64,000 bases of DNA from contig NZ_JAFNME010000015.1 of the NCBI RefSeq assembly GCF_017368815.1, positions 1 through 64,000 of the forward strand, written 5' to 3'. The position numbers and the translations under genes are program-made. Below, one piece after another: positions 1 to 64,000 of the stretch. Numbering within the stretch: the first letter of the stretch is position 1; the number at the start of each line of letters is the position of its first letter. Below the pieces are notes generated by a model. It was not told where the DNA came from. It saw only the letters and a program-made list of their open reading frames with translations, and ran no database searches. Source of the DNA: Comamonas denitrificans (GTDB taxonomy: Bacteria; Pseudomonadota; Gammaproteobacteria; Burkholderiales; Burkholderiaceae_C).

Positions 1-2
1 CC

Positions 3-1103
3 CGCAACGACCACCAGCGCGACCGCGACCGCATCGTGCACAGCAGCGCTTTTCGCCGCCTGGTCTATAAAACCCAGGTGTTCGTAAACCATGAGGGCGA
101 CCTGTTTCGCACGCGCCTGACGCACTCGCTGGAAGTGGCGCAGATGGGCCGCAGCATTGCCCGCCCCCTGGGACTGAATGAAGACTTGGTCGAAGCCATC
201 TGCCTGGCACACGACCTGGGCCACACCCCGTTTGGCCACGCTGGACAAGATGCTTTGAACGAATGCATGCACGACTGGGGCGGTTTTGAGCACAACCTGC
301 AAAGCCTGCGCGTGGTCGATCGGCTGGAAGAGCGCTACCCCGACTTTGACGGCCTGAACCTCACCTTTGAAACCCGCGAAGGCGTACTCAAACACTGCTC
401 GGCCACCAACGCGCACTTGCTGGAGCAGCAAGAGCCTGGGGGCGTGGCCCAGCGTTTTCTTCTCAAGCAACAACCCTCGCTGGAGGCCCAATTGGCCAAC
501 CTGGCCGATGCCATCGCCTACAACGCCCACGATGTGGACGATGGCGTGCGCTCGGGCCTCATCACGCTGGAGCAGCTGCAAAGCATCCCGTTGTTTGCCG
601 GGCATTACCAGCAGGTACTGCACGACCACCCCCATTTGCAGGCTGCGGACCAAAGCCGCCGTTTGCTCTACGAAAGCATTCGCCGCATGCTCTCGGCGCA
701 GGTTTACGATGTCATCGCCACCACCCAGGCCAACATTGCCGCCGCAGGCGTGGCCAGCGTGCAGGATGTGCGCCAATCGGGCCAGCGGCTGGTGGCCTTC
801 AGCCCTTCCATGCACTACAACAGCCAAGCGCTGAAAACGTTTTTGCTGCACCACCTGTACCGCCACCCCCAGGTCATGCAGACCATGACAGCGGCGCAGC
901 AAGTGGTGCGCGAGCTGTTCGCCCACTACCTGGAACATCCCCAGACCATGAAGCCACGCTTTGCCCAGCGTGCCCAACAGGCCGCAGCCGCCCAAGACAC
1001 CGCCGCCCGCGCCCGGGCCGTGGCCGACTTTGTCGCCGGCATGACCGACCGCTACGCCGCCAGCGAACACCAGCGCCTAACCGGGCAACGCCTGTTGGCC
1101 TGA
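3..1103 (+). CDS. dgt: Deoxyguanosinetriphosphate triphosphohydrolase (5' end outside window)
   Basis: Cytosolic dNTPase that cleaves dGTP (and often other dNTPs) to the deoxynucleoside and tripolyphosphate, limiting the dNTP pool. The frame is open to the left edge of the window; the first full codon is at 3, and the visible protein starts inside the conserved block RDRDRIVHSSAFRRL, so the GTG at 36 is not the true start. The HD-domain metal ligands are visible: the H of RLTHSLEV, the HD pair of CLAHDLGHTPFGHAG and the D of YNAHDVDDG. About 366 residues are visible, which is close to full length for the family. It is followed after 45 bases by a DUF1415 gene on the same strand. In many Burkholderiales dgt follows aroK-aroB; here aroK lies 55 kb to the right. 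Confidence 0.93.
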   Translation, partial: RNDHQRDRDRIVHSSAFRRLVYKTQVFVNHEGDLFRTRLTHSLEVAQMGRSIARPLGLNEDLVEAICLAHDLGHTPFGHAGQDALNECMHDWGGFEHNLQSLRVVDRLEERYPDFDGLNLTFETREGVLKHCSATNAHLLEQQEPGGVAQRFLLKQQPSLEAQLANLADAIAYNAHDVDDGVRSGLITLEQLQSIPLFAGHYQQVLHDHPHLQAADQSRRLLYESIRRMLSAQVYDVIATTQANIAAAGVASVQDVRQSGQRLVAFSPSMHYNSQALKTFLLHHLYRHPQVMQTMTAAQQVVRELFAHYLEHPQTMKPRFAQRAQQAAAAQDTAARARAVADFVAGMTDRYAASEHQRLTGQRLLA

Positions 1104-1148
1104 CAATACCGCCTTTGCACCCCCCTTTGCGTTGGAGAAGCCCCACCC

Positions 1149-1775
1149 ATGAACACCCCCACCCCTGGCCCCGAAACACTGTCCTACCCGGAAGACATCG
1201 TCATCGCCGACACCGTGCGCTGGCTGGAAAAGGCGGTGATCGGCCTGAACCTGTGCCCCTTTGCCAAAGGTGTACACACCAAGGGGCAGATTCACTACGC
1301 CGTCAGCCAAGCCCAGGATGCCGAAGGGGTGGTGCTGGACTTGCACCGCGAGCTCGAAGCCCTGGCCGAATCCAACCCCGACAAGCGCGACACCACCTTG
1401 CTGATCCTGCCGCAGGCGTTTGAAGACTTCTTAGATTTCAACGACTTCCTCGCCGTTGCCGATGCCATGGTGGACGAGCTGGAGCTGGGCGGCATCCTGC
1501 AGGTGGCCTCTTTTCACCCGCGCTTTCAGTTTGAGGGCACCGAGGTGGACGACGTGACCAACTGCACCAACCGCGCCCCCTACCCCACGCTGCACCTGCT
1601 GCGTGAAGACAGCATCGACAAAGCCGTGGAAGCCTACCCTGAGGCCGAAATGATCTACGAGCGCAACATGCAAACCCTGGAAGACATGGGCCTGGAGGCC
1701 TGGCTTGATCTTGACCTGAGCCCGCGCTGCCCCATCACCGGCCGCACCCTGAACACTCCGCATGAAGAAAAATAA
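1149..1775 (+). CDS. DUF1415 family protein
   Basis: Conserved protein of 208 residues belonging to the DUF1415 family, which is widespread in beta- and gammaproteobacteria and has no established function. The N-terminal segment carries the family hallmark W-L-E-K-A-V-I-G-L-N-L-C-P-F-A (residues about 19-33), with one conserved cysteine. It has no signal peptide or membrane segment, so it is probably cytosolic. A GGAG ribosome binding site lies at 1132-1135, 13 bases before the ATG. The 3' end overlaps the following methyltransferase gene by 14 bases, so the two are probably translationally coupled. The family assignment is firm, but the function is unknown. Confidence 0.85.
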   Translation: MNTPTPGPETLSYPEDIVIADTVRWLEKAVIGLNLCPFAKGVHTKGQIHYAVSQAQDAEGVVLDLHRELEALAESNPDKRDTTLLILPQAFEDFLDFNDFLAVADAMVDELELGGILQVASFHPRFQFEGTEVDDVTNCTNRAPYPTLHLLREDSIDKAVEAYPEAEMIYERNMQTLEDMGLEAWLDLDLSPRCPITGRTLNTPHEEK

Positions 1776-2652
1776 ACCTGCCAAACCGGCCGCTCCCGCG
1801 CAACAGGATGTGGCCGCCCAGCTTGGCCTGCGGCCCGGTCAAAGCCTGGAACTGCTCAAGGCGCTGCACATCCTCACCCGCGAGGGCAAGCTCAACCAAG
1901 ACTCGCGGCGCAAGCTCAAGCAGGTCTATCACCTGTACCAGTTCATTGCGCCCCTCTTGGAAGAACTCAGCGCCAACGACCACCCCGTCACCCTGGCCGA
2001 CCACGGCGCGGGCAAGTCCTACCTGGGCTTCATCCTGTACGACCTGTTCTTCAAACCCCTGGGCCGGGGCAGCATCTACGGCATCGAAACCCGCGCCCCA
2101 CTGGTGCAGGCCTCACAGCAACTGGCGGCCGACCTGGGCTTTGACCGGATGCAGTTTCTGAACATGTCCGTGGCCGACTCCACGCAGGCCGACTTCATGC
2201 CCGCGCAGTTCGACATCGTCACTGCCCTGCACGCCTGCGACACCGCCACGGACGATGCCATTGCCTTCGGCCTGGAAAAACACGCCCAGGCCCTGGTGCT
2301 GGTGCCCTGTTGCCAAGCCGAGCTGGCGGCTGCCATGCGCCAAAACAAAGCCCTGCACCTGGCGCGCACCCCGCTGGCCGAACTGTGGCGCCACCCCATC
2401 CACACGCGCGAAATTGGCAGCCACCTGACCAACGTGCTGCGCTGCCTGTACCTGGAAGCTTGCGGCTACCAAGTGACGGTGACCGAGCTGGTGGGCTGGG
2501 AGCACAGCATGAAAAACGAGCTCATCATCGCCCGCTACACCGGCCAGAAAAAACGCAGCAGCGCCCAGCGCCTGCGCGAGCTGTTGGAGCAATTTGGTCT
2601 GCAAGCAGCGTTGGCGCACCGCTATCCCTTGTCCGGGGTAGCAGCTCCATAA
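1762..2652 (+). CDS. SAM-dependent methyltransferase (GSTCD-like)
   Basis: Predicted class I S-adenosylmethionine-dependent methyltransferase of 296 residues. The SAM-binding motif I is seen as LADHGAGKSYLGFILYD (about residues 75-91), followed by an acidic GIETR motif and a motif IV-like segment ALHACDTATDDA. The later LVPCCQAEL segment resembles the P-C-C-Q motif of the GSTCD group of methyltransferases. The Lys-rich N-terminus (KKNKPAKPAAP) and basic C-terminus (GQKKRSSAQRLREL) fit an RNA or ribonucleoprotein substrate, but this is inference and the substrate is unknown. It overlaps the DUF1415 gene by 14 bases at the start. Confidence 0.75.
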   Translation: MKKNKPAKPAAPAQQDVAAQLGLRPGQSLELLKALHILTREGKLNQDSRRKLKQVYHLYQFIAPLLEELSANDHPVTLADHGAGKSYLGFILYDLFFKPLGRGSIYGIETRAPLVQASQQLAADLGFDRMQFLNMSVADSTQADFMPAQFDIVTALHACDTATDDAIAFGLEKHAQALVLVPCCQAELAAAMRQNKALHLARTPLAELWRHPIHTREIGSHLTNVLRCLYLEACGYQVTVTELVGWEHSMKNELIIARYTGQKKRSSAQRLRELLEQFGLQAALAHRYPLSGVAAP

Positions 2653-2761
2653 ACCATGCCCGCATGGCCCGGCCTTAGCGGCCTTGGGGGCGCAGGCCAG
2701 TCGGTGCTAACTTATTGCCAGTGCTGCCCTCGGCCCCTGCCCAGCCCCCGATAATCGGCGC

Positions 2762-4177
2762 ATGACTTCCACACCCGCGCACAGCGCCCAAGACTTCAGC
2801 GCTCTGGCGCTCAGCCCGGCCACTTTGGCCAATTTGCAGCAACTGGGCTATCTGCACATGACCCCCATCCAAGCCGCCAGCTTGCCCCTGGCCTTGCAGG
2901 GCCACGACCTGATTGCCCAAGCCAGCACCGGCAGCGGCAAGACGGCCGCCTTTGGCCTGGCACTGCTGGCGCGCCTGAACCCGCGCTGCTTTGGCGTGCA
3001 AGCGCTGGTGCTGTGCCCCACGCGCGAGCTGGCCGACCAAGTCAGCGCAGAGATTCGCCGCCTGGCACGCGTCAGCGACAACGTCAAAGTCGTCACCCTG
3101 TGCGGCGGCGTGCCGCTGCGCGGGCAGGCGCAAAGCCTCTCACACGGCGCGCACATCGTTGTCGGCACACCGGGGCGCGTGATGGACCACTTGGAGCGCT
3201 CGACCCTGGCGCTCGACCAGCTCAACACCTTGGTGCTGGACGAGGCCGACCGGATGCTGGACATGGGCTTTTTTAACGACATCGCCACCGTGGCGCGCCA
3301 GTGCCCGCCAAACCGCCAAACGCTGCTGTTCTCGGCCACCTACCCGGACGGCATCGCCAAGCTCAGCCAGCAGTTCATGCAGCACCCGCAGCAAATCACC
3401 GTCCAGGCCCAGCACAGCGCCGACAAGATTGAGCAGCGTTGGTACGAGATTCAAAACAGCGAGCGCCTGCACACCGTCGGCCTGCTGCTGGAGCACTTTC
3501 GCCCTGAGTCGTCGATTGCCTTTTGCAACACCAAACAGCAGTGCCGCGACCTGGTGGCTGTGCTGCAAGCGCGGGGCGTAAGCGCACTGGCGTTGTTTGG
3601 CGAGCTGGAGCAGCGCGAGCGCGACCAAGTGCTGGTGCAGTTTGCCAACCGCAGTTGCTCGGTGCTGGTGGCCACCGATGTGGCGGCGCGCGGGCTGGAC
3701 ATTGCCGACCTGGCCGCCGTCATCAACGTCGATGTCACGCCCGACCCAGAAGTGCACATCCACCGCATTGGCCGCACCGGCCGGGGCGACGCGCAAGGGC
3801 TGGCGCTCAACTTGGTCAGCCTGGACGAGATGGGCAGCGTCGGCAAAATTGAAGTGCTGCAAGGGCGCGAATCGCAGTGGAGCCAAGTCAGCGAGCTGAC
3901 CCCCACCGGCCACGGCCCCCTGGTGCCGCCGATGGCGACCATTCAAATCATTGGCGGGCGCAAAGAGAAAATCCGCGCCGGCGACGTGCTGGGCGCGCTG
4001 ACCGGCGACATGGGCTATGTGCGCGAGCAGGTCGGCAAAATCAACGTGAATGACTTCTCAACCTACGTCGCCGTCGAGCGTGCCATTGCGCCGCAAGTGG
4101 TGCAGCGCCTGAACGCCGGTCGCGTCAAAGGCAAAAGCGTCAAAGCCCGCTTGGTGACCGACGACCCCATAGATTAA
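2762..4177 (+). CDS. dbpA: ATP-dependent RNA helicase DbpA
   Basis: DEAD-box RNA helicase of 471 residues. DbpA acts in late assembly of the 50S ribosomal subunit and recognises hairpin 92 of 23S rRNA. Motifs in order: Q motif region (F..L.L.P.TLANL....MTPIQ), Walker A ASTGSGKTAAF, PTRELADQ, the DEAD box LDEADRMLDMGF, SAT, and HRIGRTGRG in the second RecA domain. The C-terminal 75 residues (from about IQIIGGRKEKIRAGD) match the DbpA-specific RNA-binding domain, which separates it from RhlE, RhlB and SrmB. No strong Shine-Dalgarno sequence is seen before the ATG. Transcription probably ends at the hairpins at 4181-4232. Confidence 0.95.
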   Translation: MTSTPAHSAQDFSALALSPATLANLQQLGYLHMTPIQAASLPLALQGHDLIAQASTGSGKTAAFGLALLARLNPRCFGVQALVLCPTRELADQVSAEIRRLARVSDNVKVVTLCGGVPLRGQAQSLSHGAHIVVGTPGRVMDHLERSTLALDQLNTLVLDEADRMLDMGFFNDIATVARQCPPNRQTLLFSATYPDGIAKLSQQFMQHPQQITVQAQHSADKIEQRWYEIQNSERLHTVGLLLEHFRPESSIAFCNTKQQCRDLVAVLQARGVSALALFGELEQRERDQVLVQFANRSCSVLVATDVAARGLDIADLAAVINVDVTPDPEVHIHRIGRTGRGDAQGLALNLVSLDEMGSVGKIEVLQGRESQWSQVSELTPTGHGPLVPPMATIQIIGGRKEKIRAGDVLGALTGDMGYVREQVGKINVNDFSTYVAVERAIAPQVVQRLNAGRVKGKSVKARLVTDDPID

Positions 4178-4180
4178 AAA

Positions 4181-4232
4181 GGTGCGCTCCCTGGCGCACC
4201 AATAACAAAGGCCGCTTGCGCGGCCTTTGTCG
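4181..4232. terminator. Double-hairpin bidirectional terminator between dbpA and groEL
   Basis: Two perfect hairpins lie between the convergent genes. The first has GGTGCGC (4181-4187) pairing with GCGCACC (4194-4200). The second has AAAGGCCGC (4207-4215) pairing with GCGGCCTTT (4220-4228) across a TTGC loop. The second has A/T-rich edges on both sides, so it could end transcription from either direction. Confidence 0.8.
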
Positions 4233-4283
4233 TTTTGGCAGAGGACAGGCCCCGGCAGTACCAGAGCCTGACTGCAGCGGCAA

Positions 4284-5936
<1,653 letters not shown>

Positions 5937-5954
5937 CTAAATATCAGTGAAATA

Positions 5955-5989
5955 CCTTGTTGGCGCTTTATACATAAGCGCTAACAGCT
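5955..5989. repeat. Short palindromic repeat (35 nt) in the groES-groEL spacer
   Basis: Arms CCTTGTTGGCGCT (5955-5967) and AGCGCTAACAGCT (5977-5989) pair at 9 of 13 positions around a 9-nt spacer. The right arm fits the consensus AGCG-N5-AGCT shared with the other palindromes in this window (12095, 15285, 29981, 33272, 41896 and 44094). In the groESL transcript it would form a hairpin between the two genes, where it could affect relative stability or expression; this is inference. Confidence 0.65.
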
Positions 5990-6014
5990 ATTAATTTATT
6001 CGAGTAATGAAAGC

Positions 6015-6305
6015 TTACTTCTCGACGACGGCAAACAGGTCGTCTTCTTTCATGACCAACAGCTCTTCGCCGTTCATCTTCACGGTTTGGCCGCTGTATT
6101 TGCCGAACAGCACGCGGTCGCCCACCTTCACGTTCAGGGGCGAGACCACGCCTTGGTCGTTCTTCTTGCCAGGGCCCACCGCCAGCACTTCACCTTGATC
6201 GGGCTTTTCGGCGGCGTTGTCGGGCAGGACGATGCCAGAAGCGGTCTTGGTTTCGTTTTCCAGGCGCTTGACGATCACGCGATCGTGCAGGGGACGCAGG
6301 TTCAT
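6015..6305 (-). CDS. groES: Co-chaperonin GroES (10 kDa)
   Basis: Small heptameric lid of the GroEL chaperonin, 96 residues, the standard length. The start is at 6305 ([16 protein letters not shown]), preceded by an AGGAG ribosome binding site (complement of 6313-6317). The frame is open 33 codons further upstream, but that stretch lies under the CIRCE operator and is not conserved GroES sequence. The mobile loop region ([19 protein letters not shown]) and the [12 protein letters not shown] segment are visible. It is the first gene of the groES-groEL operon, controlled by the CIRCE element and a sigma-32-like promoter at 6388-6442. Confidence 0.98.
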
Positions 6306-6387
6306 AAGAGAACTCCTCAAATAATGCTTAACAGAACAAAAAAGTATCGACTCCGGGGTCGATGCTGCTGTACTTGGGGATGGTTTG

Positions 6388-6414
6388 TTAGCACTCAACC
6401 CCAACGAGTGCTAA
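6388..6414 (-). promoter_or_regulatory. CIRCE operator (HrcA binding site) of groESL
   Basis: A perfect inverted repeat, TTAGCACTC (6388-6396) and GAGTGCTAA (6406-6414), is separated by exactly 9 bases. This matches the CIRCE consensus in every arm position. CIRCE is bound by the heat-labile repressor HrcA. It lies between the predicted promoter and groES, where binding would block transcription. Confidence 0.95.
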
Positions 6415-6415
6415 T

Positions 6416-6442
6416 GATAAGGGCGAAAAATAGGGTTTCAAG
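6416..6442 (-). promoter_or_regulatory. Sigma-32 (RpoH)-like heat-shock promoter of groESL
   Basis: On the minus strand the sequence reads CTTGAAA (complement of 6436-6442), a 13-base spacer, then CCTTATC (complement of 6416-6422). The -35 element is identical to the Escherichia coli RpoH consensus, and the -10 resembles CCCATNT imperfectly. It sits immediately upstream of CIRCE, so groESL appears to be under both positive RpoH and negative HrcA control. Confidence 0.7.
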
Positions 6443-6484
6443 AGCCCTGCAGCGGCAAGATTGCAGAGATTGCCCCTGCGGGTG

Positions 6485-7861
6485 ATGGAAACCATCCTTT
6501 ACACCGACCCAGCGCAACGCGCCCAGAGCAAAGCGCTGCTGGCCCAAAACCGCCAAGCCATTGAAGCGGCCTTGGCCGTGCTGGATGCCAAAATTCATTC
6601 CACGGAAGGCAAGGCCCTGCTGGCCGAACTCCTTCGGCTGCGCGTGCCCTATGTGCAGGCTTATAACGAAACGGCCGAGCTGGCCGATGCCGGTGACCAG
6701 GCCGCAGCCCTGGAATTGCTGACCCGCCAAACCCTGCCCGCCCTGGATGCACTGCGCGAGCCCATGGCCCAGCTCAATACCTTCCAGAAAAAAATGGCGC
6801 ACGACAGCGGCCAGCAGGCCCTGCAGGACATTGCCCGCGCCCGCTGGTGGATGCTGGGCATTGGCTTGACGGCGATTGTGTTGGGCGCAGCCTTGGGCGT
6901 GGCTATGACCCGCTCCATCATCGTGCCGCTGCGCCAAGCAGTGCAGACGGCGCAAACCGTGGCCCAAGGCGATTTAAGCCAGACCATCACGGTGCAGGGC
7001 AAGGATGAAACGGCCGAGTTGCTCACCGCCTTGGCCGCCATGCACACCAGCTTGCGCAACATCGTCAGTGAGGTGCAGCGCGGCAGCCAATCGATTGCCT
7101 CGGCCACAGCGCAAATTGCCATGGGCAATGCCGATTTGTCCTCGCGCACCGAAGAGCAGGCCGCCTCGCTGGAAGAAACAGCCGCCTCCATGCACCAACT
7201 GGCCACCACCACGCGGCAAAACTTTGAGCATGGCGAGCTGGCCCACCAAGTCTCGAACGAGGCCTCGGAGGTGGCCGTGCGCGGAGGCCAAGTGGTCACG
7301 CAAATGGTGCAGACCATGGAGGCAATCAATGCCTCCTCGCGCCAAATTGCCGACATCATTGGCGTGATTGACGGCATTGCCTTTCAAACCAATATCTTGG
7401 CCCTGAATGCTGCGGTTGAAGCTGCGCGTGCCGGTGAAGCGGGGCGCGGCTTTGCCGTGGTGGCCAGCGAGGTGCGCCACCTGGCCCAGCGCTCGGCCGA
7501 GGCGGCCAAAGAGATCAAGGGCTTGATTGCCACCTCTGTGGGCAATGTCTCGGAAGGCGTAAAGCACGTGGAAACAGCGGGCTCCACCATGGATGAAATT
7601 GTGGTGAGCGTGCGCCGCGTCGCCGACATCATGGGCGAGATCACCACCGCCAGCAAAGAGCAAACCGATGGCATTGAGCAGATCAACCAAGCCGTCGAGC
7701 AAATGGACCAGGTCACGCAATCGAACGCCGCCTTGGTCGAGGAAGCGGCCGCTGCTGCGCAAGCATTAGAGCAGCAGGCGCAAGAGCTGCAACGAACTGT
7801 GGGCTTTTTTCATCTAGAACGCAGTAATAGCAACCGCCAAGCGCTCTCATTAAACGCATAA
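6485..7861 (+). CDS. Methyl-accepting chemotaxis protein, 5'-truncated (possible pseudogene)
   Basis: Chemoreceptor signalling protein. From ATG 6485 the product has 458 residues: the second part of a 4-helix-bundle periplasmic domain, one membrane helix (about 121-143, WWMLGIGLTAIVLGAALGVA), a HAMP domain and a complete cytoplasmic MCP domain with the conserved hairpin tip (GIAFQTNILALNAAVEAARAGE). Receptors of this class normally begin with a cytoplasmic tail, a first transmembrane helix and the first periplasmic helix. None of these is present: the frame is closed by TAG at 6431, and the bases upstream are the groES promoter. No ribosome binding site precedes the start. Without the first membrane helix the sensor domain would probably be mislocalised. 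It has no CheR/CheB-tethering pentapeptide. The 3' two thirds is intact, so the truncation is either recent or tolerated. Confidence 0.8.
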   Translation: METILYTDPAQRAQSKALLAQNRQAIEAALAVLDAKIHSTEGKALLAELLRLRVPYVQAYNETAELADAGDQAAALELLTRQTLPALDALREPMAQLNTFQKKMAHDSGQQALQDIARARWWMLGIGLTAIVLGAALGVAMTRSIIVPLRQAVQTAQTVAQGDLSQTITVQGKDETAELLTALAAMHTSLRNIVSEVQRGSQSIASATAQIAMGNADLSSRTEEQAASLEETAASMHQLATTTRQNFEHGELAHQVSNEASEVAVRGGQVVTQMVQTMEAINASSRQIADIIGVIDGIAFQTNILALNAAVEAARAGEAGRGFAVVASEVRHLAQRSAEAAKEIKGLIATSVGNVSEGVKHVETAGSTMDEIVVSVRRVADIMGEITTASKEQTDGIEQINQAVEQMDQVTQSNAALVEEAAAAAQALEQQAQELQRTVGFFHLERSNSNRQALSLNA

Positions 7862-7888
7862 AAAGCGCATAAGCTGCCGGTGCCCCAG

Positions 7889-7915
7889 AACGCCGCCCTG
7901 CGGCGTTTACTTTTT
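7889..7915. terminator. Terminator between the convergent MCP and Lrp-type genes
   Basis: AACGCCGC (7889-7896) pairs perfectly with GCGGCGTT (7900-7907) over a 3-base loop, followed by TACTTTTT. The stem overlaps the stop codon of the regulator gene on the minus strand. Confidence 0.65.
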
Positions 7916-8383
7916 CACCGCCACCACGCGCAAGGCGGTGCTCTCCTTGACCTCTTCCATCACCACATAACTGTTGGATTGGGCGGGCACCGGCATTTGC
8001 GCCAAGATGGTGCCCAGCAAGCGGCGGTATTCGTTCATGCCGCCCAAGCGGGCCTTTATCAGGTAGTCAAAACGCCCGGCAATCAAATGGCACTCTTGCA
8101 CCTCGGGGATGTGCGCCAGGGCATCGCGCACTTTTTTAAAAATCTGCTCGGATTTTTCGGTCAGGGTAATTTCCACAAACACCAGCAACGACCGCCCCAG
8201 CGCCTGCGGATTGATGCGCGCGTAATAGCCTGTAATCACCCCCAGCTGCTCCAGCCGTTTCACCCGTTGGGAACAGGGAGAAGTGGAAAGGCCGACAGTT
8301 TCTCCCAGCTCGGTCATCGTCAAGCGCCCTTGCTGCTGCAGCAAGTCCAGAATGCGAAGATCTATGGTGTCCAATTCATACAT
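7907..8383 (-). CDS. dadR: Lrp/AsnC family transcriptional regulator (probable DadR)
   Basis: Feast/famine regulator of 158 residues with an N-terminal winged helix (YELDTIDLRILDLLQQQGRLTMTELGETVGLSTSPCSQRVKRLE) and a C-terminal RAM ligand-binding domain. It is divergent from dadA-dadX with a 128-base shared intergenic region holding a 15-bp palindrome. In Pseudomonas an Lrp-type activator next to dadAX (DadR) responds to alanine. The same role is inferred here from position, not from specific residues. The Lrp/AsnC family assignment itself is certain. Confidence 0.88.
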   Translation of the reverse strand: MYELDTIDLRILDLLQQQGRLTMTELGETVGLSTSPCSQRVKRLEQLGVITGYYARINPQALGRSLLVFVEITLTEKSEQIFKKVRDALAHIPEVQECHLIAGRFDYLIKARLGGMNEYRRLLGTILAQMPVPAQSNSYVVMEEVKESTALRVVAVKK

Positions 8384-8414
8384 TGCCGGTATTCACTCCA
8401 AAACCCATCATAAA

Positions 8415-8429
8415 CAGAAATTATTTCTG
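8415..8429. promoter_or_regulatory. Probable Lrp-type operator upstream of dadA
   Basis: CAGAAA-TTA-TTTCTG is a perfect 6+3+6 palindrome in the AT-rich region between the regulator gene and dadA. A second half-site-like AACAGAAAAATAT follows at about 8442-8454. AT-rich 15-bp dyads of this form are typical of Lrp/AsnC regulators. The assignment to the adjacent regulator is inference from position. Confidence 0.55.
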
Positions 8430-8511
8430 CAATAAACCCTAAAAACAGAAAAATATAACCGACGATTTGGCTACAGTTGCAGCCGTTTTAATGTTACTGG
8501 AGACCTCCAAA

Positions 8512-9813
8512 ATGAAAGTTGTCGTACTCGGCGCAGGCGTAGTCGGCGTAACCACCGCGTATTACCTGGCCCGTGCGGGGGCTGAAGTCACGGTCATTGA
8601 CCGCAATGCCGGCCCGGCGCTGGACACCAGCTTTGCCAACGCAGGGCAAATTTCTTACGGCTATTCCACGCCTTGGGGGGCCCCGGGCATTCCGACCAAG
8701 GCCATCAAATGGATGTTTGAACAGCACGCGCCGCTGGCCATTCGCCTCGATGGCAGCGCGTTTCAATTGAGCTGGATGAGTGCCATGCTCTACAACTGCT
8801 CGCCCGAGCGCTACGCCATCAACAAAGAGCGCATGCTGCGCGTCTCCAACTACAGCCGCCAGTGCCTGGCGCAGCTGCGGGCGGACACCGGCATCCAGTT
8901 CGAAGGGCGCAGCGCCGGCACGCTGCAGCTGTTTCGCTCGCAAAAGCAGGTGGAGCAAGCCCAGCGTGACATGGAGGTGCTCAAAGAATGCGGCATCGCC
9001 TACGAGCTGCTGGACAAAGCCGGGGTCTGCCGCGCCGAACCCGCCCTGGCGCAATCGCCCGCCCCCATCGCCGGTGGCCTGCGCCTGCCCGAAGATGAAA
9101 CGGGCGACTGCTTTTTGTTCACCAACGCCTTGGCCAAGCTGGCCGAAGGCCTGGGGGTGCAGTTTCGCTGGAACACCGAAATCGACCAGCTGACGCAAGG
9201 CCCCGATGGCCGCATCAGCGGCGTGCGCATCCACAACGCAGACGGCAGCGCGGCCGAAACCCTGCAGGCCGATCGCTATGTGCTGGCCCTGGGCAGCTTC
9301 TCGCGCCCGCTGCTGCAATCGACCGGGCTGGATTTGCCGATTTACCCGGTCAAGGGCTATTCGCTGACGATTCCCATCGTGAACGAAGCCCTGGCCCCGG
9401 TCTCCACCGTGCTGGACGAGACGTACAAAATCGCCGTCACCCGCTTTGACCAGCGCATCCGCGTCGGTGGCATGGCCGAGCTGGGCGGCTTTGACCGCCA
9501 GCTGCGCCCCCAGCGCCGTGCCACGCTGGAGATGGTGGTCGGCCAACTCTTCCCCGGCGGCGACCTGCCCAAGGCCGAGTTCTGGACGGGCCTGCGCCCC
9601 ATGACCCCGGACAGCACCCCCATCATCGGCAAAACCCCGATTGCCAACCTCTACCTCAACACCGGCCACGGCACCCTGGGCTGGACCATGTCCTGCGGCA
9701 GCGGCAAGCTGGTGGCCGACATCGTGCTGGAGCGCGCCGCCGACATCAGCACCGAGGGGCTCTCGGTCGAACGCTATATGCGTGCAGGCAAAGTCTGCAC
9801 CCGCGCTGCATGA
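8512..9813 (+). CDS. dadA: D-amino acid dehydrogenase (small subunit type)
   Basis: FAD-dependent, membrane-associated dehydrogenase that oxidises D-alanine and other D-amino acids to 2-oxo acids and passes electrons to the respiratory chain. It has 433 residues, almost the same as the E. coli enzyme (432). The start at 8512 gives [20 protein letters not shown], placing the GxGxxG dinucleotide fold at the N-terminus as expected, with GGAG at 8499-8502; an in-frame TTG 45 bases upstream is rejected. The C-terminal FAD-contact region ([17 protein letters not shown]....[11 protein letters not shown]) is intact. The stop overlaps the racemase start by 4 bases (ATGA), so dadA and dadX are co-translated for L- to D-alanine to pyruvate catabolism. 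Confidence 0.95.
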
Positions 9814-10877
9814 GCCGCCCGGCCTGGGTCGAGATCGACCTTGCCGCCCTGCAAGCGAACTACGCCGCCGCCAAAAAAGCCCATGGCGGGCGGGTGTTTG
9901 CCGTGCTCAAAGCCAACGCCTACGGCCACGGTGCCCTGGCCTGTGCCCAGGCGCTGGCCACAGCCAGCCCCCCTGCCGATGCCTTTGCCGTGGCCTTTGT
10001 CGAAGAAGCCCTGCCGCTGCGCGCCGCCGGCATCACCCAGCCCATCCTGGTGCTGGAAGGGGCTTTTGCGGCCGACGATGTCCAGCTGGCCGCCCAGCAC
10101 CAGCTGTGGCTGGTGGCCCACCAAGCGCAGCAACTGCAGCTGATCGAGCAGCATGCCGGGGCCCCGCTGCACATTTGGCTCAAAGTGGATAGCGGTATGC
10201 ACCGCGTAGGCTTTGCACCGCACGACATTGCCGCCGCCCATGCCCGTTTGGCGGCGCTGCCCCAGGTGGAAAAGGTGAGCTTTCTCACCCACCTGGCCCG
10301 GGCCGATGAGCTGGACACCCCCGCGCCCACCGAGGCGCAATTGCACGCTTTTCACACCGCCACCGCCAATCTGGCCGGCTGGCGCAGCATCAGCAACTCG
10401 GCCGCCATCCTGGCCTGGCCCCAAGCGCACCAGGACTGGGGGCGCGCAGGCATCATGCTGTACGGTGCCGCGCCGTGCGCCAGCAGCACCGCGCTGCAAC
10501 CGGTCATGGCGCTGAAAAGCCGCATTTTTGCCCAGCGCTGGCTGGAAGTGGGCGACAGCCTGGGCTATGGCGCTGCCTTCACCGCCACCCAGCGCACCCG
10601 CGTGGGCCTGGTGGCCATGGGCTACGCCGACGGCTACCCGCGCACCACGCCCAATGGCACGCCCGTGGCCATTGACGGCCACCTCAGCCGCACCATTGGC
10701 CGCGTCTCCATGGACATGATGACGGTGGACTTGACCGATCTACCGGGCGTTGGCCTGGGCGCAGAAGTGCAGCTGTGGGGCCCACAGGTGGACATCAACA
10801 CCATCGCGGCTGCGAACAACACCATCGCCTACGAGCTGATGTGCCACATCCAGCGCGTCCCCAGGGTGTACCGGTAA
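9810..10877 (+). CDS. dadX: Alanine racemase, catabolic (DadX/Alr)
   Basis: PLP-dependent fold-type III racemase that interconverts L- and D-alanine; 355 residues. The PLP lysine is in [13 protein letters not shown] (K about 34). The catalytic tyrosine region is visible as [27 protein letters not shown], with [11 protein letters not shown] near the C-terminus. The 4-base overlap with dadA indicates one operon and supports a catabolic role. If no second alr exists in the genome it would also supply D-alanine for peptidoglycan, so the symbol could equally be alr. Confidence 0.94.
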
Positions 10878-10894
10878 GCCCTCTGCCCCCATAA

Positions 10895-10931
10895 AAAAGC
10901 CCTGCCGTTGTTGATGGCAGGGCTTTTCATT
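10895..10931 (+). terminator. Rho-independent terminator after dadX
   Basis: A perfect 12-bp stem, AAAAGCCCTGCC (10895-10906) with GGCAGGGCTTTT (10916-10927), closes a 9-base loop. The flanking A and T tracts make it usable in both directions, serving dadX and the convergent nadM. Confidence 0.85.
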
Positions 10932-11006
10932 GAGACCGAAACTGGCTTTTTGCAACTTTCGGCAACTTTTAGTGGCTTTTTGCGGGTTTTAAAAACTTTT
11001 CGCCGC

Positions 11007-12071
11007 TTACGGCAGCACCGGCAGCGGCCCACCGCCAAACTGTGCAAAACAGGTACGCAGAATGTGAAAGTGGTCTTCAAAGAACTGCGGCTCCAGCTGC
11101 CACAGCTCTTGAAGCGGCACCCAATCGGCCGCCGCTGCATCGTCGCCGCCATTGACTTCGGGCAGGGTGTCGCCCGGCAGGTGCAGCACGTAAACGTGGG
11201 TAATGGTGCGCCCGCGCAGGCTGCGCTCGGGGTGGTCAAAAACGCGCACGCCTTGCAAGGCCGCTTGCCAGTCCTCGGCGCTCAGGGCCAGGCCGGTTTC
11301 TTCCTGCAGCTCGCGCTGGGCCGAGGCCTGCAGGGTATCGCTCTGCTCTAAAAAACCACCGGGCAGGGCCAGCAAGCCTTTGCCAGGGCTGTGACCGCGC
11401 TGCACCAGCAGCACATGCTTGGCGCACACCACCAGGGTATCCACGGTGACAAACACCGGCGCAAACGGGGCCCCCGCCCAGGCTGCGCGGTAGGCGGCCA
11501 GGGCCTGGGCTTCTTCGCGCACCGCAGCGTAGGCGGGGGTCTCGCGCCAGGTGGTCAGCGCTTGCAACACCGGCTCGGGCAGGGCGGCGGCCAAGGCGGC
11601 CTGCACCTGCTCGGCCGGCTGTTCGTCCAAATTCCACAGCAGCTCACGCAGCGGCGTGGCATCCACCGCGCCCTGGCGGGGCAGTTCAATGGCTTTCCAC
11701 TTCGGGAAGTGGCGCAAATACGCACTGCTGGCATCTTTTTCGTGGCTGATCAGGCCCATGCTGACCCCCATGGGCGGCACCAAGGCTTCCACCCAGCGCT
11801 GCACTTCGGCCACCCACTGGGGCAGATCGTAGTAATCGCGGATGGGCACAAACTGCACCCGGCCCTTCATGCGGGTGGGCAGGCAGTCGTCGATCATCTT
11901 GCGCCGCTCTTCCCACACCCACGGGTTCTTGGGGCTGCGGGCCTGGTGGGCGCTGCCCAGCACCACAATGACCTGCTGGGCCACTTGCAGCGCCTGCTCC
12001 AGCAAGGCCAGGTGCCCATTGTGAAACGGTTGAAAGCGGCCAATTAGCACCGCAGTGTGCACTTGATACAT
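11007..12071 (-). CDS. Bifunctional NMN adenylyltransferase / Nudix hydrolase
   Basis: Two-domain cytosolic enzyme of 354 residues. The N-terminal nucleotidyltransferase domain has GRFQPFHNGHL (the HxGH motif, about residues 12-22), as in NadM-type NMN adenylyltransferases that make NAD+ from NMN and ATP. The C-terminal Nudix domain has the box GGFLEQSDTLQASAQRELQEE plus TGL, complete for GX5EX7REUXEEXGU, probably an ADP-ribose pyrophosphatase. I chose ATG at 12071 (MYQVHTAVLIGRFQ) over a TTG two codons upstream. It stands alone, between the dadX terminator and a palindromic repeat. Confidence 0.9.
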   Translation of the reverse strand: MYQVHTAVLIGRFQPFHNGHLALLEQALQVAQQVIVVLGSAHQARSPKNPWVWEERRKMIDDCLPTRMKGRVQFVPIRDYYDLPQWVAEVQRWVEALVPPMGVSMGLISHEKDASSAYLRHFPKWKAIELPRQGAVDATPLRELLWNLDEQPAEQVQAALAAALPEPVLQALTTWRETPAYAAVREEAQALAAYRAAWAGAPFAPVFVTVDTLVVCAKHVLLVQRGHSPGKGLLALPGGFLEQSDTLQASAQRELQEETGLALSAEDWQAALQGVRVFDHPERSLRGRTITHVYVLHLPGDTLPEVNGGDDAAAADWVPLQELWQLEPQFFEDHFHILRTCFAQFGGGPLPVLP

Positions 12072-12094
12072 CGTCAAACCCTGAAAATAAGAAT

Positions 12095-12170
12095 AGCTTT
12101 CTCCGCTGGTTAAATAACAATTTCACCGTTTTTTAACCATGAAATCCTTTATTAACAAGCGGAAAAAGCT
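12095..12170. repeat. 76-nt palindromic repeat, intergenic copy between nadM-Nudix and metK
   Basis: Left arm AGCTTTCTCCGCT (12095-12107), a 50-nt AT-rich spacer, and right arm AGCGGAAAAAGCT (12158-12170) pair at 12 of 13 positions. Length and layout (13-50-13) are identical to the copies at 15285, 29981, 33272 and 41896, and the spacer is visibly related to that at 41896 (shared TAAATAA, TGAAAT and CTTT blocks). An inner stem GGTTAAA/TTTAACC (12108-12114 and 12132-12138) is also present. Confidence 0.85.
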
Positions 12171-12184
12171 ATGAATGAAGAGGT

Positions 12185-12210
12185 TTTACAACCCCGCCGC
12201 TGCACGCAGC
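12185..12210. repeat. Partial duplication of the metK 3' end
   Basis: These 26 bases match 12251-12276, the last codons and stop of metK, at 24 of 26 positions, with an offset of exactly 66 bases. The shared 15-mer is GCCGCTGCACGCAGC. It lies between metK and the palindromic repeat at 12095-12170 and looks like a small tandem duplication of the gene end. Confidence 0.6.
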
Positions 12211-12251
12211 ACTGGAGCCTTGTGGTCTGCGTTCACATTGCTGCGCACTAT

Positions 12252-13433
<1,182 letters not shown>

Positions 13434-13558
13434 TGAATAAACTCCTATGCTTGGGCAATCGCGTTGCCGAGGCTGGAAAGCTTGGCGAACGCTTTAGCAG
13501 TTTTATTTAACGTCGCTCTGCAAGTTGCTCTATTAACTCAGCGACGGCGGCCATTCTA

Positions 13559-14413
13559 ATGCACACCCTGTTTCGCTTTTTTTCTGTATTGCCTTTGGGG
13601 CTGGCGCACGGCATCGGTGCGCTACTGGGCTGGTTGGCCTGGTTGCTCTCGCCCACCTACCGGCGCCGCTTTGCCGCCAACAGCGCCCAGGCGGGCTATG
13701 CCTTTGACGAGGTCAGCCCCGCCATTGGCCATGCCGGGCGCATGGTCACCGAGCTGCCGCGCCTGTGGCTCAAAGACACCCCGGTCAATCACACCCATGG
13801 TGCCGAGGTGGTCGAGGCCGCCTGGGCCCGTGGCAAAGGCATCGTGTTTTTAACCCCGCACCTGGGCTGCTTTGAGCTGTCGGTGCAAGGCGCGGCCGCG
13901 CGCTGGTCGGCGCAGCATGGGCCAATCACCATCCTTTACCGCCCGGCCAAGCAGCCCTGGCTGGCGCAGATGATGCTCAGCGCCCGCAACCGCAGCGGCA
14001 TCGAGGCCGTGCCCACCACCCTCTCGGGCGTGCGCCAAATGATCAAGGCCCTGCGCAAAGGCCAGGCCGTGGGCCTGCTGCCCGACCAGGTGCCGCCCGA
14101 CGGCCAAGGCCAGTGGGTGCCCTTCTTTGGCCAACCGGCCTACACCATGACCCTGGCCGCCCGCCTGGCCCTGCAAACCGGCGCCACGGTGGTGCTGGCG
14201 CGCTGCGAGCGCCTGTCCTGGGGCCGGGGCTTTGACCTGTATTTTGAAGACCTGCCCAGCCCCCTGCCCGCCGAGATGGACGCGGCCGTACTGCACCTGA
14301 ACCAAGCCATGGAACACCTCATCCGCCAATGCCCGCAGCAATACCTGTGGGGCTATGGCCGCTACAAACAACCACGCCAAGCGGCCCCCGCCACACCGGG
14401 AGAGGGCGCATGA
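13559..14413 (+). CDS. LpxL/HtrB-family acyltransferase 1
   Basis: Inner-membrane acyltransferase of the lipid A late-acyltransferase (LpxL/HtrB, LABLAT) family, 284 residues, which transfers a secondary acyl chain from acyl-ACP to a lipid A precursor. An N-terminal membrane segment (FFSVLPLGLAHGIGALLGWLAWLL) is followed by the H-x4-D/E catalytic motif as TPHLGCFELSVQ (about residues 100-111). The segment GLLPDQVPPDGQGQWVPFFG is also typical. The next gene is a paralogue that overlaps it by 4 bases, so together they may add two secondary chains. Which acts first cannot be told from the sequence. Confidence 0.88.
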   Translation: MHTLFRFFSVLPLGLAHGIGALLGWLAWLLSPTYRRRFAANSAQAGYAFDEVSPAIGHAGRMVTELPRLWLKDTPVNHTHGAEVVEAAWARGKGIVFLTPHLGCFELSVQGAAARWSAQHGPITILYRPAKQPWLAQMMLSARNRSGIEAVPTTLSGVRQMIKALRKGQAVGLLPDQVPPDGQGQWVPFFGQPAYTMTLAARLALQTGATVVLARCERLSWGRGFDLYFEDLPSPLPAEMDAAVLHLNQAMEHLIRQCPQQYLWGYGRYKQPRQAAPATPGEGA

Positions 14414-15285
14414 ACACCAGCCGCCTGGGCCTGGCCCTGATGCACCTGTTGGCCAAACTGCCGCTGCCCGTGCTGCGCGGCATCGGCTGGGGGGTTGGCC
14501 GCCTGCTGTTTATTCTGGCCGCCCCCCGGCGCAAGATTGCGCTGCGCAATCTGGAGCTGTGCTTTCCCGAGGTGCCCGCTGCCCAGCGCCGCGCCTGGGC
14601 CAAAGAAACATTTGTGGTGTTTTGCCAAACCTTTATCGACCGCAGCTGGCTGTGGCTTGGCAGCGAAGCCCTGGTGCGCAGCCGCGTGCAACTGACCGGT
14701 GCCCTGCACGAGCTGGAGGGCGACACCGCCACCATCGTCTTTGCGCCGCACTTTTACAGCATGGACGCAGGCGGCCTGGCGCTGCCGCTGAACACGCCGC
14801 GCGAGTTCACCTCCATCTTCGCCACCAACCCCGATCCCGTGCTCGATGCCTGGTTCATGGCCGGTCGCCAGCGCTTTGGCAAGGTGCGCATGCTCAACCG
14901 CGCCGATGGTGTCAAACCCATCATCCAATGCCTGCGCAAAGGCGGCTTGCTGTACCTGCTGCCGGACATGGACTACGGCCCCAGCGATTCGGTTTTTGTG
15001 CCCTTTTTTGCCGTGCCCGATGCGGCCACCATCCCCTCGCTGTCGCGCTTTGCCCGCCTGGGCAAAGCCAAGGTCGTCGCCCTGTACAGCCGCATGACCC
15101 CCCAGGGCTATGTGGCCGAACTGACCCCCGCATGGGACAACTTCCCCACCGACGACCATGTGGCCGACACCGCCCGCATGAACCGCGAGCTGCAAGCCGC
15201 CATTCGCACCATGCCCGCGCAGTACTACTGGGTACACAAGCGCTTTAAAACCCGCCCTGCGGGGCAGGATTCTTTGTACAAGTGA
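14410..15285 (+). CDS. LpxL/HtrB-family acyltransferase 2
   Basis: Second tandem late acyltransferase, 291 residues. The start at 14410 (MNTSRLGLALMHLLAKLPLP) overlaps the stop of the first acyltransferase in ATGA; the frame is open further upstream but that stretch lies within the preceding gene. The H-x4-D motif is HFYSMD within FAPHFYSMDAGGLAL, and LLPDMDYGPSDSVFVPFF aligns with the GLLPDQ region of its neighbour. The C-terminus has the common YYWVHKRFKTRP ending. The TGA stop (15283-15285) touches the first base of a 76-nt palindromic repeat. Function: addition of a secondary acyl chain to lipid A; chain and position unknown. Confidence 0.88.
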   Translation: MNTSRLGLALMHLLAKLPLPVLRGIGWGVGRLLFILAAPRRKIALRNLELCFPEVPAAQRRAWAKETFVVFCQTFIDRSWLWLGSEALVRSRVQLTGALHELEGDTATIVFAPHFYSMDAGGLALPLNTPREFTSIFATNPDPVLDAWFMAGRQRFGKVRMLNRADGVKPIIQCLRKGGLLYLLPDMDYGPSDSVFVPFFAVPDAATIPSLSRFARLGKAKVVALYSRMTPQGYVAELTPAWDNFPTDDHVADTARMNRELQAAIRTMPAQYYWVHKRFKTRPAGQDSLYK

Positions 15286-15360
15286 GCTGTTAGCGCTTTG
15301 ATTTATTGGTTTTTAGATTAAAAACAGCTTAAAAATCACTATCTATCAGCGCAAACAGCT
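15285..15360. repeat. 76-nt palindromic repeat between the convergent acyltransferase and engB genes
   Basis: Left arm AGCTGTTAGCGCT (15285-15297), 50-nt spacer, right arm AGCGCAAACAGCT (15348-15360), pairing at 12 of 13 positions. The element exactly fills the intergenic space: its left edge coincides with the last base of the TGA of the acyltransferase and its right edge overlaps the engB stop (complement of 15359-15361). Its spacer shares TTTATTG, TTTT and AGATT blocks with the in-gene copy at 29981. It may double as a bidirectional transcript end. Confidence 0.85.
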
Positions 15361-16114
15361 ATTCATTCTGATCTAACGGGGCTTCATCCAGCGCCGGCGG
15401 CTCTTGCTCATCGTCCGCCGCCTGCGCGTCCACGGCAGCGCCACCTTGCGGGTGGCACCACTGCCACAGCAGTTGCGCCACCTCGTCCACACCCTGCTTT
15501 TTCAGCGCCGAAAACAGGCGCACCTCACCACCGCCGGCATTGAGCCGCATGATGGACAGTGCCTTGGCCTGCTCAGCGCGCGTGAGCTTGTCGGCCTTGG
15601 TCAGCAGCACCAAAAACTTCAGCCCCTGCTCCACCCGGGGGCGCAGGGCATCGAGCAGCGCCTCGTCCAACTCGGTCAGGCCCAGGCGCGGATCGCACAG
15701 CAGCACCACCGCCGTCAGGCTCTCGCGCTCCATCAGGTAGTTCAGCATCACGCGCTGCCAGCGCTCTTTATCGCTGCGCGAAACGGCCGCGTAGCCATAG
15801 CCGGGCAGGTCGGCCAGCACCGCATCGGTCACCCCCTGCTTGCCCAAAGAAAACAGGTTGATGTGCTGTGTGCGCCCCGGTTTCTTCGAGGCAAAAGCCA
15901 GCTGTTTTTGCTGCGTCAGCGTATTGATCGAGGTCGATTTGCCCGCATTGGAGCGACCCACAAAGGCGATTTCTGGCACAGTGACTGGGGGCAATTGTTG
16001 TAATTGCGCAGCAGTGGTTAAAAACCGTGCTGTGTGCATCCAACCCATGGCTGTCTTGGGGGTTACCGGGTCAAATTCTTGACCAGCGGCAAAGGTGGGG
16101 GTGTTTGTTGTCAT
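15359..16114 (-). CDS. engB: Ribosome biogenesis GTPase YsxC/EngB
   Basis: GTPase needed for 50S ribosomal subunit maturation, 251 residues. Motifs: G1 GRSNAGKST, G2/switch PGRTQHINLF, G3 DLPGYGYA and G4 LLTKADKL. The C-terminus carries an acidic, low-complexity extension (AQAADDEQEPPALDEAPLDQNE) after the core domain, making it longer than the roughly 200-residue family core. The stop codon lies in the edge of the 76-nt palindrome. It is divergent from the cytochrome c4 gene across 73 bases. Confidence 0.95.
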   Translation of the reverse strand: MTTNTPTFAAGQEFDPVTPKTAMGWMHTARFLTTAAQLQQLPPVTVPEIAFVGRSNAGKSTSINTLTQQKQLAFASKKPGRTQHINLFSLGKQGVTDAVLADLPGYGYAAVSRSDKERWQRVMLNYLMERESLTAVVLLCDPRLGLTELDEALLDALRPRVEQGLKFLVLLTKADKLTRAEQAKALSIMRLNAGGGEVRLFSALKKQGVDEVAQLLWQWCHPQGGAAVDAQAADDEQEPPALDEAPLDQNE

Positions 16115-16187
16115 AGGGTATTAGGAATATCCAGGAGCCTCATTGTAGAATCCGGCCGTTTTTGCTGACATAACCAGACTATTTACT

Positions 16188-16790
16188 ATGAAGCTGCTTG
16201 CCTCCCTGCTGACCGCTGCCGTTGTGGCAGCACCCGCTTTCTCCGCCGCCGCTGCAGACTTGGCCAAAGGCCAAGAAACCTACGGCGGCGTGTGCATCGC
16301 CTGCCACGGCGAAGCTGGTAAATCCGTGCTGCCGGAAAACCCGGTGCTGGCCCAGCAGCATCCCGAGTACCTGGTCAAGCAATTGAGCGAATACAAAAGC
16401 GGCAAACGCAACAACGCCATCATGCTGGGCATGGCCGCCATGCTCTCTGACGAGGACATGAAAAACGTCAGCGCCTACCTGGCCCAGCAAAAAGCCGATC
16501 CCGGCGCAGCCACCGACAAAGACTTGGTTGCCTTGGGCGAGAAAATCTACCGAGGCGGCATCCAGGATCGCAACATCGCCTCCTGCGCCGGCTGCCACAG
16601 CCCCAACGGGGCCGGCATTCCTGCGCAATATCCGCGCCTCTCGGGCCAACACGCCCAATACATCGTCACGCAGCTGAACCAATTCCGTGATGGCACCCGC
16701 GACAACAACCAGCAAATGACCGATGTCGCGGCCAAGCTCAACGACAAAGAAATCAAAGCCCTGGGCGAATACATCGCTGGCTTGAAATAA
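16188..16790 (+). CDS. Dihaem cytochrome c4
   Basis: Periplasmic dihaem c-type cytochrome of 200 residues that shuttles electrons to terminal oxidases. A Sec signal peptide (MKLLASLLTAAVVAAPAFSA, cleavage near AAA-DLAKG) is followed by two cytochrome c domains with haem motifs CIACH (C36, C39, H40) and CAGCH (C133, C136, H137) and Met ligands expected in the MLGM and QQMTDVA regions. The two-domain layout and length match cytochrome c4. The neighbouring resB and ccsA genes encode the machinery that attaches its haems. Confidence 0.92.
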   Translation: MKLLASLLTAAVVAAPAFSAAAADLAKGQETYGGVCIACHGEAGKSVLPENPVLAQQHPEYLVKQLSEYKSGKRNNAIMLGMAAMLSDEDMKNVSAYLAQQKADPGAATDKDLVALGEKIYRGGIQDRNIASCAGCHSPNGAGIPAQYPRLSGQHAQYIVTQLNQFRDGTRDNNQQMTDVAAKLNDKEIKALGEYIAGLK

Positions 16791-16846
16791 GCCATTGGCA
16801 AAGCCCCGCCCACCACGGGGAACTTCGTCAGCACAATAAACTCAAC

Positions 16847-16885
16847 ACGGGCGGCGCCTTAATTTTGCAAGGCCCCGCCCGTTTT
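16847..16885 (+). terminator. Rho-independent terminator after cytochrome c4
   Basis: ACGGGCGG (16847-16854) pairs with CCGCCCGT (16875-16882), and within it GCCTT (16856-16860) pairs with AAGGC (16869-16873), giving a long hairpin followed by TTT. It separates the cytochrome gene from resB-ccsA. Confidence 0.75.
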
Positions 16886-16900
16886 CCGTACTGCCTGTCC

Positions 16901-19033
16901 ATGCCTGACTCCCCCCTTCGCCAACGGTTGCGCAGCTTTTTTGAGCTGATATCGTCCATGCGCTTTGCCATCGCGCTGCTCACCGTGATTTGCATCGCCT
17001 CGGTGATTGGCACAGTGCTGCAGCAGCATCAACCGATCAACAACTACGTCAATCAATTCGGCCCTTTTTGGTCGCAACTGTTTTTGGCGCTGAAACTCAA
17101 CGCCGTTTACAGCGCTTGGTGGTTTTTGATCATTCTGGCTTTCTTGGTCATCAGCACCAGCTTGTGCTTGACACGGCACACGCCCAAATACTTGGCGGAC
17201 CTGCGCAACTTCAAGGAAGACATCCGCGAAAAAAGCCTGCAAGCCTTCAACCTCAAGGCGCAGGCTGATTTGCCAGAATCAAGCCAAGCGGCAGCCCAGC
17301 GCATTGGCCAAGGCTTGGTACAACTGGGCTGGCGCGTCAAAGTGCAAGAGCGCACCACGGCCAACGGCACTGGCTTCATGGTCGCCGCCAAAAAAGGTGC
17401 GGCCAACAAGCTGGGCTATATCGCCGCCCACACCGCCATTGTGCTGATTTGCCTGGGCGGCCTGCTCGATGGCGATTTAATCGTTCGTGCCCAAATGTGG
17501 CTGGGCGGCAAAACGCCTTTTAATGGCTCGGGCCGTATTTCTGAAGTCATCGACCAGCACCGCCTGTCGGTGACCAATCCCACCTTTCGGGGCAATCTGC
17601 CCGTGGCCGAAGGCACCCAGGCCGACACCGCCATCTTGAGCCAGTCCGACGGCGTGCTGCTGCAGCCCCTGCCCTTCTCGGTCGAGCTGAAAAAATTCAT
17701 CGTTGAGTATTACGACACCGGCATGCCCAAGTTGTTTGCCAGCGAAGTCATCCTGCACGATTACGAAACCGGTGAAGCCATCCCCAAGCGCATCGAGGTC
17801 AATCACCCCGCCAGCCACCGAGGGATCGAGATTTACCAATCCAGCTTTGACGACGGTGGCTCGAAGATCAAACTCAGCGCGGTGCCCTTCAGTGCCACCA
17901 CGAAGCCGTTTGAAATCCATGGCATCGTCGGCGAAAGCACCACGTTGGCCGATTTTGATGGCAGCCCGGTCACGCTGGAATTCACCCAGCTGCGCACCAT
18001 CAACGTAGAAAACTTCAGCAACCGCGAAGGCGCAGCCGTCGATGTCCGCAAGGTGGACCTGCGCAGCATGCTCGATAGCCGCACTGGGGCCGGTCACAAA
18101 ACCGGCACCGAGAAAAAGCTGCGCAATATCGGCCCCAGCATTGGCTACAAACTGCGCGACAGCGCCGGCCAGGCGCGCGAATACCAAAATTACATGCTGC
18201 CCACCGATATGGAAGAAGAAGGCAACTCTGTCTTTCTGTTGGGCGTGCGTGAGACCGAAGCCGAGCCATTTCGCTATCTGCGTGTACCCGCCGATCCCGA
18301 GGGCAAGATGGACACCTTCTTGCGCCTGCGCCTGGCCCTGCTGGACCCGGCCCAGCGTGAGGCCGCTGTGCGCAGCTATGCCAACAACGCGACCCCCACC
18401 GAACGCCCCGACCTGCGCGATGCCCTGGCCGAATCAGCCTTGCGCATTGCCATTTTGTACGCCGGCACCGGTAACCGCGAAAAACCCGACGGCGGCCTGC
18501 AGGCACTGGGTAAATACCTCGAAGACAGCGTCCCCGAGTCTGAGCGCGAACGCGCCAGCGAAGTGCTGCTGCGCATTTTGAACGGCATCCTGTTTGAGCT
18601 GACCCAGCAACTGCGCAGCCAGGCGCAACTTCCCCCGCTGCAAGTCACTCCGGAAACCCAGCGCTTTATGGCCCAAGCGGTGTTTGCCTTGAGCGATGCC
18701 CAGTACTACCCGGCCCCGGCCGCCTTTATGCTGGAGGACTTTGACCAAGTGCAAGCCAGCGTCTTCCAAGTGGCCCGCGCACCGGGAAAGAAGGTGGTGT
18801 ACTTGGGCTGCTTCTTCCTAATCGTTGGCATTTTTGGCATGCTCTACGTGCGCGATCGGCGCTTGTGGGTCTGGCTGGCCCCTCAAGCCGAGGCCGCCCA
18901 AAACACCCATGCCACCATGGCCATGTCGTGTAACCGTAAGCTTATCGATATTGACCGCGAATTTGCGCAATTGAACCACCAGCTGCTCGGGGCTGCGGCC
19001 CCGACAACGGCTCCTACGGCCTCAGAGGTTTGA
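16901..19033 (+). CDS. resB: Cytochrome c biogenesis protein ResB/CcsB (System II)
   Basis: Membrane component of System II cytochrome c maturation; with CcsA it exports haem and ligates it to CXXCH apocytochromes in the periplasm. It has 710 residues from ATG 16901 (MPDSPLRQRLRSFFELISSMRFAIALL). Membrane segments are seen at about 21-41, 75-95 and 178-196, followed by a large periplasmic domain and a last membrane segment near residue 640 (VVYLGCFFLIVGIFGMLYV). A TTG 36 bases upstream lies in the terminator and is rejected. Its stop abuts the ATG of ccsA with no gap, so the two are co-translated, matching their complex. Confidence 0.95.
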   Translation: MPDSPLRQRLRSFFELISSMRFAIALLTVICIASVIGTVLQQHQPINNYVNQFGPFWSQLFLALKLNAVYSAWWFLIILAFLVISTSLCLTRHTPKYLADLRNFKEDIREKSLQAFNLKAQADLPESSQAAAQRIGQGLVQLGWRVKVQERTTANGTGFMVAAKKGAANKLGYIAAHTAIVLICLGGLLDGDLIVRAQMWLGGKTPFNGSGRISEVIDQHRLSVTNPTFRGNLPVAEGTQADTAILSQSDGVLLQPLPFSVELKKFIVEYYDTGMPKLFASEVILHDYETGEAIPKRIEVNHPASHRGIEIYQSSFDDGGSKIKLSAVPFSATTKPFEIHGIVGESTTLADFDGSPVTLEFTQLRTINVENFSNREGAAVDVRKVDLRSMLDSRTGAGHKTGTEKKLRNIGPSIGYKLRDSAGQAREYQNYMLPTDMEEEGNSVFLLGVRETEAEPFRYLRVPADPEGKMDTFLRLRLALLDPAQREAAVRSYANNATPTERPDLRDALAESALRIAILYAGTGNREKPDGGLQALGKYLEDSVPESERERASEVLLRILNGILFELTQQLRSQAQLPPLQVTPETQRFMAQAVFALSDAQYYPAPAAFMLEDFDQVQASVFQVARAPGKKVVYLGCFFLIVGIFGMLYVRDRRLWVWLAPQAEAAQNTHATMAMSCNRKLIDIDREFAQLNHQLLGAAAPTTAPTASEV

Positions 19034-20401
19034 ATGAACACCATCACTGCCACCCCCGCACCCCCCTCTAGCACCGCTCCTAAAACCATGGACCTCAATC
19101 CTGGTTTTATGGCCCGACGCAATGTTTGGGATTGGCTTTTTGCCCTGATTTTGCTGGCCGGCACAGTCTTCGCCTGGGTGCAATACGACAGTGCCATGGA
19201 TGTGTACGAAAAAGGCATTTTGCTGCTGACCACCCCCAGCCTGATCGCCATGGGCTGGTTTTGGCGGCCGCTGCAAAAACTCATGCTCACTGTCGGCGGC
19301 CTGTCGCTGCTGGCCATTTGGCTTTACCACGGGCCCGATGGCGTGGCGCACCTAGACCGAGCCGAAGCCGTGTTTGGCCTGAAGTACTTTCTTTCCAGCC
19401 AATCGGCCATCTTGTGGATGGGCGTTTTGTGCTTTATCGCCACCGCGTTTTACTGGGTGGCCTTGTTTGCCAAAGGCGAACAAAACGCCTTTGGCCGCAT
19501 TGCCAGCACCATGGTCTGGGTTGCGGTCACCCTGGCACTGGTCGGCACCATGGTGCGCTGGTACGAAAGCCACCTCATGGGCCCGGACATCGGCCACATT
19601 CCGGTGAGCAACCTGTACGAAGTTTTCGTCATGTTCATCTGGATGACGGCCCTGTTCTACCTGTACTACGAAGACCAGTACGCCACCCGCGCACTGGGTG
19701 GCTTTGTGATGCTGGTGGTCAGCGCTGCTGTGGGCTTTTTGCTCTGGTACACCGTGGCCCGTGAAGGCCAAGAGATCCAGCCCCTCATCCCCGCTTTGCA
19801 AAGCTGGTGGATGAAGCTGCACGTACCGGCCAACTTTATCGGCTATGGCACTTTTGCCATTGCCGCCATGGTCGCCTTTGCCTACTTGATCAAACAGCAG
19901 GCCACCGAGACCAAATGGTACAAACTGGCCCCCCTGTGGCTGCTGGGCGTGGCGCTGTGCTTTGAGCCGCTGGCCTTCCGCCAGTCACAAGCGGGCGGCA
20001 GCAGCTACTGGATTGTGTATGCCGGTATCTCGGCCTTGATCGTTGGCGGCATCTTGGCGCTGCGCAAGCCCATTGCCGAGCGCTTGCCCTCGTTTGAAAT
20101 CCTCGACAACGTGATGTACAAATCCATCGCTGTGGGTTTTGCCTTCTTCACCATTGCCACCGTGTTGGGCGCACTGTGGGCTGCCGATGCCTGGGGCGGC
20201 TACTGGAGCTGGGACCCCAAGGAAACGTGGGCGCTGATCGTCTGGCTGAACTACGCCGCCTGGCTGCACATGCGCCTCATGAAAGGCTTGCGCGGCACGG
20301 TGTCGGCCTGGTGGGCGCTGGTGGGTCTGGCAGTCACCACCTTTGCCTTCCTGGGGGTGAACATGTTCCTCTCGGGCCTGCACAGCTACGGCGAACTGTA
20401 A
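19034..20401 (+). CDS. ccsA: Cytochrome c biogenesis protein CcsA/ResC (System II haem ligase)
   Basis: Polytopic membrane protein of 455 residues, the haem-handling partner of ResB. The tryptophan-rich WWD domain is visible near the C-terminus as WGGYWSWDPKETWALIVWLNYAAWLHMRL, the haem-presenting site facing the periplasm. About nine to ten hydrophobic segments follow an N-terminal polar tail (TITATPAPPSSTAPKTMDL). It starts at the base after the resB stop. A hairpin terminator at 20424-20458 follows. Confidence 0.95.
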   Translation: MNTITATPAPPSSTAPKTMDLNPGFMARRNVWDWLFALILLAGTVFAWVQYDSAMDVYEKGILLLTTPSLIAMGWFWRPLQKLMLTVGGLSLLAIWLYHGPDGVAHLDRAEAVFGLKYFLSSQSAILWMGVLCFIATAFYWVALFAKGEQNAFGRIASTMVWVAVTLALVGTMVRWYESHLMGPDIGHIPVSNLYEVFVMFIWMTALFYLYYEDQYATRALGGFVMLVVSAAVGFLLWYTVAREGQEIQPLIPALQSWWMKLHVPANFIGYGTFAIAAMVAFAYLIKQQATETKWYKLAPLWLLGVALCFEPLAFRQSQAGGSSYWIVYAGISALIVGGILALRKPIAERLPSFEILDNVMYKSIAVGFAFFTIATVLGALWAADAWGGYWSWDPKETWALIVWLNYAAWLHMRLMKGLRGTVSAWWALVGLAVTTFAFLGVNMFLSGLHSYGEL

Positions 20402-20423
20402 GCACCTGTCTCCTCATAAGAAA

Positions 20424-20458
20424 CACTGCCTCCCTGCAAAGGAGGCCGTGCTTTTTTT
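20424..20458 (+). terminator. Rho-independent terminator after ccsA
   Basis: GCCTCC (20428-20433) pairs with GGAGGC (20441-20446) over a 7-base loop. CAC/GTG extends the stem past one mismatch, and a run of seven T follows at 20452-20458. Confidence 0.8.
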
Positions 20459-20503
20459 CTTGATAATCCGGGCTTTTCCGGCCCGCAAGGAGGGGGCACC
20501 CCG

Positions 20504-21424
20504 ATGACAAAACTGATCAAACCCACCGTCACAGCTTCCTCGTTCAAGAAAACCATCCTGCTCATCGTCGGCGCCGTGGTGGCCACCCTGCTGGCGCTGG
20601 TACTGGCGGGCGAGCGCGTGGAGATTCCGCCCGCCCACGTCGGCAAGATCATGACCAAGGACGGCTACCAGGAGGCGCTGATTCCCACCTCCAAGTTCCG
20701 CCTCTCGCCGTGCTGGGCCTACTGCGACCGGCTGGTGATGCTGGACGTGGCGGACAAGGCCTACCAGGAAAACCTGAGCATCTTCATCCCCGAAGACAAG
20801 CTGAACCTGGACGTCTCCGTGCGGGCCACCCTGAGCATCAACCCCAAGAAAACCGCCGAGCTGTTCAACACCATCTCCCCGACGGACGGGCGCGGCAGCA
20901 CCTCGATCATTGCCAACGAGCAGGTCTACCGCACCTATGCCAGCCAGATCATCCAGGCCGAGGTGCGCGAGTATTTGAGCCAGTACAGCATCAGCCAGAT
21001 CGCCTCCAGCAACGAGAAAATCAATGCCGACCTGGGCCTGCGCCTGGGCAAGGCGATCGAGGCCCGCACGCCGTTCTCGGTGCGCCACGTCGGCATCACC
21101 AACCTGAAATACCCCGACATCATCACCAAGGCGCAGGAAGCCGCCGCCGAGCGCCGCGAAGCCATCCAGCAGGAAGAGGCGCAGACACAGGTATCCGCCG
21201 CCCGCCTGGAGCGCGAACTGCGCGAAGCCCGCCTGCAACGCGCCATTGAAAAAGAGAAGGCCGAAACCGAAGCCCTGGCCCAGGCCACCCTGGCCGCCTC
21301 GGTCGATTCCCGCGTGCTGGAGCTGCGCAAGCTGGAAAACCAACGCGCCTGGATCGAGAAGTGGGACGGCCAGCTGCCCACCACCGTCCTGGGCGACGCC
21401 GTGCCCATGGTGACACTGAAATGA
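20504..21424 (+). CDS. SPFH/band 7 domain membrane protein
   Basis: Membrane-anchored protein of 306 residues with an N-terminal transmembrane helix (about 15-37, KTILLIVGAVVATLLALVLAG), an SPFH/band 7 (prohibitin-like) domain, then an Ala/Glu/Arg-rich coiled coil (about 205-270, EAAAERREAIQQEEAQTQVSA). Proteins of this type form oligomeric membrane scaffolds and often control membrane proteases. It is not recognisably HflK or HflC: the YIIDVR-type HflC features are absent. It overlaps the following 97-residue membrane protein by 4 bases (ATGA), suggesting a two-component membrane unit. The exact function is unknown. Confidence 0.75.
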   Translation: MTKLIKPTVTASSFKKTILLIVGAVVATLLALVLAGERVEIPPAHVGKIMTKDGYQEALIPTSKFRLSPCWAYCDRLVMLDVADKAYQENLSIFIPEDKLNLDVSVRATLSINPKKTAELFNTISPTDGRGSTSIIANEQVYRTYASQIIQAEVREYLSQYSISQIASSNEKINADLGLRLGKAIEARTPFSVRHVGITNLKYPDIITKAQEAAAERREAIQQEEAQTQVSAARLERELREARLQRAIEKEKAETEALAQATLAASVDSRVLELRKLENQRAWIEKWDGQLPTTVLGDAVPMVTLK

Positions 21425-21714
21425 TCGCCGCGCTGAACCTGATCCCGCTGGCCCTGCTGGCGCTGGCCGCCTGGGCCGTGTGGAAGAAAAGCCGGGCGGG
21501 CCTGATCGGCGTCGTGCTGCTGGCCGCCGTCTATGCGGTGGTGCAGCCGTCCTACCTGCCCAAAGGGACGGTGGAACGCAGCCCCGTGCCCGCCTTCACC
21601 CCTTCGGATGCCCCCATCGAAGACCGCAACCGCAAGCCCACGCCCATCGAGGAGCGCGACCAGCGGATGCAGGAGGCCGTGCGCAAGGGGCTGGATTTCA
21701 AGCCATCCCCCTGA
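21421..21714 (+). CDS. Small membrane protein coupled to the SPFH gene
   Basis: Predicted protein of 97 residues. The start at 21421 overlaps the SPFH stop (ATGA). Two hydrophobic stretches (about 5-17 LNLIPLALLALAA and 25-42 GLIGVVLLAAVYAVVQP) are followed by a charged tail rich in P, E, D and R (PSDAPIEDRNRKPTPIEERDQRMQEA). I do not recognise the family. The tight coupling suggests a partner of the SPFH protein, comparable in principle to NfeD-like partners of stomatins, but no NfeD sequence signature is visible. Confidence 0.6.
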   Translation: MIAALNLIPLALLALAAWAVWKKSRAGLIGVVLLAAVYAVVQPSYLPKGTVERSPVPAFTPSDAPIEDRNRKPTPIEERDQRMQEAVRKGLDFKPSP

Positions 21715-21770
21715 AACAGTTCGGGGCAAGCTGACGCATACTTCGCTTTTTTCACAGGAGATGGACGAAC

Positions 21771-22265
21771 ATGACCGATTTTGTTTTAAGCAGCCCCGAC
21801 ATCCCGGCCGGCGGCACCATCCCGCAGGAGTTTGAATTCAACAGCTTTGGCTGCACGGGCCGCAACGAATCGCCCGTGCTGCGCTGGCAGGGCGCACCGG
21901 CGGGCACGCAAAGCCTGGCGCTGACGGTGTACGACCCGGATGCGCCCAGCGGCAGCGGCTGGTGGCACTGGATGGTGGTCGACCTCCCACCCACGGCCAC
22001 CGAACTGCAAGCCAACGCAGGCGCCGCAGGCAGCGCCACCCTGCCCACCGGTGCCCGCCAGATCCGCAACGACTACGGCAGCTTTGCCTGGGGCGGCGTC
22101 TGCCCGCCGCCGGGGGACAAGCCGCACCGCTACGTGTTCACCGTCCACGCCCTGTCCGTGCCCAAACTGGACGTTCCGGACGATGCGACCGCCGCCCTGG
22201 CCGGCTTCATGATCAACGCCAACGCCATTGCCACGGCAAGCTTTACCGCGCACTACGGGCGCTAA
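21771..22265 (+). CDS. YbhB/YbcL family PEBP-like protein
   Basis: Protein of 164 residues of the phosphatidylethanolamine-binding protein (Raf kinase inhibitor-like) family. The family core is visible: SPDIPAGGTIPQEF, SPVLRWQGAPAGTQSLALTV, YDPDAPSGSGWWHWMVVDLP (ligand-binding DPD and H) and GGVCPPPGDKPHRYVFTVHAL. It has no signal peptide, as in YbhB. The biochemical role of bacterial members is unresolved. A CAGGAG ribosome binding site lies about 10 bases before the ATG. Confidence 0.9.
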   Translation: MTDFVLSSPDIPAGGTIPQEFEFNSFGCTGRNESPVLRWQGAPAGTQSLALTVYDPDAPSGSGWWHWMVVDLPPTATELQANAGAAGSATLPTGARQIRNDYGSFAWGGVCPPPGDKPHRYVFTVHALSVPKLDVPDDATAALAGFMINANAIATASFTAHYGR

Positions 22266-22343
22266 ACAGCGCTGGCTCAAACACCACGGGCAGTTGCAGG
22301 CTGCCCGTTCCCGCACCCTTCATTCATAGAAAGAACGTATCCA

Positions 22344-23708
22344 ATGCAGCCTTCCGAAACCATGCGCCAGGTCAGTTTTGCGCCCTTGCTCCGCGCCAGC
22401 GAGGGGCTGACCCAATGGCGGCCAATGGCCTTGGGATTTTTAACCTGGGTGGTCGTCGCGCTCCTGCTGGCCGTTGGTGGGTTTTTAAGCAGCAGCCTCG
22501 GTGGTGCGGCTGGCGTGGGGCTGATGGGGTTGTTCGGGCTCTTGGCCATGATTTTGATTGCCGCCGGCATGTCTGGCGCAGGCATTTTGCTCATGGACAA
22601 GGCCAAGAATATTGCGCCGCGCTCGATGATGGATGCCTTTTTAGCGGGTCTGTGGTGCATCCCAAAATTTTTGGGCTTTTACGTGGTGGTGGCGCTGGTG
22701 CTGGTGGCACTGGCCGTGGTCGGTGCCATCGGCTATTTTCTGGCCAAGATTCCTGGGATTGGCCCCCTGTTTTTCTTTGTCCTGCACCCGGTTTTGGTGA
22801 TCGTGGCCGCAGCGGTGCTCACTTCTTTGTTGTGGGTCGGATTTCCGCTGTTCACCCCGGCGGTCTGGGAAGGACGCGGGTTTAAAGAATCCTTGTCCCT
22901 GGTCATCGCCGTGAGCCGCCAGCGCCTGGTGCCCACCGTACTGCTGTTTTTGGCGTTGTATGTCGTGGTCTCGGTGATCGGCATGGTGGTCTTTGGAGCC
23001 TTGCTGCCGGGTTATTTCTTTATGAGCGGGCTGGCCACCTCCATCCTTGGTGTCGGAATGACCGGCAATGGCTTGGCCGCCATCACCGCCCTCATGAACG
23101 GCTATGGCGGCGGCAGTAGCGGCCTGATGTACGCTGGCATTCTGGCCACAGCCCTGATTTTCGGCTTGGCCTTTACCTTGATGATGCAAGTGGCCCTGAT
23201 GGGGGTGAACCTGGTCTATCTCTCGGCCACCGACGGGCTGGATACCGCCGATACCGAAAACGCTTTGAATGCCGGCCTGGACGAAATGAAACGCCGCGCC
23301 CGCGAAGCCCAAGAAAAAGCCCGCCTGGCCGCCGAACAAGCCCAGGAAAAAGCCCGCCAAATGGCCGAAGAGGCAAAAGAACGCGCCCGCCAACGCGCGG
23401 CCGAGCAGGCCGCTGCCCAGGCTGCCGCCGCAGAGCAAACCGCAGCCCAAGCCCAAGCGGCCGCAGTGTTGGCAGCAGAGCAAGCCGAGCAACAGGCTGC
23501 TGCTGACCGGTCAGCCACCGAAGCAGCCGCAGCACAAGCTGCCCCGCCAGATGCAGCCCCCCAAGAGCCACCCCTCCTGGCCAAGCCCGCGCCCAGCACC
23601 GACCTGCCACCCGCGTCGGCCGCCACAGCCACCTGCCCGCAGTGCCAGCACACCGTGGGCCATGACGATATGTTCTGCGGGGAATGCGGACACCGCCTCA
23701 AAAGCTGA
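22344..23708 (+). CDS. Polytopic membrane protein with Ala-rich coiled-coil tail and C-terminal zinc ribbon
   Basis: Protein of 454 residues in three parts. Residues about 1-300 have six or more hydrophobic helices with small-residue packing (GFLSSSLGGAAGVGLMGLFGL, YVVVALVLVALAVVGAIGYF). Residues about 310-395 are a long charged, Ala-rich helix made of repeats around E-K-A-R-x-x-A-E-E/Q, likely a coiled coil. After a Pro-rich linker the C-terminus has a four-cysteine ribbon, CPQCQHTVGHDDMFCGECGHR, of the zinc-ribbon type. The membrane part resembles uncharacterised proteins named for a predicted BPSS1780-like domain in Burkholderiales, but I am not certain. Function unknown. Confidence 0.6.
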   Translation: MQPSETMRQVSFAPLLRASEGLTQWRPMALGFLTWVVVALLLAVGGFLSSSLGGAAGVGLMGLFGLLAMILIAAGMSGAGILLMDKAKNIAPRSMMDAFLAGLWCIPKFLGFYVVVALVLVALAVVGAIGYFLAKIPGIGPLFFFVLHPVLVIVAAAVLTSLLWVGFPLFTPAVWEGRGFKESLSLVIAVSRQRLVPTVLLFLALYVVVSVIGMVVFGALLPGYFFMSGLATSILGVGMTGNGLAAITALMNGYGGGSSGLMYAGILATALIFGLAFTLMMQVALMGVNLVYLSATDGLDTADTENALNAGLDEMKRRAREAQEKARLAAEQAQEKARQMAEEAKERARQRAAEQAAAQAAAAEQTAAQAQAAAVLAAEQAEQQAAADRSATEAAAAQAAPPDAAPQEPPLLAKPAPSTDLPPASAATATCPQCQHTVGHDDMFCGECGHRLKS

Positions 23709-23729
23709 ACCACCCGCACGCGCACTGTA

Positions 23730-23758
23730 AAAAGGGTTGCTGCAGCAGCCCTTTTTTT
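23730..23758. terminator. Bidirectional terminator between convergent genes
   Basis: AAAAAGGGTTGCTG (23730-23743) is almost perfectly complementary to CAGCAGCCCTTTTT (23744-23757), with one G-T pair. The A and T tracts on both sides allow termination of the membrane protein gene and of the convergent Cys-cluster gene. Confidence 0.8.
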
Positions 23759-24071
23759 ATTCTTTCTCCCCAAGCTGCGCCACCAGGGCCGCATCACACC
23801 CCACCCCCGCCGCAATCCAGCGCCGCGCCAGCCATTGACGCAACTGCCCCAGCCTGCCCGTGGGGGCATCGCTGATGGCCCCACACAAGTAGCGCTGCTG
23901 CGCCTCACTCCAGCGCAATGCCACACAGGCACCGATGCGCTTGCGCGATAGCACCATGCCCAGCGGACACGGCTCCAGCAGGCAGCACAGCCCGCAGCCG
24001 TTGCAGGGTGCCCCCAGCGCCGGTTGGGGCGGTGCATCGGGGTGGATATGGGCCAAGGTGGTGTGGCGCAT
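23757..24071 (-). CDS. YkgJ-like cysteine cluster protein
   Basis: Small protein of 104 residues with an N-terminal cysteine cluster, CNGCGLCCLLEPCPLG (about residues 23-38), as in YkgJ-type putative zinc- or iron-chelating proteins, plus further cysteines at about residues 49, 63 and 91. Members of this group are cytosolic and their function is not established. It is followed at the 3' side by a shared terminator and preceded, 18 bases upstream on the same strand, by the ydhR-like gene. Confidence 0.65.
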   Translation of the reverse strand: MRHTTLAHIHPDAPPQPALGAPCNGCGLCCLLEPCPLGMVLSRKRIGACVALRWSEAQQRYLCGAISDAPTGRLGQLRQWLARRWIAAGVGCDAALVAQLGEKE

Positions 24072-24089
24072 AAGGCGGGCGCAGCGCTT

Positions 24090-24401
24090 TTATGCGGTGG
24101 TCACCGGCCCGTGATTGATGGCCGTGAGCGCTTCATTCACCGCAAAAATACGGCTGCGGATGTCGCGCACCCCGGCCTGCGTCAAACGCTGGCTGTGCAT
24201 GTTCAGATACGCTTGGGCCTGCTCCTGCGTGTCGAACAGGTACACGCCGCCGGCCTCTTGGGCCTGGGCGTTTTCCGTCCAGATTTTCCAGCGCATGCCG
24301 GGTTCTTGGTTGATGCTGTGCGCCAGCTCGGTGAAGGCCTGGGCCATGGCTGCGCCAAAGGGGCCGGGCATGGGGAAATCGACTTGCAAGAGGTAGGGCA
24401 T
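24090..24401 (-). CDS. YdhR family putative mono-oxygenase
   Basis: Small dimeric alpha-beta barrel protein of 103 residues. The sequence follows E. coli YdhR closely in pattern: LLQVDFPMPGPFGAAMAQ, SINQEPGMRWKIWTE, EAGGVYLF, and a FAVNEALTAIN ending. I start it at 24401 (MPYLLQVDF), with AGGAG eight bases upstream (complement of 24409-24413); an ATG 16 codons further up gives a non-conserved extension. YdhR is annotated as a putative mono-oxygenase of the ABM superfamily; the substrate is unknown. Confidence 0.85.
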   Translation of the reverse strand: MPYLLQVDFPMPGPFGAAMAQAFTELAHSINQEPGMRWKIWTENAQAQEAGGVYLFDTQEQAQAYLNMHSQRLTQAGVRDIRSRIFAVNEALTAINHGPVTTA

Positions 24402-24460
24402 GGAAAAACTCCTAGGGGGTGTTGCTTGGTGGTCGGACGCGGTGTTCATCCTGCGTTTAA

Positions 24461-24483
24461 GGGGGCAGTCCTAGGATGCCCCC
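24461..24483. other. Perfect hairpin between ydhR and the 24555 gene
   Basis: GGGGGCA (24461-24467) and TGCCCCC (24477-24483) form a perfect 7-bp stem around a loop containing the palindrome TCCTAGGA. No T tract follows, so it is not a standard terminator. It lies between divergent genes, where an operator is possible. Confidence 0.35.
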
Positions 24484-24554
24484 ATCGACAGACAGAGGCT
24501 GTCGTGGCACAGAGGCCGCTCAGGCCCACCCCCATCACTTTGCAGGAAAAAACC

Positions 24555-25151
24555 ATGTCGAACCACCAAGAGCTCTACAAATTCACTTTCAACCCGTCGT
24601 ACACCGGCGTGCTCCAGAAATACGAAGTGGAGGGGCGAAAACTGGAACGCGAAAACATCCAGGGCAGCCACTTTACGTTAGATATTGGCGCCAATGCGCA
24701 GGGCCAGCAAGGCGTCTTGACCGTGATCGAAACACGCCAATCCAAGGGCAAGTTCGAGTCCACGCTTTTCACCGATCTGGATGGCGATGGCCTGTTCACC
24801 GAGGCGGTGGAGTTGGAGGTCTTTAGCGCCAGCGTGGCCGCCCGGCATCTGGAAAAGCACCAGTTCAGTTGGGATGCCCAAGGCCAGATCAGCGCCGATT
24901 GGGAGCTGAAAAACGGCCAGTGGAAATGGGAGCACATCGATGCCAACGAAAGCTACACCCAGTTCACGCTGAACGGCACGCAGTACGTGCTCAAGACCGA
25001 GCAAGAGCACGATGGTCTGGAGTTTGAAGTCTTTCGCAACGACAACGCCGACCAGGTCTGGACGCGCGTGGCCGAGGGCGAATCCACCATAGGTATCGAT
25101 TTGGTGGGGTTGCTGCCCTATCTGGAGGCCTCGAACGGCATCATCGGCTGA
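24555..25151 (+). CDS. Hypothetical protein with an EF-hand-like acidic loop
   Basis: Soluble protein of 198 residues that I do not recognise. ATG 24555 follows AGGA at 24544-24547. It is rich in aromatic and acidic residues and predicted beta strands (LYKFTFNPSYTGVLQKYEVEG). The segment TDLDGDGLFTEAVE (about residues 77-90) has the DxDxDG spacing of a calcium-binding EF-hand or dockerin-like loop. There is no signal peptide. Its stop overlaps the convergent sensor kinase stop by 11 bases. A role with the neighbouring two-component/PepSY genes is possible but unsupported. Confidence 0.6.
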   Translation: MSNHQELYKFTFNPSYTGVLQKYEVEGRKLERENIQGSHFTLDIGANAQGQQGVLTVIETRQSKGKFESTLFTDLDGDGLFTEAVELEVFSASVAARHLEKHQFSWDAQGQISADWELKNGQWKWEHIDANESYTQFTLNGTQYVLKTEQEHDGLEFEVFRNDNADQVWTRVAEGESTIGIDLVGLLPYLEASNGIIG

Positions 25152-26631
25152 CCACCAGCCCGCCCAGCACCAAGCAGGCCTGCAGCCCCTTGAGTGCAGG
25201 GCTTTTGCCCAGGGTGAGCGTGCCGCCATAGCTCTGGGCAATTTGCTGGGTGATGCACAACCCCAGCCCCGAGCCTTCCACGCTCTCATCAAAGCGCAGC
25301 CCACGCGCACCGGCGCTGTGCAGCTGCTGCTGGCTCAGGCCCGGGCCATCGTCTGCTATGCAAATGTGCAGCATGGGCTGCGCCGACCCTGGGGCATCGA
25401 TCGATACGGTCACGCGCGCGACGGATGCAGCCCATTTGCCCGCGTTGTCCAGCAGGTTGCCCAGAGCCTCATCCAGATCGGCGCGCTCGCCGCGCCACAG
25501 CAGCACGGTGTCGGCGGGCGCGTTCCAGACCAGCTGCCAATCCAGCTCTGCCGCGTGGTGCAGCTGGCGCATCAGGGCCAGCAGCTGGCCGATGCAGTCC
25601 TGCACATCGACCCATTGCCCCGCCTGCGTCCACTCGGTCTGCAGTGCGTCGCTGTGCGTGCGTGCCTGGTAGCGGTCGATCAAGCGCGACATGGCGTGCG
25701 TTTGCTTGAGCACCGTGCTGGCGCAGACGGTGGGCTGCGCACTGGCTGCGGCCACCAGCACCGAGAGCGGTTTTTTCAGCGCATGGTTCAGATCGGCGGC
25801 ATGGCTGCGCGCGCGCGCCACGATCTGGGTGTTGCGCTGCAGCAGCGCCAGCAGCTCTTGCTTGAGCGCCTCCAGATCGGCGCCCACGGGCAAGCGCTCC
25901 AGCTGCACCTGGGCGGGTAGGGTGCCTGCTGTGGGCTGGCGCAGCTGCGCCATCGCGGCCACCAGGCGCCGCAGTGGCTCCAGCCCGATGCGCACCTGCA
26001 CCACCGTCAGGCACAGCAGCAGCCCCAGCAGCGCCCCGCCGGTGGCCAGCAGCACCCGATCGATGCTGCGCAGGTTGGCGTACAACGGATCGGCGGGGCC
26101 AAAAACCTGCAGCTGCCAATGGGTGGCTGCGGTGGTGGCCAGTGGCGCATGGCGGGCAGCGGTTCCGAGTTGCCCGCGAATCTGGGGTGCGAGCCGGGTC
26201 TGAAAGGTAAAGGTTTTGGCCAGCAGTGCTTCCTGTTGTGGCCCGGTGGCTGCATACAGCTGGGCACGGGCAGAGATCGGCAGGGGGTTGGGGCGCAGGT
26301 CGGGCTGGTCCCACAGCGAGCGCGAGCGGGCCACGACCACCCGATCGGCCCGCAGCACCTGCCAGTACCAGCCGGAGAAAATCGCGCTGAACTCGTCGCC
26401 GCTGCTGGGCAGGTCTTGCAGGGTGTCACCGTCCTGTACCTCCAGGCGGGCGGCAATGCGCAGCGCTTTGTCTTCCAGCATGTGCGCCATGCCCGCATAC
26501 AGGCTGGCCTGCATTTCATGGCGCAGCCACCAGCCGCCCAATGCCAGCACCACCAGGGCGGGCAGCACCGTCAGCAGCACCAGCCGTTCGGCCAGCGACC
26601 AGTGGCGCGGGTGCCGGTCAAGGCCGGTCAT
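25141..26631 (-). CDS. Two-component sensor histidine kinase
   Basis: Inner-membrane sensor kinase of 496 residues. Two transmembrane helices (about 17-37 and 195-220) flank a periplasmic domain of about 150 residues, followed by a HAMP-like linker and the kinase core. The H-box is unusual but recognisable: LNHALKKPLSVL, as in PhoQ-type kinases (xxHALKTPL). The N-box LGNLLDNAGKWA, G1 IADDGPGL and G2 GSGLGL are intact. It starts at 26631 (MTGLDRHPRHWSLAERL) and overlaps the response regulator gene by 14 bases. The stimulus is unknown; the H-box resembles kinases sensing cations or envelope state. Confidence 0.88.
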   Translation of the reverse strand: MTGLDRHPRHWSLAERLVLLTVLPALVVLALGGWWLRHEMQASLYAGMAHMLEDKALRIAARLEVQDGDTLQDLPSSGDEFSAIFSGWYWQVLRADRVVVARSRSLWDQPDLRPNPLPISARAQLYAATGPQQEALLAKTFTFQTRLAPQIRGQLGTAARHAPLATTAATHWQLQVFGPADPLYANLRSIDRVLLATGGALLGLLLCLTVVQVRIGLEPLRRLVAAMAQLRQPTAGTLPAQVQLERLPVGADLEALKQELLALLQRNTQIVARARSHAADLNHALKKPLSVLVAAASAQPTVCASTVLKQTHAMSRLIDRYQARTHSDALQTEWTQAGQWVDVQDCIGQLLALMRQLHHAAELDWQLVWNAPADTVLLWRGERADLDEALGNLLDNAGKWAASVARVTVSIDAPGSAQPMLHICIADDGPGLSQQQLHSAGARGLRFDESVEGSGLGLCITQQIAQSYGGTLTLGKSPALKGLQACLVLGGLVVSR

Positions 26632-27301
26632 CGGTGGTGGGCGCGCTGTGCAGCCGAAAGCCTTGCCCGCGCTCGGTGACCAGCAGTTGCGGCTGGCCCA
26701 GTTTGCGCCGAATGCGGCCAATCAGCACATCCAGCGTGTTTGAGTCCGGGTCCAGATCGCGCGCGTACACATGCTCGCTGATCTCGGTGCGCGTCAGCAC
26801 CCGATTGGGGTGGTGCATCAGATAGGCCAAGATTTTGTGTTCTTGTGCCGTCAGCGTCAGCGGCTGGCCGTGCAGGCGAAAGCGTGCGGCGGTCACGTCG
26901 TACTCCAGTGGCCCGGCTTGCAGCACCGGGTTGGCGCAGCCTGCCAGACGGCGCAGCATGGCGCGCAGCCGCAAGACGACCTCATCCAGAATGAACGGCT
27001 TGGTCAGGTAATCGTCGGCCCCGGCTTGAAAGCCTGCCAGCTTGTCGCTCCAGCGATTGCGTGCCGTCAGGATCAGCACCGGCCACTGGTGGCCCGCCTC
27101 GCGCCACTCGCGCAGCACGCTCAGGCCATCGCGCACGGGCAGGCCCAGGTCGAGCACCGCCGCGTCGTAGCGCTCGGTCGTGCCGGCAAAGGCGGCGGCG
27201 GCGCCGTCGTGCTCTACGTCCACCGCAAACCCTGCGCCTTCCAGCGCTGCGCGCAGTTGCGCGGCCAGTGTGGTGTCGTCTTCAACCACCAGGATCCGCA
27301 T
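26618..27301 (-). CDS. OmpR-family response regulator
   Basis: Response regulator of 227 residues with a receiver domain (acidic pocket ED8/D9, phosphoacceptor D51 in LDLGLP, K101 in LTKPF) and a C-terminal winged-helix OmpR/PhoB DNA-binding domain (ISEHVYARDLDPDSNTLDVLIGRIRRKL). It is of the PhoP/QseB type. It overlaps the kinase gene by 14 bases and lies 42 bases after a PepSY gene transcribed in the same direction, so PepSY-regulator-kinase probably form one operon. Confidence 0.93.
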   Translation of the reverse strand: MRILVVEDDTTLAAQLRAALEGAGFAVDVEHDGAAAAFAGTTERYDAAVLDLGLPVRDGLSVLREWREAGHQWPVLILTARNRWSDKLAGFQAGADDYLTKPFILDEVVLRLRAMLRRLAGCANPVLQAGPLEYDVTAARFRLHGQPLTLTAQEHKILAYLMHHPNRVLTRTEISEHVYARDLDPDSNTLDVLIGRIRRKLGQPQLLVTERGQGFRLHSAPTTDDRP

Positions 27302-27343
27302 GATTGCCTTCTTTCTTTCCTTGTGTGCTGCAGCCCAGCGGCT

Positions 27344-28081
27344 TCAATCTTCGAGCTTTTGCGACAGCAGCTCCAGCGTCACGGCGTCGATTTTCAGCTC
27401 CAGCGTGCTGCCGTTGCCCTGCAGCAACTCAATCTCGTAGTACGGGCGGTGGTGCTTGCCATGCTCCAGCTCAATCTCCAGCACCTGGCCCTGAAAGCGG
27501 GGCGCCAAACCGGGCAGGATGTGCTCAATGCGCTGAATGCCATCGCTGGCAATCGCATGGTGGGGCGACTGCGCCAGCAGCTGGCCCGTGGCCGCACCCA
27601 TGACCAGCCGCGTGCTGGGGGTGTAGCTGGTGTTGACATGGATTTGGTACACGCCCTGCCCGGCGCTGTCGCGGTCAAATTTGACATCGCTGATGTACTG
27701 CCCCGCAGGCAGCTTGAGCTGTGCCAGATACGCGGCCAGCGCGGTCATGGACACTGCCTGGGCATGGTCCTCGCGGCGGTGCTCGATGGTGCGGCCACTG
27801 GCGGCATCCACCAACAGGCGCTGCTTGTGGCCCTGGGCATCCAGCAGTTTGATTTCATAGCGCAGTTCGTCGAACGGGCCGCGCTTGCTCGCAATGTCCA
27901 GCACCCGGCCACCGTGGCGCGCCGTCACCTGGCTCAGGATGGCCGACAGCGGCTGGTATTGCCCGCTGGCCACCCCGGTGCGTACGGCCTCTTGCTCCTG
28001 CGCCGCGCCATGGGCCAGGTCAGCGGCCAAAGGCAGCAGCACCAGCCAAGCTAGGCGAGAAAGACAGTGGGGGAGGGACAT
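27344..28081 (-). CDS. PepSY domain protein, exported
   Basis: Protein of 245 residues from ATG 28081 (MSLPHCLSRLAWLVLLPLAADLAHG), with an N-terminal signal peptide and two or three PepSY-like units, visible as repeats of the form YEI.LLDAQGHKQRLLVDAASGRTIE, YQIHVNTSYTPSTRLVMGAATGQLL and YYEIELLQGNGSTLELKIDAVTLELL. PepSY domains are small periplasmic or outer-face domains, first noted as protease inhibitors. It heads an operon with the response regulator and kinase, which suggests an accessory sensor or a regulated target. It is divergent from another PepSY gene. Confidence 0.75.
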   Translation of the reverse strand: MSLPHCLSRLAWLVLLPLAADLAHGAAQEQEAVRTGVASGQYQPLSAILSQVTARHGGRVLDIASKRGPFDELRYEIKLLDAQGHKQRLLVDAASGRTIEHRREDHAQAVSMTALAAYLAQLKLPAGQYISDVKFDRDSAGQGVYQIHVNTSYTPSTRLVMGAATGQLLAQSPHHAIASDGIQRIEHILPGLAPRFQGQVLEIELEHGKHHRPYYEIELLQGNGSTLELKIDAVTLELLSQKLED

Positions 28082-28215
28082 CCGGCCTATTGTCCGAGCC
28101 TTTCTTAAATGTTCAGTGAACCGGCACTTAATATTTGGTTTAGGCAGAGGGGCGAATACTTCGCGGACCGACTGCGCCATTGGGCCAGTCACAACGTCGC
28201 ACTATGGAGTACCCA

Positions 28216-28836
28216 ATGAAAAAATCTGCAATCACTTACGTTCTGGCCGCTTGTGGCCTAGCCGCTGCACTGCCCCAGGCGGCGTATGCCTTGAATGCCC
28301 AGCAGGTCGTGGAGAACATTGCCGCCAATGGTCTGCTGGCTCCCTATGACCTGGAAAAGACCGGCCATTATTGGCAAGCGCAAGCCACGACCCCGGATGG
28401 CAAAAAAGCATACGTGGTGGTGAACGATGTCGATGGTCAGTTCACCGCCGTGAGCAAGTCCGATCTGGGCACCCGCTACCCGGGTGCGGCGCAGGTGATG
28501 GCGCATCTGCGGGCTCTGGGCTATGCCCAAATCCAAGAAGTGGAGTTTGACGATGGCTTCTGGCACGTCGAGGTGCGTCCCAACCGTCAGGCCTACAAGC
28601 AAGAGTTGCTGCTGCATCCCGTGACTTTGGAGATCGTGCAGCCAACGCAGTCCACAACGGTGACGGCTGCGCACATCGTGGACGTGCTGCAGCGCGCAGG
28701 CTACACCCGCATTACCGATGTGTCTTTTGACGATGGGGTGTGGGAGGCCGAAGCCACCAACGCACAAAAACAGCGTGTGGATCTGAAGCTGGACCCTGAC
28801 ACGGCCACCATCATTTCCGAAAAGCTGGACGACTGA
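28216..28836 (+). CDS. PepSY domain protein, periplasmic
   Basis: Protein of 206 residues from ATG 28216, with GGAG at 28206-28209. It has a Sec signal peptide (MKKSAITYVLAACGLAAALPQAAYA) and two PepSY-type repeats ending DLKLDPDTATIISEKLDD, closely similar to the end of the divergent PepSY protein (ELKIDAVTLELLSQKLED). The internal pair VEFDDGFWHVEV and VSFDDGVWEAEA shows the domain duplication. The 134-base divergent promoter region between the two PepSY genes is the likely target of the adjacent response regulator. Confidence 0.75.
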   Translation: MKKSAITYVLAACGLAAALPQAAYALNAQQVVENIAANGLLAPYDLEKTGHYWQAQATTPDGKKAYVVVNDVDGQFTAVSKSDLGTRYPGAAQVMAHLRALGYAQIQEVEFDDGFWHVEVRPNRQAYKQELLLHPVTLEIVQPTQSTTVTAAHIVDVLQRAGYTRITDVSFDDGVWEAEATNAQKQRVDLKLDPDTATIISEKLDD

Positions 28837-28863
28837 TCGGCCCACTGCTGGGCACAGCCGTCC

Positions 28864-28886
28864 AAAGGGGGGTGCCCCCCTTTTTT
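28864..28886 (+). terminator. Rho-independent terminator between the PepSY gene and uvrA
   Basis: AAAGGGGGG (28864-28872) pairs with CCCCCCTTT (28875-28883), followed by more T to 28886. It sits between convergent genes. Confidence 0.8.
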
Positions 28887-28891
28887 GCTTT

Positions 28892-31800
28892 TCAGCGCCC
28901 CAGCACGCCCTGCAGCGCCACGCCCGTATGCGTGCCCGCCTGAACCAAATCCTCGGGCGTGCCCTGGGCGACGATGCGGCCGCCGCCAGCGCCGCCTTCG
29001 GGGCCGAGGTCGAGCACCCAGTCGGCCTCGGCAATCACGTCCAGGTCGTGTTCGATGACGATGACGCTGTGCCCGGCATCGACCAAGCGGTGCAGCACGC
29101 GGATGAGTTTGTCCACGTCAGCCATGTGCAGGCCCACGGTGGGCTCGTCCAGCACGTACAGGGTGTGCGGGGCTTTCTGGCCGCGCCGGCCAATGTCGTC
29201 GCGCACCTTGGTCAGTTCGGTGACCAACTTGATGCGCTGCGCTTCGCCGCCCGAGAGCGTGGGGCTGGGCTGGCCCAGCGTGAGGTAGCCCAGCCCAACG
29301 TCTTGCAACAGTTGCAGCGGGTGGGCGATGGCGGGCATGGCGGCAAAAAACTCCACGGCCTCGGCCACTTCCATTTGCAGCACCTGGCCAATGTTTTTAC
29401 CGCGCCACGTCACCGCCAAGGTTTCGGGGTTGAAGCGGGCACCGTGGCAGGCATCGCAGGGCAGTTTCACATCGGGCAGAAAGCTCATGGCGATGGTGCG
29501 CAGGCCCTGGCCTTCGCACGCCGGGCAGCGGCCCGCGCCGGTGTTGAAGGAAAAGCGCCCGGCGGCGTAGCCGCGCGCCTGCGCTTCGAGGGTGCCGGCA
29601 AACAGTTTGCGGATGGTGTCCCAAAAGCCGATGTAGGTGGCCGGGCAGCTGCGCGGGGTTTTGCCGATGGGGGTTTGATCCACCTCCAGCACGCGGTCGA
29701 TGCTTTCAAAGCCGCTCAAGCCCGTGCAGCCCACCAGCGCCGGGGCCTGGCCCGCATCCATGGCATCGCGCCCGGCCTTGGTTTGGCGCTGGCCAACCCA
29801 GGCGGCCACGTTGGTCAAGAGCACATCCCGCGCCAGGGTGGATTTGCCCGAGCCACTCACGCCGGTGATTGCCACCAGCCGCTGCAGCGGCACGCGGGCG
29901 GTGACGGTTTGCAGGTTGTGCAGCTGCGCATCATGCACGGTAAGCCAGCGCAGTACTGCGGGGGCTGCTTCTGTTTCAGGAGCTGTTTGCGCTGATTTTT
30001 TATTGTTTTCAGATTGTTTTGATGCTGAAACCTTTTTATTTCCAGCGGTAGAAGCTTTGTTTTCAGGATCACCCACACTGCGCCGGGCCTGCAGCGGGTG
30101 GCGCATGGCGTGCAGCAGGTAGCGGCCGGTTTGCGAATCGGCGGCGCTTTCAATATCGGCCACGCTGCCCTGGGCAATAAGCTGGCCGCCGCGCCGCCCG
30201 GCGCTGGGGCCAATGTCGATGATGTGCTCGGCACGGCGGATGGTGTCCTCGTCGTGCTCCACCACCACCAGGGTGTTGCCTTTGGTGCTGAGCTTGTGCA
30301 AAGCGCCCAGCAGGATGCGGTTGTCGCGCGCGTGCAGGCCGATGGTCGGTTCATCCAGCACATAGCACACGCCCTGCAAATTGCTGCCCAGCTGCGCGGC
30401 CAGGCGAATGCGCTGGGCTTCGCCGCCAGAGAGCGTCGGAGCGCCCCGGTCGAGGGTGAGGTAGCCCAAGCCCACCTCCTGCAAAAACTCCAGACGGCTG
30501 GCGATTTCGGGCAGCAGGTCGCGGGCGATGTCGCTTTCGCGTTGCGTCAAGCGCCCGGCCTGCGCCAAGTGCGCGGCCCACTGGCGCAGGTCGTCCACAC
30601 TCAAATGGGCCAGATCGGTGATGCGCTGCCCGGCAAAACGCACGGCGCGGGCGGTGGCGTTCAGGCGCGTGCCGTGGCAGCTGGGGCAGGCCACTTCGGC
30701 CAGGTCTTCCACCTCTTGGCTGGCAAAGCCGATTTCGCGGCCCCGGTTGTCTTCGGCCAGTTGGCTGTCGTCGTACACCTTGCGCTGGTCTTTGTTGAGC
30801 TGCACGCCCGTGCCCACGCAGTCCGGGCACCAGCCGTGCTTGCTGTTGTAGCTGAACAGGCGCGGGTCCAGCTCGGCATAGCTGGTGGCGCACACCGGGC
30901 AGGCGCGTTGGGTGGAGAAGGCTTGCACGCTGCCCATGCCACTGCCGTCGCCACCCGCCCCCAGCGCGGCGGCCAGATCGTCGATGCCGTGCAGCACCTG
31001 CACCACGCCCTTGCCCAGCTCCAGCGCCTGGGCCAGGTGCTGGCGCAGCGTGGCCTCGTCAGCGGCACTGACCAAGACGCTGGCCACGGGCAGCTCAATG
31101 CTGTGCTCTTTAAACCGATCCAGCCGGGGGAATCCGGTGGTGGGCAGAAACGCCCCATCCACGCGCAAATGCGTGTAGCCGCGCGGGCGGGCCCAGTCGG
31201 CCAGTTCGGTGTAAACGCCCTTGCGGTGGCTGACCAGCGGGGCCAGCAGGCCAATCACCTGGCCGCTGAACTGGGTGATGAGCTGCGCGGCAATGCTGTC
31301 CAGGCTTTGCGGTTGCACCGGCGCATCGTCATGCACGCAATGCTGGGTGCCCAGCTTGACGTAGAGCAGGCGCAGAAAGTGCCAGACCTCGGTGGTGGTG
31401 CCCACGGTGGATTTGCGCCCTCCGCGCGACAGGCGCTGCTCAATGGCCACGGTGGGCGGGATGCCATACACGGCATCCACCTCGGGCCGCCCGGCGGGCT
31501 GGACGATGCTGCGGGCGTAGGCGTTGAGCGACTCTAGGTAACGGCGCTGGCCTTCGTTGAACACAATGTCAAACGCCAGGGTGGATTTGCCCGAGCCGCT
31601 CACGCCGGTAATCACGTTGAACTTGCCGTGCGGAATCTGCACGCTGAGGTTTTTCAGGTTGTGCTCTTTGGCGTTAATCACTTCGATAGCACGGGGCGCA
31701 ACAGGGGCGTGCTTTTTTGCCGATTTGGTTTGAAATTTTGCCCCCGCCTCGGCCACGCTGTGCCCGTCCAGGCCCAGGGCCTGCTCATAGTCGCGCAGCG

Positions 31801-34800
31801 CCTGCGCGGTGTGCGAGCCGGTCATTTGCCGCAGCTCTTCGGGCGTGCCCTGGGCGACGATGTGGCCGCCGCCATCGCCGCCTTCCGGCCCCAGGTCAAT
31901 CAGCCAATCGCTGGCGCGGATCACATCCAGGTTGTGCTCAATGACGATCAGGCTGTGCCCGGCCTCCAGCAGCTTCCTCAGCGCCCGCATCAGCTTGGCG
32001 ATGTCTTCAAAGTGCAGGCCGGTGGTCGGCTCGTCAAACAAAAACAGCGTGCCTTTGCGCGCCAGGCTTTGGCGCGATTTGGCCTGGGTTTTGGCCGCTT
32101 CGGCCAGAAAACCGGCCAGTTTGAGGCGCTGCGCCTCGCCGCCGGACAGGGTGGGCACGCTTTGGCCCAGTTGCACATAGTCCAGCCCCACATCCACGAT
32201 GGGCTGCAGGGCGCGAATCACTTCGGCATCTTGGGCGAACAGCTGCGCGGCCTCGGCTACGGTCAGCGCCAGCACGTCGGCCACATTCAGCAGCCGCCCG
32301 CCGCGCTCCAGGCGCACCTCCAGCACCTCGGGGCGGTAGCGCTGGCCGTTGCAATCGGGGCAGCGCAGGTACACGTCCGACAAGAACTGCATCTCCACAT
32401 GCTCAAAGCCCGAGCCGCCGCAGGTCGGGCAGCGCCCATCGCCGGTGTTAAAGCTGAACTTGCCCGCCGTGTAGCCGCGCTGCTGCGACAGCGGGGCGCA
32501 GGCGAACAGCTCGCGCAGGCTGTCCCAGGCGCCGACGTAGCTCACGGGGTTGGAGCGCGCGGTTTTGCCAATGGGCGATTGATCCACCCACAGCACATCG
32601 GCCAGTTGCTCGGCGCCCAGCAGGCGGGTAAAGGCCCCGGCGCTTTCCGTGGGCTTGCCAAAGTGGCGCAGCAGCGCGGGCACCAGCACATCTTGAATCA
32701 GGCTGGATTTGCCGGAGCCAGAAACGCCCGTCACCGTCACCAGCCGCTGCAGGGGAAAGGCCACGTCAATGCCCTGCAGGTTGTGGGCGCTGGCCCCTTC
32801 CAAAATCAATTTGGGCGTGTTGGCCTGCACCGGGCGCTTAAAGCCAAAGCCCACCTGCTTGCGCCCGCCCAGGTAGGCCCCGGTCAAAGTATCGGCCTGG
32901 CGCAGTTGCGCGGGTGGGCCATCAAACACAATCTGCCCGCCGCGCACGCCGGGGCCGGGGCCCATGTCGATGATGCGGTCAGCCGCCAGCATCACGGCCG
33001 GGTCGTGCTCCACCACCACCAGGGTGTTGCCGGCGTTTTTTAGGCGCTGCATGGCCAAGTTGATACGCTGCATATCGCGCGGGTGCAGGCCAATGCTGGG
33101 CTCGTCCAGCACAAACAAGGTGTTCACCAAGCTGGTGCCCAGCGCGGTGGTCAGGTTGATGCGCTGCACCTCGCCGCCCGAAAGCGTGCGGCTTTGCCGA
33201 TCGAGTGTTAGGTAGCCAATGCCCACATCGCACAGGTAGCGCAAGCGGGTTTCGATCTCTTCCAAAATCAAAGCTTGTGCCGCTTGTTCTGCTTGGTTTT
33301 CAGCAGGTTTAGTTGCTGGAATGTTTTCTGGTTCAGCGGGAACAGCTTCTTTTTTAAGAGCTTGAAAAAATGTTTGCAGCCGCACCAAGGGCAGCTGCAT
33401 CACATCGTGCAGGCACAGGCCAGGCAGGGCTTCCAGCTGTGCGCGGCTCCAGGCCACACCGTGGGGCATGAAGCGCTGCGCGGGCGGTAGCACCGCATCG
33501 GCCTGCGCCTTGCTGCCCACGCGCCACAGCAGGCTTTCCAGCCCCAGGCGCGCGCCGCCGCAGCATGGGCAGGGCGTGTAGCTGCGGTATTTGGAGAGCA
33601 GCACGCGAATGTGCATCTTGTAGAACTTGCTCTCCAAATACGCAAAAAAGCGGCGGATGCCGTACCACGTCTGCTCCCACTTGCCGTTCCAGCGCGGCGA
33701 GCCGTCCAGCACCCAATCGCGCTGCGCGGGCGTGAGCTTGCCCCAGGCAATGTCGCGCGGAATGCCCTCGGCCTCGGCGTGGCGCAGCAAGTCGTCTTGG
33801 ATTTCTTTCCACGCTGGGGTTTGGATGGCCTTGATGGCGCCGGTGCGCAGCGTGAGTTTGTCGTTGGGCACGACCAAATTCCAATCCACCCCAATCACCC
33901 GGCCAAAGCCCCGGCATTCCGGGCAGGCACCGGCAGCGGAGTTGAAGGAGAACAACGCCGGCAGCGGCGCTTGGTAGCTGATGGCGCTCTCGGGGCAATG
34001 CAGGCCCAGGGCAAATTTCCAGATTTCGGGTTCCGGGGCATCAGTCAGCGCATACACCTGCATCAGCCCCTGGCCGCGCAGCAGCGCCAGCTCAATCGCT
34101 TCCATGGCGCGGGCGCGTTCGACGTTGCCCATGCGAAAGCGGTCGGCCACCACGTCCAGCACTTTCACGCTGGTGGGTTTGGCGGCTTTTTTGCCTTTTT
34201 CGGGCGCAGGGGCGGGTTTTTCCAGCGTGCGATCGGCCTGAATCTTGGTAAAGCCGCTGGCCAGCAGCCACTGCTGCACCTCGTCGGCGCTGGTGCTGGC
34301 GGGCAGCTCCACGGCAAAGGTGACGACCAAGCGCGGGTCGCCCGCCGCCTGGGCGCGTGCTTGCAGTTGCTGGTAGATGCTCTCGGCCGTGTCGTGCTGC
34401 ACCGGCTGCGCGGTCTGGCGGTCGAACAAGGCCCCCGCACGGGCGAACAACAGCTTCAGGTGATCGTTCAGCTCCGTCATCGTGCCCACGGTGGAGCGGG
34501 AATTGCGCACCGGGTTGGTCTGGTCGATGGCAATCGCTGGCGGCACGCCTTCGACCTTATCGACGGCGGGTTTGTCCATGCGATCAAGAAACTGGCGCGC
34601 GTAGGCGCTGAAGGTTTCGACATAGCGGCGCTGCCCCTCGGCATACAGCGTATCGAACACCAGGCTGGATTTGCCCGAGCCACTGGGGCCAGTGACCACG
34701 GTCAGCTCCCCGGTGCGGATGTCCACATCCAGATTCTTCAAATTGTGCTGGCGCGCGCCGTGGATGCGGATAAGACCGTGGGGGGAATCAGAGGACGAAG

Positions 34801-34810
34801 ATGACGACAT
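28892..34810 (-). CDS. uvrA: Double-length UvrA (UvrA2-type, tandem excinuclease ABC subunit A)
   Basis: DNA-damage recognition ATPase of nucleotide excision repair, but 1,972 residues instead of about 940. It is two UvrA units in tandem, a covalent dimer. There are four Walker A motifs (GPSGSGKSS near residue 41, GVSGSGKS near 697, 1072 and 1654) and four ABC signatures (TLSGGE near 543, 888, 1460 and 1850). CxxC zinc-ribbon pairs are seen in both halves (CPECRGFG, CPTCGGSGF, CPDCVGTG, CPACEGQG). I chose ATG 34810 over a TTG four codons upstream. Residues about 488-513 and 1585-1610 are encoded by 76-nt palindromic repeats. Double-length proteins of this kind are annotated uvrA2 in Ralstonia. 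A normal uvrA may exist elsewhere. It is transcribed alone. Confidence 0.92.
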   Translation of the reverse strand: MSSSSSSDSPHGLIRIHGARQHNLKNLDVDIRTGELTVVTGPSGSGKSSLVFDTLYAEGQRRYVETFSAYARQFLDRMDKPAVDKVEGVPPAIAIDQTNPVRNSRSTVGTMTELNDHLKLLFARAGALFDRQTAQPVQHDTAESIYQQLQARAQAAGDPRLVVTFAVELPASTSADEVQQWLLASGFTKIQADRTLEKPAPAPEKGKKAAKPTSVKVLDVVADRFRMGNVERARAMEAIELALLRGQGLMQVYALTDAPEPEIWKFALGLHCPESAISYQAPLPALFSFNSAAGACPECRGFGRVIGVDWNLVVPNDKLTLRTGAIKAIQTPAWKEIQDDLLRHAEAEGIPRDIAWGKLTPAQRDWVLDGSPRWNGKWEQTWYGIRRFFAYLESKFYKMHIRVLLSKYRSYTPCPCCGGARLGLESLLWRVGSKAQADAVLPPAQRFMPHGVAWSRAQLEALPGLCLHDVMQLPLVRLQTFFQALKKEAVPAEPENIPATKPAENQAEQAAQALILEEIETRLRYLCDVGIGYLTLDRQSRTLSGGEVQRINLTTALGTSLVNTLFVLDEPSIGLHPRDMQRINLAMQRLKNAGNTLVVVEHDPAVMLAADRIIDMGPGPGVRGGQIVFDGPPAQLRQADTLTGAYLGGRKQVGFGFKRPVQANTPKLILEGASAHNLQGIDVAFPLQRLVTVTGVSGSGKSSLIQDVLVPALLRHFGKPTESAGAFTRLLGAEQLADVLWVDQSPIGKTARSNPVSYVGAWDSLRELFACAPLSQQRGYTAGKFSFNTGDGRCPTCGGSGFEHVEMQFLSDVYLRCPDCNGQRYRPEVLEVRLERGGRLLNVADVLALTVAEAAQLFAQDAEVIRALQPIVDVGLDYVQLGQSVPTLSGGEAQRLKLAGFLAEAAKTQAKSRQSLARKGTLFLFDEPTTGLHFEDIAKLMRALRKLLEAGHSLIVIEHNLDVIRASDWLIDLGPEGGDGGGHIVAQGTPEELRQMTGSHTAQALRDYEQALGLDGHSVAEAGAKFQTKSAKKHAPVAPRAIEVINAKEHNLKNLSVQIPHGKFNVITGVSGSGKSTLAFDIVFNEGQRRYLESLNAYARSIVQPAGRPEVDAVYGIPPTVAIEQRLSRGGRKSTVGTTTEVWHFLRLLYVKLGTQHCVHDDAPVQPQSLDSIAAQLITQFSGQVIGLLAPLVSHRKGVYTELADWARPRGYTHLRVDGAFLPTTGFPRLDRFKEHSIELPVASVLVSAADEATLRQHLAQALELGKGVVQVLHGIDDLAAALGAGGDGSGMGSVQAFSTQRACPVCATSYAELDPRLFSYNSKHGWCPDCVGTGVQLNKDQRKVYDDSQLAEDNRGREIGFASQEVEDLAEVACPSCHGTRLNATARAVRFAGQRITDLAHLSVDDLRQWAAHLAQAGRLTQRESDIARDLLPEIASRLEFLQEVGLGYLTLDRGAPTLSGGEAQRIRLAAQLGSNLQGVCYVLDEPTIGLHARDNRILLGALHKLSTKGNTLVVVEHDEDTIRRAEHIIDIGPSAGRRGGQLIAQGSVADIESAADSQTGRYLLHAMRHPLQARRSVGDPENKASTAGNKKVSASKQSENNKKSAQTAPETEAAPAVLRWLTVHDAQLHNLQTVTARVPLQRLVAITGVSGSGKSTLARDVLLTNVAAWVGQRQTKAGRDAMDAGQAPALVGCTGLSGFESIDRVLEVDQTPIGKTPRSCPATYIGFWDTIRKLFAGTLEAQARGYAAGRFSFNTGAGRCPACEGQGLRTIAMSFLPDVKLPCDACHGARFNPETLAVTWRGKNIGQVLQMEVAEAVEFFAAMPAIAHPLQLLQDVGLGYLTLGQPSPTLSGGEAQRIKLVTELTKVRDDIGRRGQKAPHTLYVLDEPTVGLHMADVDKLIRVLHRLVDAGHSVIVIEHDLDVIAEADWVLDLGPEGGAGGGRIVAQGTPEDLVQAGTHTGVALQGVLGR
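29981..30056. repeat. 76-nt palindromic repeat inside uvrA, copy 1 (second half)
   Basis: Arms AGCTGTTTGCGCT (29981-29993) and AGCGGTAGAAGCT (30044-30056) flank exactly 50 nt. The spacer aligns with that of the intergenic copy at 15285 (shared TTTATTG, TTTT and AGATT in order). Read on the uvrA strand it encodes a Lys/Ser/Asn-rich linker, A-S-T-A-G-N-K-K-V-S-A-S-K and onward to S-A-Q-T-A, between the two nucleotide-binding domains of the second UvrA unit. Confidence 0.8.
33272..33347. repeat. 76-nt palindromic repeat inside uvrA, copy 2 (first half)
   Basis: Arms AGCTTGTGCCGCT (33272-33284) and AGCGGGAACAGCT (33335-33347) pair at 10 of 13 positions around exactly 50 nt. On the uvrA strand it encodes A-V-P-A-E-P-E-N-I-P-A-T and onward to A-A-Q-A, a linker just before the first signature domain. 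Its reading frame relative to the arms is the same as in copy 1. Confidence 0.78.
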
Positions 34811-34875
34811 GGCAGGGGGCAAAAATCAGGGGGCTTTATTGTAGGAAGCCGCCCCTGGCCTTGCGCTGCACCCGC

Positions 34876-35211
34876 TTACCCGAACAGGTCGCTGTGTGTC
34901 CCCAGGCGTTTGAAGATGATGATCTCCAGCGCTTTGTCTTCGGGGTGGGGATCAATGCGGTAGATCAGCAGAAAGTCGCCACCCAGATGAATGTCGCGGT
35001 CGCCCGCGTCCCATTCATCGTCTGCGGTCAGGCCGTGGTCGCTCCACTGCTCGGCCAGCACCTGCTGAGCCGTGTGGGCAATCAACAGACCACCTACTTC
35101 GTTCACCAGCGTCATGTCATACCGTCCGGCAGCGGCCATGCGCTGGTAGTCTTTTTTAAAAGTCTTCGTGTAGGCAATGGTGCGCAGCTTGCGCCCTTTT
35201 TTGCCAGCCAT
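34876..35211 (-). CDS. Type II toxin, RelE/YafQ-like mRNA interferase
   Basis: Small basic protein of 111 residues of the RelE/ParE superfamily, YafQ branch. The pattern TIAYTKTFKKDYQRMAAAGRYD, DHGLTADDEWDAGDRDIHLGGDFLLIYRID and the C-terminal IIFKRLGTHSDLFG match YafQ, including the H of the C-terminal GTHS/GSHS motif that is catalytic in YafQ. YafQ cleaves mRNA on the ribosome. The start shares one base with the antitoxin stop (TGATG), the standard coupled arrangement. Confidence 0.88.
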   Translation of the reverse strand: MAGKKGRKLRTIAYTKTFKKDYQRMAAAGRYDMTLVNEVGGLLIAHTAQQVLAEQWSDHGLTADDEWDAGDRDIHLGGDFLLIYRIDPHPEDKALEIIIFKRLGTHSDLFG

Positions 35212-35519
35212 CAGGCTTCGTCCTGGTGCGTTTCGTGCTCCATCGCTGCCAGCATGGCCTGTACGCTGGCATGGCTGGGGCCGCCCGTGCGGGCAATGTC
35301 GCGGGCTTCCAGGGTGGCTTGGCGATTGGTTTGCTTGCGCTGGCGCAGGGCCTGGGCTTGCGCCTCTGTCAGGCGCAGGTCAAACGGAATGCCGTTGTGC
35401 AGCACCACGCCTTGCAAAAACATGCGAACGGCGCTGTTCATATCCAGCCCCAGCGTAGCCAGAATATCGCTGGCAGCAAGAAATAGATTTTCATCTACCG
35501 TTGTACGAATAACGCTCAT
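35211..35519 (-). CDS. Type II antitoxin, RelB/DinJ family
   Basis: Protein of 102 residues with an N-terminal ribbon-helix-helix (VIRTTVDENLFLAASDILATLGLDMNSAVRMFLQGVVLHNGIPFDL), the classic DinJ/RelB pattern, and an acidic, flexible C-terminus (MLAAMEHETHQDEA) expected to cover the toxin. It would repress its own promoter, probably with the toxin as co-repressor. A GAGGTGA ribosome binding site precedes the ATG. The operator was not resolved in the 51 bases upstream. Confidence 0.88.
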   Translation of the reverse strand: MSVIRTTVDENLFLAASDILATLGLDMNSAVRMFLQGVVLHNGIPFDLRLTEAQAQALRQRKQTNRQATLEARDIARTGGPSHASVQAMLAAMEHETHQDEA

Positions 35520-35570
35520 TTCTCACCTCAAAATGCCAATAATTGACCGATAAACAGCATTTTATGACAT

Positions 35571-36236
35571 TCAATGCCGCAGCAGCCCCGGCAGCTCTGC
35601 CATATCGCGCAACACCCGCTGGGCACCGGCGGCCAGCAGCGCTTCGGGGGTGGTGTGGCCCCCCTCCCAAGGGCAATAGCCCCAGACGGTGGCCCCGGCG
35701 GCCAGGCCCGCTTGCAAGCCGGGCAAGGCATCTTCAATCACCAGGCAGTGGTGCGGGTCGCGTTGCAGGGATGCTGCGGCGGCCAAGTACACATCCGGAA
35801 AGGGTTTGGTGCGCGGCAGGTCGTGGCCGCTGAAGATGTGCGGATCGAACAGCGGCAGCAGGCCCACTTTGTCCAGCTGCATCAGCACCTTGGCCTTGTC
35901 CGCGCCGCTGGCCACGGCGATTTTGCCGCCCAGCAGGGCATGGCATTGCTGCACGGCGGCGACTGCGCCAGGGATGGCCTGCAGGTGGGCGTGCAGCCCT
36001 TGGTCGCGCAGGGCGTAGAAGGCGGCCATCCAGGCATCGGTGAGCGGCTGGCCGGTTTCGCGTTCGATGCGCTCGGTTTCGCTGCGCACGGTTTTGCCAA
36101 TGAAGATTTGCAGGCACTCGGCCTCAGAAATAGCCCAGCCCGAGGCGTTGAGCATGGTGTGCAGGGCCCGATTGGTGATGTGTTCGCTATCGACGAGCAC
36201 GCCGTCGCAATCGAACAAAATGGCTTCAAACAACAT
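35571..36236 (-). CDS. HAD-superfamily phosphatase (subfamily IA)
   Basis: Haloacid dehalogenase-like hydrolase of 221 residues. The nucleophile motif is FDCDGVLVDSE (D9 and D11), motif II is VASGADK (S), the motif III lysine is in LPRTKPFPDVY, and motif IV is VIEDALPGLQAG. The helical cap after motif I is of the C1 type, as in phosphoglycolate phosphatase and beta-phosphoglucomutase relatives such as YieH. The substrate cannot be deduced. It sits 47 bases upstream of nothing obviously related and may follow proC in one transcript. Confidence 0.85.
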   Translation of the reverse strand: MLFEAILFDCDGVLVDSEHITNRALHTMLNASGWAISEAECLQIFIGKTVRSETERIERETGQPLTDAWMAAFYALRDQGLHAHLQAIPGAVAAVQQCHALLGGKIAVASGADKAKVLMQLDKVGLLPLFDPHIFSGHDLPRTKPFPDVYLAAAASLQRDPHHCLVIEDALPGLQAGLAAGATVWGYCPWEGGHTTPEALLAAGAQRVLRDMAELPGLLRH

Positions 36237-36283
36237 GTTGCTTTACCCGATCTGCTTTATCTGATGTGCTTTATCCATTCCAT

Positions 36284-37120
36284 TCAGCCGCCAAACTCCG
36301 CCGCCAGGGCTTGCGCACGGGCCTGGGCTTGGCGCATGGCGGCCACAAAGTGCGCGGGCACCTGTTGCGCCTGCAGGTGGGTAATGGCCGCGTGGGTGGT
36401 GCCGCCCTGGCTGGTCACGCGCTGGCGCATGACCTCGGGCGCTTCCCCAGAGCGGGCCGCCAATTCGGCAGCGCCCTGAAAGGTGGCCACCGCCAGCTGG
36501 TGCGCTTGTGCGGGGGTGAGGCCCATGTCGGTGCCGGCCTGAATCATGGCCTCTAGGAATAAAAACACATACGCGGGGCCAGAGCCCGAAAGCGCCGTCA
36601 CCGCATCCAGCTTGTCCTCGGTGTCCACCCAAAGCCATTGGCCCGTGGTGGCCACAATGCGCTCTGCCAGGGCGCGGCCCTCGGCAGCCACCGCTTCGCC
36701 GGCAAACAGGCCCGTCATGCCCCGCCCCACCAGCGCGGGCGTGTTGGGCATGGCGCGAATGATGCGCTCACTGCCCAGCCACGCGGCAATGCTGGCGGTG
36801 GTGATGCCGGCGGCCACACTCAGGTGCAACGCTGCCCCCGTGTGGGGCGCGGCCGCCAAGGCAGCCTCTTTAAACGTTTGCGGTTTAACGGCCCAGACGA
36901 TGAGCGCCGCACGCGCCAGTTGGGGGCCGGGGGTGGCCGCTGCTTCGATGCCAAAGCGTTCGCGCAACGCCGCGCGGGCCTGGTCCCAGGGTTCGACCAC
37001 TTCAATCCGGCTGGCTGGATGGCCCTGGCTGGTCAGCCCGCCAATGATGGCGCTGGCCATGTTGCCGCCACCGATAAAGGCGATAACGGGGTGCAATGGG
37101 GTAGGTGTTGGTGCAGGCAT
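36284..37120 (-). CDS. proC: Pyrroline-5-carboxylate reductase
   Basis: Last enzyme of proline biosynthesis, reducing 1-pyrroline-5-carboxylate with NADPH; 278 residues. I start it at ATG 37120 (MPAPTPTPLHPVIAFIGGGNMASAI), which places the Rossmann motif GGGNMA near the N-terminus; the frame is open 75 codons further upstream but that stretch is not ProC-like and runs under the YchJ gene region. The C-terminal dimerisation domain contains ALSGSGPAYVFLFLEAM and VTSQGGTTHAAI, both family signatures. Confidence 0.95.
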   Translation of the reverse strand: MPAPTPTPLHPVIAFIGGGNMASAIIGGLTSQGHPASRIEVVEPWDQARAALRERFGIEAAATPGPQLARAALIVWAVKPQTFKEAALAAAPHTGAALHLSVAAGITTASIAAWLGSERIIRAMPNTPALVGRGMTGLFAGEAVAAEGRALAERIVATTGQWLWVDTEDKLDAVTALSGSGPAYVFLFLEAMIQAGTDMGLTPAQAHQLAVATFQGAAELAARSGEAPEVMRQRVTSQGGTTHAAITHLQAQQVPAHFVAAMRQAQARAQALAAEFGG

Positions 37121-37229
37121 AAGGGAATGATGGTGGGGTTGTGTACAGAGGGGCAGAGGCACCGCGATTGTGCTGGTGCCCGGTGGCGGAGAAGCAATCA
37201 AGCAAGGCGCTGCGGGCGGGCGGCCGGCC

Positions 37230-37667
37230 TCAGGAAAGCGTCCCATCCACATAGCGCCAGCGCAGCAGGCCATCGACCATTTCGCGCACAAAACGGCTGC
37301 GCTCGTGCAGGCGCACAGCGCGGCCTTGTTGGCGGTAGCGGGCAACGAACTCTACGCTGGCGTGGTGCGCATCCATGGCAGTGAAAGATTTCACTTCCAG
37401 GCCCAGCCATTGGGTGGCCGGGCCAAATTCCAACGCCGCCGGACGGGTATCGGGGTGCCACGTGGCGAGCAGGTAGGCGGCATCTTCCCGCACAAAGGCG
37501 CTGTAGCGCGAGCGCATTAAATGCTCGGCATCTGGCGCTGCGGTGTCGGCGTAGTGGTCAATAAAACGGCCACAGCAGGCGGCGTAAGCGATGGGCTGGG
37601 TTTGGCGGCCTTGGGTGTGGGTGCGGCCACAAGGGCAAAAATCAGAAACAAGTGCAGAGCGAGACAT
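37230..37667 (-). CDS. YchJ-family protein (UPF0225, SEC-C motif)
   Basis: Protein of 145 residues. An N-terminal zinc-binding CPCG motif ([20 protein letters not shown]) is followed by an NTF2-like domain with the conserved [10 protein letters not shown] and YLLATWHP segments of YchJ. Only the N-terminal SEC-C-like cluster is present; E. coli YchJ also has one at the C-terminus. Function unknown. It is divergent from the MerR-type gene. Confidence 0.88.
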
Positions 37668-37741
37668 CAGCCGATTGTCACGGACAGGCGGCGCAGCACG
37701 AAAAACTAGGACAAGTCCTAGGGATGAAAGCGCATGGGAAG

Positions 37742-37757
37742 TTTACGTAAACGTCAA
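37742..37757. promoter_or_regulatory. LiuR operator 1, upstream of liuR
   Basis: TTTACGTAAACGTCAA is an imperfect 16-bp palindrome 10 bases before the liuR start. Its exact reverse complement occurs at 38197-38212, after liuR. Such ACGT-N2-ACGT dyads are characteristic of LiuR sites. Its position suggests autoregulation. Confidence 0.75.
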
Positions 37758-37767
37758 TAATGGCGAG

Positions 37768-38196
37768 ATGCACAAAAATCACAAAGACTCTGCACCCCAA
37801 CCGACCTATTCGATTGGCGATTTGGCCAAGGAATTTGACCTGACCACCCGCGCTATTCGGTTTTATGAAGACATGGGCCTGCTCGAACCCCAGCGCGAGG
37901 GCACCGGGGGCCGCACGCGCACCTACAGCGCCCGTGATCGCGCGCGGCTCAAGCTCACGCTGCGGGCCAAGCGCCTGGGCCTGTCGCTGACCGAGGCCAA
38001 AGAAATCATTGACTTGTACGAAAGCCCGCGCGACTCAGGGGCGCAGCTGCAAAAATTTTTGCAAGTCTTGGCCGAACACCGCCAGCAGCTGGAAGAGCGC
38101 ATGCAAGACATTCAACTGACCCTGGATGAAGTACGCGCCCAAGAAAAAGAAGCGCAACAACTGCTGCGCAAGCTTGGCACACGGGAATCTACGTAA
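37768..38196 (+). CDS. liuR: MerR-family regulator LiuR
   Basis: Transcriptional regulator of 142 residues with a MerR winged helix (YSIGDLAKEFDLTTRAIRFYEDMGLLEP) and a C-terminal coiled coil (LQKFLQVLAEHRQQLEERMQDIQLTLDEVRAQEKEA). It lacks the metal-binding cysteines of MerR/CueR. Position directly upstream of isovaleryl-CoA dehydrogenase and flanking ACGT dyads identify it as LiuR, the regulator of leucine/isovalerate degradation in proteobacteria. I start it at ATG 37768; upstream in-frame codons run through the operator. Confidence 0.85.
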   Translation: MHKNHKDSAPQPTYSIGDLAKEFDLTTRAIRFYEDMGLLEPQREGTGGRTRTYSARDRARLKLTLRAKRLGLSLTEAKEIIDLYESPRDSGAQLQKFLQVLAEHRQQLEERMQDIQLTLDEVRAQEKEAQQLLRKLGTREST

Positions 38197-38212
38197 TTGA
38201 CGTTTACGTAAA
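38197..38212. promoter_or_regulatory. LiuR operator 2, upstream of the thioesterase-ivd genes
   Basis: TTGACGTTTACGTAAA is the exact reverse complement of the site at 37742-37757. It starts at the base after the liuR stop and lies 34 bases before the thioesterase start, so it probably controls the catabolic genes downstream. Confidence 0.75.
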
Positions 38213-38245
38213 GGTAAATAAAACTTAGCAAATCGAGGAGACACC

Positions 38246-38704
38246 ATGGACCACTTCCCCCCTTTGGAGGCCGCTGCCACCGAGCGCATTCACGCCAGCT
38301 TTGCCAAGCAGGGTGCCATGACCACTTTAGGGGCACGGCTGACGCATCTGGCCCGAGGGCAGGTGCATCTGTGCTTCGACTGGGCCCCGGCGCTGACGCA
38401 GCAGCATGGTTTCATCCACGCCGGGATGATGGCCACGGTGCTGGACTCGGCCTGCGGCTATGCGGGCCTGTCGGTGATGCCGCTGGAGGCCGGCGTGCTG
38501 TCCATTGAATTCAAGATCAACCTGCTGGCTCCGGCCAAGGGGCAAAGCTTTCGCTGCGAAGGGGTGGTGCTCAAACCTGGGCGCACCATCGTCGTCACCG
38601 AAGGCCGCGCCTACGCCATCGATGGCGACCAAGAAAAACTGGTCGCCACCATGAACTGCACCCTGATGGCGCTCGAAAACCGCCCCGGCATTGCTGCGGT
38701 GTAA
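38246..38704 (+). CDS. PaaI-family acyl-CoA thioesterase
   Basis: Hotdog-fold thioesterase of 152 residues. The segment QQHGFIHAGMMATVLDSACGYAGLSVMP carries the HGGxxxxxxD-like PaaI motif (here HAGMMATVLD, catalytic D), followed by EFKINLLAPAKGQSFRCEG and GRTIVVTEGRAYA. It probably releases CoA from branched or aromatic acyl-CoAs and protects the CoA pool during catabolism. GAGGAG precedes the start. It lies between LiuR operator 2 and ivd, so it is likely LiuR-controlled. Confidence 0.85.
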   Translation: MDHFPPLEAAATERIHASFAKQGAMTTLGARLTHLARGQVHLCFDWAPALTQQHGFIHAGMMATVLDSACGYAGLSVMPLEAGVLSIEFKINLLAPAKGQSFRCEGVVLKPGRTIVVTEGRAYAIDGDQEKLVATMNCTLMALENRPGIAAV

Positions 38705-38755
38705 GCCAAAGCGCTGAAATTTTTAAAATTCTCAATATTTTTCAAGGAGATAATC

Positions 38756-39937
38756 ATGACCAACCTGCCCGGCCTGAACTTCCAGCTTGGTGAAGACATT
38801 GATGCCCTGCGCGATGCCGTGCGCGACTTTGCCCAGGCCGAGATCGCCCCCCGCGCCGCCGAGGCCGACCACACCGACCAATTCCCCATGGACCTGTGGC
38901 AAAAGTTTGGTGACCTGGGCGTGCTGGGCATCACCGTGGGCGAGGAATACGGCGGTGCCAACATGGGCTACCTGGCGCACATGGTGGCGATGGAGGAAAT
39001 CTCGCGTGCCAGCGCCTCGATCGGCCTGTCCTACGGGGCGCACTCCAACCTGTGCGTGAACCAAATCAACCGCAACGGCAACGCCGCGCAAAAAGCCAAA
39101 TACCTGCCCAAGCTGATTTCCGGCGAGCACATCGGCGCGCTGGCCATGAGCGAGCCCGGCGCAGGCTCGGATGTCATCAGCATGAAGCTCAAAGCCGAGG
39201 ACAAGGGCGGCTACTACCTGCTCAACGGCAACAAAATGTGGATCACCAACGGCCCCGATGCCGACACCCTGGTGGTCTATGCCAAAACCGAGCCCGAACT
39301 GGGCGCGCGCGGCGTGACCGCCTTTTTGATCGAAAAAGGCATGAAGGGCTTTTCCGTCGCGCAAAAGCTGGACAAGCTGGGCATGCGCGGCAGCCACACC
39401 GGCGAGCTGGTGTTCCAAAACGTAGAAGTGCCCGCTGAGAACGTTCTGGGCACCGTCAATGGCGGGGCCAAGGTGCTGATGAGCGGGCTGGACTACGAAC
39501 GCGCCGTGCTCACCGGCGGCCCGCTGGGCATCATGCAGGCGGTGATGGACAACGTGGTGCCCTACATCCACGACCGCAAGCAGTTTGGCCAAAGCATTGG
39601 CGAGTTCCAGCTCATCCAGGGCAAGGTGGCCGACATGTACACCGTGCTGCAGGCGGGCCGCAGCTTTGCCTACACGGTGGCCAAAAACCTGGACATGCTG
39701 GGCCAGGAGCACGTGCGCCAGGTGCGCAAAGACTGCGCTAGCGTGATTTTGTGGACCGCCGAAAAAGCCACCTGGATGGCCGGCGAGGGCATCCAAATCC
39801 ATGGCGGCAACGGTTATATCAACGAGTACCCCCTGGGCCGCCTGTGGCGCGATGCGAAACTCTACGAAATCGGCGCAGGCACCAGCGAGATCCGCCGCAT
39901 GCTGATCGGCCGCGAGCTCTTCGCCGAAACTTGTTGA
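38756..39937 (+). CDS. ivd: Isovaleryl-CoA dehydrogenase
   Basis: FAD-dependent acyl-CoA dehydrogenase of 393 residues for the third step of leucine degradation (isovaleryl-CoA to 3-methylcrotonyl-CoA). The catalytic base position supports this assignment: the Glu lies in [13 protein letters not shown], as in human IVD, while the usual C-terminal Glu site reads [10 protein letters not shown]. Also visible are [13 protein letters not shown] (FAD/substrate contact) and [21 protein letters not shown] precedes the ATG. It follows liuR and the thioesterase. The methylcrotonyl-CoA carboxylase genes that usually follow are not in the window. Confidence 0.93.
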
Positions 39938-39969
39938 TTTAAACCCCGAAACCCTCTTAAAGGAGCCCT

Positions 39970-40632
39970 ATGCCCACGACGACCATCGACGACCTCTTAG
40001 CCAATAACCGCGAATGGGCCCAGCGCGTCGAATGCGAGCGTCCCGGCTTTTTCACCAAACTGACCGAGCAACAAAACCCCAAATACATGTGGATTGGTTG
40101 CTCGGACAGCCGGGTGCCCGCCAACCAGATCAGTGGACTGGAGCCGGGCGAGGTGTTTGTGCACCGCAACGTGGCCAACGTCGTCGTGCCCAGCGACTTG
40201 AACTGCCTCTCGACCATTCAATACGCCATTGACCAGCTCAAGGTCGAGCACTTGATGGTCGTGGGCCACTACGGCTGCGGCGGCGTGCTGGCGGCCCTGG
40301 AAGAATTGCGCGTGGGCCTGGCCGACAACTGGATTCGCCACGTCAAAGACGTGCGCGTCAAGCACTACCACCTGATCAAAAACACCGCCGTGCAGCACCG
40401 CCACGATGTGCTGTGCGAGCTGAACGTGATTGAGCAGGTGATGAACGTCGCGCAAAGCACCGTCATGCAAGATGCTTGGGCCCGTGGCCAAAAAGTCACC
40501 CTGCACGGCTGGTGCTACAGCCTGAAAAACGGCTTGATCACCAACCTGGAAATCACCCTGCCCGGCGTGGGCGGCCTGTACGACGTGCATGAACGGGCCG
40601 TGGAACTGGTCGCTACCCGCGAGCGCAGCTAA
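39970..40632 (+). CDS. can: Beta-class carbonic anhydrase
   Basis: Zinc enzyme of 220 residues that interconverts CO2 and bicarbonate. Zinc ligands C44, H100 and C103 and the D46-R48 dyad are seen in WIGCSDSRVPA and HYGCGGVL. The start has an AAAGGAG ribosome binding site. It lies in the acyl-CoA cluster 33 bases after ivd, which makes sense because methylcrotonyl-CoA carboxylase in the same pathway needs bicarbonate, although that carboxylase is not encoded here. Confidence 0.95.
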   Translation: MPTTTIDDLLANNREWAQRVECERPGFFTKLTEQQNPKYMWIGCSDSRVPANQISGLEPGEVFVHRNVANVVVPSDLNCLSTIQYAIDQLKVEHLMVVGHYGCGGVLAALEELRVGLADNWIRHVKDVRVKHYHLIKNTAVQHRHDVLCELNVIEQVMNVAQSTVMQDAWARGQKVTLHGWCYSLKNGLITNLEITLPGVGGLYDVHERAVELVATRERS

Positions 40633-40652
40633 CCCCCTGAATTTCCCCCCTC

Positions 40653-40677
40653 AACCAGCGCCCCGGCGCTGGTTTTT
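40653..40677 (+). terminator. Rho-independent terminator between can and the thiolase gene
   Basis: CCAGCGCC (40655-40662) pairs with GGCGCTGG (40665-40672), followed by TTTTT. The AA before the stem also pairs with TT. It suggests that thiolase may have its own promoter or be expressed by read-through. Confidence 0.75.
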
Positions 40678-40698
40678 CTACACCCAGGAGAACACAAC

Positions 40699-41889
40699 AT
40701 GTCCCACCAGCAAGACCCCGTCGTCATCGTCAGCGCCGTGCGCACCCCCATGGGTGCCTTCCAGGGCGGTTTTTCCGACCTGGCCGCGCACGACCTGGGC
40801 GGCGCTGCGATCAAGGCCGCCGTCGAGCGCGCCGGCATCGCCCCGGAAAAAGTCGAAGAAGTGCTGTTTGGCAACTGCCTGATGGCCGGCCAGGGCCAAG
40901 CCCCCGCCCGCCAAGCCGGTTTCAAAGGCGGCCTGCCGCAAAGCACCGGTGCCGTCACCCTGTCGAAAATGTGCGGTGCGGGCATGGAGGCGACCATCCT
41001 GGCGCACGACCAGATCGTGGCCGGCAGCCGCGAGGTCATGGTTGCAGGCGGCATGGAGAGCATGACCAACGCCCCCTATTTGCTGAAAAAAGGCCGGGGC
41101 GGCTACCGCATGGGCCACGACAAGGTGTTTGACCACATGATGCTTGACGGTCTGGAAGACGCTTACGAAGCGGGCCGCAGCATGGGCACCTTTGGCGAAG
41201 ACTGCGCCGCCAAATACCAATTCACCCGCGAGCAACAAGATGCCTTTGCCATCGCCAGCGTGACGCGGGCCCAGCAGGCGATTGAATCGGGCGCGTTCAA
41301 GGCCGAAATCACCCCTGTGACCTTCCAGACGCGCAAGGGCGAAGTGACCATCGACCAAGACGAAGGCCCTTTGAAAATCCGCACCGACAAAATCCCCACC
41401 CTGCGCCCCGCGTTCAAAAAGGACGGCACCATCACCGCCGCCGCCAGTTCCAGCATCAACGACGGTGCCGCCGCCCTGGTGCTGATGCGCCAGTCCACCG
41501 CGCAGCAACTGGGCTGCAAGCCGCTGGCCAAGATCGTCGCCCACGCCACCCACGCACAAGCGCCGGAATGGTTCAGCACCGCCCCCGTCGGTGCGACGGA
41601 AAAAGTGCTGAAAAAAGCCGGCTGGAAGGTCGAGGACGTCGACCTGTGGGAAATCAACGAAGCCTTCGCCGTCGTCCCCATGGCGCTGATGGCCGACCTG
41701 AACGTGCCGCACGAAAAGGTAAACGTCAATGGCGGTGCCTGCGCCCTGGGCCACCCGATTGGGGCCAGCGGTGCCCGCATCATCGTCACCCTGCTGCACG
41801 CCTTGCAGGCCCGGGGCCTGAAAAAAGGCCTGGCCACGCTGTGCATCGGCGGCGGCGAGGCCACGGCCATGGCAGTCGAGTTAATCTAA
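40699..41889 (+). CDS. Acetyl-CoA C-acetyltransferase (thiolase)
   Basis: Biosynthetic/degradative thiolase of 396 residues. The nucleophile is C92 in SKMCGAGMEA, the His is in ALGHPIGASGARI, and the second Cys is in LCIGGGEATA. N-terminal VVIVSAVRTPMGAFQGG is typical of the acetoacetyl-CoA thiolase group (AtoB/PhaA-like). In leucine degradation it would split acetoacetyl-CoA to two acetyl-CoA; it could equally serve fatty acid oxidation. CAGGAG precedes the ATG. A 76-nt palindrome starts 7 bases after the stop. Confidence 0.93.
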   Translation: MSHQQDPVVIVSAVRTPMGAFQGGFSDLAAHDLGGAAIKAAVERAGIAPEKVEEVLFGNCLMAGQGQAPARQAGFKGGLPQSTGAVTLSKMCGAGMEATILAHDQIVAGSREVMVAGGMESMTNAPYLLKKGRGGYRMGHDKVFDHMMLDGLEDAYEAGRSMGTFGEDCAAKYQFTREQQDAFAIASVTRAQQAIESGAFKAEITPVTFQTRKGEVTIDQDEGPLKIRTDKIPTLRPAFKKDGTITAAASSSINDGAAALVLMRQSTAQQLGCKPLAKIVAHATHAQAPEWFSTAPVGATEKVLKKAGWKVEDVDLWEINEAFAVVPMALMADLNVPHEKVNVNGGACALGHPIGASGARIIVTLLHALQARGLKKGLATLCIGGGEATAMAVELI

Positions 41890-41895
41890 AAAAAT

Positions 41896-41971
41896 AGCTG
41901 TTTCCGCTTTTAAATAAACAGTTTTACTGTGTTTTCACTTTGAAATGCTTTGTTTTCAAGCGGAAACAGCT
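41896..41971. repeat. 76-nt palindromic repeat between thiolase and acyl-CoA dehydrogenase genes
   Basis: Arms AGCTGTTTCCGCT (41896-41908) and AGCGGAAACAGCT (41959-41971) are perfectly complementary (13 of 13, extending to 14) around a 50-nt AT-rich spacer. The best-preserved copy in the window. An inner mini-hairpin ACAG/CTGT is present in the spacer. The spacer is clearly homologous to that at 12095. Confidence 0.9.
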
Positions 41972-42021
41972 CACCAAAATATTTGCCTAGCGGGCAGCCC
42001 ATTTACCTTCAGGAGAGCCAG

Positions 42022-43152
42022 ATGCTACTGACCCCAGACCAACACATGGTGCGCGATGCCATGCGCGAGTTTGTGCAGTCCGAAATCACCCCCCACGCCG
42101 CCCGCTGGGACAAAGAGCACCACTTCCCCAAAGATGTCCACCAGGGCCTGGCCGCGCTGGGCGCTTACGGCATCTGCGTGCCCGAGGAATACGGCGGCGC
42201 GGGGCTGGACTACCTCAGCTTGGCGCTGGTGCTGGAAGAAATCGCGGCCGGTGACGGCGGCACCAGCACCGCCATCAGCGTGACCAACTGCCCGGTGAAC
42301 GCCATCCTCATGCGCTACGGCAATGCGGCGCAAAAGCAGCAATGGCTCACCCCCCTGGCGCGCGGCGAAATGCTGGGCGCGTTCTGCCTGACCGAGCCGC
42401 ACGTGGGCTCGGACGCTTCGGCCCTGCGCACCACGGCGGTGAAAGAGGGCAAGGAGTATGTGCTCAACGGGGTGAAGCAATTCATCACCAGCGGCAAGAA
42501 CGGCCAGGTGGCCATCGTCATTGCCGTCACGGATAAAACCGCAGGCAAAAAGGGCATGAGCGCCTTTATCGTGCCTACCAACAACCCCGGCTACCAGGTG
42601 GCGCGGCTGGAAGAAAAGCTGGGCCAGCACAGCAGCGATACCGCGCAAATCAATTTGGACGACTGCCGCATCCCGGCCGAGAACCTGATCGGTGCCGAGG
42701 GCGATGGCTACAAAATTGCCCTCTCGGCCCTGGAGGGTGGGCGCATCGGCATCGCCGCGCAAAGCGTGGGCATGGCCCGCGCGGCCTTTGAATGCGCCCT
42801 GCACTACAGCAAAGAGCGCGAGAGCTTTGGCCAGCCCATCTTCAACCACCAGGCCGTGGGCTTTCGCCTGGCCGACTGCGCCACGCAGCTTGAGGCGGCG
42901 CGCCAGCTGATTTGGCACGCGGCCAGCCTGCGCGATGCCGGCCTGCCCTGCCTGCAAGAAGCGGCCATGGCCAAGCTGTTTGCCAGCGAAATGGCCGAGC
43001 GCGTGTGCAGCGCCGCCATCCAAACGCTGGGCGGCTACGGCGTGGTGAATGACTTCCCAGTCGAGCGCATCTACCGCGATGTGCGCGTGTGCCAAATCTA
43101 CGAAGGCACCAGCGACGTGCAAAAAATCATCATCCAGCGCGGCCTGGCGTAA
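42022..43152 (+). CDS. Acyl-CoA dehydrogenase (short/branched-chain type)
   Basis: FAD-dependent acyl-CoA dehydrogenase of 376 residues, starting at ATG 42022 with AGGAG at 42011-42015; upstream in-frame codons run through the palindromic repeat. The catalytic Glu is at the common C-terminal position in CQIYEGTSDVQKI, unlike the neighbouring ivd product. FAD-site segments AFCLTEPHVGSDASALRT and QTLGGYGVVNDFPVERIYRD are present. This supports a butyryl- or 2-methyl-branched-type substrate, but the chain length cannot be read from the sequence. Confidence 0.9.
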   Translation: MLLTPDQHMVRDAMREFVQSEITPHAARWDKEHHFPKDVHQGLAALGAYGICVPEEYGGAGLDYLSLALVLEEIAAGDGGTSTAISVTNCPVNAILMRYGNAAQKQQWLTPLARGEMLGAFCLTEPHVGSDASALRTTAVKEGKEYVLNGVKQFITSGKNGQVAIVIAVTDKTAGKKGMSAFIVPTNNPGYQVARLEEKLGQHSSDTAQINLDDCRIPAENLIGAEGDGYKIALSALEGGRIGIAAQSVGMARAAFECALHYSKERESFGQPIFNHQAVGFRLADCATQLEAARQLIWHAASLRDAGLPCLQEAAMAKLFASEMAERVCSAAIQTLGGYGVVNDFPVERIYRDVRVCQIYEGTSDVQKIIIQRGLA

Positions 43153-43191
43153 CGACACGCCCCGCGCAGCCGCAGGCGCTGCGTCCCCAGC

Positions 43192-43220
43192 AAAACGCCC
43201 CGCAACTTGCGGGGCGTTTT
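43192..43220. terminator. Bidirectional terminator between the acyl-CoA dehydrogenase and the reductase/isomerase fusion
   Basis: AAAACGCCCCGC (43192-43203) pairs perfectly with GCGGGGCGTTTT (43209-43220) over a 5-base loop, giving a 12-bp stem with A and T tracts on either side. Confidence 0.88.
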
Positions 43221-43245
43221 CCGTGGCATGTGCGCCAAGCGATGC

Positions 43246-46305
<3,060 letters not shown>

Positions 46306-46374
46306 TTACCTAGGGGACTCTTTAGAATGAAAAGGCTGTGCTCCTTTTTTATGCTGCCTACGCTTTAGCCTGTC

Positions 46375-47700
46375 ATGGTCGAAAAATCCCCCTCTACTCT
46401 TGCCCGCGAAGCGCTTAGGCTGTTGTTTTCACGGGAGCAACCACCTACTCCCGAAAACTACCAAGCGGCTTACTACGAAGCCGCTGGGACGATTGATGCC
46501 ATCGTGGTCCCGCCCGGCCTGGCCCACCAATTGGCACGCTTGTGTGAGTTTGCACAGCCTGCCTTTGCACACAGCGATGCGCGCTTGCGCGAAATGTCCG
46601 AGCAGCTGGTGCATTTTTTGCGCCAACCCCAGCCCGAGCTGAGCACCGCACTCTTGCTGCTGCAAAACTTTAGCCACCGCCTGTCGTTTGCGGTGCCCGA
46701 CCAGGTGCAGCTGCACGAGGGTTTGCTGCGCTTGCTGGGGCTGATCCTGCAAAACATGGCCGTGCTGTGTTTGGACGACCAGTGGCTGGAGGGGCAGTTG
46801 AGCGCGCTGCAAACAGCCACCGAGCCACCGCTGACGCTGCCACGCCTGCAAGAGATGGAGCAGCGCCTGCAAGAGGTGATCTTCAAGCAAACCGAGGCCA
46901 AAGAGCGCCTGGTGCAAGCGCAAAACCAAGTGCGTGATTTGCTCGCTACGTTTATTGACCGTTTGGCCGACATAGGGGACACCAACAGCAGCTATCACGA
47001 CCATCTGGAGCAGTGCGCCGCCAAGCTCTCCAAAGTCTCGCAGCTGCACGAAATCACCCCGCTGCTCGAAGATGTCATCGGTGCCACCCGCGCCATGGCC
47101 GATCGCTGCGATCTGGCCCGCCATGAGCTGCACACCTTGCGCATGCAAAGCGAACAAGGGATGCAGGAAATCAACCGCCTGCGCGATGCCCTGGTGGAGA
47201 CCTCGGCCCAAGCCCGCACCGATGCCCAAACCGGGGCACTCAACCGCCGGGGCATGGACGAGGCACTGGAGCAAGAAGTCCAAGCCGCGCAAAAGACCGG
47301 TGCCCCCTTGTGCGTTGCCTTGTTGGATTTGGATGACTTTAAAAACCTCAACGACCGCTTGGGCCACGATGCCGGCGACAAAGCCCTGGAGCATCTGGTC
47401 CATGTGGCCAAAAAAGTCATGCGCACCCAAGACCAGCTGGCCCGCTATGGCGGAGAAGAATTCGTTTTCCTCCTGCCCGGCACGACCGCCACCCAGGCCG
47501 TTGAAATCATGAAGCGCCTACAGCGCACGCTCACTGCGCAGTACTTTTTGCAAGACAACGAACGGGTGCTGATCACCTTCAGCGCTGGCGTGGCGCAGCT
47601 GCAAGCCAACGAGGACTACCAACACGCATTAATCAGAGCTGACAAGGCTGTTTATATGGCGAAAAAAGCAGGAAAGAACCGCGTTTTCTTTGCTGAATAA
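46375..47700 (+). CDS. Diguanylate cyclase (GGDEF domain)
   Basis: Enzyme of 441 residues that makes cyclic di-GMP. The N-terminal 270 residues are alpha-helical with a likely coiled coil (QEMEQRLQEVIFKQTEAKERLVQAQNQV) and no membrane segment; this domain type is unnamed. The GGDEF domain starts at DAQTGALNRRGM and has the active-site GGEEF (near residue 360), DLDDFKNLNDRLGHDAGD, and an inhibitory I-site RTQD five residues before GGEEF. It should therefore be active and product-inhibited. The stop TAA at 47698-47700 touches a palindrome arm. Confidence 0.92.
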   Translation: MVEKSPSTLAREALRLLFSREQPPTPENYQAAYYEAAGTIDAIVVPPGLAHQLARLCEFAQPAFAHSDARLREMSEQLVHFLRQPQPELSTALLLLQNFSHRLSFAVPDQVQLHEGLLRLLGLILQNMAVLCLDDQWLEGQLSALQTATEPPLTLPRLQEMEQRLQEVIFKQTEAKERLVQAQNQVRDLLATFIDRLADIGDTNSSYHDHLEQCAAKLSKVSQLHEITPLLEDVIGATRAMADRCDLARHELHTLRMQSEQGMQEINRLRDALVETSAQARTDAQTGALNRRGMDEALEQEVQAAQKTGAPLCVALLDLDDFKNLNDRLGHDAGDKALEHLVHVAKKVMRTQDQLARYGGEEFVFLLPGTTATQAVEIMKRLQRTLTAQYFLQDNERVLITFSAGVAQLQANEDYQHALIRADKAVYMAKKAGKNRVFFAE

Positions 47701-47712
47701 GCGCAAACCGCT
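47700..47712. repeat. Right-arm remnant of the palindromic repeat after the diguanylate cyclase gene
   Basis: AGCGCAAACCGCT differs by one base from the right arm at 15348-15360 (AGCGCAAACAGCT) and is followed by ATTTATT, as other copies are. Exactly 76 nt would place a left arm at 47637-47649, where AGCTGACAAGGCT occurs, but that sequence is the conserved end of the GGDEF domain and may be coincidence. Confidence 0.4.
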
Positions 47713-47730
47713 ATTTATTTTGACAATTCT

Positions 47731-48249
47731 TTAGTCATCCCAGGTGGTCTCTGGGCGCAATTGTTGTGCCAGGGTGCGCGGCCAGGGCAAATTCAAGTCG
47801 GCCATGCGCTGCTTGATCAAAATCGGTGCCACTTGAAACACCTGGGCCAAGGCTGCTACCGGGGTCAAGGGCTGTACCTGCGCACGCAGCGCCGCCTCGG
47901 GCAGCAGCAGGCGCAGGGCAAAGTCATTGGCCTCGTTGTCGATGCGCTCCTGCACGTTGCAGTGGTAGCTGTCTGACACCTCAATCGCGCGCGTCTGACC
48001 TGGGCGCAAATGGTGCAAGGCAATGTGCCCCAGCGCATGGGCCACACCATAGCGCTGGCGCTCTAAAGGGTGCTGGCGATCAATCACAATGCGCGGCTTG
48101 CGCTTGGCGGCCAGCTCCACCAGGGCACACACCCGGCCCAACGGGGCAAAGGCCACCACCACCTCCATGCCCTTGGCGATGCGGGCTAAATTCACCGGAA
48201 GCTTGTGATCCCAGTGCGCATTCAGCACGCCTTCGGCCAGCAGGGTCAT
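47731..48249 (-). CDS. ImmA/IrrE-like protein with a substituted metalloprotease motif
   Basis: Protein of 172 residues resembling the ImmA/IrrE metallo-endopeptidase family. The central helix reads GVAHALGHIALHH, where family members have HELGH; the catalytic Glu is replaced by Ala (codon GCG). The third-ligand helix NVQERIDNEANDFALRLLLPE is intact, matching the common EAEANxFAxxLLMP pattern. With both His and the Glu ligand kept it may bind zinc but should not cleave peptides. No adjacent XRE-type repressor (the usual partner) is visible. It starts 3 bases after the lptM stop on the same strand. Confidence 0.65.
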   Translation of the reverse strand: MTLLAEGVLNAHWDHKLPVNLARIAKGMEVVVAFAPLGRVCALVELAAKRKPRIVIDRQHPLERQRYGVAHALGHIALHHLRPGQTRAIEVSDSYHCNVQERIDNEANDFALRLLLPEAALRAQVQPLTPVAALAQVFQVAPILIKQRMADLNLPWPRTLAQQLRPETTWDD

Positions 48250-48251
48250 GG

Positions 48252-48386
48252 CTATGCAGCGGGCGCTGCCTGGGGGGCTGAAGCCTGCGCCCCAGGAAGG
48301 TAAAGCGGGCCGCTTTGGCCGCAGCCGCCCAAAGCAGCCACGGCCATCACAAGCGCCAAAGTACGAAGCAAATAGGTAAAACGCAT
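48252..48386 (-). CDS. lptM: LPS assembly lipoprotein LptM (YifL-like)
   Basis: Very small lipoprotein of 44 residues from ATG 48386 (MRFTYLLRTLALVMAVAALGGC). The lipobox is AALGGC, and the mature end begins CGQSGPLYLPG, the G-P-L-Y-x-P signature of LptM/YifL, which assists LptD maturation at the outer membrane. In related bacteria lptM is commonly followed by lysA; here an ImmA-like gene follows instead, and lysA is not in the window. An upstream in-frame ATG at 48491 lies inside the ponA 3' end and is rejected. Confidence 0.82.
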   Translation of the reverse strand: MRFTYLLRTLALVMAVAALGGCGQSGPLYLPGAQASAPQAAPAA

Positions 48387-48399
48387 AGCCGTAGATGAT

Positions 48400-50799
48400 T
48401 TAATTGTTGCGGAACAAATCCAGAATGTTTTTGCGCTCTTCAGCATTGGGCGTAGGAATGGCATCCTCCCCTCCCTCCAGGGGGACATCACTCATGCCCA
48501 AACCGCGCACGCTCGATTCCACGTTCTCGGTATAAAACCATTCGCCATTGGCATTGGTGACACCCGGCGGCACGGTGTAGCTGGCCACAGGCTCATCCTT
48601 TAATGCGTACTGCATGTATTGAATCCAGATCGGCAGGCTCAAGCCCCCGCCAGTCTCGCGCGAGCCAAGGTTGCGCGGCGTGTCGTAACCAATCCAGGTG
48701 ACGGCCACCAGATTGGGCTGAAAGCCAGCAAACCAGGCATCCATGGCATCGTTGGTGGTGCCGGTTTTGCCGTACAAATCGGGCCGCTTCAAGGTGGCTT
48801 GCGCGCGCGCGGCGGTGCCCGAGCTGGCCACCGTCTGCAACATGCTGTCCATGATGAAGGCATTGCGCGGCTCAATCACCCGCTGCTGCTGGGCCAGGGG
48901 CTTGGGCTGGTACTCGGCCAAGGCCACACCACGCTGGTCGGTGATTTTGGTAATCAGCCACGGCGTAATGCGGTAGCCGGTATTGGCAAAAGTGGCAAAG
49001 CCCACCGCCATTTGCATCGGCGTGACCGAGCCCGCGCCCAAAGCCATGGTGAGGTATGCCGGGTGTTTGCTGGCCTCAAAACCAAAGCGCGTGATCCACT
49101 GCTGGGTAAAGGCCGGCGTGGCTGCCTCCAGAATGCGAATGGCGGGAATATTTCTTGACTTTGCCATGGCCACGCGCGCCGTCATGGGGCCTTCAAAGCG
49201 GCCATCGTAGTTTTTCGGTGTCCAAGGTTGCCCCCCCGTCACCCCCGCGCCATACACCAAAGGAGCGTCATTGACGATGGTGGAAGGAACAATGCCTTTC
49301 TCCAGCGCAGCAGAGTAGATAAACGGCTTGAACGCCGAGCCGGGCTGGCGCCAAGCTTGGGTGACGTGGTTGAATTTGTTTTTCGCAAAGTCAAAGCCCC
49401 CCACCAAGGCCCGAATGGCCCCGGTATTGGGGTCCAAAGCAACAAAGGCCCCTTCCACTTCCGGCAACTGCGTGGCCGCCCAGGTAGTGCCCGTCTGGAT
49501 GATGCGGATGATCGCACCCGGAACAATCTTGATCTGCGGCGGCGCTTTGGCGGCCAAACCCGACTCAACGGGTTTGAGTCCTTGGCCGGTGATTTCAATC
49601 TTGTCCCCATTGGCCCGCACCACGACCAGTTTTTTCGGTGAAGCTTCCAACACCACAGCGGCCAGCACATCGCCGTTGTCCGGGTGTTGGGCCAGGGCAT
49701 CATCTACGACATCCTCCAACGCCTGCGCATCCGTTGGCAAGGCAACAAAGCGCTCCGGCCCGCGAAAGCGCTGGCGACGCTCATAGGCCATGATGCCTTC
49801 GCGCAGGGCCTTATAGGCCACGTTTTGCTCATCGAGCTTGAGCGTGGTGTACACATTCAGCCCTTTGGTGTAAGCCGCTTCCCCATACTGGTCAAAAATC
49901 AGCTGCCGGGCCATTTCTGCAACGTAGTCCGCATGGGCCGCATTCTCGCGCGGCCTATCGCGGCGCAACCGCAGGGGCTCGTTACGGGCTTCTTCGGCTT
50001 GTTCGGCGGTAATAAAGCCGTTTTCCTCCATCCGGTCAATGATGTGCAGCTGGCGCACACGGGCCCGCTTGAGGTTGCTGATCGGGTTGTACGCCGATGG
50101 CGCTTTGGGCAGGCCGGCCAGCATGGCAGCCTCCGCAATGGTGATGTTCTTCAATGGCTTGCCAAAGTACACCTCACTGGCAGCGGCAAAACCGTAAGCC
50201 CGGTGACCCAAGAAAATCTGGTTCATATAAACCTCCAGAATTTTCTCTTTGGTCAGCAAATGCTCTAACTTGAACGTCAGCAGCACTTCGTAAATTTTGC
50301 GGGTGTACGTTTTCTCTGACGACAAGTACACATTGCGTGCCACCTGCATGGTGATGGTGGAAGCCCCCTGGCTTTTGACCTTGCCCAAATTGGCCAAGGC
50401 CGCCCGCAAAATACCCTTGTAGTCCACCCCGTTGTGCTCAAAAAAGCGCGTATCTTCAATCGCCAGCACCGCATCCACCATTACTTTGGGAATCTCGCGG
50501 ATCGGTGTCAGCGTGCGCCGCTCTTCACCAAACTCCCCAATCAACACCCCTTCTGAGGAGTAGACCCGCAGCGGCAGCTTAGGCTGGTAATCAACCAAAT
50601 CTGAAATATCCGGCAAATTCGGGTAGGCCTGCGACAAAGCAATCGCCACCACAAAGGCCCCGGCCACCATGCCAGCCACCGCCAGACCAAGCACCCAAAA
50701 AATAGCCCGAACGGGCCACGGCAAACGCTTTTTTTTCGGGGGTGTTTGTTTGGGATTGGGCGACGCTGCGCCATGAGAAGAAGGTGTCGAAGTGGGCAT
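48400..50799 (-). CDS. mrcA: Penicillin-binding protein 1A
   Basis: Bifunctional peptidoglycan glycosyltransferase/transpeptidase of 799 residues, anchored by one N-terminal membrane helix (about 31-55, AIFWVLGLAVAGMVAGAFVVAIAL). The glycosyltransferase domain has EDTRFFEHNGVDYKGILRA (catalytic E) and GASTITMQVARN. The transpeptidase domain has SxxK as PGSAFKPF, SxN as KSRN and KTG as YGKTGTTND. It is divergent from pilM across a 236-base region, the conserved ponA-pil arrangement of many proteobacteria. Confidence 0.95.
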   Translation of the reverse strand: MPTSTPSSHGAASPNPKQTPPKKKRLPWPVRAIFWVLGLAVAGMVAGAFVVAIALSQAYPNLPDISDLVDYQPKLPLRVYSSEGVLIGEFGEERRTLTPIREIPKVMVDAVLAIEDTRFFEHNGVDYKGILRAALANLGKVKSQGASTITMQVARNVYLSSEKTYTRKIYEVLLTFKLEHLLTKEKILEVYMNQIFLGHRAYGFAAASEVYFGKPLKNITIAEAAMLAGLPKAPSAYNPISNLKRARVRQLHIIDRMEENGFITAEQAEEARNEPLRLRRDRPRENAAHADYVAEMARQLIFDQYGEAAYTKGLNVYTTLKLDEQNVAYKALREGIMAYERRQRFRGPERFVALPTDAQALEDVVDDALAQHPDNGDVLAAVVLEASPKKLVVVRANGDKIEITGQGLKPVESGLAAKAPPQIKIVPGAIIRIIQTGTTWAATQLPEVEGAFVALDPNTGAIRALVGGFDFAKNKFNHVTQAWRQPGSAFKPFIYSAALEKGIVPSTIVNDAPLVYGAGVTGGQPWTPKNYDGRFEGPMTARVAMAKSRNIPAIRILEAATPAFTQQWITRFGFEASKHPAYLTMALGAGSVTPMQMAVGFATFANTGYRITPWLITKITDQRGVALAEYQPKPLAQQQRVIEPRNAFIMDSMLQTVASSGTAARAQATLKRPDLYGKTGTTNDAMDAWFAGFQPNLVAVTWIGYDTPRNLGSRETGGGLSLPIWIQYMQYALKDEPVASYTVPPGVTNANGEWFYTENVESSVRGLGMSDVPLEGGEDAIPTPNAEERKNILDLFRNN

Positions 50800-51035
50800 A
50801 AAGGGCTACCAGGCAAGAGGCGCATTATAGAAAGCCACCGCCAAACTACACGTGTCACAGAGTGCGACCAGATGTCACCAAAAACCCTTGAAACGTGCGG
50901 TTTTGGCAACACTCCTTTGAAATTGTGAACTGCGCGGGAAAGCGACATCACTTCTTGCTGCTAGCATCATTCGGCCCGGCTTACATTCCGCCACATACCG
51001 CAAACACCAGTAGATGCCAGCAAATAGGAGTTGTC

Positions 51036-52124
51036 TTGCTTTCCCTGAAGTCACTTTTCCAACGCCAGCCAGAGCCGCTCATTGGCCTGGACATTAGCGC
51101 CACGGCTGTGAAGTTGGTGGAGTTGGCGCGTCACGGCCAAGATGGCTGGACGCTGGAGCGCTGCACCATGGTTCCGCTGCCCCCCGGCTGTATTGTGGAT
51201 GGCAGCATCACAAACATGGATGAAGTCAGCACGACCATCCACCGTCTATTGGCCAAAAGTGGCACGCGCACGAAAAACGTTGCCCTGGCCCTGCCGGCAT
51301 CGGCCGTCATCACCAAAAAAGTTATTCTGCCCGGGGCCCTTTCTGATCAGGAAATGGAGATTCAGGTTGAATCTGAAGCCAGTCAATACCTGCCCTTTGC
51401 ATTGGAAGAAGTGCGCCTGGATTTTTGCGTCATTGGGCCCAATGCCAAAAACCCAGGCGATGTGGATGTTCTCTTGGCCGCAACCCGCAAAGAAAAAGCA
51501 CACGAACGCCAAGAGGCCGCCGAAATCGCTGGTTTAAAACCAACCGTCTTGGATATTGAATCCTACGCTGCACTCTTGGCCGTACAACGCGTGCTGGACC
51601 ATCCCCAAGCCCCCACCCATGTTGGCGAAGCCGACTTGGCCGTCCTGATCAACGTGGGCGATCGCGGGTACACCATGCAAGTTTTGCGCGGTGAGGAAAT
51701 TTTGTTCGATCACGAGCAAGGCATGGGAGGCGCGCAGCTGACCCAAGCGATTGCCCGCTACTACAGCATCCCCCCCGAAGAAGCCGAACAAAAAAAGCGC
51801 AACGACAATCTGCCGGACGATTACGCCACCGCCGTATTGGCACCCTTTGTCAAAAACCTGGCCTTGGACATCGGCCGCTCGCTGCAATTTTTCTTTACCA
51901 GTACCCCCTACCACAACGTGCAGCACATCTTGCTGTTTGGTGGCTCCGCGATTTTGGAAGGGCTGACCTCAGCCATTCAAAATGAAACCAAGGTTTCAAC
52001 CTTGGTACTCGACCCCTTCCTTGGCATGGAGCTGGGTTCGTCGATTAATAAATCAAAAATACGCAAAGCGGCCCCCGCCTACTTAACCGCATGCGGCTTA
52101 GCACTGCGGAGGTTCTACCAGTGA
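51036..52124 (+). CDS. pilM: Type IV pilus inner-membrane platform protein PilM
   Basis: Actin-like cytosolic protein of 362 residues that anchors the PilN-PilO complex for type IV pilus assembly. I place the start at TTG 51036 (LSLKSLFQRQPEPLIGLDISATAVKLVEL): an AGGAG ribosome binding site at 51026-51030 is correctly spaced, and the conserved N-terminus GLDISATAVKLVEL then begins near residue 15. In-frame codons upstream run back to 50895 but encode nothing PilM-like. It is first gene of pilMNOPQ; its TGA overlaps the pilN GTG. Confidence 0.9.
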   Translation: MLSLKSLFQRQPEPLIGLDISATAVKLVELARHGQDGWTLERCTMVPLPPGCIVDGSITNMDEVSTTIHRLLAKSGTRTKNVALALPASAVITKKVILPGALSDQEMEIQVESEASQYLPFALEEVRLDFCVIGPNAKNPGDVDVLLAATRKEKAHERQEAAEIAGLKPTVLDIESYAALLAVQRVLDHPQAPTHVGEADLAVLINVGDRGYTMQVLRGEEILFDHEQGMGGAQLTQAIARYYSIPPEEAEQKKRNDNLPDDYATAVLAPFVKNLALDIGRSLQFFFTSTPYHNVQHILLFGGSAILEGLTSAIQNETKVSTLVLDPFLGMELGSSINKSKIRKAAPAYLTACGLALRRFYQ

Positions 52125-52717
52125 TTCTCATCAATCTCTTACCGCACCGAGAAATCGCGAACAAACGCCGCAAAGAAGTTTTTCAAATGGCAATGTTCGG
52201 CGCCTTGCTTGCCGGTTTGCTGGCAGCGGCGGTTGTATTTTCTATCTACCAAGCCTTGATTGATAGCCAACAAGAGCGCAACAGCTATTTAAAATCAGAA
52301 ATATCTCAGCTAGACAATCAAATTAAAGACATTAAAGGTCTTGAAGAAGAAATCAACTCATTAAAAGCACGGCAAAAATCAGTAGAGGATTTACAGGCTG
52401 ATCGTAATTTACCAGTCTATCTGTTGAGCGACATTACCCAGCTCCTGCCTGAGGGGGTTTACATCACTTCTATGAAGCAAACAGGAATGAATGTTGAGGT
52501 AAAAGGCTCGGCGCAATCCAATGAACGCGTCTCTGAAGTGCTGCGCAACATCTCGAATGGGTCGCCATGGTTTACCAAGCCTATTCTGAAGGAAATTGTT
52601 TCTGGCACCGTCGAAGTTGCTCCAAAAGACTTGCGTAAAGTAGTCACTTTTACCATGTCTTTTACCTTGGTCCGCTCCACCGAGGTGAAGCAGCAAAACC
52701 AAGAGAGAAAGCCCTGA
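52121..52717 (+). CDS. pilN: Type IV pilus assembly protein PilN
   Basis: Inner-membrane protein of 198 residues. The start is GTG 52121 (ILINLLPHREIANKRRKEVF), in GTGA overlap with pilM, with GGAGG at 52108-52112. This recovers the conserved cytosolic INLLP motif that binds PilM. One membrane helix (about 23-45) is followed by a coiled coil (SEISQLDNQIKDIKGLEEEINSLKARQKSVEDL) and a periplasmic ferredoxin-like fold. The base composition is clearly more AT-rich than in neighbouring genes. Confidence 0.93.
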   Translation: MILINLLPHREIANKRRKEVFQMAMFGALLAGLLAAAVVFSIYQALIDSQQERNSYLKSEISQLDNQIKDIKGLEEEINSLKARQKSVEDLQADRNLPVYLLSDITQLLPEGVYITSMKQTGMNVEVKGSAQSNERVSEVLRNISNGSPWFTKPILKEIVSGTVEVAPKDLRKVVTFTMSFTLVRSTEVKQQNQERKP

Positions 52718-52718
52718 T

Positions 52719-53408
52719 ATGCGCAATAAAAGCAAAAACAATACGGCTTCTGATCTTTCTGAGAAATTTGAAGTCTTTAAAAATCAGTTTCGAAATCTGG
52801 ACCCAAAAGACCCTTCTCTGTGGCCTCTGATCCCTAGAGTCTTTTTGTTTATCGCCATTGCCGTAGGCGTTTTGATTGGTGCTTGGTTTGCGTATCTCAA
52901 CACCTTAGAAGAAGACCTGAAGGCAGAACAGCAAAAAGAAACCACACTGCAACAAGAGTTTTCCACCAAAATGCGCAAAGCTGCTGGATTGGAAGCCCTC
53001 AAAGCCCAGCGCGAATTAGTACAACAATACGTCACCCAGTTAGAAAAACAACTTCCCAACAAAGCGGAGATGGCAGCGCTGCTGTCAGATGTGAACCATG
53101 CTGGCATGGGGCGGGGCTTGCAATTTGACTTATTCCGTCCAGGCTCCGAATCCATTCGCGATTACTATGCAGAGTTGCCGATTACTTTGCGCATTTCTGG
53201 TCGTTTTCACGACATGGGTTCTTTTGTTTCGGATGTGGCACACCTTTCGCGCATTGTCACGATCAACGACATCGCCCTGACTTCAACCCCTAAAGGCACA
53301 AGCTTGGTCATGGACGCGCAGGCCCGCACCTATCGCTACCTGGATCCTGAAGAGATACAAGCACAGCAGGCTGAAGCCAGCAAAAAGAAAAAAGGAGGTA
53401 AAAAATGA
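52719..53408 (+). CDS. pilO: Type IV pilus assembly protein PilO
   Basis: Bitopic inner-membrane protein of 229 residues that heterodimerises with PilN and links it to PilP. A polar N-terminus is followed by one membrane helix (about 45-65, RVFLFIAIAVGVLIGAWFAYL), a coiled coil (EEDLKAEQQKETTLQQEF) and the PilO domain (HAGMGRGLQFDLFRPGSE, RISGRFHDMGSFVSDVAHLSRIVTI). The Lys-rich end (KKKKGGKK) overlaps pilP by 4 bases. Confidence 0.95.
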   Translation: MRNKSKNNTASDLSEKFEVFKNQFRNLDPKDPSLWPLIPRVFLFIAIAVGVLIGAWFAYLNTLEEDLKAEQQKETTLQQEFSTKMRKAAGLEALKAQRELVQQYVTQLEKQLPNKAEMAALLSDVNHAGMGRGLQFDLFRPGSESIRDYYAELPITLRISGRFHDMGSFVSDVAHLSRIVTINDIALTSTPKGTSLVMDAQARTYRYLDPEEIQAQQAEASKKKKGGKK

Positions 53409-53959
53409 TGCGCAACCATCAACTCCTTCCATGGCTCGCCAGCGTGCTGGCCGTGCTGACCCTTTCTGGCTGTATGAGCGACACCACCGGCGATTTGCGT
53501 GAATGGGTACGCCAAGAACGCAAAAATGCCAAGCCCAATATTCAACCCTTGAGCGAGCCCAAGGCCTTCACCCCTCAGCCCTATACCACCGCGGACTTGA
53601 TGGATCCCTTCAACGTTCTCAAGCTCACTTCGGCTTTGCGCCTGGATAGCGAAAAAAACACAGCCAATACCAACTTGCTGGAACAAGAGCTCAATCGTCG
53701 CAAACAAGAACTGGAAAGCTTCCCCCTGGATGCCATCTCGATGGTTGGAAGCATGCACCAAAATGGCAGCGAAACTGCTTTAGTACGGGTGAACAAGCAG
53801 GTTTATCAAGTCAAGGCTGGAGGATATATGGGGCAAAACTATGGCCGCATAGAAAAAATTTCAGAAAGCGCCATTCGTTTACGTGAAATTGTTCAAGACC
53901 CAGCGGGAGATTGGGTAGAGAAAACCACCATCCTGGAACTGCAAGAGGAAACCAAATAA
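53405..53959 (+). CDS. pilP: Type IV pilus lipoprotein PilP
   Basis: Inner-membrane lipoprotein of 184 residues connecting the PilNO platform to the PilQ secretin. The signal peptide ends in the lipobox LTLSGC. After a flexible stretch the compact PilP domain is visible (DAISMVGSMHQNGSETALVRVNKQVYQVKAGGYMGQNYGRI). Two ATG codons, 53405 and 53408, are possible starts; the first gives a 4-base overlap with pilO. The stop overlaps the pilQ start by one base (TAATG). Confidence 0.94.
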   Translation: MMRNHQLLPWLASVLAVLTLSGCMSDTTGDLREWVRQERKNAKPNIQPLSEPKAFTPQPYTTADLMDPFNVLKLTSALRLDSEKNTANTNLLEQELNRRKQELESFPLDAISMVGSMHQNGSETALVRVNKQVYQVKAGGYMGQNYGRIEKISESAIRLREIVQDPAGDWVEKTTILELQEETK

Positions 53960-56223
53960 TGCTGCTGCGTCAAAAAAAACCAATGAAAAATACCCTGGCC
54001 TATAGTGTTGGGATGGCTTTTCTACTCCCCGTTTTTTCCTGGGCAGGGAGCATTCAATCGGTCACTGGCTCGGTGCAAGGCGGTGGCGAAGTGGTGCGCA
54101 TTGTGCTGGATGAGCCCCTCAGCCAAGCCCCCACCGGCTTTGCCGTGCAATCACCGGCACGCATTGCATTGGATTTTTTGAGTACGACCAATGGCCTGCC
54201 CCAATCCCTGGTCGAACTCAACCAAGGCAATCTCAATACCGCCAACGTGGTCGAGGCCTCGGGCCGCACCCGCGTGGTGCTGAACTTGAAATCGGCCACC
54301 AACTACCGCACCGAATTGGATGGCAATGCCGTTTTGGTTTACCTCGACCCGGTAAAAACCGCCTCGGCCGTGGCCCCCATCTCCACCCCCGTGCAAGTAA
54401 CGCCAGCACCGGCCCCGGTGGCATCGCCCAAAAGCATTCGCGATGTAGATTTTCGCCGCACTAGCGACGGCGCAGGCCGCCTGGTGGTAGCCCTGGGCTC
54501 GGCCGGTGCCAGCGCCGATGTGCGCAACGAAGGCAAGGGTCTGGTGGTAGAACTCTCGCGCTCCAGCCTGCCTGACGCACTGATGCGTCGCCTGGATGTG
54601 GTGGATTTTGGCACCCCAGTACAGCTGATTTCCAGCTCCCAAAAAGGCGACAAGGTGCGCTTGAAAGTCGATCTGAAAGGCGAGTGGGAGCACAGCGCCT
54701 ACCAAAGCGACGACCAGTTTGTGCTGGAAGTGCGTGAAAAGAAAATCGATCCCACCAAGCTAACGCAGGGCCCAGGTTTCTCTGGCGAGCGCCTGTCGCT
54801 GAATTTCCAGAACATTGAAGTGCGAGCCCTGCTGCAGGTGATTGCCGACTTCACCAATTTCAATATCGTCACCTCCGACACCGTTGGTGGCGCTTTAACC
54901 CTGCGCCTCAAAGACGTGCCCTGGGACCAAGCCTTGAACATCATCATGGAGGCCAAGGGCCTGGGCATGAAGAAAAATGGCAACGTGCTGTGGATTGCAC
55001 CTCGAGAAGAAATCGATGAGCGCACGAAAAAGGATTTAGAAGCGGCCCGCTCCATTGAGCAGCTGGAAACCCTGCGCACCCAAGGTTTTCAAATCAATTA
55101 CGCCAAAGCGGAAGAATTGGTGAAGAAATTCACTGAATCCCAAAATACTGGAGGCACTGCCGGCACCAATACCAATAACACACGATTTTTATCAGAACGT
55201 GGCTCGGCGATTGCTGAAGAACGCACCAACCAGTTATTTATTACCGACACGCCGACCAAGCTGGAAGAAATTACTGAACTGCTGAAAAAACTCGACGTAC
55301 CCGTTCGACAAGTGCTCATTGAAGCACGGATTGTCGAGGCCCGCGATACCTTTGGTCGCGCACTGGGGGTAAAGTTTGGTGGAGGTTATAACCGTCCTGG
55401 ACGCGGCAGTATTGGCCCCAGTTTCAACGGCGGGAGCTCAGCACAAAAACAATCGGGGCAATGGATAAAAAATGATGATACCGGTGCATATGAATACAGG
55501 CCTGGATGGGCTAATAACAACAATGTCAATAGCGGAAGCATTAATTCAAACCAAGGGAATAACAGCTTAGATAGAGGCTGGGAAACCAATCAATCCAGTA
55601 CCATTTCTAACAATCCCTTCATTAACCTTCCAGCTGCCGCACTTTCCAGCGGTGCCGCTGCCGCAAGCATAGGATTGAGTGTATTCAACTCCAGCATGAC
55701 ACGGTTTTTGAGCTTGGAGTTGTCAGCCATGGAATCAGAAGGGGTAGGCAAGATTGTTTCCAGCCCCCGGTTGATGACCGCCGACAAGTCAGAGGCAGAA
55801 ATTAAACAAGGGACCCAAATTCCTTATAAATCTTCCTCAGGGGCCGGTGCCAGTGCTATTCCAAAAGTTGAATTCAAAGATGCCGTTCTTCGGTTAAAAG
55901 TGATTCCTCAAATCACCCCAGATGGCGACATTATTATGGATTTGGAGGTGCATAAGGATTCGGTGGGTGCCCGCACGGATGACGGCCCCGCGATTGATAC
56001 CAAAAGTATTAGGACCCAGGTATTGGTTGAAAATGGTGGCACGGTGGTGATTGGTGGTATTTTTGAAATGGAAGAAATCAATCAAACGAATAAAGTCCCC
56101 GTGCTGGGAGATATTCCTGTGATGGGCAATCTATTTAAAAACAAAACCCGTGAAACCGAAAAACGGGAAATGTTGGTGTTCATTACCCCACGCATGGTCA
56201 CCGATGCCATCGCCAACCGTTAA
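53959..56223 (+). CDS. pilQ: Type IV pilus secretin PilQ
   Basis: Outer-membrane secretin of 754 residues through which the pilus exits. A signal peptide region (MKNTLAYSVGMAFLLPVFSWAG; ATG at 53983 is the alternative start) is followed by two AMIN domains (about 40-130 and 160-265), an N0/N1 segment (LSLNFQNIEVRALLQVIADFTNFNIV) and the secretin barrel (VPVLGDIPVMGNLFKNKTRETEKREMLVFITPRMV). An Asn/Ser/Gly-rich insert of about 80 residues (near 475-555) interrupts the N-terminal part of the secretin domain. Last gene of pilMNOPQ, with a terminator behind it. Confidence 0.95.
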   Translation: MLLRQKKPMKNTLAYSVGMAFLLPVFSWAGSIQSVTGSVQGGGEVVRIVLDEPLSQAPTGFAVQSPARIALDFLSTTNGLPQSLVELNQGNLNTANVVEASGRTRVVLNLKSATNYRTELDGNAVLVYLDPVKTASAVAPISTPVQVTPAPAPVASPKSIRDVDFRRTSDGAGRLVVALGSAGASADVRNEGKGLVVELSRSSLPDALMRRLDVVDFGTPVQLISSSQKGDKVRLKVDLKGEWEHSAYQSDDQFVLEVREKKIDPTKLTQGPGFSGERLSLNFQNIEVRALLQVIADFTNFNIVTSDTVGGALTLRLKDVPWDQALNIIMEAKGLGMKKNGNVLWIAPREEIDERTKKDLEAARSIEQLETLRTQGFQINYAKAEELVKKFTESQNTGGTAGTNTNNTRFLSERGSAIAEERTNQLFITDTPTKLEEITELLKKLDVPVRQVLIEARIVEARDTFGRALGVKFGGGYNRPGRGSIGPSFNGGSSAQKQSGQWIKNDDTGAYEYRPGWANNNNVNSGSINSNQGNNSLDRGWETNQSSTISNNPFINLPAAALSSGAAAASIGLSVFNSSMTRFLSLELSAMESEGVGKIVSSPRLMTADKSEAEIKQGTQIPYKSSSGAGASAIPKVEFKDAVLRLKVIPQITPDGDIIMDLEVHKDSVGARTDDGPAIDTKSIRTQVLVENGGTVVIGGIFEMEEINQTNKVPVLGDIPVMGNLFKNKTRETEKREMLVFITPRMVTDAIANR

Positions 56224-56245
56224 TCAAAAATTTCATTAACCCCTC

Positions 56246-56277
56246 AAGGCCGCAATTGCGGCCTTGCGGTTTTTTTA
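56246..56277 (+). terminator. Rho-independent terminator between pilQ and aroK
   Basis: AAGGCCGCAA (56246-56255) is perfectly complementary to TTGCGGCCTT (56256-56265), followed by GCGG and a run of seven or eight T to 56277. It ends 14 bases before aroK, so aroK may have an independent promoter or depend on read-through. Confidence 0.85.
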
Positions 56278-56291
56278 TCAAGGCAAGCGTT

Positions 56292-56831
56292 ATGGCAAAG
56301 CATTTGGCACTGGTGGGACTGCCCGGCTCGGGCAAATCGACCATTGGGCGGCAGGTGGCGCGCCAAGGCGGCTGGGTGTTTGTCGATGCCGACCACGCCA
56401 TTGAAGAGCGCCTGGGCTGCAGCATCAAAGATTATTTTGCCCAGCACGGCGAGGCCGCTTTTCGGGAGATTGAGGCACAGGTGCTGCGCACCTTGCTGCA
56501 AGCGCCCCAACCCACGGTGATTGCCACGGGCGGCGGCGCGGTGCTCAAACCAGAAAATCGGGTGGCCTTGCGTGAAGGCTGCACGGTGTTTTACCTGCAC
56601 GCTGCGCCAGAGGATATCGCCCGGCGGCTGCGTGGTGATACTGTGCGCCCGTTGCTGCAAGGCGTCGATGCCTTGCAACGCCTGCAAGCCTTGCAAAAAG
56701 TGCGCGGCCCGCTGTACCGTGAAGTGGCGCATTACGTACTGGATACCCAGCGCAACAATCCCACCCAAGTCGCCCGCAAAATCTGCATGCAAGTGGATTT
56801 GGCCGGCCTGTCAGGTTTGGGAAGTATTTGA
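56292..56831 (+). CDS. aroK: Shikimate kinase
   Basis: Shikimate pathway enzyme of 179 residues phosphorylating shikimate with ATP. The P-loop is GLPGSGKST (residues 9-17), the shikimate-binding DADHAIEERLG and GEAAFREIE segments follow, and the ATGGGAV motif is present. The start is ATG 56292; an upstream in-frame codon lies in the terminator. In most Burkholderiales aroB and then dgt follow aroK. Here a convergent TonB receptor follows after 11 bases and no aroB is present. Confidence 0.95.
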   Translation: MAKHLALVGLPGSGKSTIGRQVARQGGWVFVDADHAIEERLGCSIKDYFAQHGEAAFREIEAQVLRTLLQAPQPTVIATGGGAVLKPENRVALREGCTVFYLHAAPEDIARRLRGDTVRPLLQGVDALQRLQALQKVRGPLYREVAHYVLDTQRNNPTQVARKICMQVDLAGLSGLGSI

Positions 56832-56842
56832 CCGATACGCGT

Positions 56843-59146
56843 TTAAAAATCAGCGGTTAGTGCTATTTTTATATTGCGCCCCGGTTGCGTGTAAGCGTCA
56901 ATGGTGGGGGAATTGGCCGCTTGCCCATACACATCAGCCCAGCGCCAGTATTTTTGGTTGGTGAGGTTGTTCAGCGCCAGATTCAGCCGCACATTGCTGC
57001 GGGGCCGCCATTGCATGCCCACATCCAAGGTGGTGGCTGAGGGCGTAGCAAATTGGGTGGTTCCGGCCTTGTTGTTGCCAATCGAGACCAAATCAATGTC
57101 TTGATCGCGCTTTGCGGCGTAATGGCGGGCGTTGGCGTACACGCCCCAATGCGGTGTGTCGTAGCGCAGCCCCACCGACAGCTGGGCGGGTGAGACCGAG
57201 TTCAGCGGACTGTTGCTGGTCACATCCTTGCCCCGCGTTTGGCCATACGAAAAAGAGCTGCGCAAGCGCCCGTCGGTGTTGCTACCCACGTGGCCCCAGT
57301 CGTAAATACCTTTGACTTCAAAGCCGTAAATCTTGGCGCGCGTGATGTTCACAGTCTGGAAGACTTGCTTTAACGGGGTGCGCTCAATCAGGCGGGCATC
57401 TTCAATCAAGTTGCTGTAGCGGTTGTAGAAGCCCACCACGTCCAGGTTCAAGCGCTCCATGCGGCCCCGCACGCCCAGCTCCATGCCCCGGCTGCGTTCC
57501 GGTTTTAAGTGGGGGTTGGCGATGATGTAGTTGTCCACCATGCCCACGCCGGGTAGCAGGGCTTGGGCGCGAAAGCGGTCATTGACCTGCCCCGCCTCGG
57601 GGGCGCGGTAGCCGGTGGCGTACTGGCCAAAAACGCTCCACTCGGGCGTGGCGCGGTAGAGCAGCCCCAGCTTGGGCAGCACGGCTGTGCCACTCATGTT
57701 CTTAGCGGGTTGGGGGGCCGGCGGAAAGTACAAATCCTGGTTTTGCACATCAATGCGGAAGTGGTCGATGCGCAGCCCGGGCGTAATCGTCCAATCGCCC
57801 AGCACGGTTTCGTTTTGCACAAACAGGCCCGCGCTGGTTTCATGGGTATCGGGGAAGCGTTTGAGCGGGAAAACTTCTGGGGCCAGGGGGGCTTGGCCGG
57901 TGTACAGGTTGCTGATGCTGTTGCGCACCCAATCCAGCCCATAGACAAAGCGGGATGACCAGCTTGGGTAGCGCAGCACCTTGTCCGCTTGCAGGCCCAG
58001 TTGCCATGTCTGCTCTTCGTAGCGGTTGTCGCGCACACGGTGTACGCCGCTGTTTAAAAAGCTCTGGCCAAGGCGGTGCGACTGCGCATGCTGTACCGAA
58101 ACAATGGCCCGCACATGGTCGGCCCCGGCGGTGTGCAGACCAAAGCGCCCATCCCACGCCAAACGATTGCGCTCAATGGTGCTGGTGGTGAACTCGTTCA
58201 CCACATCGTTGGGTTTGCTGGGGGTGGCAATGCGGCTGGAGAGCAAATCGGCATCCAACTTTTTGCGCGAATGTTCCACGGTAAAGGTATGGCGTTGCAG
58301 GCCATTGGGTTTCCACACCAGCTTGCCCAGCACGGCCTGGTCGTTGGTATCCAAGGGGTCGGCCTTGGTGCGGTTGCTGTTGGCTGCGCCATCGGTGCCC
58401 ATGGTCTGCATTGCATGCCCCTGGCGGCCCGAGGCGGTGAGCATCCATTGCACCTGCTCGCCCGCCTGGGCGGCCACGGTGCCGGTCAGGCTGGTGCTGT
58501 GGTCTTCCTCGCTCCAGGCAGTGGCAATGCGCCCGCCCATGGTTTTGCTGCTGCCGTCAGCGGCTTTTAGAAAGTCGCTAGGGTCGTGGGTGACAAAGTT
58601 CACCACCCCCGCCATGCCGTCGCCACCGTATTGGGCCGAGGCTGGGCCGCGCACCAGCTCGATGCGCTTGAACGTCTCCAGCGTGAGGTATTCCCGATCG
58701 AACATGGCCGAGCGCGAGACGTAGCTGCGTGGCATGCGAATGCCATCAACCGTCATCAACACGCGGTTGCCGCCCAGGCCGCGAATCTGGATACCCATGT
58801 TGCCGTCCCGCGCGAAAGCGGCCGAGCCTGCGCCCACGGCCAGCCGCGCCGGGCTGCTGCGCACCTCGGTATTGGGCAGGTCTTGCAGCGCCTGGCGCAG
58901 ATTGCGGCTTTGCTGGTCGCGCAGGCCTTCTTCGCTGACGATGTCCGCCGACAGGGGCAGGTCGTCATTAGCCTGTTCCATGCGCGCGCCGCTGACGACG
59001 ACGGTGGGCAAGGTGGCATGGGCCGTCGGCGTGGCGACCTGGGCTTGGGCGAGCGATAAGACGTTACAGGCCAAAACCACACCAAGGCAGACGGGGTTAA
59101 GCCGTTGAACAAGCACAAGATTAGAAGGCAACAGGGTAAAAGCCAT
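56843..59146 (-). CDS. TonB-dependent receptor of the haem/haemoglobin/transferrin family
   Basis: Outer-membrane ligand-gated channel of 767 residues. An N-terminal export signal (LNPVCLGVVLACNVLSLAQA) precedes the plug domain (LPTVVVSGARMEQANDDLPLSADIVSEEGL, a TonB-box-like TVVVSG and RDGNMGIQIRGLGGNRVLMTVDGIRMPR). A 22-strand barrel follows, ending in the canonical aromatic IKIALTADF. The plug wording is typical of the haemoglobin/transferrin/lactoferrin receptor group that takes up haem iron. No exbB, tonB or haem transport genes are adjacent. It is divergent from nirS; a haem link between the two is possible but unproven. Confidence 0.85.
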   Translation of the reverse strand: MAFTLLPSNLVLVQRLNPVCLGVVLACNVLSLAQAQVATPTAHATLPTVVVSGARMEQANDDLPLSADIVSEEGLRDQQSRNLRQALQDLPNTEVRSSPARLAVGAGSAAFARDGNMGIQIRGLGGNRVLMTVDGIRMPRSYVSRSAMFDREYLTLETFKRIELVRGPASAQYGGDGMAGVVNFVTHDPSDFLKAADGSSKTMGGRIATAWSEEDHSTSLTGTVAAQAGEQVQWMLTASGRQGHAMQTMGTDGAANSNRTKADPLDTNDQAVLGKLVWKPNGLQRHTFTVEHSRKKLDADLLSSRIATPSKPNDVVNEFTTSTIERNRLAWDGRFGLHTAGADHVRAIVSVQHAQSHRLGQSFLNSGVHRVRDNRYEEQTWQLGLQADKVLRYPSWSSRFVYGLDWVRNSISNLYTGQAPLAPEVFPLKRFPDTHETSAGLFVQNETVLGDWTITPGLRIDHFRIDVQNQDLYFPPAPQPAKNMSGTAVLPKLGLLYRATPEWSVFGQYATGYRAPEAGQVNDRFRAQALLPGVGMVDNYIIANPHLKPERSRGMELGVRGRMERLNLDVVGFYNRYSNLIEDARLIERTPLKQVFQTVNITRAKIYGFEVKGIYDWGHVGSNTDGRLRSSFSYGQTRGKDVTSNSPLNSVSPAQLSVGLRYDTPHWGVYANARHYAAKRDQDIDLVSIGNNKAGTTQFATPSATTLDVGMQWRPRSNVRLNLALNNLTNQKYWRWADVYGQAANSPTIDAYTQPGRNIKIALTADF

Positions 59147-59236
59147 AGCAAGAACGATTCAAGAAACAAGGAGTTTCGCGTTGATTATGGAGTACTTTCC
59201 CGCAATGCCAAGAAAAGATAGACACTGCATTCGTAT

Positions 59237-59250
59237 TTGAGATAAATCAA
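59237..59250. promoter_or_regulatory. FNR/DNR-like anaerobic box upstream of nirS
   Basis: TTGAG-ATAA-ATCAA matches the FNR/CRP-family consensus TTGAT-N4-ATCAA at 9 of 10 arm positions. It lies 125 bases before the nirS start in the nirS-TonB receptor intergenic region. FNR, DNR and NnrR regulators activate nitrite reductase genes at low oxygen or with NO. It could serve either divergent gene. Confidence 0.65.
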
Positions 59251-59359
59251 ATAAAAACCCTTCTGTGCTCTCCACAATAACTGGAAAACCCTGCTGCTTT
59301 GTCGCGGCCCACAGCGGGGTATCCCCTAGGACGGGAGGGAGTTTCGGGCGGCGGCATAA

Positions 59360-61108
<1,749 letters not shown>

Positions 61109-61143
61109 GCGTCGCGTAAACGGTAGCTAACCGTAAACGTTCA

Positions 61144-61181
61144 GGATGGGGAGGGCAGGTTTTGTCTTACCCCGTCCTTTT
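61144..61181 (+). other. Attenuator-like hairpin between nirS and nirM
   Basis: GGATGGGG (61144-61151) can pair with CCCCGTCC (61170-61177; one G-T pair), followed by TTTT. A smaller stem ACGGT/ACCGT lies just upstream (61120-61134). The hairpin could partly terminate transcription or stabilise the nirS transcript. Confidence 0.5.
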
Positions 61182-61207
61182 CACTTTTTAACTTCAGGAG
61201 TTTTTCC

Positions 61208-61516
61208 ATGAAAAAACTTGCTCTGCTTGCCGCTGTGGCTGCTGGTATTTTGGCTACAGCCCCCGCCATGGCCGACGAGGCTTTGGCCAAGGCCAAAAAC
61301 TGCATGGCCTGCCACGCCGTCGATAAAAAAATGGTTGGCCCCGCCTATAAAGACGTAGCGGCCAAATTTGGCGGTCAAAAAGACGCTGAAGCCACTTTGG
61401 TAAAAGCCATCATCGAAGGTAGCAAAGGCGTTTGGGGCCCCGTGCCCATGCCGCCGAACAAAGTGACCGAAGCCGAAGCCAAGCAATTGGTGACCTGGAT
61501 TTTGTCGATGAAGTAA
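61208..61516 (+). CDS. nirM: Cytochrome c-551/c8, electron donor to NirS
   Basis: Small monohaem periplasmic cytochrome c of 102 residues: signal peptide [22 protein letters not shown], haem motif CMACH (C32, C35, H36) and Met ligand in PVPMPPN. Length and pattern ([36 protein letters not shown]) match cytochrome c-551, the physiological donor to NirS. CAGGAG precedes the ATG. Position after nirS supports the role. Confidence 0.92.
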
Positions 61517-61538
61517 TCCTTCCTCGACTAAACCACCG

Positions 61539-61575
61539 AAAGCCGCAACCTGTCAAAAGGTGGCGGCTTTTTCTT
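61539..61575. terminator. Bidirectional terminator between nirM and ruvB
   Basis: AAAGCCGC (61539-61546) pairs with GCGGCTTT (61563-61570), with an inner ACCT/AGGT stem, followed by TTTCTTTG. It ends the nir transcript and probably ruvAB as well. Confidence 0.8.
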
Positions 61576-61586
61576 TGTTTGGTTGG

Positions 61587-62657
61587 CTAGCTGCCCTGCG
61601 GCGGTGCCTGCAATCCCAAATGCCGCCATGCTGCTTGGGTGGCCATGCGCCCGCGTGGGGTGCGCTGCAAAAAGCCTTGCTGGATCAGGTACGGCTCAAT
61701 CACATCCTCAATCGTGCCGGCATCTTCGCCAATGCTGGCGGCAATGTTGTCCACGCCCACCGGGCCGCCGTCAAAGCGATGAATGACGGCTTCGAGCAGC
61801 TTGCGGTCCATCACGTCAAAGCCTTCCGGATCAACGTCGAGCATCGCCAGCGCCTGCGCGGCGATGGTCTGCGTGATCGTGCCATCGGCCTTCACATCGG
61901 CAAAGTCGCGCACGCGGCGCAGCAGCCGGTTGGCGATGCGGGGCGTACCGCGCGAGCGGCGGGCGATTTCCATCGCGCCGGCGGCATCTATCGGGGCGTG
62001 GAGCAAGCTGGCGCTGCGGGTGACGATGCGCTCCAGCTCCTGCGGCGTATAAAACTCCAGCCGCGCCACGATGCCGAAGCGGTCGCGCAGCGGGTTGGTC
62101 AGCATCCCGGCACGGGTGGTAGCACCCACCAAGGTGAAGGGCTGCAAATCCAGCTTGATGGAGCGGGCCGCCGGCCCTTCGCCAATCATGATGTCGATCT
62201 GGTAATCCTCCAGCGCGGGGTAGAGAATTTCTTCCACCACGGGCGAGAGGCGGTGAATCTCGTCAATGAACAGCACATCCCCCGCCTCCAGCCCGGTGAG
62301 CAGGGCGGCCAGATCCTTGGGCTTTTCCAGCACCGGGCCGCTGGTTTGGCGCAGGTTTACGCCCAGTTCGGCGGCGATGATGTGCGACAGCGTGGTTTTG
62401 CCCAAGCCGGGCGGGCCAAACAGCAGCACATGGTCCAGCGCCTCGCTGCGCTTTTTGGCGGCACCGATAAAGATTTCCAGCTGCTCGCGCGCCTTGGCCT
62501 GGCCGACGTATTCATCCAGCAGCTTGGGGCGCAGGGCCCGCTCCTGCGCCTCCTCACTGCGCGAAGCACTGGTGGCGGCAATCAGGCGCGGGGCGGGTGC
62601 GGCGGTGGTGGCCGCTGCGGCGTTGCCCAGGCCGAAATCTTCGGTGTGGATGCTCAT
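61587..62657 (-). CDS. ruvB: Holliday junction branch migration ATPase RuvB
   Basis: AAA+ motor of 356 residues that drives branch migration with RuvA during recombinational repair. Walker A is GPPGLGKTT, Walker [10 protein letters not shown], sensor 1 GATTRAG, arginine finger region LRDRFGIV, and the C-terminal winged helix ([16 protein letters not shown]....[14 protein letters not shown]) is complete. The N-terminus carries an Ala-rich extension ([15 protein letters not shown]). It follows ruvA after 64 bases containing a repeat arm. Confidence 0.98.
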
Positions 62658-62673
62658 GGTTTTCTAAATCAAT

Positions 62674-62708
62674 AGCTGCTAGCGCTTGCTGCACAAGGGT
62701 TAAGTGGC
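62674..62708. repeat. Degenerate short palindromic repeat between ruvA and ruvB
   Basis: The left arm AGCTGCTAGCGCT (62674-62686) fits the AGCT-N5-CGCT consensus perfectly. A 9-nt spacer and a poor right arm, AGGGTTAAGTGGC (62696-62708), follow. Probably a decayed copy of the short form seen at 5955 and 44094. Confidence 0.45.
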
Positions 62709-62721
62709 GATTTGGCTGAAA

Positions 62722-63300
62722 TTATTTAGCCAGAGCTTTGAGCGCCAGTTTGATGCCTTCGCTCACGCCCACGTCGGCGGGCAGGGCTTTGAGGGCGGCG
62801 CTGGCCTCTTTATCGTTATAGCCCAGGGCCAGCAGTGCTTGCAGAATGTCGGCGCGTTCGGCAGTGCTGGCTTGCAGGGGCAGATTGGCCGTGAGGGCAT
62901 CGCCGAGTTTGCCTTTGAGTTCCAGCAGCAAGCGCTCGGCGGTTTTTTTGCCGATACCGGGCACCTTCACCAGGCGGCCCACCTCCTGCAGGCTGACGGC
63001 CTGGGCCAAATCATCCGCGCTCAGGCCCGAGAGGATGGACAGGGCGGTGCGCGGCCCCACGCCGCTGACCTTGATCAGCTGGCGAAAGGTGTGGCGCTCT
63101 TGCAGCGTGGCAAAGCCATAGAGCAGCTGCGCATCTTCGCGCACGATGAAGTGGGTGAGCAGGCTAACGGGTTGGCCCAGCGCGGGCAGGTGGTAGAAGG
63201 TGCTCATGGGCACCTGCACCTCGTAGCCCACGCCGTGGCAGTCGATGATGACCTCGGGGGGATGTTTATCGGTCAGGGTGCCGGTTAATTTGCCTATCAT
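62722..63300 (-). CDS. ruvA: Holliday junction DNA-binding protein RuvA
   Basis: Tetrameric Holliday-junction binder of 192 residues that loads RuvB. The start is ATG 63300 ([30 protein letters not shown]); an in-frame codon 17 residues upstream lies in the divergent promoter region. The helix-hairpin-helix motifs [10 protein letters not shown]-like ([15 protein letters not shown]) and [17 protein letters not shown] are clear, and the C-terminal RuvB-binding domain ([19 protein letters not shown]) is complete. First gene of ruvAB. Confidence 0.98.
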
Positions 63301-63377
63301 GGCGGATTCGTCCTTCTTTGTTTTCTGGAGCGTGCGGGGCAAGCTTTGCACGTTCTTACTGTCTTGGAATTATCCGC

Positions 63378-64000
63378 GTGATCTTGCGCCACACCTTTAC
63401 CCCGCACAACAACACCCGTCTGGCGCACCTGTGCGGCCCGTCCGACCAGCACCTGCGCACCATCGAAAACGGCTTGCAGGTGAAAATCGCCCACCGCCAC
63501 GAGCAGTTCAAAATTGATGGCGTGAAGGCCAAGGCGCACCAAGCGCTGGACGTATTGCAGGCCCTGTACGAAATGGCCGATGACCCGATCATCGAAGATG
63601 CCGTGCAACTGCTGCTGGCCGGCGACAAGGACATGCTGCAGGCCGACCCCGATGCCCCCAGCCTGCACACCCGCCGTGGCAGCCTGCGCGCGCGCACGCC
63701 CAACCAAGCCATTTACCTGGACAACATTGCCCAGCACGACATCACCTTAGGCATTGGCCCAGCGGGCACGGGCAAGACCTACCTGGCCGTGGCCTGCGCG
63801 GTGGATGCGCTGGAGAAAAGCGCCGTGCAGCGCATCGTGCTGACGCGCCCGGCGGTGGAGGCGGGCGAGCGCCTGGGCTTTTTGCCCGGCGATTTGACGC
63901 AAAAAGTCGATCCCTACCTGCGCCCGCTGTACGACGCGCTGTACGACCTGATGGGCTACGAGAAGGTGCAAAAAGCCTTTGAGCGCAATGTGCTGGAAAT
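63378..64000 (+). CDS. PhoH-family ATPase (3' end outside window)
   Basis: Start of a PhoH-like (YbeZ-type) ATPase running off the right edge; 207 residues are visible from GTG 63378 (ILRHTFTPHNNTRLAHLCGPSDQHL). The N-terminal KH-like region is followed by LDNIAQHDITLGIGPAGTGKTYLA, with the P-loop GPAGTGKT, then VLTRPAVEAGERLGFLPGDL, all characteristic of PhoH proteins. YbeZ works with the RNase YbeY on ribosomal RNA; the downstream neighbour cannot be checked here. It is divergent from ruvA across 77 bases. Confidence 0.9.
   Translation, partial: MILRHTFTPHNNTRLAHLCGPSDQHLRTIENGLQVKIAHRHEQFKIDGVKAKAHQALDVLQALYEMADDPIIEDAVQLLLAGDKDMLQADPDAPSLHTRRGSLRARTPNQAIYLDNIAQHDITLGIGPAGTGKTYLAVACAVDALEKSAVQRIVLTRPAVEAGERLGFLPGDLTQKVDPYLRPLYDALYDLMGYEKVQKAFERNVLE

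Follow-up and report, generated by a model that had tools for sequence, protein, structure and literature searches.

A 76-nt hairpin-repeat family of Comamonas with in-frame copies in uvrA and other protein genes

Why should the coding sequence of a DNA repair enzyme contain palindromic repeats? A double-length uvrA gene of Comamonas, situated in the 64-kb stretch of DNA analysed here (the window), bears two of them, and the initial annotation of the locus had suggested that they were inserted in frame and encode linkers of UvrA. We followed both palindromes through the genome and its relatives. They belong to a hairpin family with a fixed length of 76 nt, which lies mainly 3′ of genes. In our estimate the probability is roughly 70% that this family forms 3′-end hairpins there and that some of its copies were fixed in frame as protein linkers.

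Two palindromic elements within uvrA

The uvrA ORF matched the NCBIfam UvrA equivalogs at 1884–1905 bits. A spurious ORF overlapping uvrA had no relative in a scan of viral contigs. Both palindromes were located as described, with a 13-50-13 layout (Table 1): the arms are AGCTGTTTGCGCT..AGCGGTAGAAGCT and AGCTTGTGCCGCT..AGCGGGAACAGCT, all 16 fixed arm positions match at both sites at an exact spacing of 76 nt, and each copy begins at codon position 3 of the gene strand (A|GCT). The shared phase that had been proposed, with an A-x-x-A entry and the ends SAQTA and AAQA, agrees with the translations. The two copies are weaker palindromes than the one at 41896 (arm complementarity of 9/13 and 10/13 in comparison to 13/13), and their RNA folds gave z values of −1.6 and −2.1. 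It had also been stated that canonical UvrA has only short loops at these places. This holds for site 2, where 42 residues lie between aligned blocks compared to 4 in 3UX8/2R6F; it is less exact for site 1, with 72 unaligned residues here, 24 in 2R6F and one weak flanking block (13.9 bits).

Table 1. Coordinates of uvrA, its two elements and further element copies in the window
Feature	Position	Strand	Remarks
uvrA, double-length excinuclease subunit A, 1976 aa	28892..34822	-	ORF; NCBIfam UvrA equivalogs; Pfam UvrA_inter / UvrA_DNA-bind
Site 2, 76-nt element, A|GCT frame, in the linker that separates the second unit's two nucleotide-binding domains	29981..30056	-	encodes ASTAGNKKVSASKQSENNKKSAQTA
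Site 1, 76-nt element, A|GCT frame, upstream of the LSGGE signature of the first unit	33272..33347	-	encodes AVPAEPENIPATKPAENQAEQAAQA
T-tract on the + strand (A-tract on the gene strand, codes KK), adjoins site 1	33348..33357	-	like the A/T-tract flanks of intergenic copies
Element copy between two minus-strand genes	12095..12170	.	minus-strand RNA fold z −8.5
Element copy between convergent genes	15285..15360	.	RNA fold z −2.5
Element copy 6 bp past a plus-strand gene	41896..41971	.	arms 13/13 complementary; RNA fold z −6.1

A dispersed family of fixed length

Both sites are members of a dispersed family of imperfect palindromes. The arm pattern occurs at 177 places in the 3.0-Mb genome at ≤1 mismatch and 223 times at ≤2 mismatches; a reversed-pattern control gave 0 and 4 matches, respectively, and the pattern is thus far above chance. 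The consensus of 133 elements carries AGCT at both ends and CGCT/AGCG within. Among arm pairs found in 463 kb at ≤1 mismatch in all, 37 had a length of 76 nt, three of 75 nt and none of 77 nt, and eight further lengths in the range 40–140 were represented by 1–2 cases each. Such a fixed length despite rewritten stems points to something measuring the element. The family belongs to Comamonas and a few related genera: copy numbers range from 84 to 234 among the genus members counted, with 234 copies in genome G131. Rfam searches at gathering score yielded no match in the 64-kb window or in 15 element loci, and no description of the 76-nt family was found among the open-licence PubMed Central texts that our searches listed.

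Within the protein family, the linkers of UvrA differ greatly at both places, in sequence as well as in length, as would be the case if they were ordinary disordered protein whose resemblance to a palindrome is secondary. This explanation is highly improbable. It is contradicted by the fixed arm positions and the 76-nt spacing at both sites as well as by the low counts of the reversed-pattern controls in the same genome, and the pattern is found again both in close genomes and in other genes of this genome, where it keeps the frame.

Intergenic copies

Copies that are not inside genes lie in tandem or convergent gaps in 31 of 32 cases and in a divergent gap only once, as judged with a crude ORF caller, compared to 45 divergent gaps among 173 intergenic gaps of ≥80 bp. 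For 28 of 31 intergenic copies the 3′ end of a gene is ≤60 bp away, the element standing past the stop codon. Runs of A before and of T after the element are longer than in the control (1.91): the mean longest runs are 3.25 and 3.65 for tandem copies (20 of 23, three being omitted) and 4.38 and 4.50 for the 8 convergent copies.

Pairing between the two halves was above that of shuffles only in register (mean of 0.088, and ≤0.019 when slid by 1–3 columns; 133 elements), with no clear excess at columns 14–16 and 35–37. Over all elements a mean of 26.1 of 38 opposed positions are paired, 24.3 being expected for unrelated halves; five intergenic copies gave RNA fold z values between −2.5 and −8.5. 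Changes on both sides kept a Watson–Crick pair in 28 of 54 intergenic cases (13.6 expected), alongside 43 one-sided changes at paired positions, and these counts, like those for uvrA below, stem from directed, related pairs that are not independent. Most likely the intergenic copies act as 3′-end RNA hairpins or bidirectional terminators, and selection on pairing and length would maintain them. Judged from sequence, a hairpin past the stop codon with an A-run before and a T-run after may well resemble a bidirectional intrinsic terminator, but the family differs from these in its fixed 76 nt and in blocks conserved across many copies. A generic terminator scan did not pick out the copy at 41896.

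Of the distinct loci whose two flanking genes could both be matched in a sampled relative, 8 of 8 had a copy there too, although only 41–63 of 76 bases were identical. Where one flank only was matched the copy was absent in 5 comparisons and present in 2; these absences may reflect some turnover. The shared loci bear on the idea that a recently active miniature transposon entered uvrA with an AGCT target duplication, at a net gain of 72 bp or 24 codons. Like a MITE, the family is short, non-coding and dispersed in many copies with inverted, palindromic ends; the net length is in frame and the spread in copy number between genus members would be in keeping with such activity. We nevertheless consider this origin very unlikely: orthologous copies are common to several species and highly diverged, and neither a target duplication nor a partner transposase nor an empty site was found, the latter being sought as a site of 24 codons among the relatives compared at uvrA, era and uvrD. 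In the genomes searched no Y1 transposase lies near the elements; seven genomes contained 6 Y1_Tnp loci (Pfam PF01797) without an element in the 1.5-kb flanks examined, and no match to this Pfam family was found in G131. A RAYT partner was rejected on the basis of these six loci.

Copies inside other genes

The initial annotation had called for a search of the other proteins of the genome for the same encoded pattern, and the pattern does recur. Ten copies lie in recognisable genes: two in uvrA and one each in uvrD, topB, an hrpA-like helicase gene, an RNase E-like gene, era, murD and the genes of a SPOR protein and a DUF2169 protein. The A|GCT frame is used in 10 of 10. Several of these had been fetched because their frame was open, and the ten are no random sample. 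Among the 166 strand-frames of 83 other catalogued copies, A|GCT was open in 32, AG|CT in 38 and AGC|T in 12. Flanks were examined for 49 exact-pattern copies compared to 93 catalogued, and further copies may lie in genes.

That the copies lie in hydrophilic linkers, as had been proposed, was borne out: in-gene peptides are more hydrophilic, with a mean hydropathy of −0.65, than those that 24 other copies with an open A|GCT frame would encode (+0.49; Mann–Whitney p 3.5e-5). The uvrD linker shows no gain in length with the element relative to relatives. RNA fold z values of five in-gene copies were between −0.5, in era, and −3.5.

We suppose that some copies were at one time fixed in protein genes, at termini or in inter-domain linkers, where the A|GCT frame would give a translated stretch of 25 residues. 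Moving ribosomes would hold the in-gene hairpin open, and the copies would later have decayed in part of the genus with the linker staying in place.

Copies in the genes of a MatE protein (C23:141174) and a VanZ-like protein (C34:79102), with one mismatch each, and the copy at C34:68346 are less certain and stand outside the ten. Copies at C4:38273 and C12:67053 lie in AG|CT-open ORFs of gene-like composition, and an A|GCT-open ORF runs over the copy at C23:152067; these three had no Pfam match and were not counted.

The uvrA sites in relatives

At site 2 the element can be made out in 10 of the 26 further genus members shown, as well as in two other genera; on sequence grounds this copy is old. 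Among the close relatives three have it besides G000, the uvrA gene of G124 being broken there. The element at site 1 was found in five close genomes only and is absent from the 26 further genus members shown. Compared to genus members without it the net gain is 11–12 residues and not 24, and a clean insertion at site 1 is therefore unsupported. Certain relatives that lack a full copy at site 2, in era or in uvrD still have, in the same frame, its left arm or sequence resembling the element, and the copies at these places therefore look old and partly decayed elsewhere. Of the in-frame insertion first proposed for uvrA, family membership and frame find support; a clean event does not. Several apparent stages can be seen among the relatives, from a full copy through a decayed one to a remnant arm.

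The in-gene copies could instead be kept as nucleic-acid hairpins, with selection acting on the pairing itself; they might, for instance, form a translation-coupled attenuator or a processing site tuning uvrA, uvrD and other genes of nucleic-acid enzymes. At site 1, 16 of 26 both-sided changes kept a Watson–Crick pair (6.8 expected; 64 one-sided changes), and at site 2 the number was 18 of 38 (7.2 expected; 46 one-sided), so that compensated changes exceed the shuffled expectation at both sites. However, the compensated cases come from few, related species, and pairing of the uvrA copies is near the null, with 20–28 of 38 opposed positions paired. Copies in uvrA (twice), uvrD, topB, the hrpA-like gene, the RNase E-like gene and era would suit such tuning, and in other bacteria unrelated REPs are reported from uvrA as well as from UvrD/REP helicase genes (PMC3733652); on the other hand the copies at site 2, in era and in uvrD are lost or decayed in many genus members and the in-gene folds are weak, those of era and uvrA in particular. 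On balance we regard selection for the hairpin within genes as unlikely.

Relation to known repeats

Fixation as protein linkers, the reading that we prefer, invites comparison with repeats known from other bacteria. Rickettsia palindromic elements (RPE), which are translated in frame within unrelated protein genes according to passages of PMC10969869, had been named as the precedent. By description rather than by sequence, the Comamonas copies appear similar in being palindromes set in frame in protein genes, although RPE measure ∼150 bp in that source and the present family has 76 nt and lies mostly outside genes. The precedent is fair, but in-frame REPs in uvrA and in UvrD/REP helicase genes are closer. 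According to PMC3733652, GTAG/CGTC REPs are high-copy palindromes that lie mostly just downstream of genes in tandem or convergent orientation, as the Comamonas copies do, and within genes they include double insertions in uvrA as well as UvrD/REP helicase and RNA helicase cases. Their unit is given there as 20–40 bp, unlike the fixed 76 nt. REPs carry a tag at one end whereas the Comamonas family has AGCT/CGCT blocks that do not form the defining tetranucleotide, and GTAG-type REPs flank a RAYT transposase whereas no tyrosine transposase was found beside the Comamonas elements at the Y1_Tnp loci above. The names Comamon-, Burkholderi-, Acidovorax and Delftia are absent from the main text of PMC3733652. 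In-frame REPs of other families in uvrA and uvrD are already in print (PMC3733652).

A repeat family without GTAG or CGTC tags thereby joins the REPs reported in uvrA and uvrD, and whether repeats prefer such genes as targets, as has been claimed, is therefore open to a proper count. The locus also allows one to trace, in a bacterium other than Rickettsia, how hairpin repeats turn into protein sequence. It is conceivable, yet in our view doubtful, that unrelated hairpin-repeat families were recruited repeatedly in distant bacteria into UvrA linkers, UvrD, helicases, topoisomerase and RNase E because the hairpin or the encoded linker alters the expression or working of these enzymes; if so, repair proteins would time and again have drawn functional linkers from palindromic repeats. 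In the reading that we prefer, the UvrA linkers are permissive sites, at which other genera have an unrelated palindromic repeat. As the case that would speak against it, the initial annotation had envisaged that the same linkers would occur in distant genera but be encoded by unrelated codons. None appeared among 29 aligned uvrA loci of other genera: these have different linkers, some of which bear other palindromic repeats. Three Variovorax and G004 carry CCCTCTCCC-N6-GGGAGAGGG repeats, unrelated to the 76-nt family, in linker 1 of UvrA.

A 76-nt palindromic repeat family

The two elements within uvrA belong to a 76-nt hairpin-repeat family of Comamonas that lies mainly 3′ of genes and also occurs in frame in several proteins. 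The arm pattern AGCTnnnnnCGCT-50-AGCGnnnnnAGCT was found at 223 places in the genome with up to two mismatches (reversed control: 4) and at 177 with up to one (reversed control: 0). The length is nearly invariant: in 463 kb of the genome, 37 arm pairs spanned 76 nt, three spanned 75 nt and none 77 nt. From 133 elements we derived a symmetric consensus with the conserved blocks AGCT, CGCT, TTTCA/TGAAA, AGCG and AGCT. Opposed positions of these elements pair above shuffles in the exact register only (mean excess 0.088); sliding the register by 1 to 3 columns left −0.007 to 0.019, and columns 14–16 and 35–37 showed no clear excess over shuffles.

Assigned with a crude ORF caller, the gene context of 37 copies was ‘--’ for 13, ‘++’ for 10, convergent for 8 and divergent for 1; the other 5 fall inside genes. 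Among the tandem or convergent copies, 28 of 31 lie within 60 bp of a gene 3′ end. Family copies are flanked by A-runs before and T-runs after the element. RNA folding z-scores ranged from −2.5 to −8.5 for intergenic copies (n = 5) and from −0.5 to −3.5 for in-gene copies (n = 5).

In PMC3733652, REPs are described within uvrA of other bacteria, twice in some species, and within UvrD/REP helicase and RNA helicase genes; its authors already suggest that chance is a poor explanation for repair genes as REP targets. The 76-nt family lacks the tag and size features of those REPs; it resembles them in behaviour and is at most a candidate member of their group. Facts on the Rickettsia palindromic element (RPE) come from PMC10969869. 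The open-licence PubMed Central texts searched yielded no description of the 76-nt family.

Distribution among genomes

With up to one mismatch, the close relatives G143, G131, G154 and G124 carry 187, 234, 186 and 203 family places, and the larger genome G148 carries 84 (reversed controls: 0, 0, 0, 1 and 0). Of 119 genomes from other genera of the same taxonomic family, four have at least 10 places: G010 with 57, G072 with 45, G095 with 18 and G004 with 11 (reversed controls: 1, 1, 2 and 0). The remaining 115 have 0–6, with reversed controls of up to 20.

In-frame copies in uvrA and other genes

As the initial annotation described, both uvrA stretches consist of 13-nt arms around a 50-nt interior and are translated in frame on the minus strand, the product being a UvrA of 1976 aa. 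Its finding of in-frame repeats in uvrA is real and wider than stated: other proteins of the genome contain in-frame copies too. Counting the two in uvrA, at least 10 copies lie in recognisable genes, and 10 of 10 are read in frame A|GCT; this count is a lower bound and the gene mix is non-random, because some loci were chosen for their open frame. At least 93 exact-pattern copies were catalogued, and flanks of at least 60 nt were examined for 49.

Family copies and other features
Position	Feature	Remark
33272-33347	uvrA site 1	minus strand; A|GCT
29981-30056	uvrA site 2	minus strand; A|GCT
12095	further family copy in window	
15285	further family copy in window	
41896	further family copy in window	
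47637	match with 2 mismatches	poor pairing; excluded from family copies
	uvrD	in-gene copy, A|GCT
	era	in-gene copy, A|GCT
	murD	in-gene copy, A|GCT
	DUF2169/pentapeptide protein	in-gene copy, A|GCT
	SPOR-domain protein	in-gene copy, A|GCT
	topB with SWIB domain	in-gene copy, A|GCT
	DUF3418 helicase, presumably HrpA	in-gene copy, A|GCT
	RNase E-like gene	in-gene copy, A|GCT; cut by contig end, under NCBIfam cut-off
C23:141174 (own genome)	MatE membrane protein	possible in-gene copy, 1 mismatch, A|GCT
C34:79102 (own genome)	VanZ-like membrane protein	possible in-gene copy, 1 mismatch, A|GCT
G154:C1:260410-260849	uvrD orthologue	extra insertion of ~130 residues; no element match within
33587-33641	perfect 14-bp inverted repeat, 27-nt gap	inside uvrA, outside the family; possibly chance
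28864-28885	GC stem with T-tail	just past uvrA 3′ end, resembles ordinary terminator; also downstream of plus-strand ORF ending at 28836

For 83 other copies, whose flanks were read for part of them only, open frames among 166 strand-frames numbered 32 for A|GCT, 38 for AG|CT and 12 for AGC|T. Two of these copies lie inside AG|CT ORFs of gene-like composition; a Pfam search of both ORFs gave no match. Compared with other copies translated in A|GCT (24 open frames), the in-gene peptides are more hydrophilic.

The uvrD copy is common to all five close genomes. In uvrD and in era, some relatives without the copy retain the left arm in frame, which we read as old copies in decay, the reverse order being less probable. 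How copies came into genes, the order of gain and decay, and the family's role in termination are inferred.

Conservation between relatives

At uvrA site 1 a copy was found in the five close genomes only, and the region is 11–12 residues shorter in the 26 further genus members shown. The full site 2 copy occurs in the own genome, G143, G131 and G154, while uvrA of G124 is broken there. Site 2 matches with up to two mismatches were found in 10 of the 26 further members shown and, in the same frame, in G095 and G072 among 29 other-genus loci; the uvrA alignment covered 31 of 41 genus genomes. The copy in G095 (locus L026) has one mismatch. Across 80 named loci, uvrA held a match only in the uncultured Comamonas sp. 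ISORED-1 and in Comamonas testosteroni JL40. Compared with solved UvrA structures, site 2 falls in a stretch of 42 residues where 3UX8/2R6F have 4, and site 1 falls inside 72 unaligned residues, with 24 in 2R6F.

We compared loci in sampled stretches of the own genome, G154 and G143, searching the element at up to three mismatches. Where both flanks matched, the relative carried the element at 8 of 8 distinct loci, including two within uvrA, and the two copies agreed at 41 to 63 of 76 bases. With one flank matched, a copy was present in two comparisons and absent in five, the flank matches of the latter being 70–82% identical. Among cells in which both sides of a Watson–Crick pair had changed, pairing was retained in 28 of 54 between genes (expected 13.6); the corresponding numbers were 16 of 26 for uvrA site 1 (expected 6.8) and 18 of 38 for site 2 (expected 7.2). 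Because the cells are directed and related, the events behind the shuffle p-values are not independent. One-sided changes at such pairs numbered 43, 64 and 46, respectively. In the uvrA copies 20–28 of 38 positions are paired, close to the null of 24.3, against 26.1 for all elements. This near-null pairing slightly lowers our confidence in the main explanation, a hairpin family mainly 3′ of genes with some copies fixed in frame in proteins, which we hold at a probability of roughly 70%.

Unrelated repeats in UvrA linkers

A scan of 109 UvrA loci, with patterns that may miss linkers, gave inverted repeats of at least 10 bp in nine linkers; some may be chance. The repeat CCCTCTCCC-N6-GGGAGAGGG, absent (0 places) from the own genome and G005, has 31 places in G004 and 23, 19 and 17 in three Variovorax genomes (reversed control: 0). 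One copy lies in linker 1 of UvrA in G004 (locus L031) and in each of three Variovorax records (L241, L243 and L247), so that the same UvrA linker holds an unrelated palindromic repeat.
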